NCBI RefSeq assembly: GCF_023856365.1
Contig: NW_026042815.1
Span: forward strand, 29,720-93,719
Source: Brienomyrus brachyistius
Lineage: Eukaryota > Chordata > Actinopteri > Osteoglossiformes > Mormyridae
Direction: 5' to 3'
DNA: 64,000 nucleotides
In this document: positions 1 through 64,000 of the stretch, in pieces
Numbering within the stretch: position 1 is the first letter of the stretch
How the letters are laid out: every line of letters starts with the position of its first letter
Program-made: the position numbers and the translations under genes
The notes under the pieces: model-generated
What the model was told of the DNA's origin: nothing
Database searches by the model: none
Seen by the model: the letters and a program-made list of their open reading frames with translations, nothing else

Positions 1-167
1 CTTCCAGTAAAAATGCGCCCCAAACACACTGACACCAAACTCAGCACCGGTGCTCCGTAAAATCCCGTGATTCAGTCTCAGAAGCACTGGCTCCCCTGCC
101 CTCCTCTGAACATTATTAAAGCTACACCCTGAACACTCTGTGTGACTGACATGAATGAGAAGCATCT

Positions 168-293
168 TTATTCATAATCTCTGTAGCGGAGGTCAGAATA
201 CAGAGTGTCATTATTCCCGTCTTTCTTCTGTCTCCTGGGTTTTGGCTTCTTAAGGTTCAGGGCAGCGTAATTCAGTGTGTCCTCGTCATGGCA
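168..293 (-). CDS. Cytoplasmic-tail exon of NITR-like Ig receptor (ITIM)
   Basis: Last coding exon of the minus-strand receptor. An acceptor (pyrimidine-rich, ending CCACAG) precedes position 293 and the frame runs 41 codons to TAA at 170-168. The peptide contains LNYAAL, which fits the ITIM consensus [ILV]xYxxL, and a second tyrosine motif TLYSDL that is ITIM/ITSM-like. An inhibitory signalling tail of this kind recruits SHP phosphatases in fish NITR and related receptors (family knowledge). The stop codon overlaps an AATAAA signal (172-167). The reading phase (0) does not match the phase-1 donor of the transmembrane exon at 984, so a short linking exon between 294 and 983 is probably unrecognised. 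Confidence 0.7.
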   Translation of the reverse strand, partial: CHDEDTLNYAALNLKKPKPRRQKKDGNNDTLYSDLRYRDYE

Positions 294-983
294 CTGTGGA
301 GACAAAGATGGCAGAATTGGATGGATCAAATCGGTTTGCTATTACCTATTTTCACAAATAGCACTTAAAATGCTGATCCCAGGATGGAAATCAGTCTGAG
401 GTTCATTTGTTTTACTGACGATTTGTAATTTGAAATATTTATTACATACTTGCTTGCGTGACCATTCCACTTTTGATATATCACTGTTCTTTTCATCTGT
501 TTAAAATATATAACACATCAATATATTATTTAATTTCGCACGGTATCATACCGTGGTCAGATAACATTCCGAATTTTCAAGCAATCAACATCCTTTTTGT
601 CTCAAAAATGAAAGTAAAAATGACTTCTGTCAATTTAAGTGTGCATGTTTGGATACGTGTCATTTGTTCTCATATATCATATATAATAAAATTGCTATAA
701 AGGAGATCTTGGTAATAAAAGTTATTGATATGCAACTTATTGCAACATGTATATTTCAATAGATTTTGCAAAATATGAAAGATATAATACAAAAATGTAA
801 ATCTTACAGTACAAAAAGGTTTATATAAATAAGGTGAGATTTAATAATGGATTTTAAAACTGTATTACCTGCAAGAGTGGTTTTAATATGAAAATGTTAT
901 CTATCATAAAACAATTTTATATTTCTATAATTTGTTAAAATCTACATTTTGTCCTTCTGAGTGCATAAAGCCGGGCAGCGTAC
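294..983. other. Intron, AT-rich
   Basis: Presumed intron between the transmembrane and tail exons of the receptor. It is AT-rich. I see no clear exon or repeat, although the phase mismatch between the flanking exons means a short exon should be sought here. Confidence 0.4.
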
Positions 984-1103
984 CTGCACAGTGTGTACAG
1001 GTCAGTTTACATCTTATACAAATGAGAGCAACGTTCAGAATAATGCTGCAAGATAAAACTATCAGCAAGCCAGAGTGAAGAGGATCCAGCAGCTTCTGAA
1101 AGC
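984..1103 (-). CDS. Transmembrane exon of NITR-like Ig receptor
   Basis: A 120-bp exon with acceptor TTTGTTACAG before 1103 and donor GTACGC after 984. It enters in phase 1, matching the phase-1 exits of the Ig exons. The translation has a short stalk, then one hydrophobic segment of about 20 residues (GLLIVLSCSIILNVALICI), then a Cys/Arg/Lys juxtamembrane stretch (RCKL). This is a type I membrane anchor. It lacks an obvious charged residue inside the membrane, so it fits an inhibitory receptor better than an adaptor-pairing activating one. It lies downstream of the second Ig exon on the same strand. Confidence 0.7.
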
Positions 1104-1266
1104 CTGTAACAAAGAGATAGATTTCAGCATAATGATATAGAGACACATTTCCCATTTGCTTACATTACATTAGTTAAAGATCAAATCGATAACACATTAC
1201 AGCAGTTGTTTTGTAAATAGTCCATTTTTAACATGAACTTCTAGTATTTTGTATTTTAACAATTTA

Positions 1267-1446
1267 TATTAATATTTGAAATAATTATTAAATTAGGCTC
1301 CGGACCCCCCGCGACCCAATAGGATAAGCGGTTTGGAAAATGGATGGATGGATGGATATTAATATTTGAAATAATTATTAAATTAGGCTCCGGACCCCCC
1401 GCGACCCAATAGGATAAGCGGTTTGGAAAATGGATGGATGGATGGA
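1267..1446. repeat. Two-copy 90-bp tandem repeat containing a SINE tail
   Basis: Two direct copies (1267-1356 and 1357-1446) plus a partial third. Each unit joins about 30 bp of AT-rich intron to the last ~55 bp of the tRNA-derived SINE found elsewhere in the window (the segment reading gataagcggtttgg and then the GGAT run). A 5'-truncated SINE end was therefore inserted and then duplicated with its flank, inside an intron of the receptor gene. Confidence 0.85.
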
Positions 1447-1575
1447 TAATTATTAAATTAACATCTGTGTAATTTAATTTAAGCACTTAAATTAGAAAAT
1501 TCATTACATTAAAAAAAGAAATAAATGTCTTAATAGCAGAATAAGCTAAATAAAACTTTGAAGCAGATATACTCT

Positions 1576-1689
1576 CCACACTGGGTGCTACCATCTATAT
1601 CCAGCTGTGTGCCGTTCCCAAACAGCATCTCCCCACACTGGGTGTTACCATCTATATCCAGCTATGTGCCGTTCCCAAACAGCATCTCC
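1576..1689. repeat. 57-bp tandem duplication at the J-like end of the Ig exon
   Basis: Copies 1576-1632 and 1633-1689 differ at only two positions (g/a and c/t). Each copy carries the J-like FGNGT motif, a short coding tail and a splice donor (GTAGCA at 1591; GTAACA at 1648). The unit is 19 codons, so the duplication preserves frame. The upstream copy has TAG where the downstream copy has CAG. Confidence 0.9.
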
Positions 1690-1999
1690 CCACACATGGC
1701 CACAGCGCAGTAGTAAGTCCCAGCATCGGAGAGGCTGAGGTTCCCCTTGGGGAGGCTGTAGACGCAGCTCCGTGTAGGAGATCCAGCCTCAGGGCTCTTC
1801 TCACACTCATCACTGCTGTTTCCAGGGCTGTAAATGACTCCAGGAAGGGATTCTCCTGATCCATGTCTGAACCAGTAAACACTGTGTTCTCCTGCACAGC
1901 TCCCAGTCTCTATCGTACACTGCAGGCTCACAGAGTCTCCTGGCTGCAATGTGTCAGACACAGGCTGCTGTACCACAGTCCTGCTGTTGGAGTCTTTAC
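1592..1999 (-). pseudogene. Second V-like Ig exon of NITR-like receptor, with nonsense codon
   Basis: An acceptor (TTTTCAG) precedes 1999, entry is phase 1, and the exon encodes one Ig domain. Visible are the first core Cys in SLQC, the VYWF strand-C motif, extra cysteines typical of the second domain of fish NITR-type receptors, the DAGTYYC strand-F motif, and a germline-encoded J-like FGNGT. Immediately after FGNGT the frame reads TAG (1664-1662). The 57-bp tandem copy that follows has CAG at the same codon and its own donor. The stop precedes the membrane exon, so this allele would give a truncated or secreted product, or a transcript subject to nonsense-mediated decay. Exon end 1592 assumes the distal donor; 1649 is the alternative. 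Confidence 0.75.
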
Positions 2000-2001
2000 C
2001 T

Positions 2002-2700
2002 GAAAAGCAAAATAGTCATGATGACAGCCCTTTGAGAATAACAATGGAAAATACAGATCCTCAAAAATTGTTCTTACAGATTTTTGGGAACTGAATCGAT
2101 GTTCTTCTAGCCATCCAAGAAATCAGTAACTTCTTGGAGAACAGCTGACATTCTTCTCTCTTTTTATTGTATTACTGCTTATTAGTATATATCAGGTAAC
2201 ACTATACATTAACTGCACCTACATAATACCTAAATAAAAATTATATGATAATAACAAACATTATAATCATATAATGTCTTGTATTAATGTATGAAGGTAG
2301 ATGAATATAATTAATTTCAATTCAAAGAAATGAAGTGTGTAAAGTGTACTTTATATTTTCATGATTTTCGTGACTTTACATTTGGTTTATGTTGCCCCTT
2401 TTCCACAGGAAGGTATTTATTGTTTTTGCATATTTAGCTCTTGATGTGTTTTGGTATTTTTGAGCATTTTGCTGTAGTACCTGCATAATTTAATTCAAGA
2501 GCCGAAGAGCTGTTTGCCCATTACTAGTTTGTCTATCTTTTAACATTAAAGAAAAAGTATACATAGTAAAAGGAATTACTTGGTTTCGTAGTTCCTCCTA
2601 TTTATTTTCTTATGCACACAAAAGTAAGTTTTTCCGTTCAACCATAGCACTACAGCGAAAAGCAAAACGTCATGGCAAATACAATTATGCTTTATTCCAA
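2002..2700. other. Intron sequence, no recognised feature
   Basis: AT-rich intron of the receptor gene upstream of the second Ig exon. I recognise no exon, RNA gene or mobile element here. Confidence 0.3.
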
Positions 2701-2705
2701 TACAC

Positions 2706-2880
2706 ATTGCTAATTTTTCATTATTATTACATTTATTCAGCATAATATCTTCAAAGGTTTCATGATTTAATTTGCAATCTTCTGGCCTGAAATCTTTTCC
2801 TGCTACACTGAAGACTCTCTCAGCGTGTGCAGAGAAAGCTGCAGCCAAAGGGTTGGCATCCTCTGATAAACATGGTTGGT
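2706..2880 (-). pseudogene. hAT transposase C-terminal remnant
   Basis: The minus-strand translation shows DANPL, then AERVFSVAGKDF, then a run ending IMLNKCNNN. The ERVFS(x)AGK block followed by a leucine/methionine-rich helix is the hAT C-terminal dimerisation (hATC) signature. Residues between the NPL and AERVFS blocks are fewer than usual, and stops lie upstream, so this is a decayed fragment. It sits in the intron just upstream of the provirus. The host sequence continues with no visible relation to it on the far side of the provirus. Confidence 0.6.
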
Positions 2881-2964
2881 TCAGGTATCGGTGACATTAT
2901 GTGAACCTTTCATGGCAGGAATAGGGACTAGTTTGACTTTTGATGCAGGAAAAGTGTTTGGGAC

Positions 2965-3303
2965 TGTTAGGTTGAAGAAACAGTTGTTAATCATTTCTGT
3001 ATGATCAGCAATGAGTGTAAATATATATGTATACGTTATTTCTTATCTTCTAGCCACATACTCTTAGCTATTGTACTCTAAGTAGGTGGTTAACAGCTGC
3101 CTACTTAGATAAGAATCTCACTTCCCTCTCTTGCGCCCCCCATTGACTATAAATAAAGAAGACAAGGGGAACCACCCTTTGTAACACATTCTGCTGTAGT
3201 TTGCATTGCAGAGAGTGTGGGTACCCTTGCAAGTAAAACTGTAACCTGTGTGTGTCTCATAAATGTGGAGTTGGGGTGGAAACGCCGGGCGCTTTCCCCA
3301 ACA
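2965..3303 (+). repeat. 5' LTR of provirus
   Basis: A 339-bp LTR, TGTTAGG...CCCAACA, matching the 3' LTR base for base on visual comparison. It contains a TATA box overlapping a polyadenylation signal (3148-3158) and starts directly after the GGGAC target duplication. Confidence 0.95.
3148..3158 (+). promoter_or_regulatory. Overlapping TATA box and AATAAA in the LTR
   Basis: TATAAATAAAG serves both as a TATA box (3148-3154) and as a polyadenylation hexamer (3152-3157). Transcription would start about 25-30 bp downstream, so the hexamer lies in U3 and is present only in the 3' end of the transcript. The 3' LTR copy is at 10463-10473. Confidence 0.6.
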
Positions 3304-3310
3304 TAGAATT

Positions 3311-3327
3311 TGGTCCTTCGAGCCGGA
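3311..3327 (+). other. Primer-binding site, tRNA-Tyr type
   Basis: Seven bases after the 5' LTR the sequence TGGTCCTTCGAGCCGGA matches for 17 nt the complement of the 3' end of vertebrate tRNA-Tyr (CCA plus acceptor stem GCTCGAAGGA). This marks the minus-strand DNA primer. The remainder up to 3894 is an untranslated leader. Confidence 0.8.
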
Positions 3328-3894
3328 TCCGAGGAACCCCGAAGACGTCTCCAGTACGCCGAGAGAAGCGACACCGAAGTCTGTCGACAGCCACTCGAAG
3401 TCGGGTGCAAGAAAGACCTGTGATGTGAATTCGTCATCAGGCCGGTGGTTAGAACTGCGCTCGACGTCTGGTGATGTCTGAAGGACCTCGGTGACGGATC
3501 AGAGAGCACACTATACAGGTGAGAGATATGGCACCTAAGTGAGTAGGTGGCCAAGTGAGAGATACGGCACCTAAATAAGTAGGTGGCCAAGACATGCATG
3601 TGGTTGAGGTTAGCCGAAATTAACCGGGAGAGAAAGTAGGCGTTGTTGGAAATATATACAGTGTTGTATGTGGATGTGTTTTTATAGGTTTTAGATTAAC
3701 CTACACGATCCACCCTAAAAGCAACAACATACTGGTGACTGAAGGATCAAGGACGGGTTTCATCCCTGAAAACTAACACCGCTGCTCTAATAGGGAGCAG
3801 TAGAAGGCTGTGTTAGTGTCCTCCTGAGGTCTCATGCCAGAGACTTGCTTTTAGGATTTTTTATTTTTTGTAGTGTATCCATTAAAAGGTAACA

Positions 3895-5365
3895 ATGGGG
3901 AAGAATCAAAGTAAACAAATGGAACTAGAGGGAGATGAGAAGTTTATGGAAGGATATAAGCCAGGATCAGGACAAATAAGTAGTCAGAGATGGAGGAAAA
4001 AAACATGGGTTTGAAGGAAAACTCCACACTCCAGATATATTAAAATTACAGGGAAACTTAAAACTGGAGATGTTACAGACTACCAATAAGAAAGAAGGTA
4101 AAGACAGAAAAAAAGAATATGTTTTTTCTGATGCATGGTTAGAACAGAGTAAATTAAGAGATAATAAAAGACAGCAAAAAAAGGGAAATAAGGAGAAAAA
4201 ATTACAGGCGACTTTAATTACACTAGATGAGGAGACGGCAACAAAATCTTCTGCCGCTCCAGTTCCCTTACTGCCCCCACAAATTCCAATGATTGCGCCT
4301 GCACCAGTTCCAGCTGTAAATAGACGACAAATAGGAGGAGGGGAATCATCTCGAATGATGACCCGAGGGTCTAACCCTTCTCTGTATCCGTTAAAGGATC
4401 TGGAGACAAGTAAAGTACGCTGGCATCCAAAAAATGACACAGAACAGGAAGACTGGGAGAATGATTTGGTGTGTCCACTCGTAGAAGTGGCAAATCCAAA
4501 TCGAGGCCCAAATAATGCAGGACCCGAAACTATGTTAGTATATAGACCCTGGACCGCTGAGGATAGAACAGCGGCTTTAAAAGGAATACCCCCGGTTGAA
4601 GAAGGGGTACCCGAGTTTTGGACTGCCATCCTAGAATTACAAAGTAGTTTTCATTTGAACGGCAGGGAAATGTATAGATGTCTCAGACAGTTGTTTACCC
4701 ATAAATGGGGACGTGTAGCGGGAGACTTCACAGGACATGGTAATAATGATGAAGTCTTAGCACATGACTCGCAGGAACTCATACAAGCATTACGAGACTT
4801 GCGAAACAGGGTAGAGACAGCCTTCGTAAGACGCGCAGACTATGGACGAATAGCGCAATGTAAACAAAAAGATGGAGAGGAACCTGAGGATTTTATGGAT
4901 AGAATGAGAGTTGTATTTAGAGGAAACTCAGGGATCCCATTTGATGAAGAGGCAGTAGGAGTGTACCAACAACAGCTAAAACGAGCTTTTGTCGCAGGCC
5001 TAAAGCCCGAATTGCGAAAATATCTTGACAAACATTGGGTACATCAGAATACTGGTTCAGTCCAACAAGCACTATAATATGCTCAACACGCGCAGAAAGC
5101 GCAGAAACAGGAAAAGACAGACACAATATTCAGCGCCTCAGAAGTAGTAGCGCTAGTGCAAATGAATCCTCCGGGGAGGGGAGGATTCAGAGGAAGGTCA
5201 AGAGGCCGAGGAAGGGGGAGAGGTGTTTTCAGAAACAATTACAGGAATTCGTCTCAGCAAGATAACATTTGCTGGACATGCAGGAAACCTGGACACTTAG
5301 CTAGGAATTGTAGAGTAGGGAAACAACCATATAACCCAAACTCCATTGAAAACAATGATCAATGA
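3895..5365 (+). pseudogene. gag: gag, interrupted by a frameshift and a nonsense codon
   Basis: Gag polyprotein (matrix, capsid, nucleocapsid) that assembles viral cores at the membrane. The start at 3895 gives MGKNQS, an N-myristoylation signal (Gly2, Ser6). That frame closes at TGA 4012-4014. The downstream gag frame is already open from 3980, so a one-base length change in the A7 run at 3997-4003 is the likely break. The main body runs 4070-5077 and is stopped by TAA (5075-5077). The same frame continues to 5365 with a basic Gly/Arg-rich stretch and one CCHC zinc knuckle (CX2CX4HX4C, 5270-5311). It closes with TGA 5363-5365, after which pro-pol continues in frame. Confidence 0.85.
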
Positions 5366-6376
5366 CCCCCCTCGGAGGCCCCTGTTACCGACACCATCCG
5401 AGGCAAAACAGAGGTGATTTTAAGAAAGGAAACGGAGGTCACTTTACAAGACCTTTTAGATAAGGAAATAGATTTACAAGCAGTGTGTCAGTTATTAGCA
5501 GAAAGGCAGTGGGAAACCTTGCCAAGTCGGAAGTTAGTCATAAACGGCAAAGTATATGAATGTCTGTGTGACACTGGAGCATGTAGGACTGTCCTAACCT
5601 CCAGTCCTCCCGGAGTCACATATTCTTCATCAGTCATAAATATAAAAACGGCAGGAGGTCAGACAGACAGACATCAGTTAACAAACCCAGTTGCAGTAAA
5701 AGATAAGGAAACTGGACTTGAATGTCAAGCACAGGTGTTAATAAGCCCTTCTTGTCCTGTTAACTTGTTAGGCCGAGACCTTATGGTACAAATGGGCATT
5801 AGCGTGGTTGCCACAGCCACTGGCATGAAAGCAATCGTAAATGAAGAAGCTTATGTTGTGCAAGGAACCACAACACCACAATATTACTGGTCTCTGGACC
5901 TAGGGGGAACTGCACAGACACGAGAATTATTGCGGAAAACTAGAGAAAAGCAGTCCCCTAGACAGGCCCAGTTCATGCCTGACGATGCCTTACACGTCAC
6001 TATGTGGTACAAAGACACCCTTGGACCAGATTATGTCTATGACAAAACGTTTCATGCCCTCCAAGACACTTGTATTACCTTACAACATATGTATGTTAAC
6101 CCCACCACTGGGTTTTCAGCAGCCTCAGTCATTTTATCTAACAAGCAACAGGCTGTATTTAGAGAGAGAACACCACACGTATCTCTTTCAAAACCACCCC
6201 AGATGCAGTGGAGAGATGTAGAGATGTTCTTACGAGATTCTATGCACAGTTACAATGACTACCAACCCGTATCTGGCTCCTGTTGGAGCTATGATGAGAA
6301 ACACAATGTGTGGCGGTTTCCTTTGGGATGGAGAGTTCAAACCACTCCCACCACACACTTAAAGGACCCAACCTGA
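5366..6376 (+). CDS. pro: pro region: retroviral protease plus 2H phosphoesterase-like domain
   Basis: The frame is open without an ATG directly after the gag TGA, in the same frame as gag, consistent with translation by stop readthrough. Counting from 5414, the aspartic-protease active site is DTGA (Asp53), with the C-terminal protease strand CPVNLLGRDLM about 60 residues later. The downstream ~100 residues are unlike protease or RT. They show HVTM (His194) and HVSL (His255), 61 residues apart, separated by helix- and strand-like segments, the layout of a 2H phosphoesterase. A TGA at 6374-6376 ends the frame before RT. The same frame resumes immediately, so that stop is probably a nonsense change. 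Protease call 0.9; 2H call about 0.55. Confidence 0.8.
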   Translation, partial: PPSEAPVTDTIRGKTEVILRKETEVTLQDLLDKEIDLQAVCQLLAERQWETLPSRKLVINGKVYECLCDTGACRTVLTSSPPGVTYSSSVINIKTAGGQTDRHQLTNPVAVKDKETGLECQAQVLISPSCPVNLLGRDLMVQMGISVVATATGMKAIVNEEAYVVQGTTTPQYYWSLDLGGTAQTRELLRKTREKQSPRQAQFMPDDALHVTMWYKDTLGPDYVYDKTFHALQDTCITLQHMYVNPTTGFSAASVILSNKQQAVFRERTPHVSLSKPPQMQWRDVEMFLRDSMHSYNDYQPVSGSCWSYDEKHNVWRFPLGWRVQTTPTTHLKDPT

Positions 6377-9300
6377 CAAATTTTTTCAACCCTGGAGGAG
6401 GGATCATGTCCAGATCTAGATCGCCTCCCAGAAGGGTTGTGGTCGTCCTCCCCCACTGATGTAGGGCTGGTAAAGGGGTTTCCACCTTACAAAGTAATTG
6501 TGAAATCAGAACACCGTCCGGTAGTTAGGCAATACCCATTAAAACCTGAAGCAGAAAAAGGTATAGCCCCTGTAGTGCAAGACATGTTAGCATCAGGAAT
6601 ATTGCGAGAGGCTCCTGAAGCCACTTGCAACACTCCTATCTTTCCAGTCCAGAAGGGACATACAGGGAAATGGCGCATGGTGCAGGATTTAAGACCGGTT
6701 AATAACATAGTGCAACATGCAGCACCAGACGTGCCTAACCCACACTTATTGCTCAACTCATTGACTCCTGATAAAAGCTACTTCTCAGTAGTGGATCTTA
6801 GTAATGCATTTTTCTCAGTACCATTGCACCCTGATTCTCAACATTTATTTGGATTTACCTATAAAGGGAAAAAATATACATATACTAGACTCCCTCAGGG
6901 ATTTTCTGAAAGTCCACATGTATATACCATGGCCCTTAGATACTCTATGAGTACCTGTGAAATACCATCACATAGTCAGGTATTACTATACGTGGATGAT
7001 ATCTTAATAGCAGCAGATTCAGAACAACATTGCAAAGAAACTACCCTAACTGTGCTTCAGCATTTATACAATACTGGACATAAAGCTTCTAAACAGAAGT
7101 TGCAGTATTGCAAAAAGACAGTTGTCTATTTAGGGCATAACCTTTCACAAAAAGGTCGCTCGCTGCTAGAGATAAGGAAACAAGCTATACAGGAAGCACC
7201 TAAACCACAGACTAAACAACAGATGATGTCCTTTTTAGGGCTCTGCAATTATTGTAGAGAATGGTTACCAGATTATGCTTTTCTAGTTCAACCTTTGCAA
7301 AATTTAATATACGGGAAGGAGATGACTCTAAAGGACAAAATACAATGGACTGAGGACGGAGAAAATGCTTTTACAAATTTAAAAAGAATGTTGCAAACCA
7401 ATGTGACCCTTGCTCTACCAGATTATCAACAACCATTCACCCTATGTGTAGATGCTAATCAAGGTTATATGAAAGCAGTATTAACACAGCCATTCGGAGC
7501 AAAAGAGAGACCGTTAGCATTCTATTCAAAACGATTAGATGCAGTAGCAGCTGGCTTTCCACAGTGTTTACAGGCATGTGCAGCTGCTGCAGAAGCAGTA
7601 AAGGTATCAGCAGAATTGGTACTTTGTCACCCCCTCATACTTAAAGTTCCTCATTCTGTGTCTCTAATCTTGTTGCAGACACCGCTTCCATTCTTAACAC
7701 ATACAAGACATCTTACCTTAGTGTCACTTTTGCTCTCACAACCTAACATTGAACTTCAGCGGTGTGGCCTATTGAACCCTAGCACGCTCCTCCCCACCGC
7801 AGAGGATGGGGAGCCACATTCTTGCAAAGCAACAATAGAAGAACAAACAAAACCAAGAGCAGATATTCTGCAAACTTTTATACCAGGATCAGAAGTTGTT
7901 TATGTAGATGGCTCAGCATCAAAAAATGATATGGGAAAAAATAAAGTTGGGTATGCTGTAGTTACATCTACTGAAGTGTTAGAAGCCAATGCACTCCCTT
8001 CTACTTGTTCAGCACAAGCGGCTGAACTCTATGCTGTGATCAGGGCATGTGAACTGTTCAAGAACAAGTCACTTACTATCTACACTGATAGTCAATATGT
8101 GTTTGCAGCTGTCCATCACCATGCAAGAGTCTGGAAAAATAGAGGTTTTAGAACATCACAGGGCACATCTCTTACTCATACAAATTTGCTACTTAGATTA
8201 TTAGACGTTGTGCATTTACCGACTCACTTTGCACTGTGCAAATGCAAAGCACACCAGACTGATGACTCTGCAGAAACCGCAGGAAATAGTTTTGCAGATA
8301 AAACCGCCAAAGAAGCGGCACTGAAACAACCTACCTTATCAGTGGCAGACATTCTTTTTATAGATAGCGATGTGCTATGTGATGCACAGATTCATGCTCC
8401 TAAAATAGAAGTACAAAGTTGGATCAAAAGAGGAGCAATACAACGAGAGAAAGTTTACTATATGAATGACAAGCCCATCCTACCAAAAAATTTATACAAA
8501 ACAGCTGCTTTGGTGAGCCATGGAAATACTCATGTCTCAACAGGAGGGATGGTACATATCATACAACAATATTTCTATGCTATAAATTTTTCTGATTATG
8601 CAAAACAATTTTGTAGGACATGCTTAATTTGTTGTAAACACAATGCACAAGGAAACATCAGACCAAAACGTGGCCAGTTCCCCACAGCTGAGTATCCGTT
8701 TCAAGTTGTACATATGGATTTTATTGAATTATCTTGGTCACAAGGAAAGAAATACTGTCTAGTTATTATAGACACCTTTTCTAAGTGGGTAGAAATATAC
8801 CCTGTAAAGCATTGTGATGCAATGACCGTTGCAAAATGTTTGGTAAGCCATTATTTCCCTACCTATGGCATACCTCATATTATAAGATCAGACAATGGGA
8901 CTCATTTTGTAAATCAGACTATGTCCCTTTGCTCACAAGCATTAGGTTTTACGCTTAAGAATCATTGTGCGTATCACCCTCAGAGCGCAGGCTTAGTGGA
9001 AAGGACCAACGGCACTATTAAAACAAGGCTAAGAAAGACAGTGGAAGAGACAAAAAGGCCGTGGCCAGAATGTTTGTCTCTAGTAAAATTATGGATGAGA
9101 ATAACTCCCACTCCTGCAGGATTAACACCTTTTGAAATAGTGTATGGTAGACCATTTCCCCTAGCAACTGAAATGAATGACATAGAAAAAGCAGACCGAG
9201 AAAATACGCTGGCCGATTGGATGCGTAAACTACTAACATCACAACAAAAACATAGCCCCAGTAGTCTGCCGGTAAATTCTGTTTCTACTCAACAGGATAA

Positions 9301-9493
9301 CTTGCAGCCGGGAGATTGGGTCCTGGTCAAGGTCCTGTTGCGGAAAGATTGGAGCACACCTCGGTGGGACGGTCCTTATCAAGTCCTCCTTACAACACCA
9401 ACAGCAGTAAAGATCGCAGAACGACCTTCCTGGATACACAAAAGTCACTGTAAACCCATCAAGCCCTTATCAGAGGCCTCAGCAACAGAGTAG
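6377..9493 (+). CDS. pol: pol: reverse transcriptase, RNase H and integrase
   Basis: Copies viral RNA into DNA and integrates it. First ATG is 6437 but the frame is open from 6377, directly after TGA, and the typical RT leader falls there, so this is the body of a longer gag-pro-pol product. Counting from 6437: LPQG and YVDD (185-188) of RT; RNase H acidic residues starting in YVDGS (Asp491), then AELYA, YTDSQ and the ADKTAK Asp; integrase zinc site HGNTH (His695) with CRTC; catalytic Asp761, Asp819, Glu855 (DD35E); and the C-terminal GPYQV module typical of gamma-like integrases. This 1018-residue part has no internal stop, in contrast to gag and env. Confidence 0.93.
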   Translation, partial: QIFSTLEEGSCPDLDRLPEGLWSSSPTDVGLVKGFPPYKVIVKSEHRPVVRQYPLKPEAEKGIAPVVQDMLASGILREAPEATCNTPIFPVQKGHTGKWRMVQDLRPVNNIVQHAAPDVPNPHLLLNSLTPDKSYFSVVDLSNAFFSVPLHPDSQHLFGFTYKGKKYTYTRLPQGFSESPHVYTMALRYSMSTCEIPSHSQVLLYVDDILIAADSEQHCKETTLTVLQHLYNTGHKASKQKLQYCKKTVVYLGHNLSQKGRSLLEIRKQAIQEAPKPQTKQQMMSFLGLCNYCREWLPDYAFLVQPLQNLIYGKEMTLKDKIQWTEDGENAFTNLKRMLQTNVTLALPDYQQPFTLCVDANQGYMKAVLTQPFGAKERPLAFYSKRLDAVAAGFPQCLQACAAAAEAVKVSAELVLCHPLILKVPHSVSLILLQTPLPFLTHTRHLTLVSLLLSQPNIELQRCGLLNPSTLLPTAEDGEPHSCKATIEEQTKPRADILQTFIPGSEVVYVDGSASKNDMGKNKVGYAVVTSTEVLEANALPSTCSAQAAELYAVIRACELFKNKSLTIYTDSQYVFAAVHHHARVWKNRGFRTSQGTSLTHTNLLLRLLDVVHLPTHFALCKCKAHQTDDSAETAGNSFADKTAKEAALKQPTLSVADILFIDSDVLCDAQIHAPKIEVQSWIKRGAIQREKVYYMNDKPILPKNLYKTAALVSHGNTHVSTGGMVHIIQQYFYAINFSDYAKQFCRTCLICCKHNAQGNIRPKRGQFPTAEYPFQVVHMDFIELSWSQGKKYCLVIIDTFSKWVEIYPVKHCDAMTVAKCLVSHYFPTYGIPHIIRSDNGTHFVNQTMSLCSQALGFTLKNHCAYHPQSAGLVERTNGTIKTRLRKTVEETKRPWPECLSLVKLWMRITPTPAGLTPFEIVYGRPFPLATEMNDIEKADRENTLADWMRKLLTSQQKHSPSSLPVNSVSTQQDNLQPGDWVLVKVLLRKDWSTPRWDGPYQVLLTTPTAVKIAERPSWIHKSHCKPIKPLSEASATE

Positions 9494-9584
9494 CAGTGGA
9501 AGTCCGCTACAAAGGCACAGTAACCAATAGGGTGCTGTTGTCTCAACCCGGTGAAGAAAACAACTGAGCTGCACTCTATTTAGG

Positions 9585-10102
9585 ATGGCCCTGATAGGGT
9601 GGGGATGTGGTAAAGTGACTCTAGGGGTCATTCTTGTTGTAGGACTTGTATGGTTGTCCTGGCTCTCACCAGCTCCATTACAGCACCTACGGCGATGGAC
9701 CCATGATGACTTCCATCTACGCCCGTTGCCCGCTGACCACTCACATCCATTTATGCAAAACTACTGGTACCGATATGTACATGATACTGTAACAGCGAAA
9801 AATGTGACAAATTGCTATGTTTGTTCAGTAATGCTCACTCATAGTGAAGGACCTACGGTGTATGGCAGAGCTATGAATATCTTCTGCAGGTATAGGATAT
9901 CAAAGTAATGTTTCACTTATATTTTCTTTTGTTTTTCATTTTATTTTTCTGTTGTTTTATTACTGTTATACCATGTTTGAAAATGTTTATTAATCAAGCT
10001 CTTAACGCTGCTTTTCGGACACGCAGTACAATGTTTCTCTCCCTTACCCAAACTATAGAGACAGAGCCTGTTTCCAGCGATGGCGATGAAGAAGACATAT
10101 AA
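9585..10102 (+). pseudogene. env: env, internally deleted
   Basis: Envelope glycoprotein remnant. The frame from 9585 has an N-terminal hydrophobic segment, a short surface-subunit start and an N-glycosylation sequon in a CYVC context, then stops at 9906-9908. A second frame at 9908-10102 has a hydrophobic anchor of about 20 residues, a Cys pair and an acidic tail ending in DGDEEDI, as expected for the transmembrane subunit. Retroviral env is usually above 450 codons, so more than 1 kb between the two ends is missing, including the cleavage and fusion regions. The copy cannot make an envelope. Confidence 0.75.
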
Positions 10103-10270
10103 TTCATAATGACGGCCGAGCCGAAAGCACCCGTGCAGGGCTCGGACCTGAAGAACCGGAATTAAATGTTTTCCAGGATAATGACAATGTGGTCTAAATG
10201 AAGGTTGTACCTAAAGTGCTTTTGCAACTTGTACAATGTTGATGCTTCTGATCATACTGTCATGATAAAC

Positions 10271-10279
10271 AGGAGGGAC
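10271..10279 (+). other. Polypurine tract of provirus
   Basis: AGGAGGGAC directly precedes the 3' LTR and would prime plus-strand DNA. Its last five bases coincide with the GGGAC target duplication at both outer edges of the provirus. Confidence 0.65.
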
Positions 10280-10618
10280 TGTTAGGTTGAAGAAACAGTT
10301 GTTAATCATTTCTGTATGATCAGCAATGAGTGTAAATATATATGTATACGTTATTTCTTATCTTCTAGCCACATACTCTTAGCTATTGTACTCTAAGTAG
10401 GTGGTTAACAGCTGCCTACTTAGATAAGAATCTCACTTCCCTCTCTTGCGCCCCCCATTGACTATAAATAAAGAAGACAAGGGGAACCACCCTTTGTAAC
10501 ACATTCTGCTGTAGTTTGCATTGCAGAGAGTGTGGGTACCCTTGCAAGTAAAACTGTAACCTGTGTGTGTCTCATAAATGTGGAGTTGGGGTGGAAACGC
10601 CGGGCGCTTTCCCCAACA
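10280..10618 (+). repeat. 3' LTR of provirus
   Basis: 339 bp, TGTTAGG...CCCAACA, with no difference seen from the 5' LTR. It is followed by target duplication GGGAC at 10619-10623. Confidence 0.95.
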
Positions 10619-10623
10619 GGGAC

Positions 10624-11340
10624 GTTTCTTAGGTTAGAAACTGCCGTCACTGCAGCCAACACTGACTTTTAAGGAGAGACACTCAGCTCTTCCTATGAGC
10701 AGATCCACCATGGTGCACAAAATGACAGTATAATTATTATTTTAGGTGACACTTCAAATGTTGCATTATTTCATTCTTTACAAAACGACATTTTTATAAC
10801 AATGATGTATAACAATGTTAATGTGTTTATGTATAATTCATATTTAAATTAAAGTTCATATTTTAGTTAAAAGCTACACCTACAGTACGTATATGAACTT
10901 GAATTTGAATCCAAACCCTTTTTCGTTCTTCTTCTTTAAATTCAAATATAAATTTCAATGCCACAACCTGTTTTCAACCACAATTCAAATGTAATTCAGA
11001 TTAACAAAATGAACTGAAATTCAAGTTCATATATGTATTCAAAATCCTGAATTTTAGGATACGTATTTGAGAATTTCATTCTCAAATCAGTTCTGAATGG
11101 TGCACATCCCTAGTTCATATGTTAAATCATGCATTTTTTTTTTCAGAGTGAATACACACTGACTGCTCAGATAAATAACGTCAAAAATAATTTTCTTTTG
11201 TTGCTTAAGATTTTTGCACAGTCCTATACTGTATATAACAACTCAAACATTTTTTTATGTTATTTGTTTTAAAGAGGCTGCAATGTGTAACATTAACATC
11301 TGTATAAAGAGAAGGTTAGGCTTTTGGCTGACAGCAAGCA
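10624..11340. other. Intron of the receptor gene, AT-rich
   Basis: Host sequence resuming after the provirus. It is AT-rich, with runs of near-palindromic aaattc/gaattt words around 10890-11100. No coding exon recognised. Confidence 0.3.
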
Positions 11341-11356
11341 AAATGCAACAAATTGT

Positions 11357-11385
<29 letters not shown>
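11357..11385. repeat. (TAA)n microsatellite
   Basis: About nine to ten uninterrupted TAA units in the intron. Confidence 0.9.
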
Positions 11386-11387
<2 letters not shown>

Positions 11388-11557
11388 ATGATTTTTGTTT
11401 GATGTTTAGAAAAACATTTATGGAACAAAGCAGACAATAAGGTATCTTTGCTAATTTTATATTGACAAACAACTAAACTGTCAAAATTATTTTGCAGGGA
11501 ATAATCTTACTGACATTATAATAAAGCAAATATGAAAATAGTTGGAATCTCATTTAC

Positions 11558-11905
11558 CTGTGATTATGACAAAGGTTCCATTCCCGAAGGTGACCTCATG
11601 AAGAAACACAGCAGCACAATAATACACTGCAGAATCTGACGGCTCCACGTTAGAAATAGTGAGGTTAAAACTCCCCTCTGCATTCAGTAAGGAGTAACGT
11701 TTTATGCTTTTATATTCCTTGTAAAATTCACCAGGTACGTAGAGAAGTGCTTTCGCCATGGGCTGGGGCTTCCGACCAACAGCTTGCTTAAACAAAGTAA
11801 CAAAAGTTGTTTCTCCTTGACAGAAGCATGTCAGGGTCACACTGTCTCCAAGCTGAACCCTCATCAGGTGACTGGGCTGAACAACATCTGTAGTCAGTGC
11901 AGTGT
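11558..11905 (-). CDS. N-terminal V-type Ig exon of NITR-like receptor
   Basis: 348-bp exon with acceptor TTTTTGCAG before 11905 and donor GTAAAT after 11558; phase 1 in and out, the normal class for Ig domains. The translation has V-domain landmarks: GDSVTLTCFC (first Cys), FKQAVGRKP after strand C, LTISNVEPSDSAVYYC (second Cys), and a germline J-like FGNGTFVII at the exon end with no recombination signal. V exons carrying an in-line J-like motif are the hallmark of teleost NITR genes. The usual strand-C Trp is Leu here (VTLFKQ). It is the distal, probably ligand-contacting domain. The provirus lies in the next intron. Confidence 0.8.
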
Positions 11906-12073
11906 CTGCAAAAACAGAAAAACAAAAAAAATCATAATCAAATAAGACATATAATAGTAATCTAAATAACTATTAACTATGATGCAGATTAAATGGCCAA
12001 ATTCCACTGATCACATCATACAGATAAATGAAAATATTAAAATCCCAAAATAATTTATATTATAGGGCCTTAC

Positions 12074-12107
12074 TAATGAAAATGAGAAGACCAAAGAGTC
12101 TGAACAT
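12074..12107 (-). CDS. Signal-peptide exon of NITR-like receptor
   Basis: ATG at 12107 begins a short hydrophobic leader (MFRLFGLLIFI) ending at donor GTAAGG in phase 1, which matches the phase-1 V exon at 11905. An upstream in-frame ATG at 12161 would add 18 polar residues before the leader. I prefer 12107 because it starts directly at the hydrophobic core. Confidence 0.65.
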
Positions 12108-12490
12108 TTTTGTGCTTCCACTGTTTAGAATAAACTGCTCTGCTGCTAAGTGAGAGATCATGGTCGTGGTCGGGATGAAAGGGCAGGAAACAGAGAGGAA
12201 ACAGAGAGACACACATCAGGCTGATCTGATTGGCTGTTCACATGGGAACTTAAGTAACAGTGAAAAAGCATTTTAATGTGCACTTACATGACGTTTATTA
12301 ATTTACTCCTTAACATCCAGTTAAAATGAGAACAATTAGATAAACAGGAGCAGATACTGAGCATATAAAGTTCTTTGTACAGAGTGCTGAGATACTGTGG
12401 GAGAGCATTTGCTAATCATCTCTCTCAGACAAGCTCAGCACAGTATGAGTCTGTTATCTATCTGATATTAGACAGTCTCTCATACAGTAA
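12108..12490. other. Upstream flank of the receptor gene
   Basis: Presumed 5' UTR and promoter side of the minus-strand receptor. No confident TATA box or other element recognised. Confidence 0.25.
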
Positions 12491-12735
12491 TAATAATTGA
12501 TACTTTATTGGTCCCTGTGGAGAAATTGTCTTAACTTCTCTCTCAACTTGCTCTCTTTTTTTTAGAGTAAACAGAGTAAGTTGTCTGCGAAGGGCAGCCA
12601 CCCATAGTGATGCCCAGTGAGCTGGGGGTTAAGGGCCTCGCTCAAGGACGCAGAGATGTGCTGTGGCTGGGTTTGAACCAGCGACCATCTTATTACAAGC
12701 ACACAGGCATTAGATCTTCTAATCACACTTAAAAG
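12490..12735. repeat. Teleost interspersed repeat (unclassified)
   Basis: It contains the phrase tactttattggtccctgtggag and then ctgggggttaagggcctcgctcaagg, both of which I know as recurrent non-coding repeat sequence in fish genomes. Family name not assignable by eye. Confidence 0.45.
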
Positions 12736-13049
12736 GCAGATTAAATGTTCTTTCCACCATGCAAACAGAATGTAAATTGTAGCTTTACTGCTTAGATTTA
12801 CATTCACACATTTGCATTTAAAACAAGCATTTTAAGTGATGTACATGAGAGTAAATGGTGAATCAGTTTATTTGCCACTCTACACATTACATTGGCGCCC
12901 ATTATAAGTAACTGTACAGTGACATTGCAGTTCCTCAGTTGCTTTGATGCATTTCTGGAATCACCCTTAACATCTGCAAAACTGTAAGTGCATTTCCCAA
13001 AACAATTCGTGCAAACAGCACCACACAGATGGACTGTCTACAAAAAAAG

Positions 13050-13206
13050 TCATAGAGGCCACCAGCAGCCCGAATACCACACCGTAAGGCCGTATGTTAG
13101 GATGCTCTCTATGGCAGAGCGGTAGGAGGCCACCAGCAGCCCGCATACCAGACCGTAAGGCAGCATGTTAGGATGCTCTCTATGGCAGAGCAGTTGAAGG
13201 TCCCGA
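13050..13206 (-). pseudogene. LINE reverse-transcriptase 3' fragment, partly duplicated
   Basis: The minus-strand reading shows SAIESILTYGLTVWYSGC, the conserved block near the C-terminus of L2/Rex-type LINE reverse transcriptase. A ~75-bp segment occurs twice in direct orientation (about 13058-13128 and 13129-13197), with several substitutions. The rest of the LINE is not visible. Confidence 0.55.
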
Positions 13207-13472
13207 TCAAGAAATCCGACAAGTTTCCCCAATAAGCCAGTAACCCCGCTTCATAGAACAGGCCACAGGACTGGTTTTGGTGAGATAGTCCGAGTAGTAG
13301 GTAGAAATCAGGATGGAGACTGAGTGTGGGTCTAACAGGTGAGCAGATGTAGGACAGAATGTAGAGCCCTCTGGTGGAGTGCCTGTGCATGACTGAATGT
13401 ATGGTTTGGGTCTGATGGTCTGAATAGTTGGTAGAAATAGGCACCTTCCTACCTGATGTGGTAGGTCTAGAT

Positions 13473-13777
13473 AAGGGGTCACCAACATGGTGCCCCAAGG
13501 ATGCCCCCAATGACCACATGAGTTGCCCGTGGACCTGTTCTATAAAATAGCACAACTCACCAGCGAACATCATCTAAAATTTTATTTTGTCCTGTTTCTA
13601 ATCTATCACATTTGCATTTATATAGATTTGAAATTGAATATAAAAAAGCATTTAAAACATGTTTATCATGCATGAAGTTTAGACATGTTTAGGAGGGCGT
13701 TTAAAACTGATATCAAACTTCGTATGGCTCAGTACCCGTGAAGTAGCTCTCCGTTTTAAAAAGGTTGGTGACCCCTG
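13473..13777. mobile_element. hAT MITE with 8-bp target duplication
   Basis: Ends are near-perfect terminal inverted repeats: left AAGGGGTCACCAAC, right GTTGGTGACCCCTG. Both flanks carry the 8-bp direct repeat GTCTAGAT (13465-13472 and 13778-13785), the length diagnostic of hAT elements. At 305 bp it has no coding capacity. Confidence 0.88.
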
Positions 13778-13785
13778 GTCTAGAT

Positions 13786-14200
13786 CTTGCAAGTTTGTTT
13801 GTACTGGCTGTGTGAACATACTGTAGCACTGTTAAGAATATGCAACACAGCCTGAGTTGGGGATCTGCTGTATGCATCAGTAATATAATGCTTTGTCCTT
13901 TTCTAGGCTGTTCATTAAGACATAAAGCCTGAAAGTTTTCTGAATGGCATTAATGAAATTGAGCACTGCCCCCACCTGCTGGCCAATTTATTAAAACATT
14001 GAAATCGCTGTCTGCACAGGCTGACGTGTCATTTAAGTCTGATAATTTTCTATGAGTCAAACGGCAAGAAAATGACAAGAAGTTAAAAACATGGAGTTAG
14101 ATGAAGGAGAAAAGATTACAAATTTGAAGATTATGAAATCAGGACATGTCAGCTAAGTCAGCCAAGGTGGGTCTTAAACATATGGACGGAAGTATGAGCG
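13786..14200. other. Intergenic, nothing recognised
   Basis: No ORF, RNA gene or repeat recognised between the hAT MITE and the GC-rich repeat. Confidence 0.3.
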
Positions 14201-14235
14201 CTAAACTTAAACGGGTTCACTTGTAACCGCTGCCA

Positions 14236-15010
14236 CCAAATTTCGTTAAATTGCTGGGGAGGTCCAGATACATGAGACAGGAATAGAAGGATTATTCTTT
14301 ATTAATATACAGACGAGGGTTACAACCCTCCCTAGGGCAATAGAAGGGGATACCTGCCACGGGACATTCTAAAACGCTTAATGTGAAAATGCGTAACGCA
14401 ACTTAATGTATTAAAACAGTCACCACAAATCACCAAATTTCTCGCGAATGTATCTGGCCATAAAGACTTACCTGACAAGAAATCAAAACCGAAATGCTAG
14501 GAATATGGACTTTAAGCCTTTTCTTTATGGGCGTCAATGGAGGGGAAAACGCTTGACGTAAGATGAAGTCCATATTCCTAGCATTTCGGTTTTGATTTCT
14601 TCCCTGGCATGGGTGACGGGTGCACCACGTTCCCAAAGCCACGTTAGCCTCGAGCGAACTGCCCGGAGAAACCGCTCACACCAGCGCTGCAACCCGATCT
14701 CCTCCCCTTTTAAACACACATTTCTATGGCGTTAAATTAGTGCCAAAAGTCGTGCGCATAAAAACAGAAAATCCATGCTCTCTACGCGCTCGCGATTGCA
14801 CAGCACTCACTCACTCGCTCGCCGTTAAATTAGGGCCAAAAGTCGAACCACGCGCGTGCGTGTGCTCGAGTGCTGAAAACCCATCCCCTCTACGCGCTCG
14901 CGTCTGCACAGCACTCGCTCGCTCGAATTTCCCGCTTCGTCTTACCGTATATAAAAGAATGGGCCAATGTACGGTAAATTGCATTGTGAATAAAATTTCT
15001 TAATACAACA
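14236..15010. repeat. Unclassified LTR-like repeat with CpG-rich tandem units
   Basis: The segment is far richer in CpG than its flanks. It contains a 36-bp perfect inverted repeat (14477-14601), two related ~95-bp units (about 14731-14823 and 14824-14924) each ending in a tacgcgctcgcg...cagcactc block, a TATA-like TATATAAAAG near 14946, and AATAAAATTTC near 14990. These resemble the U3/R part of an LTR. On the minus strand at the other end TTTGGTGGCAGCGG follows an AATAAA. No partner LTR or target duplication was found, so orientation and class stay open. Confidence 0.4.
14477..14601. repeat. Perfect 36-bp inverted repeat (hairpin)
   Basis: Arms 14477-14512 and 14566-14601 are exact reverse complements, separated by a 53-bp loop. 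RNA from either strand would fold into a 36-bp fully paired stem. Confidence 0.95.
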
Positions 15011-15490
15011 TCACAAAACCAATTTAATAAATTCAAATCCTGGGAAGAACGCTCCTCAGATATTAGTTCTCGGGTTAGTGTTAGCAGACTATAGGCGAAA
15101 CCACCTTAAGTGCTATCTGTTAATGTTTATTAAATTAGCATTAAAATGGAGAGGTTTATAATATCTTTTGTCCTTGTAGCTGCTAAATACACTCATTATT
15201 AAAGCCATAAAGTTGTCTGCCTACTACATTGGAATCTCCACTGAGTAAGTGTTTTTGATGGATTTTATTTAACTTTATTATACTCTGGTCCTTAGATCTA
15301 ATGTCATACTTCTTCACTTATATTGTTTGTGAAAAGGTTTACCACGGTCAAACAGAGCAGCCACTACATCATCATACATGAACAAGCACCTCACAAAACA
15401 AAAACATTTCATTTTCATAATTAAAACTTTTGAATGGTAGGCCTAGTGTGTGGATCAGAGACAAGATCTTGACACCTCATTAACTATAAT

Positions 15491-16180
15491 TTGTTCTGTG
15501 AACAGCTCAGATACCACCTTCTCGAAAGTCTTCTGCATAAAATAGAAATAGGATTCAGCGCGACTCCACTAAATTTGGATTACCTGGAGTTCCTTTGTCA
15601 TCAGGAGCTGTATCTTCTGCAGGCCCTGTCTAATCACATTGAAGTACCTCCTGCTATCACCCTGGCTTTGCAAGAGCTCTTTGACCTTGTGAGGGCACAT
15701 CTGGAACGTCCAGCCCCATGTGTCACACAGGAAGTCGCTGCCACCAATAGACGACCCAAGATTTTGATTGAAGAACAATGTTTGAAAGAAATGCTCCATA
15801 CTCAACTTCCTGTGCCTTGCATAGCCACACTGATGGGTGTTTCAAGAAGAACAATCTTAAGAAGAATAAAAGAGTATGAGCTCTGTGTTAGGGAACTTGA
15901 CAATTTGGTTTCTTCTGTCAAGAATGATCTACCAAATGCAGGCTACAGGATAGTCAATGCAGGCTGCAGTCAATGGGCTACAGGGTTCGGTGGAGAAGAG
16001 TTGCAGCCTCCATGCATAGGGTTGATTCCATGCGCATCATATAAAGGTTGTCAAGTCTTGGCTGTGTTGTACGCAGAATGTACCAGGGCCTTTGTCTCTA
16101 GTACACGTGGACACAAACCACAAGTTGATCCGGTTTGTATTACCAGCAAATTTATTTGGAGTAAACCCTGGGTGGATTGG
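15491..16180 (+). pseudogene. Integrase-core (rve) transposon-derived gene, frameshifted
   Basis: The N-terminal part has a helix-turn-helix (LPVPCIATLMGVSRRTILRRI, about residues 108-130 of the 15491 frame), followed by the FPNAGYR-like block (LPNAGYR). The frame then slips: residues matching the next conserved segment (GYRVRWRRVAASMHRVD) appear in another frame near 15970-16040. The HVDTNHKLIR catalytic-core block appears in a third frame at 16101-16130. This architecture, HTH then integrase core with DxNHKLI, is common in teleost transposon-derived genes. At least two frameshifts and the missing remainder of the core mark it as a pseudogene. Confidence 0.55.
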
Positions 16181-16329
16181 TGTGAGGTGGTGGTGGGGCT
16201 TTGGAGAAGATTTCCTGCCGATCAACACTAGCAACTTATATCTATCTGTCATGGAGGTCTCGGGACTCACAGATATTCAGAGACATGTGGATAGTTTACC
16301 AGTGGTTTTCAGCAGGAAATAGTTATTAC

Positions 16330-17788
16330 TACAAATTGTCACCCCCCCCCCGCCCCCCACAGAAACTGGATCTGGCTATAGTGGGAAAATCTTTTTTTTT
16401 TTTTTATTTGTGAGAACTTGAAAGCAAAACAAAACTTGGAAAAAATATATGCTCATTCACCAATTTTCTAATCTGGGGTCTAAAGTGGTCAGGCTTGCAA
16501 GTGTATTTGGTTATTTGTCTATCCTAGCCTGTTGCAGTGTATATTTCCTGTATATTTTGCATGTAAAAAATGTTGTTTGTTATGTCAGTGCTTAATATTA
16601 TCATGTAGTCTTCATGAACTTTCTTCATCTTGGCCAGGGACTGCATTTGAAAAGTAGCCACTTGACTAAAATTGGCACATTTTCAGAAATGCCAGCAACA
16701 ATACTGATAATGAACACCCCTCTAACTGACTCTCAGTTGGTTTAGAAAAAAGACTTTTAAGAGAAAAGAAAGCCTTCCTTTGGTTTTGCATTTTTCTCTT
16801 TTTTGTTGGCTGTGCACAATATATTAGAAGAATACCTTACAATTATATTAGTTAAGAAATAACAGATTGCGTATATACAATATTAAGGTGATAACAACAA
16901 CCCTCACTGTCTCTAGGTGCTGCTTCAGACAGGGCATTCTGCAGCAGGGACACCACCCGTCGTGCAGCATCCAGCAAATCTCCCTATCACAACAGCCCAC
17001 ATAACAGAATAACATTAGTGTATGATTCAGTAGGGCTAGTCCAGGTCTGGAAAGTAGTTGGGCCAGATTTTTAAACCAAGAAATTTAGCTGGGCCAGACA
17101 TTTTCAGCGGCCCAGTAAGCAACAGGTAATGGCATTTTAAACAAACACAAATCAAGGTTATTTTAAAAAACTACAACTGAACAGAATCTGAGAGCAATAT
17201 TTTTTTTCACTTCTGAAATGAGAAAAATATTTTGGTCGTATCTGACCTAGACGCATCCCAAAGAAAAAAAATGCCTATTAGATGGTAAACAGACATAAAG
17301 AAAAAGGGAAAAATCGTCTATAATCATCATCCGCTTATACTGTGGTGATCCATTTCACCCACACAGGCATGATCACCATTAGCGGTTTTCACATTATTGT
17401 CGAGGTGACTATTCACTTTACCTCTGCTTTCTCCGACATCTTCCTGATTCTGCCGCCAACAAGGGGCTCATAGGGTGGAGACTGAGGGTGTTAAACAGAC
17501 CAATCTTTTGTCACTGAATGCAACAAATAATGTATTTATCTGTCAAAAGTCCAGCACCAGGAAAAGCAACAGAGTGACAGTAGAAACTGTAATAATAATG
17601 GAAGTGCGCCGCCCTACAGGGAAGGAGGAGTGATGGGAGTCCCGGTGGTGGCTAAGCGCGCGTGGGGAGAGGCGTCGTACTGTGAGGCTTCATGAACTTC
17701 CGATGGGGCAGTGCTGTCATACAGCGGGGAGCCTGAGAGGGGCACTGTGGCCGGGTGCGAGAGCCCTGGGTAATGAGTTGTAGAGCTG
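16330..17788. other. Intergenic, no gene recognised
   Basis: Contains a C-run near 16340 and a T-run near 16391. At 17430 on the minus strand a six-codon MSEKAE frame is followed by GTAAAG, which could be a first coding exon, but nothing supports it further. Confidence 0.3.
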
Positions 17789-17793
17789 CGCAG

Positions 17794-18070
17794 TGTCACG
17801 ATCGGGTACAAGCAGGCAGGCGATCGTGCGGGCAAGGCGTGCAAGGAGCAAGCGGACAGGCAAAAACGGGAGTTTAATTAGGAAGCGCGGACGGGGAAAC
17901 ATCTCACGCATACAAACATCAATGACAGACACTGGACTCAGGTAAGACACGGACTGAAATACACAGGACTGAGCAAATTAACTAGATACAGCTGGGTACA
18001 AATCGGGAGAAAACACGTGGGTAATCAGGGGGCGTGGCACACAGGAGGAGCGGACGAGCCGGGCATGACA
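17794..18070 (-). mobile_element. Solo LTR of the non-autonomous Gypsy-like family
   Basis: 277 bp, TGTC...GACA, flanked by 5-bp target duplication CGCAG (17789-17793 and 18071-18075). In minus orientation it has a TATTTCAG box followed at +31 by GTCTGTCATT, the same spacing as in the full elements. It is diverged from both other subfamilies and so is an older insertion. Confidence 0.85.
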
Positions 18071-18769
18071 CGCAGGAACTGAGAGCCCAAGCTGTTGGAC
18101 ATTCCACTGGACTAGGAGACTGGGGTGAGTGAGGAGGAGCTCATTGACCACAAACTGGGATACTGGCTGTGTGTGAGCAATGGGGTGGAGATTAAGGAAA
18201 GACGTTAAATCAGCATGCAGTGTTGCCTGGAAACAACAACAAATATACTAGTGTCACTGTACTAAAACAATATCAAAATAATGCCTATTTTTTATTCATT
18301 TTACTTGTAGAGTGCAAAGTACAAAGGAAAACAAAGAGTAACTATGGCGAAATAAATCAAAGCATGTCCCAGAATGATGGGCCTGAATGGATCAGGACAG
18401 AAGAAGGCGAAAGTCCTGTTAACGAGGTGAGACGATGCAGACACAGGCCAGGATGTGGGTATAGGCGAGAACAAGAGGGAAGACGGGGGCCCGAGACTCA
18501 GCATGGGGACAGGTGGGGGAGGGGAGGCACGGGCTCACCTGGAGCTGCTCCCGGAGGTGCCGCTATGACTCATGGGTAACATGCCGGAATGGGACGGCAC
18601 CTGTAGGCTGGACCAGTTGTCATGGGAGGGCAACATGGACAGACAGGTAGACGAGCTGTCTGAATAAGCAGCTGCAAGTATAAAACAATAAATGAAGCAG
18701 GTATGTGGTGGGCAGTGTTACAGCGTCCTTAATATGGTCAATACAGAAAAGGCATGTTATCATGTTATG

Positions 18770-19055
18770 TGTGACGCCCGCTCCGTCCGCTCCTCGTGTG
18801 TGCCACGCCCCCTAATTACCCACGTGTGATTTCCTGATCGTGCCCAGTCGTGTCTTGTTTCCTGTTGCCTTGTTTCTTGTATTTAAGTTCCTGTTGTGTA
18901 CTAATCCAGTGTCTGTCATTGATGTTAGTTGGCGTCTTCTGTTCCCTGCCCCGTCTTTCGGAATAAACCCCTTGTTTGCCCTGATTACGGCGTGTTTGCC
19001 CGTTTCTGCCTGCTCGCCCGCACGATCGCCGCTCTGCCCGCGATCGAGTGTGACA
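18770..19055 (+). repeat. 5' LTR of element A
   Basis: 286 bp, TGTGACG...TGTGACA. TATTTAAG box at 18880, predicted start at 18911, AATAAA near 18962. Confidence 0.88.
18880..18920 (+). promoter_or_regulatory. LTR core promoter and self-primer segment
   Basis: TATTTAAG (18880-18887) lies 31 nt upstream of GTCTGTCATT (18911-18920). The spacing places the expected RNA 5' end at the beginning of the ten bases that are complementary to the site just after the LTR. Confidence 0.6.
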
Positions 19056-19067
19056 GAATGACAGACC
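19056..19067 (+). other. Putative self-primed PBS containing the ORF start codon
   Basis: GAATGACAGACC directly follows the LTR. AATGACAGAC is the exact complement of GTCTGTCATT at 18911-18920, and the ATG within it opens the long ORF. Confidence 0.6.
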
Positions 19068-21949
19068 AACTCAACAAGGCACAGCAGCAGACCGAGAGCC
19101 AACGTCTCGGTCTGCTGCAAGAGGTATACTATTGGCTAAACCAGCCCGACGTCCGGGAGGATCCCGTCGCGCTGAACTTAGCCACTGACAGCTGCGATCT
19201 CCTGCTGGCGATGTCCCCATCGGAGGGCGGGCATCGTCTAGGAGAGGTGCGCTCCCACCTCAACCAGCTGGTTCAGCGCCTAACAGCGCGGAGGTTGGGG
19301 CTGGACGCACGGTGCGTCCCGGAGGTTGTTCCCCAGCCGTCCGTCCTGTCGGACGTGGAACAGCCTCCCGCGGACACCATGACGAAGAGGAAGAAGAAGA
19401 AGAAGAAGAAGCACGCGATCGCCCCTGCAATCGTTTTGGGAGCGTGCGCGCTCATCCCCGCTTCTCTCCTAACCGGGGAATTGGAGGACTCCCCGGCTGA
19501 CCTCGACGTCATCACCGCAGCTAAGCTGCCTGCGCTGGCAGCTTCCCCAGTCCGGGGAGAGCACCCAGCCGCCGCTGAGCTGCTACCGCCCCTCGAGCGG
19601 TACTACTTCCGGCCGGAGCGGCTGGCCAACAAGGGGGCCCGCGCGGTGCGGGACGCTATCCCGCGTGTGCCCCGGGCACTTAAAGGGACCACGTCCGTCT
19701 TGCCCGCACGGGACCTACCGGTCCCGCCGCCTGCAGCCCCTGCTCAGCCCGAGCAGCCGCCTCCTGTGCCTGCAGCCCCTGCTCAGCCCGAGCAGCCGCC
19801 TCCTGTGCCTGCAGCCCCTGCTCAGCCCGAGCAGCCGCCTCCTGTGCCTGCAGCCCCTGCTCAGCCCGAGCAGCCGCCTCCTGTGCCTGCAGCCCCTGCT
19901 CAGCCCGAGCAGCAGCCGCCATTGCCGGCGGACCCCGCTCCCGTGCAGCCGCCATTACCGGCGGACCCCGCTCCCGTGCAGCCGCCTGCGCAGCCGCCTT
20001 CGCTGCCTGCGCAGCCGCCTTCACTGCCTGCACAGCCCCCTTCGCCTGCTGCAGCTCCAGGGCAGGCGCCCCCACTGCAGCCGCCTGCTGCAGCTCCCGG
20101 GCAGGCGCCCCCACTGCAGCCACCTGCTGCAGCTCCCGGGCAGGCGCCCCCACTGCAGCCAGCTCCTGTTCCTGACCGTGCTCCTGTTCCTGCAGAGGCG
20201 CCCCCTCTGCAGCCGCCTGCTGCAGCTCCCGGGCAGGCGCCCCCACTGCAGCCAGCTCCTGTTCCTGACCGTGCTCCTGTTCCTGCAGAGGCGCCCCCTC
20301 TGCAGCCGCCTGCTGCAGCTCCCGGGCAGGCGCCCCCACTGCAGCCACCTGCTGCAGCTCCCGGGCAGGCGCCCCCACTGCAGCCAGCTCCTGTTCCTGA
20401 CCGTGCTCCTGTTCCTGCAGAGGCGCCCCCTCTGCAGCCGCCTGCTGCAGCTCCCGGGCAGGCGCCCCCACTGCAGCCGCCTGCTGCAGCTCCCGGGCAG
20501 GCGCCCCCACTGCAGCCGCCTGCTGCAGCTCCCGGGCAGGCGCCCCCACTGCAGCCAGCTCCTGTTCCTGACCGCGCTCCTGTTCCTGCAGAGGTGCCCC
20601 CTCTGCAGCCGCCTGCTGCAGCTCCCGGGCAGGTGCCCCCACTGCAGCCATCTGCTGCAGCTCCCGGGCAGGCGCCCCCACTGCAGCCAGCTCCTGTTCC
20701 TGACCGTGCTCCTGTTCCTGCAGAGGCGCCCCCTCTGCAGCCGCCTGCTGCAGCTCCCGGGCAGGTGCCCCCACTGCAGCCATCTGCTGCAGCTCCCGGG
20801 CAGGCGCCCCCACTGCAGCCAGCTCCTGTTCCTGACCGCGCTCCTGTTCCTGACCGCGCTGCAGCAGCTCCCGAGGCGCCCCCTGACCGCGCTGCAGCAG
20901 CTCCCGAGGCGCCCCCTGACCGCGCTGCAGCAGCTCCCGAGGCGCCCCCTGACCGCGCTGCAGCAGCTCCCGAGGCGCCCCCTGACCGCGCTGCAGCAGC
21001 TCCCGAGGCGCCCCCTGACCGCGCTGCAGCAGCTCCCGAGGCGCCCCCTCCGCCTGCTGACCCGGTTCCTGTCCCTGGCCCCGCTCCTGTCCCTGGCCCC
21101 GCTCCTGTGACTCCTTCACCCTCACCCCGGCGACATCGACCCCGACCGGGGGTCGGTATGTCTGTGTCCCGCAGAGGGAGGGGACACAGACGTCGGACTG
21201 GGGTCCCTCCTGCCCTGCCCCCTGGCTCGCCCTCCCTCGCCTGCGCTCTGGCTCGGTTGGCGCCTGCAGGTCCTGGCCCTCCGGGTCGGCTGTCGCCTAC
21301 GGGTCCCCCTCCGATGCCTCGTCACCCTGCCTCGCTCCCCCCTCCGGTGCCTGGTCGGTCGCCTGCGGGCTCCCCGACGGCGGCTCCTCGGTTGCCTGCG
21401 GGGCCCCTACCTCCGGCCCTCCACCGGACGTCGCCGCCTGCTGCGGCTCCCCCCTCCTCCGGGCATTCGCCGTGGGCCCCTCCTGCTCCCTCGTCCCCTT
21501 CCCCGGTGCTCCCTCCTGCTTCCTCCCTGGCCCCTCCGCGGGTCCCTCGCCCTGCCTCCTCGGCCCCTCCGAGGTCCCCTCCGGCTCCGGCCTCCCGGCC
21601 GCCTGCGGCCCCTCCGGCTGCCTCCCGTCGCCCGCAGGGGCTCCCTCGGGCTCCCCTTCCTTCCTCCTCCTTCTCTCCCTTCTTTCCTGTCTCTGTCCCG
21701 CCTGTCTTTGTTCCTCCTCCTGCCTTTGTCCCGCCGTCCTCTGTTCCTGGTCCCTTTGTTCCGCCCCGCTCTGTTCCTGGTTTCCCGTCGTTCCCTCCCG
21801 TCACTCCCGCTCCTTTTGTTCCACCTGTTCCCTCTGTTCCTCCCTTCCTGGTCTGTCTGTCGGCTTTTCCTGTCTTGTGTAGTGTCCTGTCCTGGCTCCT
21901 GCCTCTTTGTCTGTTTTGCCTGTCTGTCTTGTTCCCTGTTCCCCGTTGA
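19058..21949 (+). CDS. Proline-rich repeat protein of non-autonomous LTR element A
   Basis: 963-codon frame starting at the ATG inside the primer site (MTDQL). The frame is also open upstream into the LTR, but the ATG at 19058 matches the MTD start of the sister elements. Order: a helical, non-repetitive N-terminus of ~190 residues; a Lys8 run (about residues 115-122, from a GAA/GAAG repeat); then ~450 residues of repeats: five units on the AAPAQPEQPPPVP pattern, many PPAAAPGQAPPLQP units, and six PEAPPDRAAAA units. A Pro/Ser/Arg-rich tail follows, ending in a hydrophobic Leu/Cys-rich stretch. It stands in the position of gag. No zinc knuckle or enzyme motif seen. Function unknown; an RNA-binding or Gag-like role is conjecture. 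Confidence 0.6.
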   Translation: MTDQLNKAQQQTESQRLGLLQEVYYWLNQPDVREDPVALNLATDSCDLLLAMSPSEGGHRLGEVRSHLNQLVQRLTARRLGLDARCVPEVVPQPSVLSDVEQPPADTMTKRKKKKKKKHAIAPAIVLGACALIPASLLTGELEDSPADLDVITAAKLPALAASPVRGEHPAAAELLPPLERYYFRPERLANKGARAVRDAIPRVPRALKGTTSVLPARDLPVPPPAAPAQPEQPPPVPAAPAQPEQPPPVPAAPAQPEQPPPVPAAPAQPEQPPPVPAAPAQPEQQPPLPADPAPVQPPLPADPAPVQPPAQPPSLPAQPPSLPAQPPSPAAAPGQAPPLQPPAAAPGQAPPLQPPAAAPGQAPPLQPAPVPDRAPVPAEAPPLQPPAAAPGQAPPLQPAPVPDRAPVPAEAPPLQPPAAAPGQAPPLQPPAAAPGQAPPLQPAPVPDRAPVPAEAPPLQPPAAAPGQAPPLQPPAAAPGQAPPLQPPAAAPGQAPPLQPAPVPDRAPVPAEVPPLQPPAAAPGQVPPLQPSAAAPGQAPPLQPAPVPDRAPVPAEAPPLQPPAAAPGQVPPLQPSAAAPGQAPPLQPAPVPDRAPVPDRAAAAPEAPPDRAAAAPEAPPDRAAAAPEAPPDRAAAAPEAPPDRAAAAPEAPPDRAAAAPEAPPPPADPVPVPGPAPVPGPAPVTPSPSPRRHRPRPGVGMSVSRRGRGHRRRTGVPPALPPGSPSLACALARLAPAGPGPPGRLSPTGPPPMPRHPASLPPPVPGRSPAGSPTAAPRLPAGPLPPALHRTSPPAAAPPSSGHSPWAPPAPSSPSPVLPPASSLAPPRVPRPASSAPPRSPPAPASRPPAAPPAASRRPQGLPRAPLPSSSFSPFFPVSVPPVFVPPPAFVPPSSVPGPFVPPRSVPGFPSFPPVTPAPFVPPVPSVPPFLVCLSAFPVLCSVLSWLLPLCLFCLSVLFPVPR

Positions 21950-22051
21950 TTTTTTTTGCCCTTGTCTTTCAGGTTCTGGTTTCCCGGTCTCGTCCCGTCC
22001 TTCGCCTCCTCCCGGGCGCGCCCGGTGTAGCGCGCCTTTGGGGGGGGGTTC

Positions 22052-22337
22052 TGTGACGCCCGCTCCGTCCGCTCCTCGTGTGTGCCACGCCCCCTAATTA
22101 CCCACGTGTGATTTCCTGATCGTGCCCAGTCGTGTCTTGTTTCCTGTTGCCTTGTTTCTTGTATTTAAGTTCCTGTTGTGTACTAATCCAGTGTCTGTCA
22201 TTGATGTTAGTTGGCGTCTTCTGTTCCCTGCCCCGTCTTTCGGAATAAACCCCTTGTTTGCCCTGATTACGGCGTGTTTGCCCGTTTCTGCCTGCTCGCC
22301 CGCACGATCGCCGCTCTGCCCGCGATCGAGTGTGACA
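22052..22337 (+). repeat. 3' LTR of element A
   Basis: 286 bp with no difference seen from the 5' LTR; preceded by the G-run polypurine tract and followed by TTATG. Confidence 0.88.
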
Positions 22338-22342
22338 TTATG

Positions 22343-23654
22343 TATATACTGCCTCCAGTTACTTAATGCCTAACTTTAATACATTGATTGATTTGTTCAC
22401 TGCTGCAGCCTGTGTCAACTTTCCTTTCAGACAGATGTAAAGTCCATTCTGTTTTTGTTCTGTGTAGTTTTTTTTGAACAGCATATGGCTGAATTCTGTT
22501 AAACCTCAGACTGAAGAAAATTGTGTTAATTGAAAAGCAAATATCAAAAACTCAGTCTGCAGGAATGTTTTTCTAAATATTTCTGTGGACTTTTGGAAAT
22601 TTCACGAAATTCCATTGCTCCATTACATAAACACTGAGTGAGATTTCATTCCCATTACTGCAACGTATGAAGAGGATTATGACTTATTACTTTAGGTTAT
22701 CGGACTGAGTGAGTTTTCGAAATTTGCTCTTCGATAACTGAAGCAGTGCTGTGAATGCAGAGGTTATATGCGTCGCATATCAACAGAACTGTATGTTTAT
22801 GTCTTGTCTTAATTATTTTGATTAAATGTCTAACTATTCCCAATATGTGTGAACATACTTGGCCAAATAAAGCTGATTCTGATTCAGTCAGAGGGTAATC
22901 GTCGGTGTGCTGTACTATCGTGGTGACCCACACAGAGAGCTTAGGACCATGATTTCAGTGTGTGCTTGTGTGAGGGGACAGGCAGGGCGGCGGCTCACTG
23001 GGTGATGCACTCCTGTGGGTATAGGGGCTGGGATAGGGGGCGGAGCAGTTACTCCTCAAGGAGGAGTAACAGTCACAGCCGTGGGGGGAGGAGAGGGAGA
23101 GGGTGCTCCCAAACTGGGGGTGTGGGTTTGATGAAGAGCAGAGAGACCCTGAGCCTGGGATGAACCAGCTGCCTACTGAAACGAAAGCGGATAAAGACAG
23201 AAACTAGAACCTCAAACTAAACAACACAAACAACAATATCAAGTTATATTCAATCATTAAACCGTTATATATTTAATCTAAACAATAGTAATAAATATCG
23301 TTCCGATTCAAAATATCATTTACGGGTGAATCTTATGACTTGCATTGGGAAACAGGAAACGGGCCAAGCTGCAGGGCCAGTTCAAAGGCATAGTGCGAGG
23401 CGCCCAGAAAGGGGGCGAGGTCTGGGCGGAGTCAGCTAAAGAAGAAAAAGGCCTGACCTTTTTCTGGATGCTGTGGACTGTGTTTGTGTGTGAGCTGCAG
23501 CTGCATGTTCCTTACATTTTTTTTATTAACACCAGCACCGTGAGGTTTGGCCTGGACTGGGTCCTGTCCTGCACGGTTGAAGACATGTTGACTGATGGTC
23601 AGCCCGTGTTCTGTTGGATCCCACAGAAAGGAAATGGGAATCCCGTTTGGATCG
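22343..23654. other. Intergenic, minor repeat tail only
   Basis: Near 22862 there is the phrase aaataaagctgattctgattca, a known retroelement tail in fish. ORFs here are short and unrecognised. Confidence 0.3.
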
Positions 23655-24416
23655 GATGCTGACAGTTGAAAAAAAACTCATGTCTGTGTGTTATGAAAGA
23701 ATATCAATAAATGTTTCCGAAAGGGGATGACTCATTTGGTAATTATTTACGGCTTATGTTATGGCTGAGAAATTTACAGTCTTTACTAAAGTCTGACTTC
23801 TTTCGAGTCACCTTTAATATAGATTGGACACTCTCTATGCTATGTACAATACTTATATAGATGGTACATGTTTACTTGCTTGCACAGATGGTTGATTAGG
23901 TAATTAGTGTAAGTGTGTGTGTGTGTGTGTGTGTGTCCAATCGCATGTATGTCCAAGGTCCATAGTAAGTAATATACACTGATCAAGAGATGCCTGAAAG
24001 TGGATGAAAGAGGACATTAGTGGGTGTATCACTTAGTGTAACGCGTGCAGGAAAATGAGCAGGACTGCAAGCCATATAATGACCCACTGTCCTTATCTAG
24101 CTCTTAATACAGTATGCATACAGTGATGTATCTACAATGGACAGCTACTATAAGCAGATAGCACAGTACAGGTGCTTAATCTGTATGCTATTTCCATCCA
24201 TCCATTGTCCAAACCGCTTATCCTACTGGGTCACAGGGGGTCCGGAGTCTATCCCGGAATCAATGGGCACGAGGCAGGGAAGAACCCAGGATGGGGGGCC
24301 AGCCCATCACAGCTCACACTCACACACCATTCACTCACACATGCACACCTACGGGCAATTTAGCTACTCCAATTAGCCTCAGCATGTTTTTGGACTGTGG
24401 GGGGAAACCGGAGGAA
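23655..24416. repeat. Left arm of large inverted duplication
   Basis: Reverse complement of 25548-26304, with scattered substitutions and small indels. It includes a (GT)n run (about 23912-23936) and a 5'-truncated SINE in minus orientation at its inner end. Confidence 0.9.
24191..24416 (-). mobile_element. 5'-truncated tRNA-derived SINE
   Basis: Tail (ccatccatcc) and body of the SINE family in minus orientation. The head is missing because the edge of the inverted duplication cuts the element. Confidence 0.85.
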
Positions 24417-25414
24417 ACTAGCAGCTTTGTGTGGTAATTGTTTGTATTAAAAATACATTGGATCAAGTCAAATTATTTTTATGAAGAATTAACATCTAAA
24501 AGCTGCTAGTAGACCGTGGGAAAATAATTTTTCTATTTTCTTGCTGCCATCTCGTGGCCAAAAGTAGGTATTGCAATTTCCATCATATGTAAGAGGGCCT
24601 GCCCATCAGAGTAATGTACATCCTGTGACATGTATTGACTATCAAGACAAACTGAAACACGGTGTATTAGGCTGTCAATGAGTACTGGACTAGGGTGAAA
24701 AACTGCCTGATAATCTACCTATTAACTAGAAGAGTACAAACTGGAGACGGATCCCCTAATACAGAGGGATTAACGTCTGTGCCACATCCAGAACCATTCA
24801 GTGTAGGAGTCTGGTGGTTCTACTGGATACTGACAAGTACCCAGCCCCTTTGTTCCCTCTGATAATCATCAGTCCTCCTCTGAATGCCTTCACCACTCTA
24901 TTCCTGAATAGGTACACATTTAAATATGCTAGCAAGATCAAGGTATTGGGATAACTGTTAGGTTCGCTGTTAAGAGAGTTGCAGTGAAAACCATCATACA
25001 CAGTGGCCCTTTCTGGATAAGATTACCTCCCTCTGATCTAACAGGTCAAGATCAAAGCAAGGTGCATTGCAATGTCTGACACCCAGCACACTACAGCATA
25101 TAAAATACAGGTATCCATCGCCTTCCGCATTTGGAACCAGGACCACTTGTTGCAAGTCAATTTGGGCGTATCTCAAGTTATACGAGAGAGGCAAGACATT
25201 AAGGACAGTATACACAGTACTGAAATAATAATGTACATATTAAACCACAGCACTTAATAAACAGATACTGCACTTACATTTCACAAAAAAAAAATAAAGC
25301 ACAGATTGCACTAAGAAATCAAAAGATGCATGTGCTAGCAAACAGTGGGAGCTGAGGAAGAAGCAGTGGTGAAATACTTTATTGTACAGTACAGTAAGTT
25401 TCTTTTTATAGAAT
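24417..25414. other. Spacer between inverted arms
   Basis: About 1 kb without a recognised gene or repeat. Confidence 0.3.
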
Positions 25415-25428
25415 GAAATAGCATACAG

Positions 25429-25777
25429 GGGGCGGCATGGTGGTGCAGTGGTTAGCACTGTTGCCTCACACCTCTGGGACCCGGGTTCGAGTCTCTGCCT
25501 GGGTCACATGGGTGTGGAGTTTGCATGTTCTCCCCATGTCGTCGTGGGGTTTCCTCCCGCAGTCCAAGAATATGCTGAGAATATGCTGAGGCTAACTGGA
25601 GTTACTAAATTGCCCGTAGGTATGCATGTATGAGTGAATAGTGTGTGAGTGTGCCCTGTGATGGGCTGGCTCCCCATCCTGGGTTGTTCCCTGCCTCGTG
25701 CCCATTGCTTCCGGGATAGGCTCCAGACCCCCCACGACCCAGTAGGATAAGCGGTTTGGACAATGGATGGATGGATG
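25429..25777 (+). mobile_element. Full-length tRNA-derived SINE
   Basis: The head has a pol III A-box-like tggtgcagtgg and B-box-like gggttcgagtct, the body contains tgtggagtttgcatg, and the tail has (GGAT)n. A 14-bp target duplication gaaatagcatacag flanks it (25415-25428 and 25778-25791), the product of LINE-type target-primed insertion. Confidence 0.92.
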
Positions 25778-26304
25778 GAAATAGCATACAGATCTTATAA
25801 GCACCTGTACTGTGCTATCTGCTCATAGTAGCTGTCCATTGTAGATACATCACTGTATGCATACTGTATTAAGAGCTAGACAAGGGTCATTATATGGCTT
25901 GCAGTCCTGCTCATTTTCCTGCACGCGTTACACTAAGTGATACACCCACTAATGTCCTCTTTTATCCACTTTCGGGCATCTCTTGATCAGTGTATATTAT
26001 TTACTATGGACCTTGGACATACATGCGATTGAACGCACACACACACTTACACTAATTACCTAATCATCCATCTGTGCAAGCAGGTAAACATTTACCATCT
26101 ATGTAAGTATTGCACATTGCATAGAGAGTGTCCAATCTATATTAAAGGTGACTCAAAAGAAGTCAGACTTCAGTAAAGACTGTAAATTGGCAGCCATAAC
26201 ATAAGCCGTAAATAATTACCAAATGAGTCATCCCCTTTCGGAAACATTTATTGATATTCTTTCATAACACACAGACATGAGTTTTTTTTCAACTGTCAGC
26301 ATCC
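25548..26304. repeat. Right arm of large inverted duplication
   Basis: Mirror of 23655-24416; its inner edge lies inside the SINE at 25429-25777. Confidence 0.9.
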
Positions 26305-26432
26305 TTCTCGATTGTCAGAAGCTCTGCGCTAGAGGGAGGTTTACTGGTCTTATACTCTTCTGGCACCTTGTGTGATTCCTGACTTGGGACATCAGTTTGG
26401 CTCCTTCTGTATGTGGTTTACATTGTATTTGT

Positions 26433-26650
26433 TCTTTAAAGTTGCCCCTTCAGAATTAGACAGTGTAACCAGCTTGCCACATATTGCCTGGATGACATAA
26501 GGTCCGGTAAAATCCGGTTCCGTTCTTCCTCCTTTCCGTCCCCGCTTCCTCATGTTGAACAGAAGCGCCTCATCTCCAACATGATAAACTGTGTTTTGGT
26601 ACCTCTTTTGTATTCGTTTACCACATGCCTGCTTCTGTTTTTCCTGTGAC
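26433..26650 (-). pseudogene. LTR-retroelement integrase C-terminal fragment (GPY/F)
   Basis: The minus-strand frame reads a basic linker, VGDEALLFNMRKRGRKGG, then FTGPYVIQ and VTLSN, which is the GPY/F integrase module found in Gypsy-type elements and in transposon-derived fish genes. The catalytic core is absent. It lies just outside the inverted duplication. Confidence 0.6.
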
Positions 26651-26929
26651 TAGGAGATGTTTTCAGCTGTTGTTGCTTATTGTCTCAACTACTTTATTTT
26701 TTTCATCAAAAAACGTGCCGTAGCTTTTCTCATCGGGAAGAATAATTGTGGAAAGCTGAAGTGGAAAAACATTCATAGCAAATTATTATTATTCACAGAT
26801 CATTATAAAGAGTCATTTTCTAAAAGCATTAAGAACAATGTAATTTGCTGTTTCAAGATATGTTTTTAAATAACTACTTGTCAGTCATAAGAAACTCTTC
26901 AACACACATGATCCGATCTTGCCACAAAT

Positions 26930-27146
26930 CATTTTTAATCTCACTTTTGTTGCCAGCAGTTCAGACATTAATGGCTGTGTGTTGAGTTATTTTGAGGGGA
27001 CATCAAATTTACACCATTATACAAGCTGTACACTGATTACTTTACATTCTATCAGAGTTTCATATCTTTAACGTTGTCCCTTGAAAAGATATAATAAAAT
27101 ATTTACAAAAATGTGTGGGGTGTACTCACTTTTGTGAGATACTGTA
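26930..27146. mobile_element. Tc1/mariner end fragment
   Basis: It terminates in gtgtactcacttttgtgaga then tactgta, an inverted-repeat end I recognise from a widespread vertebrate Tc1-like family. It is preceded by the AT-rich subterminal sequence of that family. Only one end is present. Confidence 0.6.
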
Positions 27147-27971
27147 TATTAAGGGATTGATTGTCAATAATATCAGTAATTCCTGATGTAATGTTAAAAG
27201 AATAGAGCCTGTCTCACACAGTTCTAAAACAACCTCAAAAACAGACTTACCATTTTATGTCATCATTCGTTTTCTCATCCAGGCCATTGGTTTGGGGATG
27301 ATATGCAGCAGTGATCAACGGCAGAACAGGGGCTCTGAACGCAGTATGGATTAAAAAGGAATTAACCATCTCTCTCAATATAAAATTAGGATCATTTATT
27401 CTCTACAGAGGCCCCCATAGAATAGTGCATCCATCCCCTCACTCATGTTTAGACAGACGTAAGGCAACAGGCCAATGACATTCAGAACAGCAACAACATC
27501 AACAATTGTACAGCTAGTTTTAAAATTTAATAAAAAAGACAAACCAATTAGGTAATATTAATGAAATTATTAAAATGTGCAGATTAATAGTCAGAAATAA
27601 TTTGCGATTTTAAGAGCGGAAAGGATACATTAAAACTCAATTACATTTATCCCTTAATAATATAAAAAGGTTTTTGAATTTTACATCATGATAAATGCGA
27701 ACTATATGTGATTACTAATTACTGTTGACTAATTTCCTGTCTGGACGTTTCCCTCCTCATTGTTAAAAGTCATTATATGTCTGGGTGCCAGTCAGTGGAA
27801 GCACACAGACATGTTGGCCAGCTGTCATATTCATTCAGCACCAGCCCATCAAGTAGAGAATTCAGCACCACGGACAGTGACCTGTGTTACAATGACATCA
27901 GGTCATTGGCTCTAAATATTTTTCTAGAAATAACTAAATGGCTCTATTGTAGAAATTTCCAGCCAGAGTCT

Positions 27972-28975
27972 TGTGGTGCGTTCGTTTTTCTCTCGGAACT
28001 TGGAAATTCCAAATTGGGTGACATCACATCCAACAATCTCCCGTTCAAGCTAGCACAACTCGGAACAAACATGGCTGCCTCCATGAATACGCTGCTGTGT
28101 TGTTGCTTTATATTTTAGCAGTTATGGAGTAAGATTATTATTTCAGACAAATAAACAAGAAACAGGAACTAGTCAAACCACATTAAAAGCTTTATAAAGT
28201 ATTTTAGTACATTCATAGCGATATTCTTTTTTCGAGAGGCAAACAAACTACAAACAAACCAAAAACACTAACAAGTCTGGTAAAAATCTGATATTGCATG
28301 TTAGGATACTGTTTACGGTCACAATATGGTATTCTCTAAATCGAACACGTGCAATTACATTAATAATTACTAATAATTATAAATAATAATAATAATAAAT
28401 GGGCGGTATGGTCGTGCACTGGTTAGCACTGTTGCCTCACACCTCTGGGACCCAGGTTCAAATCTCCGCCTGGGTCACATGTGTGTGGAGTTTGCATGTT
28501 CTCCCCATGTCGTCGTGGGGTTTCCTCCGGGTACTCCGGTTCCCCCCCACAGTCCAAAAACATGCTGAGGCTAATTGGACTTGCTAAATTGCCCGTAGGA
28601 ATGCATGTGAGAGTGCATGGTGTGTGTGAGTGTGCCCTGCGATGGGCTGGCCCCCCATCCTGGGTTGTTCCCAGCCTCGTGCCCATTGCTTCCGGGATAG
28701 GCTCCGGACCCCCCGTGACCCAGTAGGATAAGCAGTTTGGAAAATGGATGGATGGGATAATAATAAATTTAACAAAATAAACATTTTTAAGGATTTGTAA
28801 AATAGAATTAATGTTGAGTGTGTAAGCCGCCATGTTGAAATTACGTCACAGGGGCAACTCGGACAAGAAGATTCTGTCAGACATTAACGTCATAAAAGAG
28901 GCGTTTCTAATGGGAAGTGATGTTTTTCGTGACGTTTTTGTCCGAGTTGGAGTGAAATAATCAAACGCAGCATGT
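27972..28975. mobile_element. DNA-transposon-like insertion with imperfect terminal inverted repeats
   Basis: Absent from the sister repeat at 50830. Its left end reads gtggtgcgttcg and its right end, reverse-complemented, tgctgcgtttga. Further inward both show Ctcgga, gtcac and catggc blocks in mirror order over about 100 bp. No transposase frame. Target duplication not resolved. A SINE is nested within. Confidence 0.5.
28401..28755 (+). mobile_element. tRNA-derived SINE (nested)
   Basis: Full-length copy with head gggcggtatggtcgtgcact and a GGAT tail, flanked by AAT-rich sequence that probably contains the target duplication. Confidence 0.88.
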
Positions 28976-29479
28976 GTTCCTATTTGAAGAGAATATTCTA
29001 TTTTTATTCTAAGGAACTACAGAAAATCAGCTCTGCATGTGATCTCCCCTTTACTGCTCGAGCAGGGCACACGCACATCAACAAGTGTCAAGGCAGCAAG
29101 TGCATGCAAACAACTTCTCAGGACGGTTACAGTATAGGACCTTCAGAAAGAGCCAGACTGCGGCGTCATTCAGAGATTCCATTGTCTAAGGCTTGCACTA
29201 AAACATTACAGCATATTTAAACAAAGTAGCATGGCACCTGTGTCAGAATCCCTCCCTGCCTTGTTCTGTTCTCTCTTTGTTGTCCCCATTTAGCCAGCAC
29301 ATGTCACTGGCCATCCTGACTCCTCTTTTGATTGTGGGTTTTAAGGATATCAGTGGGTCTGTGTTTTCATAATTGTCCCCCAGGCCACCATGCTGCTCAG
29401 CCCTTGATTCCAACTACAGTTGCAATCAGGTGGTTCTCAATCTACTAGGACTGTATAACAGGATTGGCCACCTGTTCTA

Positions 29480-29880
29480 CCTTTACTCGTTCAGCCGCAT
29501 TCATGAGTCTGGCCTATAGGTTATTCAAATTTTGTCCTGCCAAATTTACCGGACAGGAGGTGGACACTGCAAATGAATGTGTGAATACTCCAATACCTAC
29601 ATCTTTACAAGTTACCTGAAGTGGTTTGGTAAATGATTGTGAGGTTGGAAGTCCTTCTTGATGTCTGTTTGCAGCTCATCCACCAGCAACTGCACGAGTT
29701 GTCGCTCCCAGAGGGAATCCCACTCTCGGTCCGCTGGAGGGTCCATCTCACTGTAGCTGGAGTATGTTTCCATCAGTCACTTGGCGTGGGGCTCACAGAA
29801 TTTACCAGGCTCCTGTTTAATCTGACGCACCTTAGTCCAGTCCATGCATCTGGGGAACTTCTCTGAAAATCTCTGGCAGA
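29480..29880 (-). pseudogene. Defective ERV gag/protease remnant
   Basis: The minus-strand reading gives a gag capsid-like stretch (WDSLWERQLVQLLVDELQ, about 29660-29710), then, after a short junction, TSCPVNLAG near 29550, like the C-terminal protease block PVNLLGRDL of retroviruses. Nucleocapsid and most of protease are absent between them. Several stops. The same junction occurs at 53420-53660. Confidence 0.5.
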
Positions 29881-30249
29881 TTCTTTGCAGCTATACTTGA
29901 TATTGGGTACTTGCCGCAACTAAGTAATGGGTTGTTGAATCAAAGTCCCGTTCCATGTCAAAAATAACCCCATTTTAGGGTTTTGTTAAACAACTGGTCT
30001 AATTTGGATGCAGAGGTTCTGCACGGAAGGCCCAGTCTCTGAAGGGCTGTGGCATAGCGAGGCCTGTTCTGCCTGGAATCCGGCAGGTCACTGGCAACAT
30101 CCCCCAACTCCTTCATCTATAAGGTCGGGAAACCAGAACGTTTACTCCCCCTTATGGATAAGGACATACCAACGTTGGGGCAACTCCTGCTGCCTGAGTC
30201 TTCAACCAAGTCCAAAACAAAAGTATACAATGTTAGGAAGGGTAATTCA

Positions 30250-31800
30250 ATGGTATGAGACTGAAACTAGAAACTGTAAATCGGATGGAGTTAAATAGCA
30301 ATACTGTGGAAGAGGCATGGGAATTTTTTAAAAGCACATTGTTGCAAGTGCAAAAGAACTTCATACCCGTTTCCAGAAAAACTAAATCTAGGAAACTGCA
30401 ACCAAGCTGGTGTCATGACCTGCTTGTACGATCCTCGTGTGTGCCACGCCCCCTCATTAACCATGTGTGCTGCCCCGATTGTAACCAGCTGTTTTCTGTC
30501 AGTTTGAGTAGTCCTGTGTATTTAGTCCACATTCAAGTCTGTTTCCCCAGTCCTGTCATTGAAATCTCTCGCTGTTGGTACCTGTTTTCATCAATAAACC
30601 CTCATTCCCGACTCTCCGTTTCCCGGATCCTTGATTCCTCGCTTCCTGCCTGTTCGTCCAGCACGCGATGTCACAGGTGGTTTACTACGAAAATTAAGAA
30701 TAAAGTCAGGAGCAAAAGGGCTTTCTTCCACAAATGGAAATTAACTAATGATTTCAAAATAAAGCAGGAGTATCTAAGTCTACAGGTTTAGTTAATAACA
30801 GTTATAAGGATGACGTTAAAAGTTTCTTCCAATATTTTAACTCCGAAAGAGCTCTAAAAGCTGAAAATCACTCATTTGCAGGATAGTAAGGGCCTTATAA
30901 TTGAAAATGAAATTGATATAAATGAGTTTAATGATTATTTTACAATGGCTGTTCACAGTAGAATAGCTTACCACCATTTAGTACAAATACAACGATGTCT
31001 ATGACCAATATATGTATAACTGAGGCTGATGTGGTACAAAGCCTAGCTAAGCTCAAAATAAATAAATCGCAAGGCCCTGATGGCATCTTATCTATAGTTT
31101 TAAAAGAGATGAGGGGTATTATTAGCCAACCTTTAACTTTACTATTCCAGAAATCATTATCTGCTGGTGTGGTATCTTCTGATTGATGTTAGATCATGTC
31201 TCATGTCCAGAGAGGCTACAACAGGATCTGGATTTAATTAGCGACTGGGCTCATACGTGGCAGATGAAATTTAACATAGATAAATATAAGGTAATCCATG
31301 CAGGGAGCAGAAATATAGTAAATATAGTAAAGTACAGATATTTTATGGGTTCCACTGAAATAAAGGTAGCTGATTACGAGAAAGATCTCGGTGTGTATGT
31401 TGATACTTCCATGTCCCACTCTTGCCAGTGTGGGGAAGCATTAAAAAAAGGCAAAAGGATGTTGGATTAAACTCCACACACCTAGAGATGTAAGTCAAGA
31501 GAAGTGATGCTACGATTATATAATTCCTTGGTAAGATCCCACCTAGAATACTGTGTGCAGGTTTGGTCACCATACCTTCAGAAGGACATTGCTGCCTTGG
31601 AAAAGGTGCAACGTAGGATGACTAGAATGATTCCTGCACTTAGAGGAATGTCTTATGAGGAGAGGTTCGCTGAGCTGAATCTGTTTAGCCTCAAGCAAAG
31701 GAGACTATGGGGGGACATGATCCAGGTATATAAGATTCTAACAGGTCGGGATGCTGTTCAGCCAAATGACCATTTCAATATTAATTTAAAATACTAGAAC
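30250..31800 (+). pseudogene. L2/CR1-type LINE, broken by deletion and an LTR insertion
   Basis: Blocks in order: VEEAWEFFKSTLLQVQ (endonuclease-RT linker), TKIKNKVRSKRAFFHKWK after the inserted LTR, ITEADVVQSLAKLKINKSQGPDG (RT start, 31018), then with the catalytic palm missing, LDLISDWAHTWQMKFNIDK (31217) and EKDLGVYVD, and finally LVRSHLEYCVQVWSPYLQKD (31530) and SYEERFAELNLFSLKQRR. The junction near 31186 marks a deletion that removed the F/YxDD part of RT. Other frameshifts are present. Confidence 0.8.
30411..30675 (+). mobile_element. Solo LTR of Gypsy-like family inside the LINE
   Basis: 265 bp, TGTCATG...GTCACA, related to the LTRs at 18770 and 39589 (shared gtgtgccacgccccct and the cctgtcattg block). 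5-bp flanks are gctgg and ggtgg, a target duplication with one change. Removing it restores the LINE reading frame across a Trp codon. Homologous recombination between LTRs presumably deleted the interior. Confidence 0.78.
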
Positions 31801-31860
31801 TCGTGGCCATAGTGGAAATTAGCTGGAGAACATTTAAAAATGAATCTGAGGAAGCACTTC

Positions 31861-33200
31861 AATTCAATTCAATTTTATTTATATAGCGCTTTTAACGACA
31901 TGCATTGTCACAAAGCACTTTACATTTAACCGGCCAGAACCCCACCAAGCAAGCCTGAGGCGACAGTGGCAAGGAAACTCCCTCTAGCAGGAAGAAACCT
32001 TGAGTGGAACCTAGACTCAGAAGGGGACCCCATCCTCCTCTGGGCGACCAAGGAGCATGAAACTGCATTTACATTGACATTCATTAGAGTTCATATAGTT
32101 ATAAAGTCCCAGTTGGTTTCATGTAGTTATATCCAGGAGTCCAGGTGCGGGTTCACACGGTGTAGTCGGCTCGGTATCAGCTCGAAAAAGAGAAGATGGA
32201 GAAGAGTTATTGCCCTACACCTAACCGGCAGGACTAAAGCAACTATGACAGCCTGCCTAAAAGAGTGACCTGGAAGGAAGCACAGGCATGAGGGTTTACA
32301 GAGGTTTTGGCGTCAAGCCACCTCCCATCCACAGCTTAAGTGATCGGCGAGAGTGGCAGGACGACAGCACCAATCCCCCCTTTCCCCTTCAATCTCAAAT
32401 AACTATGAACCTCCAGATTTCCCATTCACCTTAGAAAAGAAGATTTAACTATCCAAAAGACTGGCGAAAGAGGTACATCTTAAGCCTTGACTTAAAAGCA
32501 GAGATTGTGTCTGAGTTCCGAACACTAATAGGAAGTTTATTCCATAGCTGTGGTGCTTTATGAGCAAATGCTCTTCCCCCAAAGGTAATGTTCTTTATTC
32601 TGGGTACGGATAGAATACCTCCATCTCGTCATCTAAGTGTATGATTCGGAACGCAAATGAGGTCACTCACATACTGCGGTGCAAGACCATTTACAGCTTT
32701 ATAGGTTAAGAGCAGTGTTTTGTAGTCAACACGAAATCTAACTGGCAGCCAGTGCAGTGAAGATAAAATTGGGGTAATATGATTATATGTTTTAGTTTAA
32801 CTATTGCTAGTAGCGGTTCAATCAATGCTGGGAGCATCGCTGAATAATTTTGATGGAACAGGGTCTAGCATACAAGTAGATGAATTTGAAGATAAAATTA
32901 AGTACATCAGTTCTGACTGGTTAACCAATATTCAATATTCAAAATGTTCTGTTTAATTGAGCATATTTTTGGTCAAAAAGTTTCATAAAGTCGTCACTGG
33001 AAAATAACCAGTGGTCTGGTTATTAGTCAGCTTGGACACCATAGTAAATAGGAATCTAGGATTATTTTTGTTTATTTCAATTAGTTCTGATAGATACTAG
33101 ATGATTTGGCGGCACTAAGAGCCTTTTTGTAGCTACCCATAGCCTCTTTCCATGCTAGTTCGAACACCACTAGTTTAGTATGATGCCACTTACATTCTGT
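31861..33200. repeat. Teleost composite interspersed repeat, left part
   Basis: Begins with tttatttatatagcgctttt and continues with caaagcactttaca and gacagtggcaaggaaactcc, sequences I know as very common non-coding repeats of fish genomes; class uncertain. It appears to continue at 34350-34620 after an LTR-like insertion. Confidence 0.5.
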
Positions 33201-33506
33201 AAGGACATAAAACTTATAGGTCCTGCAGGCCCCAACTCTGATCAGCCTGCATCAGTCTATTTCAGAGCTCCGCTGGCCCAGGCAAGACTGGACTCAACTC
33301 GTCAAACCACCCCTTTTAAGGAAGGCAAATGCCTGCCGGCTCCTGAGAGACTGGATAGGAATAACTGGAGCAGCACAGAAAAAGCAAGACCTTTCACCCC
33401 CGGAGTGACCAGAGTTCCACAATCAATCCACAGCAACAACAGCTGTCAGCCTCCAGACACAGACACCTTTTCCACTATAAACAGGATAACTCAGCACACA
33501 TAGATG

Positions 33507-34350
33507 TTAGGGACAAATACACGCATGTTTGGTCTCGTTTGAATAGGCATGAGACGAGGAGTATTATACTCTCAGATTTAAGGCAGTATAGCTTTTCCTA
33601 AGAGAAATACAGAAACTTCGGCTCAACCCACCAAACTGAGAGAGATTCTCTCATGGTAGAACAAGGGAATTACAACCACCCCCTAAAGTGATCTGATTGG
33701 CTGGGGACTTGAGAACCAAGGTCAGCAATGCCCCTAAAATTAACCATTGACCGAAATTAGTCAGTCTTCAGAAACATGCCATCACCTGGTCTGGATACTT
33801 AAGGAAGGGCTTCAGAAGTAGTCGGGGAGTCACTCTGTAATCAGAGCTCCCGCAGAGAACTGGGTGAAAGTCTATCTGTAGTCAGATACTTTCCACAGAA
33901 CTTTGTTCACTCTCAGCTGAGGAATGTGATTGTTTAATATTGTATTTGTCCAAATGTATTTACAAGTATGTGTCCACATGTCAATAATTGTATATTGTAG
34001 TATTTTTAATAAATGTTGTTTCGATTACTTTATGACTGTCTGATTTGCTAACTTCTTCATAAACTTTCCAGATTGGACTTCTATCCTTATTAGGACTATG
34101 GTGGTAAATACTATCTTGCAGCCTCTGGGTTAAATCCCATTTATTTATCCGGGTCCCAAACTTGACTGCCCAAGTTAAGTTAGGTGGATACCAAAACTAC
34201 ACCTCTGGAGTTCGCACACGCTGATGACAGGTACCGGTCTACCCTCTGAGGGGCGTACACACTATGTTCCTAGGCACCGGGCATAGTCCCTGAGACGCTC
34301 ACATGGTAAGACAATGGGTGGCATCGGCGGAGGCCCAAAGTAAACCTCGT
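33507..34350 (+). repeat. LTR-like sequence of an unidentified retroelement
   Basis: Starts TGTTAGGGACAAAT, has a TACTTAA box near 33799 followed by a stretch resembling an R region (ggggagtcactctgtaatcag), and AATAAA at about 34007. Its ends and any target duplication are not clear. The 33200-33506 segment before it may be internal retroelement sequence. Confidence 0.35.
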
Positions 34351-34890
34351 ACAACCTTTTTTATTTTTAACTGAGCAATTTTCTCTAGTGGAATTAAGCA
34401 TAGATGCTAAATAATCCGTAATGCTATCAAGTTCAGCAGAATTCGACATTAGTTTGGTTGAAAACGATAGCTCAGGGAGGTTATCGATAAAGTTACTTGC
34501 TGTATTTGACGTGATTGTACGTTTGGCGAGTCGGGGGGCTAATATTTTGAGCAAGGGAAATATTGAACGCAATAAGATGATGGTCAGAGATAATACTGGA
34601 CTGAGGCAGTAGAGTTGAATACATGATATGAAGACAACTGGATCACAACTGGATCACGGGGGAATCATAAGCAGGGAAGAACACACAGGCAAACAGCAGC
34701 AGCAACATTAAAGGCAGGACTGAGAAGCACATTTATACAAGGCTAAGCAGGGAGCAAACTAGAGGCACCTGAAATGAGTAACACAAGGGCAGGAAGGAGA
34801 GGTAAAACAAACGCGGAACAGGCATGGCACGTTATACCACACTAGGGAGGAAACGGGAGGTTCAGGAGGGCAGGGTGTGGCAGGGATCCG
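34350..34890. repeat. Composite repeat, right part, then unclassified repeat sequence
   Basis: 34350-34620 looks like the continuation of the repeat left at about 33200. 34625-34885 resembles part of an LTR in minus orientation but could not be classed. Confidence 0.3.
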
Positions 34891-35090
34891 TTTCAAAATT
34901 TAATTTTGGCTTGTACAAACCTTGGTAAAAGCTGCAAAAGATCGATCAACCACTTTCTGAGCTATTGTCTTAACAAACAAAGCATCTGTTGGGGTGGCGG
35001 TGTCTGGGGAATACCATGTGTAATACACCTTGTGAAGATTTATATGTAAAACAAAATATTTTTTGATTCTATCACACATATAGAAATTAT

Positions 35091-35445
35091 CCATCCATCC
35101 ATTTTCCAAACCGCTTATCCTATTGGGTCGCGGGGGGTCCGGAGCCTATCCCAGAATCAATGGGCACGAGGCAGGGAACAACCCAGGATGGGGGGCCAGC
35201 CCATCGCAGGGCACACTCACACACCATCCACTCACACACACACACCTACGGGCAATTCAGCAACTCCAATTAGCCCCAGCATGTTTTTGGACTGTGGGGG
35301 GAAACCGGAGTACCCAGAGGAAACCCCACAACGACATGGGGAGAACATGCAAACTCCACACACATGTGACCCAGGCGGAGACACGAACCCGGGTCCCAGA
35401 GGTGTGAGGCGACAGTGCTAACCACTGCACCACCATGCCGCCCCT
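35091..35445 (-). mobile_element. Full-length tRNA-derived SINE
   Basis: Minus-oriented SINE with 12-bp target duplication tatagaaattat (35079-35090 and 35446-35457). Confidence 0.92.
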
Positions 35446-36019
35446 TATAGAAATTATTCTAGGTTTAAATAGTAATTTAGCTGAGTAACTAGGCTGAAAT
35501 TCTAGATAGTTGCAATTTTAAGAATTATTACTATTATTCACAGCTTTTAAGCATGCAGTTGGATGACGGATGGATGGATATTCAGCCACCAGAAATGCCA
35601 ATTGTTGTTAAGAGGATCAAAGTCTGCAAAGTAGTATGCAGGGTTTAAGGCCAGAACACAGCATACTCTCCGACAGAAAGCATAAAGTTCACTGGGGGAA
35701 TTTCTGTGGCCACTGCCTGAACAGCATGTGTGGAGAATGTTTATGAGGGTCGAGCCATGCAGAGCTGCTGGCCCTGGCATGTAATGATGAATCACAAATC
35801 AGTTAAAAATCGGTGCAAATGCATGAAGATTTAAACCGGCTGATGTGGAAAATGAATCACTATTGTAGGAGTACTTCACAGTACTTTAACAGAAAAACTG
35901 GTGTAATATTACATTTGATTTCACAATGTGAGTTTGACGTCAGATGTCACTGCGTATCACGTCGACATCGTACGTCAGTTTTTGGTTTTGAGCGAACGCG
36001 AGATGATGAATGAATTTGA

Positions 36020-36325
36020 AACTGAGGACGGCACAGTGGTTAGTGCTGGCTTCGGTCCAGGGCCCTTTCTGTGTGGAGTTCGCATGCTCTCCCCGTTTTC
36101 GCCGGGGACTCCAGGTTCCTCCCACGGTCCAAAAGCATGCAGGATAGGTTGACTGGTGAGTCTAAATTGGCCCTGTAGTTGTGTGAGTGTGTGCGACCTG
36201 CGGTGTGTAGGTGACTGCCTGGGCTTGGTTCCTGTCTGCGCCCCTTGTTCCCGGGATAGGCTCCGGTCTCCCCCGCGATCCCAGTTGGGATTAAGTGGTT
36301 TCAGAAAATGGATGGATGGACGCAC
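36020..36325 (+). mobile_element. Old, diverged SINE of the same family
   Basis: Shares the head (cacagtggttagtgc), the body (tgtggagttcgcatgctctcc) and the GGAT tail, but with many substitutions. Confidence 0.7.
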
Positions 36326-36779
36326 TGCCCGATCTTCAATTGGCGGTGTGTGGCAGCATATTAGCTTTCCGGTAATCACAAACGAGGAGGAAACAGCGAG
36401 AAAAGCACAGACAAGACATAAACTGCATGCAAACATTGTAATAGACTGATAACATACACAAACAGGTCCACTGGCACCACCGTGAGCTGAGTGAAGATTA
36501 TTAAAAGGGCAAAGCACGCTAAAAAGCTGCACATGCAAACCTTAGCTTATTTATTTGATTTATTTTTTTTTATTTACTTATTTTGATTTGGGATTTTTTT
36601 CAACAGTATTTTATTCAAATTCAGTTGCACTGTTCACAACAGTGTCAACAGTTCAGAAAGATAAATATAAGAATATTTTTGAATATATTTGTCTGCAGCT
36701 CATTCTGCAAAAAATGAGAAAATTGAACTCAGAATCGTGAATCGTATCAAATGGTGAGTTGAATGTATCGTTACATCCC

Positions 36780-37090
36780 TAGTTCTTACAGTAGTACTAT
36801 GGTATGGTGGAGCCACATGACAGGAAGGCAGTACATTGCGAAGTCTGTTAAGAACATCATTCGCACTGAACTGCCCTCCATTGACCAGCTGTACTTTAAC
36901 TGCCACAGTAACAAGGTTCAGTCTATAATCCAGGACTCTGACCACCATCCACAAACACTGACTAGCAGATTCATGAACAGCTTCATTCGCCAAACAATTC
37001 AAACCTGCAGCTTTTGCATCCCCTGTAACAGTCATTTCCACGGCAGCTGCACTGTACAGCTGTTACTGCACTTTATCCACCACTGACCAC
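36780..37090 (+). pseudogene. L2-type LINE 3' fragment
   Basis: The reading IIRTELPSIDQLYF and SIIQDSDHHPQTLTSRF corresponds to the conserved C-terminal end of L2-like reverse-transcriptase proteins (LPSxxDLY ... I..DxxHP). Truncated on the 5' side. Confidence 0.5.
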
Positions 37091-37129
37091 GTATCATCCA
37101 GTTTTGTCCTGCTTTGTATCGCACTGTTT

Positions 37130-38325
37130 CTGCACCATGTTGTCTTGTACTCCCTTGTGTTGTTATGCACCATCTGTGTTGTTCTGAGCAGTGCCATGAT
37201 GCAATATTACAAAAAGATCTTGAGGAAATGCAGAGTTCTGGAGGAGATTCTCACAGATCATGGCATGTGTTTATACTGAAGAAACTGTACAAATTGCTAG
37301 ACATAAAACACAGGACTGGCAACTGTGGTACGTTTTAACACCTTGATAAAAAACTTAAAATCCATAGTAAGTAGGACAACCTCATAGAACCTTTACTAGT
37401 CATTGTTCAGAAGATTAACACGGATTAAAAACCATTACTATGAAAGCACGCTAATCAGTTAAGTTGATTATGTGGAGAGAGAGAAAAAAAACTGTCTTTG
37501 AAAAAGATCAACCATAGAACGAAGCTGCAGCATTGACACCCCCTAGTGGTGATTTGAAGATAGTTCTGTCTGTAGCAGCTAAGCAGTAGATTTGGCGTCA
37601 GGTGCCATGACAAACTCAGTGCTGCTCGGTTTGAACGGCAGAAGCACAAAAATAAAGGGGGCATCTACTGCACGCCCCCCACCCTTGAAAATGGTACAAA
37701 TTATCATGCAACAGTTTTCTTAAGTAAGTCTTTTTGGGCGTCTGCAGAAACCTCCACGATGCGATTGCCCTGATTAAGAAGTGCGCAGCGGATACAATTT
37801 GGGATGCATCGTTCATCCGATTTATTAATATATAATTATTAGTATGTCTATATTATTTTAGGAACGTTACTTGACGAATATTTTTCATTGAGATTGATTC
37901 CCCGTTTAAAATTTTGGTGACACTTCATATTTTTTAAGAGAGACAGACAATTTGACGCATGCAATTTGCAGAAATATGTTGTGCCGCTATAAAGTACACA
38001 GGCAGCATGACAAACATAAGTACTCACTGAAGCCACGACATACGCCCGGCTGGCCCCAGCGGTACCCCTAAGAAGAAGGCTTTTTTCACAACCCACGACC
38101 ATCACGAGGGCAAAAAAAACTGAATAGCCTAGAATTTAGTTAATTACAAGGCACATATTTATTGGAGCAAGAGCTCTAACATAAAACTACCTTGTAATTA
38201 TAAAGTATTATGGCTGTGAACAATGTACAAACAGGCACAGAAAGTAAAATACTCCAAAAATGCAAAGAACCTAAATATTTTTGTTTCCACCGATTCACTC
38301 TTGATGTGTTAGGAGTCACAGTTCA
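37130..38325. other. Intergenic, nothing recognised
   Basis: No supported gene; short ORFs only. Confidence 0.25.
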
Positions 38326-38330
38326 GTAGC

Positions 38331-38871
38331 CTATTCTTCAGTATCTGCATTTAAGACCACCAACTGCTCTTTCTCCTCCTTCGCTCGTCGGCTCAGAGTA
38401 TTGGACTTGGTAAGTAATGTTGCCCTTTTGGTTCCAGCAGCACTCTCTGCTTCCTCTGCCATGTGCTCAGCATCCTTTTGTAAACTCTCACATACACTTT
38501 CCAGTGAGACTCTCTTCCTCTTGAGTTCCTCAAGTTTTCTTTTTTGCTTTTCGCTCATCTTTCACCTTTGGTCAGAGGCGCTTTGGTTGCTCCCCCACAC
38601 ACTCTGACATGGTCGCATATAAGCCTCTGTGCAACAACTGTTTCCTCTGATAAGTTGCAGGTCTCCACCTCTATTCGTTCCACTTCGGCTTGCCCATAGG
38701 ACAGCAGCAGCAAGTTCTTGCAGAACATCCAGAGGTCAGGATAAGGCCCACTAACTTTTTGATGTAAAAAGACATCAACTTTGGATGGTGCTGAAGGAAT
38801 GAAGGATATAAAATCCAAGCCTTTTGCCTCATTGTGCAGGTGATTATCAGACTGCTGGGATATTGCATCAC
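38331..38871 (-). pseudogene. Last exon of a hAT-like transposase-derived gene
   Basis: The acceptor TAATTACAG precedes 38871. The frame reads through VDVFLHQKVSGPYPDLW, then LLLLSYGQAEVER, the hAT-type conserved block. It is followed directly by VETCNL, whereas relatives have a GFSxNK-like stretch between them, so about six residues are lost. The frame stops at 38555; a second frame overlapping it by four bases (ATGA) supplies a 75-residue Lys/Glu-rich coiled coil to 38331. Pseudogene or frameshifted allele. Confidence 0.5.
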
Positions 38872-39122
38872 CTGTAATTACATTAATTACAGTAGATTAG
38901 ATGCAGATCAACAATGTCAATACACAGAATCACATGTAGAATAGGAAAGTGATTTATAACCCAATTTTCCTATGATACCATAAATGTGCAATCATTTTAA
39001 TTTAATCTTGAGATATCTCTAGGCTCATCAAAGAAAATATAACTGGGCTGATGCTTCTTTTCAAACACCAAGAGTCGGTCTTCTAAATACTGCTAAAATC
39101 TACGTGTTAACACTATTCAGTT

Positions 39123-39431
39123 CAGGGACGGATTATGGGTTGTGTGGGCCCCTGGGTAAAACGTTCGCGAGGCCCCCCCCCACCACCACCACCTGCACCA
39201 CCACCACAACCACCACAAGTCAAGGGCCCTTGGCAGCCAAACACCCTCCCTATAGGGTCAGGGGACCTTGTAGGCAGAGGATCAAAGAATGTAGGCCCTC
39301 TAAAATAGACAAACGAAAATACATTGCTGATAAGCGTTGCAAATTGTTTTGGGCTTGGGGCCCACGGGCCCCCTGCACCCCAAGGGCCCCTGGGCAGCGG
39401 CCCCGCTAACCCGGTTTGTAATCCGTCCCTG
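39123..39431. mobile_element. hAT MITE with 8-bp target duplication
   Basis: Ends CAGGGACGGATTA and TAATCCGTCCCTG are perfect inverted repeats of 13 bp. The 8-bp target duplication ATTCAGTT lies on both sides (39115-39122 and 39432-39439). Non-coding, with C- and CAC-rich interior. Confidence 0.92.
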
Positions 39432-39510
39432 ATTCAGTTAGATGTGAAAAAAGAAAAGCATAATTTAAAAATAATATTCTGAACTATCCTATTCTTATCC
39501 TATGATTTAC

Positions 39511-39588
39511 CAGCAGATATCCTGCCTGCCAACCGATTCTCCTGCGCAAACTTCTGCATGAGATTTCTCCTTTTCTGCTGGCAGTTAT
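39511..39588 (-). pseudogene. hAT-like gene exon, downstream half (split by LTR array)
   Basis: Reads CQQKRRNLMQKFAQENRLAG and ends at donor GTAAAT after 39511, in phase with the acceptor at 38871. Its upstream half lies 6.1 kb away at 45722-45910, on the other side of the LTR array. Confidence 0.5.
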
Positions 39589-39875
39589 TGTCACGATCGG
39601 GTACGGGTGAAGCGGCGATCGTGCGGGCAAGCAGGCAAGCAGGAAGCAGGAATACGGGGCAAACGGGAGTTTAATACGAGGACAGGGACCGGGAAACAGC
39701 TCACGCTTACGAACATCAGACATTAATGACAGACAAAGCAAACTGGGGAGACCAGGACTTAAATACACAGAACAAGGCAGCAGGAAACAAGACACGACTG
39801 GGCAGGATCAGGAAATCACACGTGGGTAATTAGGGGGCGTGGCACACACGAGGAGCGGACGAGCCGGGCATGACA
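39589..39875 (-). repeat. LTR 1 of array
   Basis: 287 bp; the outer 3' LTR in element orientation, with G-run polypurine tract on its internal side. Confidence 0.88.
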
Positions 39876-39970
39876 GAACCCCCCCCCAAAGGCGCGCTAC
39901 ACCGGGCGCGCCAAGGAAGGGGGCGACGGACGGGACGAGGCAGAACAGGACCTGGAAAACAAGAACAGAA

Positions 39971-40657
39971 TTAACGCACGACGGGAAACAGGACCGAAGC
40001 ACAAAACAAAGCCAGGGACAAGACGTGCGACAAGAGCTGACAAAGGGATGGGAAGGCAGACAGACAGATCAGGAAGGGAGAAACAGAGGGAACAGGCGGA
40101 ACACAAGGAGCGGGAGTGACGGGAGGGAACGACGGGAAACCAGGAATGGAGAAAGGAGGAAAGACAGGAGGAGGAGCAAACAAAGGAGGGACCAGGGCAG
40201 GAGAGAAGGGAGAGAAGGCGGGGGAACAAAGGGGAGCCCGTGGGAGCCCCAGCGGGCGACGGGCGGCAGCCGGAGGGGCCGCAGGCGGCCGGGAGGCCGG
40301 AGCCGGAGGGGACCGAGAAGGGGCAGAGGAGACAGGGCGAGGGACCCGCGGAGGGGCCAGGGAGGGAGCAGGAGGGAGCACCAGGGAAGGGGACGAGGGA
40401 GCTGGAAGGGGCCAGGGCGAAGGCACGGAGGAGGGGGGAGCCGCAGCAGGCGGCGATGTCCGGGGGAGGGCCGGAGGTAGGGGCCCCGCAGGCGACCGAC
40501 CAGGACCCGGAGAGGGGAGCGAGGCAGGGCGACGAGGCACCGGAGAGGGACCCGCAGGCGCCAACCGAGCCCCAGCGCAGGCGAGGCAGGGCGAGCCAGG
40601 GGGCAGGGCGGGCGGGACCCCAGCCCTGCGTCTGTGTCCCCTCCCTTTACGGGACAC
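39971..40657 (-). CDS. Second frame of element B (Pro/Arg-rich, hydrophobic tail)
   Basis: 228 codons beginning MSRKGRGHRRR. It is equivalent to the C-terminal part of the single ORF in element A but here lies in another frame, overlapping the end of ORF1. Either a frameshift split one ancestral ORF or the two are joined by recoding. Ends in the same hydrophobic Leu/Cys-rich tail. Function unknown. Confidence 0.4.
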   Translation of the reverse strand: MSRKGRGHRRRAGVPPALPPGSPCLACAGARLAPAGPSPVPRRPASLPSPGPGRSPAGPLPPALPRTSPPAAAPPSSVPSPWPLPAPSSPSLVLPPAPSLAPPRVPRPVSSAPSRSPPAPASRPPAAPPAAARRPLGLPRAPLCSPAFSPFSPALVPPLFAPPPVFPPFSIPGFPSFPPVTPAPCVPPVPSVSPFLICLSAFPSLCQLLSHVLSLALFCASVLFPVVR

Positions 40658-42527
40658 AGACCCCAGGTCGGGGTCGAATTCGCCGGGGTGAGAGAGACAA
40701 AGTCACTGGAGGAGAAGGGACAGGAGCTGGAGCTGCTGCAGGCGGAGGGGGCGCCTCTGGAGCGCGGTCAGGGACTGGAGCGCGGTCAGGGACTGGAGCG
40801 CGGTCAGCTGGCCCGGGAGCCGCTGGAGCGCGGTCAGGACTTGGAGCGCGGTCAGGGGGCGCCTGCCCTGGAGCTGCAGCAGGCGGCTGCAGTGGGGGCG
40901 CCTGCCCTGGAGCTGCAGCAGGCGGCTGCAGAGGGGGCGCCTGCCCTGGAGCTGCAGCAGGCGGCTGCAGAGGGGGCGCCTCTGCAGGAACTGGAGCGCG
41001 GTCAGGAACTGGAGCGCGGTCAGGAACTGGAGCGCGGTCAGGAACTGGAGCGCGGTCAGGAACTGGAGCGCGGTCAGGAACTGGAGCGCGGTCAGGAACT
41101 GGAGGTGGCTGCAGTGGGGGCGCCTGCCCGGGAGCTGCAGCACGGTCAGGAACTGGAGGTGGCTGCAGTGGGGGCGCCGGCCCGGGAGCTGCAGCAGGCG
41201 GCTGCAGAGGGGGCGCCTCTGCAGGAACTGGAGCGCGGTCAGGAACTGGAGCGCGGTCAGGAACAGGAGCTGGCTGCAGAGGGGGCGCCTGCCCGGGAGC
41301 TGCAGCAGGCGGCTGCAGAGGGGGCGCCTGCCCGGGAGCTGCAGCAGGCGGCTGCAGAGGGGGCGCCTGCCCGGGAGCTGCAGCAGGCGGCTGTAGAGGG
41401 GGCGCCTGCCCGGGAGCTGCAGCAGGCGGCTGCAGAGGGGGCGCCTCTGCAGGAACTGGAGCGCGGTCAGGAACTGGAACGCGGTCAGGAACAGGAACGC
41501 GGTCAGGAACAGGAGCTGGCTGCAGTGGGGGCGCCTGCCCTGGAGCTGCAGGTGGCTGCAGTGGGGGCGCCTGCCCTGGAGCTGCAGGTGGCTGCAGTGG
41601 GGGCGCCTGCCCTGGAGCTGCAGGTGGCTGCAGTGGGGGCGCCTGCCCTGAAGCTGCAGGTGGCTGCAGTGGGGGCGCCTGCCCTGGAGCTGCAGGTGGC
41701 TGCAGTGGGGGCAGCGAAGGCGGCTGCGCAGGCGGCGGCGGCTGCACGGGAGCGGGGTCCGCCGGCAATGGCGGCTGCACGGGAGCGGGGTCCGCCGGCA
41801 ATGGCGGCTGCACGGGAGCGGGGTCCGCCGGCAATGGCGGCTGCACGGGAGCGGGGTCCGCCGGCAATGGCGGCTGCACGGGAGCGGGGACTGCAGCCCT
41901 CTGGAGCAGTAAGAGCTGCCGCACGTCCTCTGCCATACTCACCAGCTCCTCGGGGTCGGAAGCGGGAGTAAATGCTGCAAAGCTCCTCTGGAGTCGCTCC
42001 GCTAGCCCCGCTACCTCCGGACTTACTGGAGGGACCAGTTCCCCCCAGATCCTCCAGAACAACCCCTGGAGGGCAAAGAACTGGGAGGCGCAGTTCACCG
42101 GCTTCCCTAAGTGAGGCGCGGGCAGCGCCTCCGGGGTGGTTACTGCAGGGGGAGAGAGCTGTGTGTCCGTGGGCGTTAACGGAGGGAGCTCCTCGGGACA
42201 GGCAATCGCCGGTCTCCTCCTCCTTCTCCGGCGCCCAGCGGCGGCGAGAGGTGGTGCGATGTCCTGAAAAACAGGCGGTGAAAGGATCGGCTCCGGGTAA
42301 GGGTAGAGGAAGGGCTCCTCGTCCTCATCCTCACTGGAGAGCCAGTACTTCCACACGGGATCGGGGTAGTGTGTGGTCAGCTTCCGGGCTGGAGGTAGAG
42401 CGGGTACTTCCCTCTCATTCTCCTCCGAAGTGATCCATAGCCGGGAGAGCGAACAGGCTCCCAGGCGGATCGTCTCCTCCGGTCCTCTCCTCCTTCTCCG
42501 GGGGCCTTTCCTTTTGTGGTCTGTCAT
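40647..42527 (-). CDS. Proline-rich ORF1 of element B
   Basis: 626 codons from the ATG that lies two bases after LTR 2, inside the self-priming site. The N-terminus has a basic cluster (RKGPRRRRRG), an acidic patch (SSEDEDEEP), a second Arg7 run, and about 100 non-repetitive residues rich in aromatic residues (FFALQGLFWRIW). The rest is PPLPADPAPVQ, PPAAPGQAPPLQ and PVPDRA repeats ending TLSLSPRR. The repeats match element A; the N-terminus does not, apart from a basic run followed by AIA. No enzyme motif seen. Confidence 0.55.
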   Translation of the reverse strand: MTDHKRKGPRRRRRGPEETIRLGACSLSRLWITSEENEREVPALPPARKLTTHYPDPVWKYWLSSEDEDEEPFLYPYPEPILSPPVFQDIAPPLAAAGRRRRRRRPAIACPEELPPLTPTDTQLSPPAVTTPEALPAPHLGKPVNCASQFFALQGLFWRIWGELVPPVSPEVAGLAERLQRSFAAFTPASDPEELVSMAEDVRQLLLLQRAAVPAPVQPPLPADPAPVQPPLPADPAPVQPPLPADPAPVQPPLPADPAPVQPPPPAQPPSLPPLQPPAAPGQAPPLQPPAASGQAPPLQPPAAPGQAPPLQPPAAPGQAPPLQPPAAPGQAPPLQPAPVPDRVPVPDRVPVPDRAPVPAEAPPLQPPAAAPGQAPPLQPPAAAPGQAPPLQPPAAAPGQAPPLQPPAAAPGQAPPLQPAPVPDRAPVPDRAPVPAEAPPLQPPAAAPGPAPPLQPPPVPDRAAAPGQAPPLQPPPVPDRAPVPDRAPVPDRAPVPDRAPVPDRAPVPDRAPVPAEAPPLQPPAAAPGQAPPLQPPAAAPGQAPPLQPPAAAPGQAPPDRAPSPDRAPAAPGPADRAPVPDRAPVPDRAPEAPPPPAAAPAPVPSPPVTLSLSPRRIRPRPGVCVP

Positions 42528-42529
42528 TC
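42518..42529 (-). other. Putative self-primed PBS of element B
   Basis: Minus-strand GAATGACAGACC adjoining LTR 2, complementary over ten bases to GTCTGTCATT located +31 from TATTTAAG in the same LTR. It contains the ORF start codon. Confidence 0.6.
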
Positions 42530-42816
42530 TGTCACGATCGGGTACGGGTGAAGCGGCGATCGTGCGGGCAAGCAGGCAAGCAGGAAGCAGGAATACGGGG
42601 CAAACGGGAGTTTAATACGAGGACAGGGACCGGGAAACAGCTCACGCTTACGAACATCAGACATTAATGACAGACAAAGCAAACTGGGGAGACCAGGACT
42701 TAAATACACAGAACAAGGCAGCAGGAAACAAGACACGACTGGGCAGGATCAGGAAATCACACGTGGGTAATTAGGGGGCGTGGCACACACGAGGAGCGGA
42801 CGAGCCGGGCATGACA
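42530..42816 (-). repeat. LTR 2 of array (shared middle LTR)
   Basis: 287 bp. It serves as 3' LTR of element C and 5' LTR of element B. Confidence 0.88.
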
Positions 42817-42911
42817 GAACCCCCCCCCAAAGGCGCGCTACACCGGGCGCGCCAAGGAAGGGGGCGACGGACGGGACGAGGCAGAACAGGACCTGGAAAA
42901 CAAGAACAGAA

Positions 42912-43598
42912 TTAACGCACGACGGGAAACAGGACCGAAGCACAAAACAAAGCCAGGGACAAGACGTGCGACAAGAGCTGACAAAGGGATGGGAAGGCAG
43001 ACAGACAGATCAGGAAGGGAGAAACAGAGGGAACAGGCGGAACACAAGGAGCGGGAGTGACGGGAGGGAACGACGGGAAACCAGGAATGGAGAAAGGAGG
43101 AAAGACAGGAGGAGGAGCAAACAAAGGAGGGACCAGGGCAGGAGAGAAGGGAGAGAAGGCGGGGGAACAAAGGGGAGCCCGTGGGAGCCCCAGCGGGCGA
43201 CGGGCGGCAGCCGGAGGGGCCGCAGGCGGCCGGGAGGCCGGAGCCGGAGGGGACCGAGAAGGGGCAGAGGAGACAGGGCGAGGGACCCGCGGAGGGGCCA
43301 GGGAGGGAGCAGGAGGGAGCACCAGGGAAGGGGACGAGGGAGCTGGAAGGGGCCAGGGCGAAGGCACGGAGGAGGGGGGAGCCGCAGCAGGCGGCGATGT
43401 CCGGGGGAGGGCCGGAGGTAGGGGCCCCGCAGGCGACCGACCAGGACCCGGAGAGGGGAGCGAGGCAGGGCGACGAGGCACCGGAGAGGGACCCGCAGGC
43501 GCCAACCGAGCCCCAGCGCAGGCGAGGCAGGGCGAGCCAGGGGGCAGGGCGGGCGGGACCCCAGCCCTGCGTCTGTGTCCCCTCCCTTTACGGGACAC
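42912..43598 (-). CDS. Second frame of element C
   Basis: 228 codons, identical in translation to the corresponding frame of element B at 39971-40657. Confidence 0.4.
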   Translation of the reverse strand: MSRKGRGHRRRAGVPPALPPGSPCLACAGARLAPAGPSPVPRRPASLPSPGPGRSPAGPLPPALPRTSPPAAAPPSSVPSPWPLPAPSSPSLVLPPAPSLAPPRVPRPVSSAPSRSPPAPASRPPAAPPAAARRPLGLPRAPLCSPAFSPFSPALVPPLFAPPPVFPPFSIPGFPSFPPVTPAPCVPPVPSVSPFLICLSAFPSLCQLLSHVLSLALFCASVLFPVVR

Positions 43599-45432
43599 AG
43601 ACCCCAGGTCGGGGTCGAATTCGCCGGGGTGAGAGAGACAAAGTCACTGGAGGAGAAGGGACAGGAGCTGGAGCTGCTGCAGGCGGAGGGGGCGCCTCTG
43701 GAGCGCGGTCAGGGACTGGAGCGCGGTCAGGGACTGGAGCGCGGTCAGCTGGCCCGGGAGCCGCTGGAGCGCGGTCAGGACTTGGAGCGCGGTCAGGGGG
43801 CGCCTGCCCTGGAGCTGCAGCAGGCGGCTGCAGTGGGGGCGCCTGCCCTGGAGCTGCAGCAGGCGGCTGCAGAGGGGGCGCCTGCCCTGGAGCTGCAGCA
43901 GGCGGCTGCAGAGGGGGCGCCTCTGCAGGAACTGGAGCGCGGTCAGGAACTGGAGCGCGGTCAGGAACTGGAGCGCGGTCAGGAACTGGAGCGCGGTCAG
44001 GAACTGGAGGTGGCTGCAGTGGGGGCGCCTGCCCGGGAGCTGCAGCACGGTCAGGAACTGGAGGTGGCTGCAGTGGGGGCGCCGGCCCGGGAGCTGCAGC
44101 AGGCGGCTGCAGAGGGGGCGCCTCTGCAGGAACTGGAGCGCGGTCAGGAACTGGAGCGCGGTCAGGAACAGGAGCTGGCTGCAGAGGGGGCGCCTGCCCG
44201 GGAGCTGCAGCAGGCGGCTGCAGAGGGGGCGCCTGCCCGGGAGCTGCAGCAGGCGGCTGCAGAGGGGGCGCCTGCCCGGGAGCTGCAGCAGGCGGCTGTA
44301 GAGGGGGCGCCTGCCCGGGAGCTGCAGCAGGCGGCTGCAGAGGGGGCGCCTCTGCAGGAACTGGAGCGCGGTCAGGAACTGGAACGCGGTCAGGAACAGG
44401 AACGCGGTCAGGAACAGGAGCTGGCTGCAGTGGGGGCGCCTGCCCTGGAGCTGCAGGTGGCTGCAGTGGGGGCGCCTGCCCTGGAGCTGCAGGTGGCTGC
44501 AGTGGGGGCGCCTGCCCTGGAGCTGCAGGTGGCTGCAGTGGGGGCGCCTGCCCTGGAGCTGCAGGTGGCTGCAGTGGGGGCGCCTGCCCTGGAGCTGCAG
44601 GTGGCTGCAGTGGGGGCAGCGAAGGCGGCTGCGCAGGCGGCGGCGGCTGCACGGGAGCGGGGTCCGCCGGCAATGGCGGCTGCACGGGAGCGGGGTCCGC
44701 CGGCAATGGCGGCTGCACGGGAGCGGGGTCCGCCGGCAATGGCGGCTGCACGGGAGCGGGGTCCGCCGGCAATGGCGGCTGCACGGGAGCGGGGACTGCA
44801 GCCCTCTGGAGCAGTAAGAGCTGCCGCACGTCCTCTGCCATACTCACCAGCTCCTCGGGGTCGGAAGCGGGAGTAAATGCTGCAAAGCTCCTCTGGAGTC
44901 GCTCCGCTAGCCCCGCTACCTCCGGACTTACTGGAGGGACCAGTTCCCCCCAGATCCTCCAGAACAACCCCTGGAGGGCAAAGAACTGGGAGGCGCAGTT
45001 CACCGGCTTCCCTAAGTGAGGCGCGGGCAGCGCCTCCGGGGTGGTTACTGCAGGGGGAGAGAGCTGTGTGTCCGTGGGCGTTAACGGAGGGAGCTCCTCG
45101 GGACAGGCAATCGCCGGTCTCCTCCTCCTTCTCCGGCGCCCAGCGGCGGCGAGAGGTGGTGCGATGTCCTGAAAAACAGGCGGTGAAAGGATCGGCTCCG
45201 GGTAAGGGTAGAGGAAGGGCTCCTCGTCCTCATCCTCACTGGAGAGCCAGTACTTCCACACGGGATCGGGGTAGTGTGTGGTCAGCTTCCGGGCTGGAGG
45301 TAGAGCGGGTACTTCCCTCTCATTCTCCTCCGAAGTGATCCATAGCCGGGAGAGCGAACAGGCTCCCAGGCGGATCGTCTCCTCCGGTCCTCTCCTCCTT
45401 CTCCGGGGGCCTTTCCTTTTGTGGTCTGTCAT
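43588..45432 (-). CDS. Proline-rich ORF1 of element C
   Basis: 614 codons. Same as element B ORF1 except for two fewer PVPDRA units (18 bp each) and one Pro/Ser difference. The start codon lies in the self-priming site next to LTR 3. Both copies staying open is consistent with a recent duplication. Confidence 0.55.
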   Translation of the reverse strand: MTDHKRKGPRRRRRGPEETIRLGACSLSRLWITSEENEREVPALPPARKLTTHYPDPVWKYWLSSEDEDEEPFLYPYPEPILSPPVFQDIAPPLAAAGRRRRRRRPAIACPEELPPLTPTDTQLSPPAVTTPEALPAPHLGKPVNCASQFFALQGLFWRIWGELVPPVSPEVAGLAERLQRSFAAFTPASDPEELVSMAEDVRQLLLLQRAAVPAPVQPPLPADPAPVQPPLPADPAPVQPPLPADPAPVQPPLPADPAPVQPPPPAQPPSLPPLQPPAAPGQAPPLQPPAAPGQAPPLQPPAAPGQAPPLQPPAAPGQAPPLQPPAAPGQAPPLQPAPVPDRVPVPDRVPVPDRAPVPAEAPPLQPPAAAPGQAPPLQPPAAAPGQAPPLQPPAAAPGQAPPLQPPAAAPGQAPPLQPAPVPDRAPVPDRAPVPAEAPPLQPPAAAPGPAPPLQPPPVPDRAAAPGQAPPLQPPPVPDRAPVPDRAPVPDRAPVPDRAPVPAEAPPLQPPAAAPGQAPPLQPPAAAPGQAPPLQPPAAAPGQAPPDRAPSPDRAPAAPGPADRAPVPDRAPVPDRAPEAPPPPAAAPAPVPSPPVTLSLSPRRIRPRPGVCVP

Positions 45433-45434
45433 TC
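45423..45434 (-). other. Putative self-primed PBS of element C
   Basis: Same 12 bases as at 42518-42529, adjoining LTR 3. Confidence 0.6.
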
Positions 45435-45721
45435 TGTCACGATCGGGTACGGGTGAAGCGGCGATCGTGCGGGCAAGCAGGCAAGCAGGAAGCAGGAATA
45501 CGGGGCAAACGGGAGTTTAATACGAGGACAGGGACCGGGAAACAGCTCACGCTTACGAACATCAGACATTAATGACAGACAAAGCAAACTGGGGAGACCA
45601 GGACTTAAATACACAGAACAAGGCAGCAGGAAACAAGACACGACTGGGCAGGATCAGGAAATCACACGTGGGTAATTAGGGGGCGTGGCACACACGAGGA
45701 GCGGACGAGCCGGGCATGACA
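45435..45721 (-). repeat. LTR 3 of array
   Basis: 287 bp; the outer 5' LTR in element orientation, followed by GTTAT. Confidence 0.88.
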
Positions 45722-45910
45722 GTTATCTGGCTGGTGTGCATTTTGTTTGGGTCCAAGCACGTCATCTCATGTACAATCGAGTACTTCAGAGGGCATTTAT
45801 CCAAGGCCTTTTTGCACATTTTTGAGAGCACAATCTGGCAATTTTTTTTAATCTGAAGGACACCAAGGTCACTTCCACTGCCTTTGGCTCCTAACTGTCT
45901 CTGACAAAAA
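45722..45910 (-). pseudogene. hAT-like gene exon, upstream half (split by LTR array)
   Basis: The minus-strand reading includes GSGSDLGVLQIKK and CPLKYSIVHEMTCLDPNKM, conserved in a transposon-derived family of fish proteins with a C-terminal hAT block. Continuation into 39588-39511 after removal of the array needs a one-base shift, so the gene was probably decayed before or after the insertion. Confidence 0.5.
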
Positions 45911-46393
45911 GATGGTTTGTCAAATTTCCAGAATCTTTCTGCACACTCAGCCCAAGGTTAACACTACCTCAGCTGTACATATCAAACCAGCTCAAACTCC
46001 ATGTTATTCACATATTTTTTACTTCACAATTGTTTGATACATTTGTATGTAAAGATACCAGTGAATTCACAGAAGTCCCACCTTGATGACAGCCATTCCT
46101 ATATCCACCTCCTTTGGACTGAGCCAGAGTTTTTGCCTGTACAACAGCTGTACATGTTGCTACACAACACTTAAACATTCTATTTCCTCAATGAACTATT
46201 TTTTTTGCAGCAAAAGCCATGAAGCAGCAATAAAATCTTTAAAATATGCTTACCAATAAATATGGTTCTCCCATTTAAACACATGTAAAGATAAACCATG
46301 GATATTTAAAAATCATGGGTTCGTTAATGAGTTTAAATGTTATTGAATGGCTTACCTTAAACTTCTCCAGTAAGTCTTCAGCGGTGGAGTGGC

Positions 46394-46610
46394 TCATGTA
46401 CTGTGATCCCAGAACCAGGACTGCACTCGAGAGCCATTCTCATAATTCACCCAATACCTGACATGCACATCCAGTTGTTTTCTTTTGATGGTCCTGTTCA
46501 TACTTACGTCAAACATGACAACGAAGCTCCCTTTTAATATATGGAGCGAGTCCAAATCGCGCAAGAAAAGCGGTTTTATCTTTACCACAAGTGACCCTGC
46601 GAGTCAGGGA
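46394..46610 (-). pseudogene. Upstream exon(s) of hAT-like transposase-derived gene
   Basis: The frame 46588-46394 reads FVVMFDVSMNRTIKRKQLD and VHVRYW, the family block FDESLN...KQLD with D to V/M changes (FDVSMN). An alternative frame near 46550-46600 gives ARFGLAPYIKREL, the segment that normally precedes it, so a frameshift lies at about 46530. Relatives read these blocks in one frame. The gene runs 46.6 to 38.3 kb. Confidence 0.5.
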
Positions 46611-46857
46611 ACATCACCCTGGAGACGGTGTGAATGTCATCATTGGACGTATAGGAGTGATGTCGGCAAACCGTTTGCAAAGCCCATAGCACTTCTGCTT
46701 TCAGTGTGGGTTGAGGAGGATGTACTGAAGGCATTATTTGTCATGGGATCCGGAGACAATGCCAAAACGGGTGTAGGCCTATCTTTAGAGGTTGTATTTA
46801 TCTCCACTGAATAAACATTTGAGGAAAATTTTTAGGTTAAAATCTGGGCTTATTCTA

Positions 46858-48026
46858 TACTGAACAAAAATATAAACGCAACACTCTTGTTTCTGCTCCC
46901 ATTTTTCATGAGATGGACTTAAAGACCTACAATTCATTCCAGATACACAATATTACCATTTCTCTCAAACATTTCTCACAAATCAGTCTAAATGTGTGAT
47001 AGTGAGCACTTCTGCTTTGCTGAGATAATCCATCCCACCTCACAGGTGTGCCACATCAAGATGCTGATCTGACATCATGGGTAGTGCACAGGTGTACCTT
47101 ATACTGCCCACAATAAAAGGCCACCCTGGAATGTGCAGTTTTTTGCTTTATTGGGGGTCTGGGGACTCAGAACCGGTCAGTATCTGGTGTGACCACCATT
47201 TGCCTCATGCAATGCAACACATCTTCTTCGCATAGAGTTTATCAGATTGTCAATTGTGGCCTGTGGAATGTTGGTCCACTCCTCTTCAATGGCTGTGCGA
47301 AGTTGTTGGATATTAGTGGGAACTGGTACACGCTGTCGTATACGCCGGTCAAGCACATCCCAAACATGCTCAACGGGTGACATGTCCGGTGAGTATGCTG
47401 GCCATGCAAGAACTGGGACATTTTCAGCTTCCAAGAACTGTGTACAGATCCTTGCAACATGGGGCCGTGCATTATCTGTCTGAGTGGCTGGTCTCAGACG
47501 ATCTTGGAGGTGAACCTGCTGGATGTGGAGGTCCTGGGCTGGTGTGGTTACACGTGGTCTGCGGTTGTGAGGCCGGTTGGATGTACTGCCATATTCTCTG
47601 AAACGCCTTTGGAGACGGCTTATGGTTGAGAAATGAACATTCAATGCACGAGCAACAGATCTGGTTGACATTCCTGCTGTCAGCATGCCAATTGCACGCT
47701 CCCTCAATGCTTGTGGCATCTGTGGCATTTTGCTGTGAGACAAAACTGCACATTCCAGGGTGGCCTTTTATTGTGGGCAGTATAAGGTACACCTGTGCAC
47801 TACCCATGATGTCAGATCAGCATCTTGATGTGGCACACCTGTGAGGTGGGATGGATTATCTCAGCAAAGCAGAAGTGCTCACTATCACACATTTAGACTG
47901 ATTTGTGAGAAATGTTTGAGAGAAATGGTAATATTGTGTATCTGGAATGAATTGTAGATCTTTAAGTCCATCTCATGAAAAATGGGAGCAAAAACAAAAG
48001 TGTTGCGTTTATATTTTTGTTCAGTG
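46858..48026 (-). mobile_element. Tc1-like transposon with ~280-bp terminal inverted repeats
   Basis: Flanked by TA (46856-46857 and 48027-48028). Ends read CTGAACAAAAATATAAACGC and its mirror. Inverted similarity runs inward to about 47141 and 47747. It encloses one internally deleted transposase gene on the minus strand. Confidence 0.9.
47177..47743 (-). pseudogene. Tc1-like transposase, internally deleted
   Basis: 188 codons where about 340 are expected. The paired-like N-terminus with helix-turn-helix is kept (ERAIGMLTAGMSTRSVARAL, STISRLQRRF) and the C-terminal catalytic part is kept (DNARPH, then SPDMSPVEHVWD). The middle, including the first catalytic Asp and part of the second HTH, is missing between PATQT and DNARPH. 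The reading frame is kept across the deletion. It could bind ends but not cut. Confidence 0.85.
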
Positions 48027-48689
48027 TACATTGATTTACAGAATCAAATTTAAAAAACAAAGATACACTGATTTTATACAGATTACTAACTTTTGGGGAT
48101 CACAATACAAATCTAAATATTTTAGACAAGTTACTTATCTGCTTATTGAATGGTGGGCGAAAAAAATATCTGTATAGTGTCCATTATCTAAAACCCCGCA
48201 ATGACGTAGTTTGTGTTGTTCTTAAAATAATATTAACTTAAACGGTCAATCTGATTTTCTGGAGGAAAAATAATAGTTTTGATGAATCAACAGCTTGGGA
48301 AAATAGTCGCTAGATTAATTCAAAGAAAAATTGTCTGTAGTTGCACCTCAACAGTATAACCAGTGATAATACTATATAAATAAAATTAAAGTAATGGCAC
48401 CAGCATAGACAGACACAGTAACAGTACAGAATGAGGTAACAGTGGCAGTGTGAGGAAATGTCAGCGTCACTGGCTGGTTAACAGCAATGGGGAGGAAACT
48501 TGTCTCTAAATCTGGAAATGCTTGTGCAGATGGATGGATGGAAGGTGAAAAGTGACAGTGCTGGGTGGCTAGAGTCTCTCAAGGTGCTGCTTGCTTTTCT
48601 GAGGCAGCACCTGAAGACGATGCCTTTGACCGCCAGAAGCTGTGTGCCCGAGGAACTGGAAGCTGTTGAAGCCTCTACAGCATCCTCTG

Positions 48690-48785
48690 CGATGTAGATA
48701 GGACTTTGGGGAGTCATCCGTTTGCGAAAGTCCAGGATCAACTCCTTGGTTTCTCTAGCGTTGAGGGTGATGTTGTTATACATGG
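48690..48785 (-). pseudogene. LINE reverse-transcriptase fragment
   Basis: The minus-strand reading ITLNARETKELILDFRKR is the conserved RT block (KTKEMIVDFR) of L2/Rex-type LINEs. Nearby minus-strand sequence down to about 48500 is probably the same element in a decayed frame. Confidence 0.5.
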
Positions 48786-48789
48786 TGAA

Positions 48790-50240
48790 GAGCTGGGCCT
48801 ACAAATCCCAGCATTCAAGAGGTGAAAATACAGACTTAGAGGGAATTTGGGAAAAGTGAAAAAATCCTCTTTACTCGTGTCTGTATAAATCTCACCAAGC
48901 GTAACTTTGCAGATTAAAGACTGGCTGAGAGTGTAAATGTAAACGCTGATAAGGAGTCAGGAACAAAGTGCTCATGTAGTGCACACCTGGGTCCAGAGGG
49001 CCCTTGTTCAGATGGAAAACTGAACAGGCATCTTTTGTGCTAAATGACAGCCGGTGCTGCTCAAGATGATGGACACTATGGGGAAATAAAAAAAAAAAGA
49101 GTTTTGAATGAAAAGACACACAAGAGTAACAGTGCAGCCTTGGTCACGTCTCCCCAGCTCATGACTGGACCAGGCTCCACATTGACCCCAAAACTGGCTT
49201 TACACACAGGAAACTCACTGAAACTCAACACAACATTGTCCTGATCTTGCCTGGGGAGTTTCACCTGGTTACTGAGATGACCGGCAGCACAGACAGTCTT
49301 ACCAGCAACAGATATGCTATTAAGGGGTGCGAAGCGTCTGCTGCCAGCACATGGCTTTATATCTGTCGGCTGCATTTGCGCTGCTCCTCCCTCCTATAAA
49401 GAGGACAGTTGAACAGCAGTGTGAAGAAAGGGCACAGAAGCAGAAGTCAGTGGAAAAAGCCCCATTACTAACCCTAAGCCCAACTTACTGCAAACAGCCC
49501 ACTGTATTTCATATGTCTGCTTCATATTTTCCATTTAATTGCCATAATCTCTGGCAGTCAGTGACAAAAGTTATTTACCCTTAAACAGTACTGAGATTGA
49601 GTAGAGTGAGGTACTTAAGCGGTATTATGGAAGAATAAAAGCTGAGTCCCATGTCCAGGCGAGATGCGTAGCTGACAGGCTGATGAATGTTTCAAACTCT
49701 TACCTCCACCGTACTGACAGGAACGGCGAGCTGCTGTGGCATCATGGCATTAAACTTCTGTTTCTCCAGGGAAGAAAACAACCAAGACCAACCTTAATAA
49801 TCCACACACTTTGAAGACTGACATAAATGGTAAATATGAGACGTAAATATCATCCAACACTACCAGGTACTCAGTGAATACTCAGTCATGCAGAAATATA
49901 ATCTAAAGTTATAATTATGGGGACACGTGGCTGTCCACTGCAGGTGACAATGTCCTAAACTCTTTCATACTTAAAGAACACATACAGTTATTACTTTGTA
50001 AGGATGCATAAAACTCCAGTTCAGTAAATTTATGGAATATATACTGCAGCAACTACTTTATAGTCATTTATTAAGTAACTGACTTATTTCTTCCCTGCGG
50101 GAACTTGTAATTATGCTGAAATAAAAATGTAACTTAACAGCGTTAAAAAGAACTCAGGAAACCAGTCCAAAATGCTTTAGTTTGACATGTGATCAAAATT
50201 CAAACTAAATTTCATAGAGTAAACTAATACATGATAGCAT
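48790..50240. other. Region with unsupported exon-like segments
   Basis: On the minus strand a short MPQQLAVPVSTVE frame ends at GTAAGA (about 49690-49730), and an open stretch at about 49130-49250 contains VVLSFSEFPVCKASFGV. These could be exons of a real gene but I recognise no family. Confidence 0.2.
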
Positions 50241-50248
50241 CCATGCAA

Positions 50249-51075
50249 AAGATCAACGGCAGAACAGGGGCTCTTAAGGCAGACTGCATTAAAAAGGAAT
50301 TAATCATCTCTCTCAATTTAAATTTGGGATAATAATTCTCTTCAGAAGCCTCCATAGAATAGTGCATCCATCCCCTCACTTATGTGTAGAGACGTATCCT
50401 AAGGCTCTGGCAACAACATTCAGGTCAACAGCATCAAAAATTTCACAGCTAGTTTTAAAACTTGTTTTTCACTTTACGTTACAGCAAGTTAGTTAATATT
50501 AAATTATTGCAACGTGCAGATTAATAGTCAGAAAAGGTTTTTGAAATTTACATAATGATAAATGAGAACTATATTTGATTACTAATTACTGTTGACTAAT
50601 TTCCTGTCTGGACTTTTCCCCCTTCATTGTTAAAAGTCATTATATGTCTGGGTGCCAGTCAGTGGAAGCACACAGACACCTGGCCTATTCATTCAGCACC
50701 AGCCCATCAAGTAGAGAATTCAGCACCACGGACAGTGACCTGTGTTACTATGACATCAGGTCATTGGCTCTAAATATTTTTCTAGAAATAACTAAATGGC
50801 TCTATTGTAGAAATTTCCAGCCAGAGACTGGGTTCCTATATGAAGAGAATATTATTATTCAGACAAAGAAAATAAACTACAGAAAACTAGCTCTGCATGT
50901 CATCTCCCCTTTACTCCTTAAGCAGGGCACACGCACATCAACAAGTACCAATGCAGCAAATACAGATGAACAATTTCACAGCTTCAGAAGAAGTCAGATT
51001 TCTGTGTAATTCAGAGATTGTCAAAGACTTCTGATAGAACATTTTCTGCACTTGAGTCTAATTTCAAGATAAATT
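50249..51075. repeat. Defective ERV-family copy 2
   Basis: Close match to 27313-27971 and 28976-29220 without the interrupting insertion, so it gives the pre-insertion state of copy 1. Confidence 0.65.
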
Positions 51076-51079
51076 GCAC

Positions 51080-52030
51080 CTGGGTCTATTAAAACAAGGT
51101 GATGCTGCCTGACCTACCAACCAAGGCTGGGGAGGAAACGTAGGAATACAAGGAAAGCAAGGAAGAAAAGCAGCCACCCTATCTCATGGTCACGGACACA
51201 AACATCAGGGAGTGTTATGAAGAAGACACCACACTTAGGACCATTGGTTTTACGCAGTGAATTACACCAGAGAGAGTTTTTACATTCTAGCTGTGTTATG
51301 TAACATTCCTCAGCCTTCAGCTTTTTTCCCCACACAATGCAGGACATGCAGGGGTGCCAAACAAAACAGTGGAGCTGCAGTGTAGCCAATTATTTCTTTC
51401 AGTAGTTTTAAGATGGTTTGTGAGGTTGTGTGTTAGAGATGGCGGTGAGCAACACTGAGGCATCTCAGGGAACCATGTTGCCCATATTAAAAAACATGCA
51501 CGCATGCAACTCAGGCAATCCAGCATTTCTTATTTCAGTTACGTATGACACTGCATGTTGCGGTTTTACATGTTCACTACAAGTCAGTGGTTTTTTCCTT
51601 GTATGATTATGGCCACATTCACACCAAAAACACACTAGACATACTGTACAAGGCACTCAAGGGAAAAATTCTCAGAACACAAAGTGAATGTATCAACCGA
51701 AGAAGGATTTTTCCTTTTCGGAATATTCATTTTTTTCCATGTGGAACCACTGTCCATGATTCAATTGAGTGCATTCAAAGAATGATACATCAAAACTAAT
51801 AGTGACAAAATATTCATTTAATATGCATTGTACATGAATGTAGGACTTAGATGTTGATGAATTTCTCATCAGTGAAGGGCATATACACTTAAGGGGTATT
51901 ATGAAAAAAAAAGTTGAGAACCCAGAAGTAACTATCCGATTAAAGATGTAATCTGGTACATGTGCAGACCAGTGATGGATATGTAAATGATTCAAATTGC
52001 AAGGAGTTGGCATGTTTAATCACCAGACAC
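51080..52030. other. Intergenic, nothing recognised
   Basis: Only short unrecognised ORFs. Confidence 0.25.
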
Positions 52031-52032
52031 AG

Positions 52033-52720
52033 GATGCCTCGTAGTCACATTAGACAGTGTTAACGGCACTTGACGGAGTTTGATAGGGTTGCATTGCGGG
52101 TTTACATGAAGCCAGGTGGTCATGTGCTGCAATTGCATGTGGGCCATGCGGATATCACAGTGGCCTGATATTGAAACCAATGGGCACGTGAGGCATCCAC
52201 ACACGTCGTGAAGTTTCTGGTCATCCAAGACAGACCACGCCAAGGAAGGATCGTCGGATTGTGCTCCAAGCATCACAGATCCCCATGACACCTGCGCCTG
52301 ATATATGGACACAGCTACTGGACTCTCTACAACACCCTATATCATCGTGTCGCGATGACTGGCATCAGCTGGACTACGGGTTCACCGTCCCATGCATAGG
52401 CTGCCGTTCACAATAGCACAGAAACGGTTGCGTTTGGAGTGGTGTAGTCACTGGGAGGCATGGACTGATGGACTGATGACGACTGGCGTCCTACCATGTT
52501 CAGCGATACATCTCAGTTCTGCAGTACCACAGATGACCGTCATGTGCGTATGGTGGCGCTGCAGGGAGAGGAGCAATCCTGCCAATGCTGTGGAGTGACA
52601 CACCACACTCTGACGGCACAGTGGTACACCAGTGACATCCTAGTAGTATCCGGGCCCAGGGGTGTGCTATACCCTACTGACATGGGACCAGCAGTGTGAC
52701 CATACCGCCAACTCCGTGGT
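52033..52720 (+). pseudogene. Tc1-like transposase pseudogene
   Basis: Blocks recognisable in shifting frames: LTEFDRVAL then a second helix (GHADITVA), NQWAREAS, DRPRQGRIV, then DDWRPTMFSDTSQFC, where relatives have VLFSDESRF with the catalytic Asp, and DDRHVRMVALQGE (RVWRRRGE in relatives). Multiple stops and frameshifts. A different Tc1 family from 46858-48026. Confidence 0.65.
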
Positions 52721-53419
52721 CCGTTTGATCTGATGATTATAATCATCGCGATACAGTCACATGCCCTTTCATCACATGCAGATTTCATTTTCACAACTTA
52801 GTCTGTTGCCCTTCACTTTTTTGCCACTGAGTTTGTGTTTTGACACTAAGTTGATGGGAATTGATTATTTAAGCGTCATCTAAAGAGCTTATATTAATTG
52901 GGTAAATTGCATAAGACTCACATGGTATTTTGAAAAGATTCCCATATGCGCTGATTAGCTGGGGTTGATCCAAGCAGCTGTGCACTTTTCTCCTGTAACA
53001 TAAAAGTTTGCTTTTAGGACAGAAAACAAGGTTAAGACCATATTATGTAGTTTACATCTATCAAAATAAAACCAAAGTCACTGTTACCAAAAGAGTAACC
53101 ATGTGTTATCAAATTTCCTAACATTTTGCTTCATCTTACTTTGGATGCCCATGGTTAGGAGAGAAGCAGAAATCTGCTCAATCATAAGAAAGACTTTTAT
53201 TGCTACAGGGAGTGAGATCTTGTTGCAGGTGACAAGGCAGGATAGAGTGTGTTTAGAAAAATAATGAAGAGGGAATGTGAGTGTGAGCTATCGTGGCATC
53301 TGTGTATAACCCAATATGGCGGCATCCTTCTGAATGTAAATAACATAGCCGGCTTAATTAGCTTAATCAAGCGTAATTGAACTAAGGAAAATTTAGCAAT
53401 ATACTTTCCCTGCTTGGTG

Positions 53420-54340
53420 TGATAAATACAGCAGCAGCTGCTGGTGGACGGGCTACAAACAGACATCAAGAAGAAATCCCACCTCACAGCCATTTACTGT
53501 ACCAAACCCCTTAATGTAACTTGTAAAGATGTAGGTATTGGCGTATTCACACATTCATTTGCAGTGTCCACTTCCTGTCCAGTAAATTTGGCAGGACGGA
53601 ATTTGAATAACCTATAGGTCTGACTCATGTATGCGGCTGAAGGAGTAAAGATAGAATGGGTGAAGAATCCTGTTATACAGTCCTAGTAGACCGAGAACCA
53701 CCTGATTGCTACTGTAGTTGGAATCAAGGGCTGAGCTGCATGGTGGCCTGGGGGACAATCATGAAAACACAGACCCACTGATATCCTCAAAACCCACAAT
53801 CAAAAGGGGAGTCAGGCACGGTGGCCAACCACTTGGCCCGTTAAGCCACATGGTGGCCCGATGAGCAGGCAAACACACTATGGGCTAAGGGGTACAAGAC
53901 AGAGGAGAGAATAGGATGGCCAGTGACATGTGAACAGGACAAGGCAGGGATGGATTCTGACATAGGTACCATACTACTTTGTTTAAATATGCCCAAGTGC
54001 ATAGAATGTTTTAGTGCAAGTCTTAGACAATGGTATCTCTGAATGACACCGCAGTCTGACTCTTCCTGAAGGCCCTGAGAAGTTGTTTGTATGCACTTGC
54101 TGCCTTGACACTTGCTGATGTGCGTGTGCTCTGCTTGAGCAGTAAAGGGGAGATCACATGCAGAGATGATTTTCTGTAGCTTCTCAGTCCGAGTAAAAAT
54201 AAAATCTTCTCGTTATATAGGAACCAAGTCTCTGGCTGGAAATTTCTACAACAGAGCCATTTAGTCATTTATAGAAATATACAGAGCCAATGAAGGAACC
54301 AGATGTCACAGCACAGTAACACAGGTCACTGTCCGTGGAA
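53420..54340. repeat. Defective ERV-family copy 3 (inverse of copy 1)
   Basis: Reverse complement of parts of 28976-29710. The plus strand at 53440-53640 shows LLVDGLQTDIKKK and then TSCPVNLAGRNL, the same gag/protease junction as at 29480-29880. The 54023-54268 segment mirrors 50800-51000. Confidence 0.6.
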
Positions 54341-54344
54341 CTGA

Positions 54345-55223
54345 ATGAATAGGATAACCGGCCAATGTGTTTGTGTGCTTACACTGATTATATGTCAGGG
54401 GGGAAAATATTTATATCATTGTTGCGATGAACGTCATTCCAGCAAGTGGTTACGTCGTTCACGCAAGTGGTCATGCGGAACCAAAGTTTACTCACCTGTG
54501 TGCACCCGAGGGGAAGGCATTAACGGACGCACCTGCTCTTTATTTTGGATAAAGTCGGCAAAACGCATTGGTAGCGCGACAAGCAAAGGGTCAAATCTAC
54601 ACCAAGTGCTTCTGGAACTGTGCTGCGATTGTGTACTGAAAAGTAGACTCTGAACGGACAGCCGGTAAGACCATGAACCATGCGTGTTGGACTTTGTTGC
54701 AAATGTTATTTGTAGCAAGCACTACCTGTTGCGAGTGGGGTTTATTTCTTAATGGGGTGCGCTAATGAGGCATTGAGGCGCTGGTGCTGGCTTGTAACAT
54801 TATATGAGTTGTGGTATTTGACTGTATTAGGAATAAATGGTGTGCTGTAAGTGTCTTAATGACAATATGTGGAATGCTGTTTTATTGATTCAGATGTTTG
54901 CATTAATGCGGTTTAAAAGGGGGGGTTCTATTTTTAGTTTATCTAAAAGTTAAATATTAAATTGCTAAAAAGAAAAAAAAAAGTATTAAGGGTGAACTTT
55001 CCTTTTAATAATTCATATGGGCAGAAGTGTTAAACCTATTGTTCGATTGTCTAATTGGTTAGCTTTTCATTGCAATTTATTGCGTTGAGTAACTCATTTA
55101 TGTGTTTCCCCAGTGGTTTGATCTTAAACTTTGATGTTTGGAGGAATTTTATTCAGAACAAGTTATGTATAATTGTGTGGAAATTTGAAGCTGAGATTGG
55201 TCATTCATTGTATATTTTGTGTG

Positions 55224-55224
<1 letters not shown>
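54345..55224. other. Intergenic, nothing recognised
   Basis: AT-rich on the right; no supported gene. Confidence 0.25.

Positions 55225-55260
<36 letters not shown>
55225..55260. repeat. (TA)n microsatellite
   Basis: About 17 AT/TA dinucleotides in a row. Confidence 0.9.
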
Positions 55261-55263
<3 letters not shown>

Positions 55264-55744
55264 TTTAAAGTAAAATTTTGTGTTTGCTCATAAGATAGAT
55301 TGGTGAAAGTTGGTGTTTTGTGGTTTAAGGTTTTTCACCTGTAAATGCCTGGCTTGAGGAAAGCGAAGATAAAATAAAAAGGGATAAAGAGTCCAAAAAG
55401 AAGGCCTGGTTATTCTGAGTGAAATCCAGTTATATGTTCAGTTTTGGTACATCTCTATCAAGTGAGGGGTAAAGCACAGTAAGAATTGTGATCACTTGAC
55501 AATCATTGAGGGGAAAAATGTAAAAATATATACAGTAAGGACAATATAATCGTAATTTAATGTATCCCTTCTGCTCTTTAAAAAGCACAATGTCTGACTG
55601 ACAAATATGTCTATTATTAGCACATTTTAATAATTTAATTAATATTAAGCAGTACACCTATTTCCTGTAATCACTCTGCGTTAAAGCAATTTTTAAAACT
55701 AGCTGTGAACTGGATGCTGTTCTGACTGTTGTTGCCATGGTGCC

Positions 55745-57797
55745 TTATTTACTTTCAAATCGCATTGTCCACAACCTGATCAAAGGACCAAACTTTAAAA
55801 TCAGTGCAGGGTAGTGTCGCAAGTAGTGATGCTTAGGCTTTAACCTATGTCCTGGAAAGAAAGAAAATCTACAAGCAAGATATTCTTGGATAAGAACGTC
55901 AAGGTATGCAACCTCTGGCAATAAAATTTTCTGTGCACAAATCAGCTCCACAATGTCTTTTAGCTGAAGGGTCAACTGCCAATCATCATCTGTGGGCTCT
56001 TTCACCTTGTCACACATGATCACAGGAAGAAGTCTTAGAAAATTCCAGTTCTGAACAGCCTGACCATAAAGCTTTACTCCATTGGAGTTTACTGCACATG
56101 GCTTACTCAACACATCAGAGCCACTGTACTTAAATTTCTTAATGCGTCTATTCAGAATTGAATAAGTGAACCACTTTTTTTGCTTGATGAAGTACTTCAG
56201 GTAAAGGGCTAAATCATAGGAAAGGATACCCTCAAAAATGTCATGGCCTAAACAAGGTGGCAGGCCAGGCATACAAACATCGAAGTAATTCAATGAATTA
56301 AAACTCAGATATTATACCTTCAACGTTTTGTTGTTCCTCAGACTGTAAAATGCATTTGGATCTGTTTGAAAATCTGTTCGGGTTGTCCGGCAATACCTGC
56401 AGAAATATTCAGAAAAACTAAAATTTTCTGTAAATCCACCGATATTATGAGACCCCAAATTGTCCCCTGCAATGCACAAAACAGTCCCTTTAACTTTTTC
56501 CTCTGCCACCGTTATTCCATTGTCTTCCAGGTCTTTTAAGTCTGCAATGAGCCTTGAGAAAACTTTGTCATGGCCAAAGTGTTTGAAGTCTTTTTCCTGA
56601 CACAGCATTACAAGTGACATGTGGTCTGTACTTGATGAGGTGGTAAATTAGCCAGAGACAAATATACAGCTACTACTTTGTGCTGCTTTTTGCTGAACCT
56701 AATGGGTTCACCGCCTCAAAAGAATCTTGATATAGAATTAGTTTTAGACATGATGGGTTTTGAGAAAAGAACTCATTGTTTTTATATACCTGACCATCAC
56801 TGACATCACAAAGCACATCAGTGTATGGTACGTATGTACCCTGTGCAGCACAATTCTGCCATAAGTCTGACTCCAGTAAATGTCTCAAAGTGTCTTTCAA
56901 TGGAACATAGTAGGCAAACCTCTGTGACCTTGTTTCATCCCTTCCTAAGTACAACTTTACAGGTTCTGTGTATCTAAACATCTGTTTAAAAGCCCTAGTT
57001 CTTGAAAAATTGGTTCTCATTGGTCCTTCATGACTAATGGTGAAAAGGTCAGATTCCTTCACAACATCACATATACTACCAATAACCTCATCTGTTAATT
57101 CAGTTAAGTCACTTTTCAGGAATGCACTTAATTTATTCAAAGTATATGTCTGTCCTAGTTCATGTATGCTTAGCATCTCTTCAATAATATTTTGTATAGT
57201 TGATGCTGGCAGAAGAAACTGCCCATGTAATTTCAAGTAGAAAAGAGAAATATTTCTAAGAAAAAGGTCACTGAAATTTTCTGTAAGATGGACTTCACCT
57301 TCATCAGTCTCACTAAATCTCTCTGTAGGGCCTGTAACTAACGGTTCAGTTTCAAGAAACTGAGAAACTGTCTCCTTATTAAGATCTCTTATACTGTCCA
57401 CAGAACATTGTCTGTGTTTCCTGGACATGTAGGCTGTAAACGACGATCTCACAGTGAACGTATGGTCGCATCCTGTCACCGGACATGTCACAACACGTCC
57501 TTCGGCTATATGTTCCTTTAAGTGAGCTGTTAGTGATCTGACATCGCGACATTGGCGCTGGCACATAGACATATTACACGTAAACACCGTAAGGGCATTT
57601 GTAGTATCAATATATGAATCTGTGTTATGTTTACGGTAAAAATGAGCCTTAAATTCCCCATATGAACGAAACGTATTGTGGCAATCTGTAGCGCCACACT
57701 TGAACACGCATCGTGGTTCATGACGGTGAAGTTTGACATGTAAAACATGTTCCCTAAGGGTTTGCACTGATGTTCCACAGAAATAACAACTAAACAT
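55745..57797 (-). pseudogene. C2H2 zinc-finger / DDE transposase pseudogene (CACTA-like)
   Basis: Transposase-type protein read from an ATG at 57797 (MFSCYFCG; an earlier in-frame ATG is at 57842). The N-terminus has C2H2-like fingers (CYFCG...H, CGATDCHNTFRS...H, CPVTGCDHTF...H), then a ~250-residue central region. It shifts frame near 56675 and again near 56625. The middle segment has GDNLGSHNIGGF and CRYCRTTR; a TAA at 56314-56312 breaks it. The last segment has PCLGHDIFEGI and LKPKHHYLRHYPALILKFGP. These blocks typify transposases of large elements in fish and cnidarians that I place tentatively near CACTA/EnSpm. It ends at RFES before a GTAAAT that could be a donor. Confidence 0.6.
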
Positions 57798-57849
57798 TGT
57801 AACTGCGTGAACAAACACGCACTCTATTGCTGTTTTAAACACCTAAATG

Positions 57850-58325
57850 CTGTTTCACATCCCGCTTGCAAATCTAAGTTTTACATGTGCTGCCAAGATA
57901 CGTTCATGCGCCGTCAACACGGTACATGCTACTCGTGTTTAAAACCACACACTGCTTAACACTGCTTAAAACGATTTAATTTAACTTACCAATTTGCCCA
58001 GACACATTTATTTTATTTTATATTCCCACTAGTTTGTAGATTTTTTTTAAATGTTATGTTTGTTATTGGGTGCTTTCCACTTCATGTACCCACATACAGC
58101 GCTGGCTTAAAGCAATACATTCTGGTCCTGACGCAATGCATTGTGGTTAGATTTTTATCGTCCGCTGCATTATGTCACCATGTCACGTCGTACAAAAACC
58201 TCGCGAGAGCAAGACAGATCATCCTGCACCTCTTAAGTGTTATGTAGTTTTGCCTGAAACGCAAAAATAAAACAAAGCAATTAAAGCCGATCAGTGGCTC
58301 AAATTCTGCTGTAGCGATTGAAGAA
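57850..58325. other. Intergenic
   Basis: No feature recognised between the transposase pseudogene and the tRNA-like sequence. Confidence 0.25.
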
Positions 58326-58330
58326 CTTTT

Positions 58331-58439
58331 GTCGGAAGTTGGATTCGAACCCACGCCTTACTTCGGAGAACAGAATACCCCTTACTTTGAAAGGCCATTT
58401 TCGCTGCGCAGGAGGCTTTAGACCGCTCGGCCATGGGGC
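58331..58439 (-). tRNA. tRNA-Leu-like pseudogene
   Basis: The minus strand has an A-box/D-arm TGGCCGAGCGGTCTAAAGC and a B-box/T-arm GTGGGTTCGAATCCAACT, the spacing and wording of vertebrate tRNA-Leu, with a degraded variable arm (TCTCCGAAG). The 3' acceptor strand TTCCGAC does not pair with the 5' strand GCCCCAT, and the anticodon region is expanded, so it is not a functional tRNA. Confidence 0.6.
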
Positions 58440-58444
58440 AGTTT

Positions 58445-59800
58445 CCAGTTGAACCCTAAGGAGTAGGTTAAGTCCAGCCTTGGCTTCCAAGCTGACGTTT
58501 TTCTACATATGTGCTTGTGTATCATGGACAGTAAGAGGGGGCAGGCAAGGAGAGAATTTCTCTCTTTGGGGATCAATAGAGTGTTGTTATTATAACGTCT
58601 AAAACGTATGATGGTCTGTCGATAAATCAATAACAATATCAATGAAGTCAATGTTTATCTAAAGGAATCAGAATTCAGGAAAAGCCAGGGGCCGGACCGA
58701 GTGTAGGGGGCGTGGCCAGAGACAGCCTGCTGACTGTTCCAAATCATGGGTGCATGTTACAAGTCCGGAACATATTTTAACTTAGTACTAACTTAGCATC
58801 ATATTTGATCTGATTCGACTGAATATCCCAGGTTTCCATCTCTCATGCATCTGGTGTGACGTGTTTTCAGACTCTCAGGCTGGCGCAAAGAAATCTTACG
58901 GGAATTGAACGTCTCACTCCGGTCAGCTGACCAAAGTTGGTAACCTTGGTATTGTGTGTAGGAGATTCGGTATAACTATAATTTCGTTCTCCATTTACAT
59001 GCCCGTAGTGTCTTTAACCGGCTGCACAAACTGGATCCGCCTCCATTACGACACAACTTTGCCCTTATTGGCTTAAGAATTTAGTCACATACATGACGTA
59101 TATCTGCTATTTCTCCCGAGAAGCAGGTAAAGCAGTGGTAACTGCTTTGTAGTTAATTTACCTGGTAAAATTAAGTTTAAATAAATGATATAAATACTGT
59201 AATAGTACTCGTGAGCTTTGTTTATTTGTTATTAGTTATTGTAATGTTGCACTGCTTTATTTGTTTAATCGTCTAGTCTGTGGAGACATTCAAGTTAATC
59301 AAATAAGAATTGCACTGTACACTGTACATGACCATAAAAACTTTGTATCCTTGAAATAAATGTTTTTGATCTTTTCCTTGGCAGTTATCTTTTTACACAG
59401 GGCCTCTATGTACACGATAGTTTTTTTTTTCACGACTAACAGTATGGATCAGGAGTTGGTTATTGTAAAAGAAGTAATGTGCATGCAGGTGATATTTGTA
59501 TAGATTTATCCACACCCTTGTAGCAGTGCTGCCATTGCAGTCAGATCTCGCAAACTAGGAGTATTAGTTGTCTTTATTTCTCTTTATTTCTTGACGCCAA
59601 CCCTCTCCATTAATCCGGGCTTGGGACTGGCACCTACCTGAGCTGGCTTGCTCCCTTAAGTGGCTGGGTTAGGCTAAACTATATATATATATTTACCAAG
59701 ACTACAATAAAACATCTCGAAATGTGTAGTCTAGCAAAACGCAGTTTAAAGAAGGTAGCCTACCTGGCGAAATTGCAAACAAATTAAGGGCGTTAGGCAG
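58445..59800. other. Intergenic, nothing recognised
   Basis: Contains the phrase tctttggggatcaatagagt (58561-58580), a common fish retroelement-tail phrase, but no complete element. Confidence 0.25.
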
Positions 59801-59802
59801 CC

Positions 59803-60144
59803 TTTCCAAACCGCTTATCCTACTGGATCGCGGGGGGTCTGGAGCCTATCCCGGAAGCAATGGGCACGAGACAGGGAACAACCCAGGATGGCGGGCCAGC
59901 CCATCGCAGGGCACACTCACACACTATTCACTCACGCATACACTCCTATGGGCAATTTAGCAACTCCAATTAGCCTCAGCATGTTTTTGGACTGTGGGGG
60001 AAACCAGAGTACCCGGAGGAAACCCCACGATGACATGGGTAGAACATGCAAACTCCACACACATGTGACCCAGGTGGAGACTCGAACCCGGGCCCTAGAG
60101 GTGTGAGGCAACAGTGCTAACCACTGCACCACCATGCTGCCCCC
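59803..60144 (-). mobile_element. tRNA-derived SINE lacking its GGAT tail
   Basis: Minus-oriented. It starts at tttccaaaccgcttatccta, so the tetranucleotide tail is lost, and ends with the head caccatgctgcccc. Target duplication not seen. Confidence 0.85.
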
Positions 60145-60145
60145 T

Positions 60146-60940
60146 AAATGGAAAACCATTAAATACAAAAGGAAAACAAAAGTGCTGTAAGACTGTATAC
60201 TTATGTGTATGTTAGTAAAGGCTGTAGCTGACACAACGGACCCCACTAATTAGAAAGGGGTAATTGTACACATGTGGCATCCAGTATGTTCTTCTATAAC
60301 AGTTTTTTAAAAAAAAAAAAAACTCACATTACACAAATTGGCACTATCAAAACGAGGATTATGGGGAAAATGGGGACTGTGATGGAGATTACATACACGT
60401 AGGCATGGTATTTAGTTTTTTTTAATCTGGTCACCTTCCAGAGTAATTGTAAACTAAAACCATCTTCACCCTATTTGATTCTTTATAAATGGACAATCAG
60501 TCGTGCAGTAAATGGGGGTATAGAGAGACACAGAGCTTGTCTAACAAGAAACCCTGGGAAGCTAACATTAATAGGGTGGGTATGGATAGCAAAACCATTG
60601 ATACAGATTACAGATTTATATCTCACCTGAACCCTGGCGGGCTCCGTGCCAATAGGGGTTGGGATTAGGGTTAGTTAACTTAAGTAGTAATATTGATGTG
60701 TATATTCTCCTATTCTCCAGTCAGTGAATCGTGAAACGTAATGTTAATATGTTTCTATACCTATATGTTCTGCTTAAAAACCCATAAAGGCAAGCACAGT
60801 GTTTAGACATTCTGTTACTTAGACTAGTAAACACTAAGATCCTTCAGCTTTCAATTAACCTGACACAACAGTCTAAACAACAAATGTGTGCCATGTCATT
60901 TGTCATCTTTACATCTTGTATCCTTTATATGGTAATTGGA
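60146..60940. other. Intergenic, nothing recognised
   Basis: No gene or mobile element recognised. Confidence 0.25.
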
Positions 60941-60946
60941 TTTTCA

Positions 60947-61010
60947 AGGTGGAATTGCAGGTCGATCATTTTAAGGATCTAGATGTAAACCTCCCTGGTG
61001 TTGCTTTAAT
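60947..61010 (+). repeat. Direct repeat, left copy
   Basis: Matches 62271-62340 with several changes (shared caaggtggaatt and aaacctccctggtgttgctt). The pair brackets the Gypsy pol tail and could be part of its flanking or LTR-adjacent sequence. Confidence 0.6.
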
Positions 61011-61081
61011 ATTTTTTTTGCACAATTTGCTTCACACACTTCCTCCAGCAGAGAAGCTTACAATACTACACCCCACCAAAT

Positions 61082-61504
61082 GACTGGATGATGCCTTTTT
61101 ATTTAAGGTCTGGCTGTGAGCCTCGATTACCGATACACTATCTTCAGGCTCCTGCCGGGATCAGTCAGTATGGTGGACCTTTGGAGGAATGGGTACAAAA
61201 CCATCAGGAAAGTTTGCAGGTGCTTCAAGAGTATGTGAAGGCTTAGTTGGAGGAACAAGCCACACCACGAAATCGGAAACACAATGAGTTGGTTAATGAT
61301 TAGGGGTTTGATGAAGGTCAGCTGGTGTGTTTGCGGAACCATGTTCGAGGTAAAATACAGGATCATTGGGATGCCTGTTTGTATATGGTAGTTCGGTGTC
61401 CCCAAGATCAGGGTGCAGTTTACTCTGCAACTCCAATGGAGGGGGACGGGGTTGTCCGTCAAGTTCACCGAACAGAGTTGCGTCCAGTACCACAGGGGGT
61501 TGTT
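61082..61504 (+). pseudogene. Ty3/Gypsy pol tail (integrase C-terminal part)
   Basis: Reads MPFYLRSGCEPRLPI (the post-core PFxLxFGxxPRLP block), EWVQNHQESLQVLQEYV, then GQLVCLRNHVRGKIQDHWD, AVYSATPMEGDG and VHRTELRPV, the C-terminal integrase arrangement of fish Gypsy elements. Two stops (after YVKA and VND) interrupt it. The DDE core is not present upstream. Confidence 0.7.
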
Positions 61505-62270
61505 ATGTCAGGGGAAGATGTTCTGGTAATGTCTCCTGAGTCTGGGTTGCCCACAGGGGCAACAGAAATGGAATCGGATGAGGACTCTGTGATTTTACGG
61601 GGACAGGGCTGGTGGGAGGGGTCGCAATAGAGCATCCACAAGTAGGCCTCGTATAATGGAGGAGGTTATGTCCCCCCCGAGGTGTAGAGACCAGTTAAAC
61701 GTTCGGTGAGGTCCACCACTGGTCATCATACCAACCCTTATAAGTTACCACGGTCAGTGAATGATCGTTCGGTTGGGGAGGAAGACCAGTGGTTTGGGGA
61801 TAGAATTCTTAGCTGTGATCGTTGGGTCATCAATTTCATTTTGGGGGATGGATTGTAGCCAGGCAATTATAGGCAGGTATAGGAACTGCAGTTCGGACTG
61901 GAGGCATAGCCGGGGCGAGATGGCTGTGCATGTTCCGATGGTAGGGCATATTGGCAAAGGAGCAGGCACGGGAAAGACAGGCAGGGTCCTGATAGATTTG
62001 GTGGAGCATCGGCGGGCATATTGAATTTGCAGTGTAGCAGCCTTTCTGTTTGCTTGTTTCAGGGGTGAACAATCTTATCCGCAAAGGGCCGGTGTGTATG
62101 CAGGTTTTCGCTGCAACTCCCTAATTAGATTTCTAATTAGAGGACTGATTAGCTGAAGAGTCCTCATACCTGGTTTTGAAGAGCTGACCTAAAGGTTACC
62201 CCAAAAACCTGTTTTTTTTTTGTTTGAATGGGGCAGTGAGTCATGGGGTAAACTACTGTTCTTTAGGGGT

Positions 62271-62340
62271 TTTCAAGGTGGAATTACGGGTCGATAATTT
62301 TAAGGATCAGGTTGTAAACCTCCCTGGTGTTGCTTTAATA
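62271..62340 (+). repeat. Direct repeat, right copy
   Basis: See 60947-61010. Confidence 0.6.
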
Positions 62341-62810
62341 TGTTTTATCTGAGGTTGTATCGTGTATTATCAAGCCAGCCGGCTTAGTGGCCTCGGGAGC
62401 GGGGTTTAGTGGGAGCAGCTGGCTAGTTTTATTTTCTTTTTTGTTTGTGTCTTTTTCTTTGTTGTATGTATATTTTGGGTTCATTATTAGGCAGGCTGGG
62501 CCTTTTGGCACCTGTAGTCTGGGTGCTGGATTGCCCATAGGGGTCTTTTTTATTGCTGTGATTTGCTGTGTCATTCACTAGTGTGATTTGTGCTGGATGT
62601 GTTTTTAAGGTTGTGCTGTGGCGTGTACCTGAGCAAACTTTGGGCAACCTGTTCTCTTGTTGGCTTTATTGACAAAGGGTGGATTAGTCTAATTACGGCC
62701 TGCTACAAATAGCTGCATATAACGTATAAAAAAAATCACCTTATGGGTGCTCCGTAGGGTAGCAAGATCTTGAGTTTTTTTACAGTACTCGGGTACGTTT
62801 TAAAATTTTC

Positions 62811-63292
62811 GACCAATCAGCAAACATTATTCTGACAGCATAGCTGGGAAACCAATGAAAAGTGAGTGCAACGTTCTAGAACTTGACTTCGGGTTGACGC
62901 TCCCTATAAAAGAGCTGGGTACTGCTTCAAGGCGTTCAGTTGGCGCTACCTCCTGATAGAGTAGCACTGTACGGCTCTTGTTCCGTAAAACAACATCAAA
63001 AGGATGAAAAAAAAAACAATATTTAAAGAAGACGAAAAAAATCAATTTTTAAAGAAGACGAAAAAAACATCGTCTAAAAAAATAAGCCAAAAAAATAATA
63101 TCCGAAGAAGGAAAAACATGCAAAGTAAAAAAAACAAACAAAAATAAAAAACAATATCCAAAGAAGAAGGAAAAAAACATCCAAAGGGAGAAAAGAAGAA
63201 CTGAAGGGCAAACGAGGTAGGAGGAAATACAAATTTCGTTTCAGCACCGTTGGAGTGCCAAGCCGTGAAAAGCATTTGGCCAGAAGACAAGG
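62811..63292 (+). promoter_or_regulatory. Candidate promoter and first exon
   Basis: CCAAT boxes at 62813 (ACCAATCAG) and 62852 (CCAATGA), a TTCTAGAA palindrome (62874-62881, heat-shock-element-like) and TATAAAAG at 62905-62912 are arranged in normal vertebrate order. About 380 bp downstream a strong donor (ACAAG|GTAAGTG) lies at 63292. The intervening sequence is A-rich with repeated aaagaagacgaaaaaa words; its first ATG (63004) gives only a 48-codon Lys-rich frame. It may start a gene continuing beyond the window or be a repeat-borne promoter. Confidence 0.4.
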
Positions 63293-64000
63293 TAAGTGTT
63301 GTACCTGTTATTTTAAAACAGCGCTTTTCAAAATGCTGCTTTATAATCGTTTGAGATCGTTAGCCAGTGTGACAGCTGAAGGCTTTTTGAGTTTACCAAC
63401 ATAAAGTTTTATTTCTGTATTAGGACATTGTCAGGAACAATGATGTGTTCATCGCTATGATTGGTCAAAAAGCGATGCATTGAATCTTAGAAACATTTGT
63501 GATTTTTCAAACGATGCTTTTCCTTTTATTTAATCAGTAAAATTTCCATCGGTTTTATATAGTGCCCCTTGAAATATGTCTTTAGCTCATTTTCCGGGCA
63601 TTTTACTAGAATGCATCCTGAGAAATACACAAGCTCTGCTGCATTTCCGTGCCTCGATGTTTAGTGCCGAGTATAATTGTTGCAGTTGCCTTTTATATAT
63701 TCCATGAGACCTGTTGGTACCAAGAGAAGTGTGAGACTGTCAGGGTGAATTTATCATACAATCGCACGCATAAATACCTGAGGGTTGCCAGTCCTTTTGC
63801 GTTGTTACAGGAGGACTAGAGCTGACGAGTGTGTTTCTACACACTATCAAGGGCATTGTAGTACAGTTTTCTCAGGTGGGAGAATGCTGCCGATCTCCTA
63901 TTTGACAATACAGCCCTTGATATATTAGAATATTACAGAACTAGAAGCCTTTTGCAAGGAAGAATGTGAGAAAATCCCAAGTACAAGAACTGAAAGCCTT
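63293..64000. other. Downstream of candidate first exon, nothing recognised
   Basis: Probably intron if the exon above is real. No second exon identified before the window ends. Confidence 0.25.

What the first reader, a model, noticed from the sequence alone, without database searches (positions are those of the whole stretch)
5975..6260. 2H phosphoesterase-like domain between retroviral protease and RT
After the protease ends, the pro frame continues for ~100 residues that belong to no standard retroviral domain. It contains two H-hydrophobic-[T/S]-hydrophobic motifs (HVTM at 5993 and HVSL at 6176), 61 residues apart with strand-helix-strand-like sequence between. This paired motif defines the 2H phosphoesterase superfamily. 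Some RNA viruses use such enzymes to degrade 2',5'-oligoadenylate. The position is analogous to where some retroviruses carry dUTPase. A captured 2H domain in a retroviral pol would be a new accessory function; substrate is unknown.
Basis: partly seen in the sequence, partly recalled or inferred. Interest (0 to 1): 0.88.

Follow-up and report, generated by a model that had tools for sequence, protein, structure and literature searches.

The report
UGA-bounded CNPase-type domain in fish retrovirus
A family of endogenous retroviruses, in what is likely a fish genome, carries between protease and polymerase a domain predicted to be a CNPase-type RNA-end-processing enzyme; published work already reports CNPase-type genes in fish retroviruses, but here the domain sits between in-frame UGA stop codons that would have to be read through, and two branches also carry a predicted selenocysteine-insertion signal.

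The parts
2965..3303 (+). 5' LTR, 339 bases, identical to the 3' LTR
3980..5077 (+). gag reading frame (ends in TAA in this copy; the sibling L003 has a sense codon there)
5078..5365 (+). gag 3' part with CCHC-like knuckle, ends in UGA 5363-5365 (gag/pro junction)
   Evidence: UGA in 29 of 30 loci
5519..5851 (+). retroviral aspartic protease domain
5867..6364 (+). CNPase-type 2H phosphoesterase domain
5993..6004 (+). first catalytic-type motif H-V-T-M
6176..6187 (+). second catalytic-type motif H-V-S-L
6374..6376 (+). UGA at the pro-2H/pol junction
   Evidence: UGA in 35 of 36 loci
6377..9493 (+). pol: RT, RNase H, integrase; same frame as pro; ends in UAG
9555..10102 (+). env remnant in two frames (9555-9908 and 9896-10102; the middle is deleted here; an open env of about 1.55 kb is in copy L024), ends in UAA
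10101..10163 (+). SECIS-type element (Rfam RF00031, 38.3 bits, cut-off 35); extended stem 10091-10173
10280..10618 (+). 3' LTR

Best explanation
The stretch is part of a domain of about 165 residues, predicted to fold as a CNPase-type 2H phosphoesterase, that forms the C-terminal half of the Pro module of an endogenous retrovirus and is likely made by reading through a UGA at the gag/pro junction and likely set free by the viral protease. The inferred enzyme would use His210/Thr212 and His271/Ser273 to open 2',3'-cyclic phosphates, on RNA ends or nucleotides, to 2'-phosphates, for example on RNA cut by host metal-independent RNases. A second UGA after the domain would hold back most ribosomes before reverse transcriptase, so that Gag, Gag-Pro-2H and Gag-Pro-2H-Pol would be made in falling amounts. 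Shown here: the sequence, the conservation and the UGAs. Predicted: the fold. Inferred: catalysis, substrate, readthrough and processing.
Against: No enzyme assay. No significant sequence match of the domain to any curated 2H family; the one PDB sequence hit is a designed protein matched over 28 residues. HxT-HxS spacing is 61, shorter than 79 in CNPase (from the residue numbers in the PDB titles). P0099 runs from 2H into RT without a stop, and so do the database gene models P0083, P0092 and by its Pfam domains and length P0119 (sequence not looked at); gene models may be spliced. One locus (L077) has a sense codon at pro/pol. The window copy itself is defective in gag and env.
Confidence: 0.72

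Rival explanations
1. The domain is a 2',5'-oligoadenylate phosphodiesterase that would blunt OAS-RNase L, like coronavirus and rotavirus 2H enzymes.
For: Same superfamily motifs; viral 2H enzymes with that role are documented (PMC8406329, abstract start in a listing; PMC10835031, passages).
Against: Listed solved neighbours are CNPase, RICH, a fungal ligase part, bacterial CPDase and LigT; AKAP7-type rows were not among the 50 shown, which is inconclusive, and the best (not significant) sequence row is an AKAP7_NLS protein. PMC10835031 describes captures in nidoviruses and rotaviruses only (passages).
Confidence: 0.15
2. In families A and D the UGAs are decoded as selenocysteine under the SECIS in the 3' end of the RNA, which would make Pro-2H and Pol selenium-dependent.
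For: RF00031 38.3 bits, E 8.8e-6 in 1.4 kb; fold z -4.5; 17 of 22 family A pieces at or above cut-off, the other five lacking env tail and 3'UTR in the piece. Family D: same stretch in 3 of 3, L072 34.1 bits, core motifs unchanged, 26 of 26 pairs kept, 5 of 82 sites changed against 65 of 339 in the LTR, p 0.002. Terminators are UAA (env) and UAG (pol) in the copies of A and D looked at, whereas env of family B ends in UGA in L010 and L012.
Against: Families B and C have the same UGAs and no such element, 0 of 11 pieces that keep the 3'UTR. None of the three family D pieces reached the cut-off. The SECIS stretch is no better kept than the env tail (p 0.56) and not clearly better than the rest of the UTR (p 0.075). 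Within family A 6 of 16 copies carry a change (10144) that breaks a pair, and SECIS sites vary about as often as the env tail (3 of 86, 4 of 161). No translation data.
Confidence: 0.33
3. The domain is a catalytically dead structural or RNA-binding spacer.
For: Position between PR and RT would allow a spacer role; 3 of 75 rows lack one or both motifs.
Against: The His, Thr, His and Ser are among the best-kept residues of the domain together with Trp282, 71 or 72 of 72 (the three rows without the motifs had been left out of that alignment).
Confidence: 0.1

Closest known systems
CNPase / RICH (2',3'-cyclic nucleotide 3'-phosphodiesterase, vertebrate 2H)
   Different: 14-16% identity, shorter motif spacing (61), fused to a retroviral protease
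CNPase-bearing teleost ERVs (Basta et al. 2009, as cited in PMC4977317) and 2H in WDSV (as stated in PMC9503650)
   Same: Fish retroviruses with a CNPase/2H gene; macro-domain ORFs also reported there, compare P0004
   Different: I could not read the originals, so position and stop codons are not compared; UGA bounding and SECIS are not mentioned in the sections read
AKAP7-like viral 2',5'-phosphodiesterases of coronaviruses and rotaviruses
   Same: Viral 2H domain
   Different: CNPase-type rather than AKAP7-type by the folds listed; substrate untested
MLV-type gag-pol stop-codon readthrough; XtERV-S with a gag/pol TGA
   Same: In-frame stop between gag and pol (PMC4178896, abstract start in a listing; PMC8278194, passages)
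   Different: Two UGAs in series here, on both sides of pro-2H
Eukaryotic SECIS elements (Rfam RF00031)
   Same: AUGA / AAA / UGA core, helices and 3' position
   Different: Lies in a retroviral 3' end; Pfam scans of the proviral ORFs show no selenoprotein family

Membership tests
2H phosphoesterase superfamily | two H-x-[ST] motifs | tested here: met
   72 of 75 rows
2H phosphoesterase superfamily | bilobal alpha/beta 2H fold | tested here: met
2H phosphoesterase superfamily | significant sequence match to a curated 2H family | tested here: inconclusive
   none for the window protein; weak single-member hits; profile E 0.14 and 0.98
2H phosphoesterase superfamily | phosphodiesterase activity | not testable with these tools
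   needs assay
CNPase subfamily | closest fold is CNPase | tested here: met
   CNPase crystal structures lead by about 3 Z units over 6u05 and 6 over LigT
CNPase subfamily | descent from host CNPase | not tested
   no tree with host CNPase was built
AKAP7-like 2-5A phosphodiesterase | closest fold AKAP7/NS2/VP3 | tested here: inconclusive
   not among the 50 rows shown
Retroviral stop-codon readthrough | in-frame stop conserved at the junctions | tested here: met
   35 of 36 and 29 of 30 loci
Retroviral stop-codon readthrough | readthrough product | not testable with these tools
   needs reporter or mass spectrometry
SECIS-bearing selenoprotein mRNA | SECIS core, helices and 3' position | tested here: met
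   38.3 bits, cut-off 35; family D below cut-off, L072 34.1
SECIS-bearing selenoprotein mRNA | selenocysteine in the product | not testable with these tools
   needs 75Se labelling

The most novel reading that the evidence does not exclude
A retroviral lineage makes its protease, CNPase-like enzyme and reverse transcriptase by selenocysteine insertion: a SECIS behind env turns both junction UGAs into selenocysteine codons, so the Gag to Pol ratio answers to host selenium. It would be the first retrovirus with a genuine SECIS that I know of, and a case of a SECIS used to set a polyprotein ratio rather than to build a selenoenzyme.
Probability: 0.33. Interest if true: 0.92.

Novelty: new variant of a known kind. 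Interest (0 to 1): 0.6.

Why it matters
If the domain is active, retroviruses join nidoviruses and rotaviruses as users of 2H enzymes, with a CNPase-type rather than AKAP7-type enzyme, and its place next to the protease suggests delivery inside the particle. The pair of UGAs would be a further way, besides serial frameshifting and single readthrough, to grade Gag, Pro and Pol. If the SECIS in families A and D acts on those UGAs, it gives a clean, testable case for the old and disputed idea that some retroviruses use selenocysteine.

Tried and rejected
Pfam, PDB sequence and profile searches for a significant 2H match: none. Relatives in viral contigs and genome contigs: none confirmed. Conservation of the stop from protein lengths: rejected as evidence, because the protein search admits only about 185-588 residues, which hides unbroken PR-2H-RT proteins; P0099 shows that such a frame exists, P0119 suggests it. 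Donor of the SECIS: one host SECIS (C21, 42.4 bits) compared; its score of 30 lies below the best of 200 shuffles (34, mean 18.8), so no sign of origin. That genome-wide search scored 150 of 24542 candidates and listed none of the proviral copies, so it says nothing on copy number. Downstream stem after the pro/pol UGA: folds exist in A and B, but no covariation test was made. AKAP7-type folds were not among the rows shown, which excludes nothing. Papers looked at by passages without result for the question: PMC4299795, PMC2684134. Rows dropped: alignment A2 used 74 of 118 proteins (low coverage or extra domains left out); A3 used 71, leaving out the three without the motifs, so its invariant histidines follow in part from that choice. 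Spacing of the tandem copies: I took 12 contigs by eye and left out a same-strand pair on C2 that lies 55.5 kb apart and an opposite-strand pair on C178.

Full report
What is there. The window holds a provirus with identical LTRs of 339 bases at 2965-3303 and 10280-10618. gag, pro and pol lie in one reading frame. Pfam finds a retroviral protease in the ORF 5366-6376 and RT, RNase H, integrase and MLV-type integrase C-terminus in 6377-9493. This copy is defective: gag has a TAA at 5075 where the sibling L003 has a sense codon, and env lacks its middle, which is open in L024.

How it is made. The ORF is closed by UGA at 6374 and preceded in frame by UGA at 5363. I read the junctions in copies from the window's own assembly: L003, ten copies of families A and B with one mixed copy, 17 further copies of family A and seven further copies of other families (one of these covers the gag/pro junction). 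With the window, UGA stands at the pro/pol junction in 35 of 36 loci (L077 has a sense codon) and at gag/pro in 29 of 30 (L059 is disturbed there; L009 has a UAA directly behind its UGA). Copies identical to the window (L001, L002, L004-L008) were not counted. In one search, of 139 rows, 101 by my count run past the end of the domain and each has a UGA inside. Out-of-frame stops in this region are UGA in 52 of 182 cases, so UGA at both places in families A and B, at near-saturated synonymous divergence, suggests that UGA as such matters. In family B and in the family C copy L082 the gag/pro context is CAA or CAG, UGA, CAA-UUA, L009 excepted; from memory CAA-stop-CAA-UUA is the leaky context of tobacco mosaic virus. 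In family A it is CAA-UGA-CCC. XtERV-S of frogs is a printed precedent for a gag/pol TGA (PMC8278194, passages). P0099 goes from 2H into RT without a stop, as do the gene models P0083 and P0092 and, by domains and length, P0119, so the second stop belongs to part of the clade.

The SECIS-type element. Rfam finds RF00031 at 10101-10163 with 38.3 bits (cut-off 35), E 0.0004 in 64 kb and 8.8e-6 in 1.4 kb, right behind the env stop. It has the AUGA, AAA and UGA core and folds 4.5 standard deviations below shuffles. Of 22 family A 3' pieces looked at (window, four, 17), 17 have it at or above the cut-off, several of them exactly at 35.0; the other five (L022, L028, L029, L032, L041) lack the env tail and 3'UTR in the piece. 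Family D (L070-L072, 3 of 3) has the same stretch at 93.9% identity; none of the three reached the cut-off, and L072 scores 34.1. Between A and D the LTR differs at 65 of 339 sites and the SECIS stretch at 5 of 82 (Fisher p 0.002); against the rest of the UTR p is 0.075 and against the env tail 0.56. Over the longer stem all 26 pairs are kept, with four changes unpaired and two C-G to U-G. Against a function: families B and C, 11 pieces that keep the 3'UTR, have no hit yet keep the UGAs; within A a variant in 6 of 16 copies breaks a pair, and the stretch varies about as much as the env tail. So readthrough cannot depend on this element in the whole group. In the copies of A and D looked at, the true terminators are UAG for pol and UAA for env, while env of family B ends in UGA. 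This is what one would expect if UGA were recoded in A and D, but it rests on few lineages.

What is known. PMC4977317 (section Ray-Finned Fish) says that fish ERVs occasionally carry a CNPase or macro-domain ORF, citing Basta et al. 2009. PMC9503650 (section 3.4.5) says that 2H domains occur in fish retroviruses and WDSV, citing Mazumder et al. 2002. Neither original is held. So the domain is a member of a known kind. For a retroviral SECIS I searched SECIS with retrovirus and selenocysteine (21 papers, 20 listed, titles and abstract starts seen) and with endogenous retroviruses (2 papers), and read passages of PMC8310308, which name pox-virus glutathione peroxidases as viral selenoproteins; I found no retroviral SECIS there. 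For UGAs around pro I have only (15 of 808 listed; 12 of 18 listed). The library lacks most subscription papers.

Mechanism and weight. I hold that the domain is a CNPase-type 2H enzyme (about 0.95 for the fold, about 0.7 for activity) and that the module is made by UGA readthrough. Which substrate it meets in the cell is inferred: the fold neighbours act on 2',3'-cyclic phosphates. The relative P0004 adds a macro domain like OARD1 (C6orf130) before PR-2H (E 1.5e-58). From established yeast biochemistry (recalled), a 2H phosphodiesterase and a macro-domain phosphatase act one after the other on ADP-ribose cyclic phosphate from tRNA splicing, so such a virus could carry both steps; this is inference from one contig.

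Noticed in passing
G000, positions; window lies in C531: 150 listed copies (150 of 602 candidates scored), all with 100% identical 2H protein. On 12 contigs picked by eye, 13 of 15 same-strand intervals are 119-141 kb and two about double (median 125.7 kb); a C2 pair 55.5 kb apart was left out. The provirus seems to sit in a giant tandem repeat.
   Followed up: partly
L022, L029, L032, L064, L075: Proviruses of families A and C lie beside arrays of 5S rRNA genes about 1.2 kb apart.
   Followed up: no
L069, L070: 3' flanks of two copies hold tandem tRNA genes at regular spacing.
   Followed up: no
P0004: A relative carries an OARD1-like macro domain fused before the protease-2H module.
   Followed up: partly
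L042: Two SECIS/3'UTR/LTR blocks in one piece, a partly duplicated 3' end.
   Followed up: no
L019 and family C: B-type gag/pro joined to A-type 2H: recombinants between families.
   Followed up: partly
window 39830-45516 and 19690-19979: Two similar neighbouring sets of long overlapping open frames about 2.9 kb apart, and a 39-base tandem repeat.
   Followed up: no
window 47177-47767 (-): Fragment of a Tc1/mariner-type transposase (DDE_3 and HTH domains).
   Followed up: no
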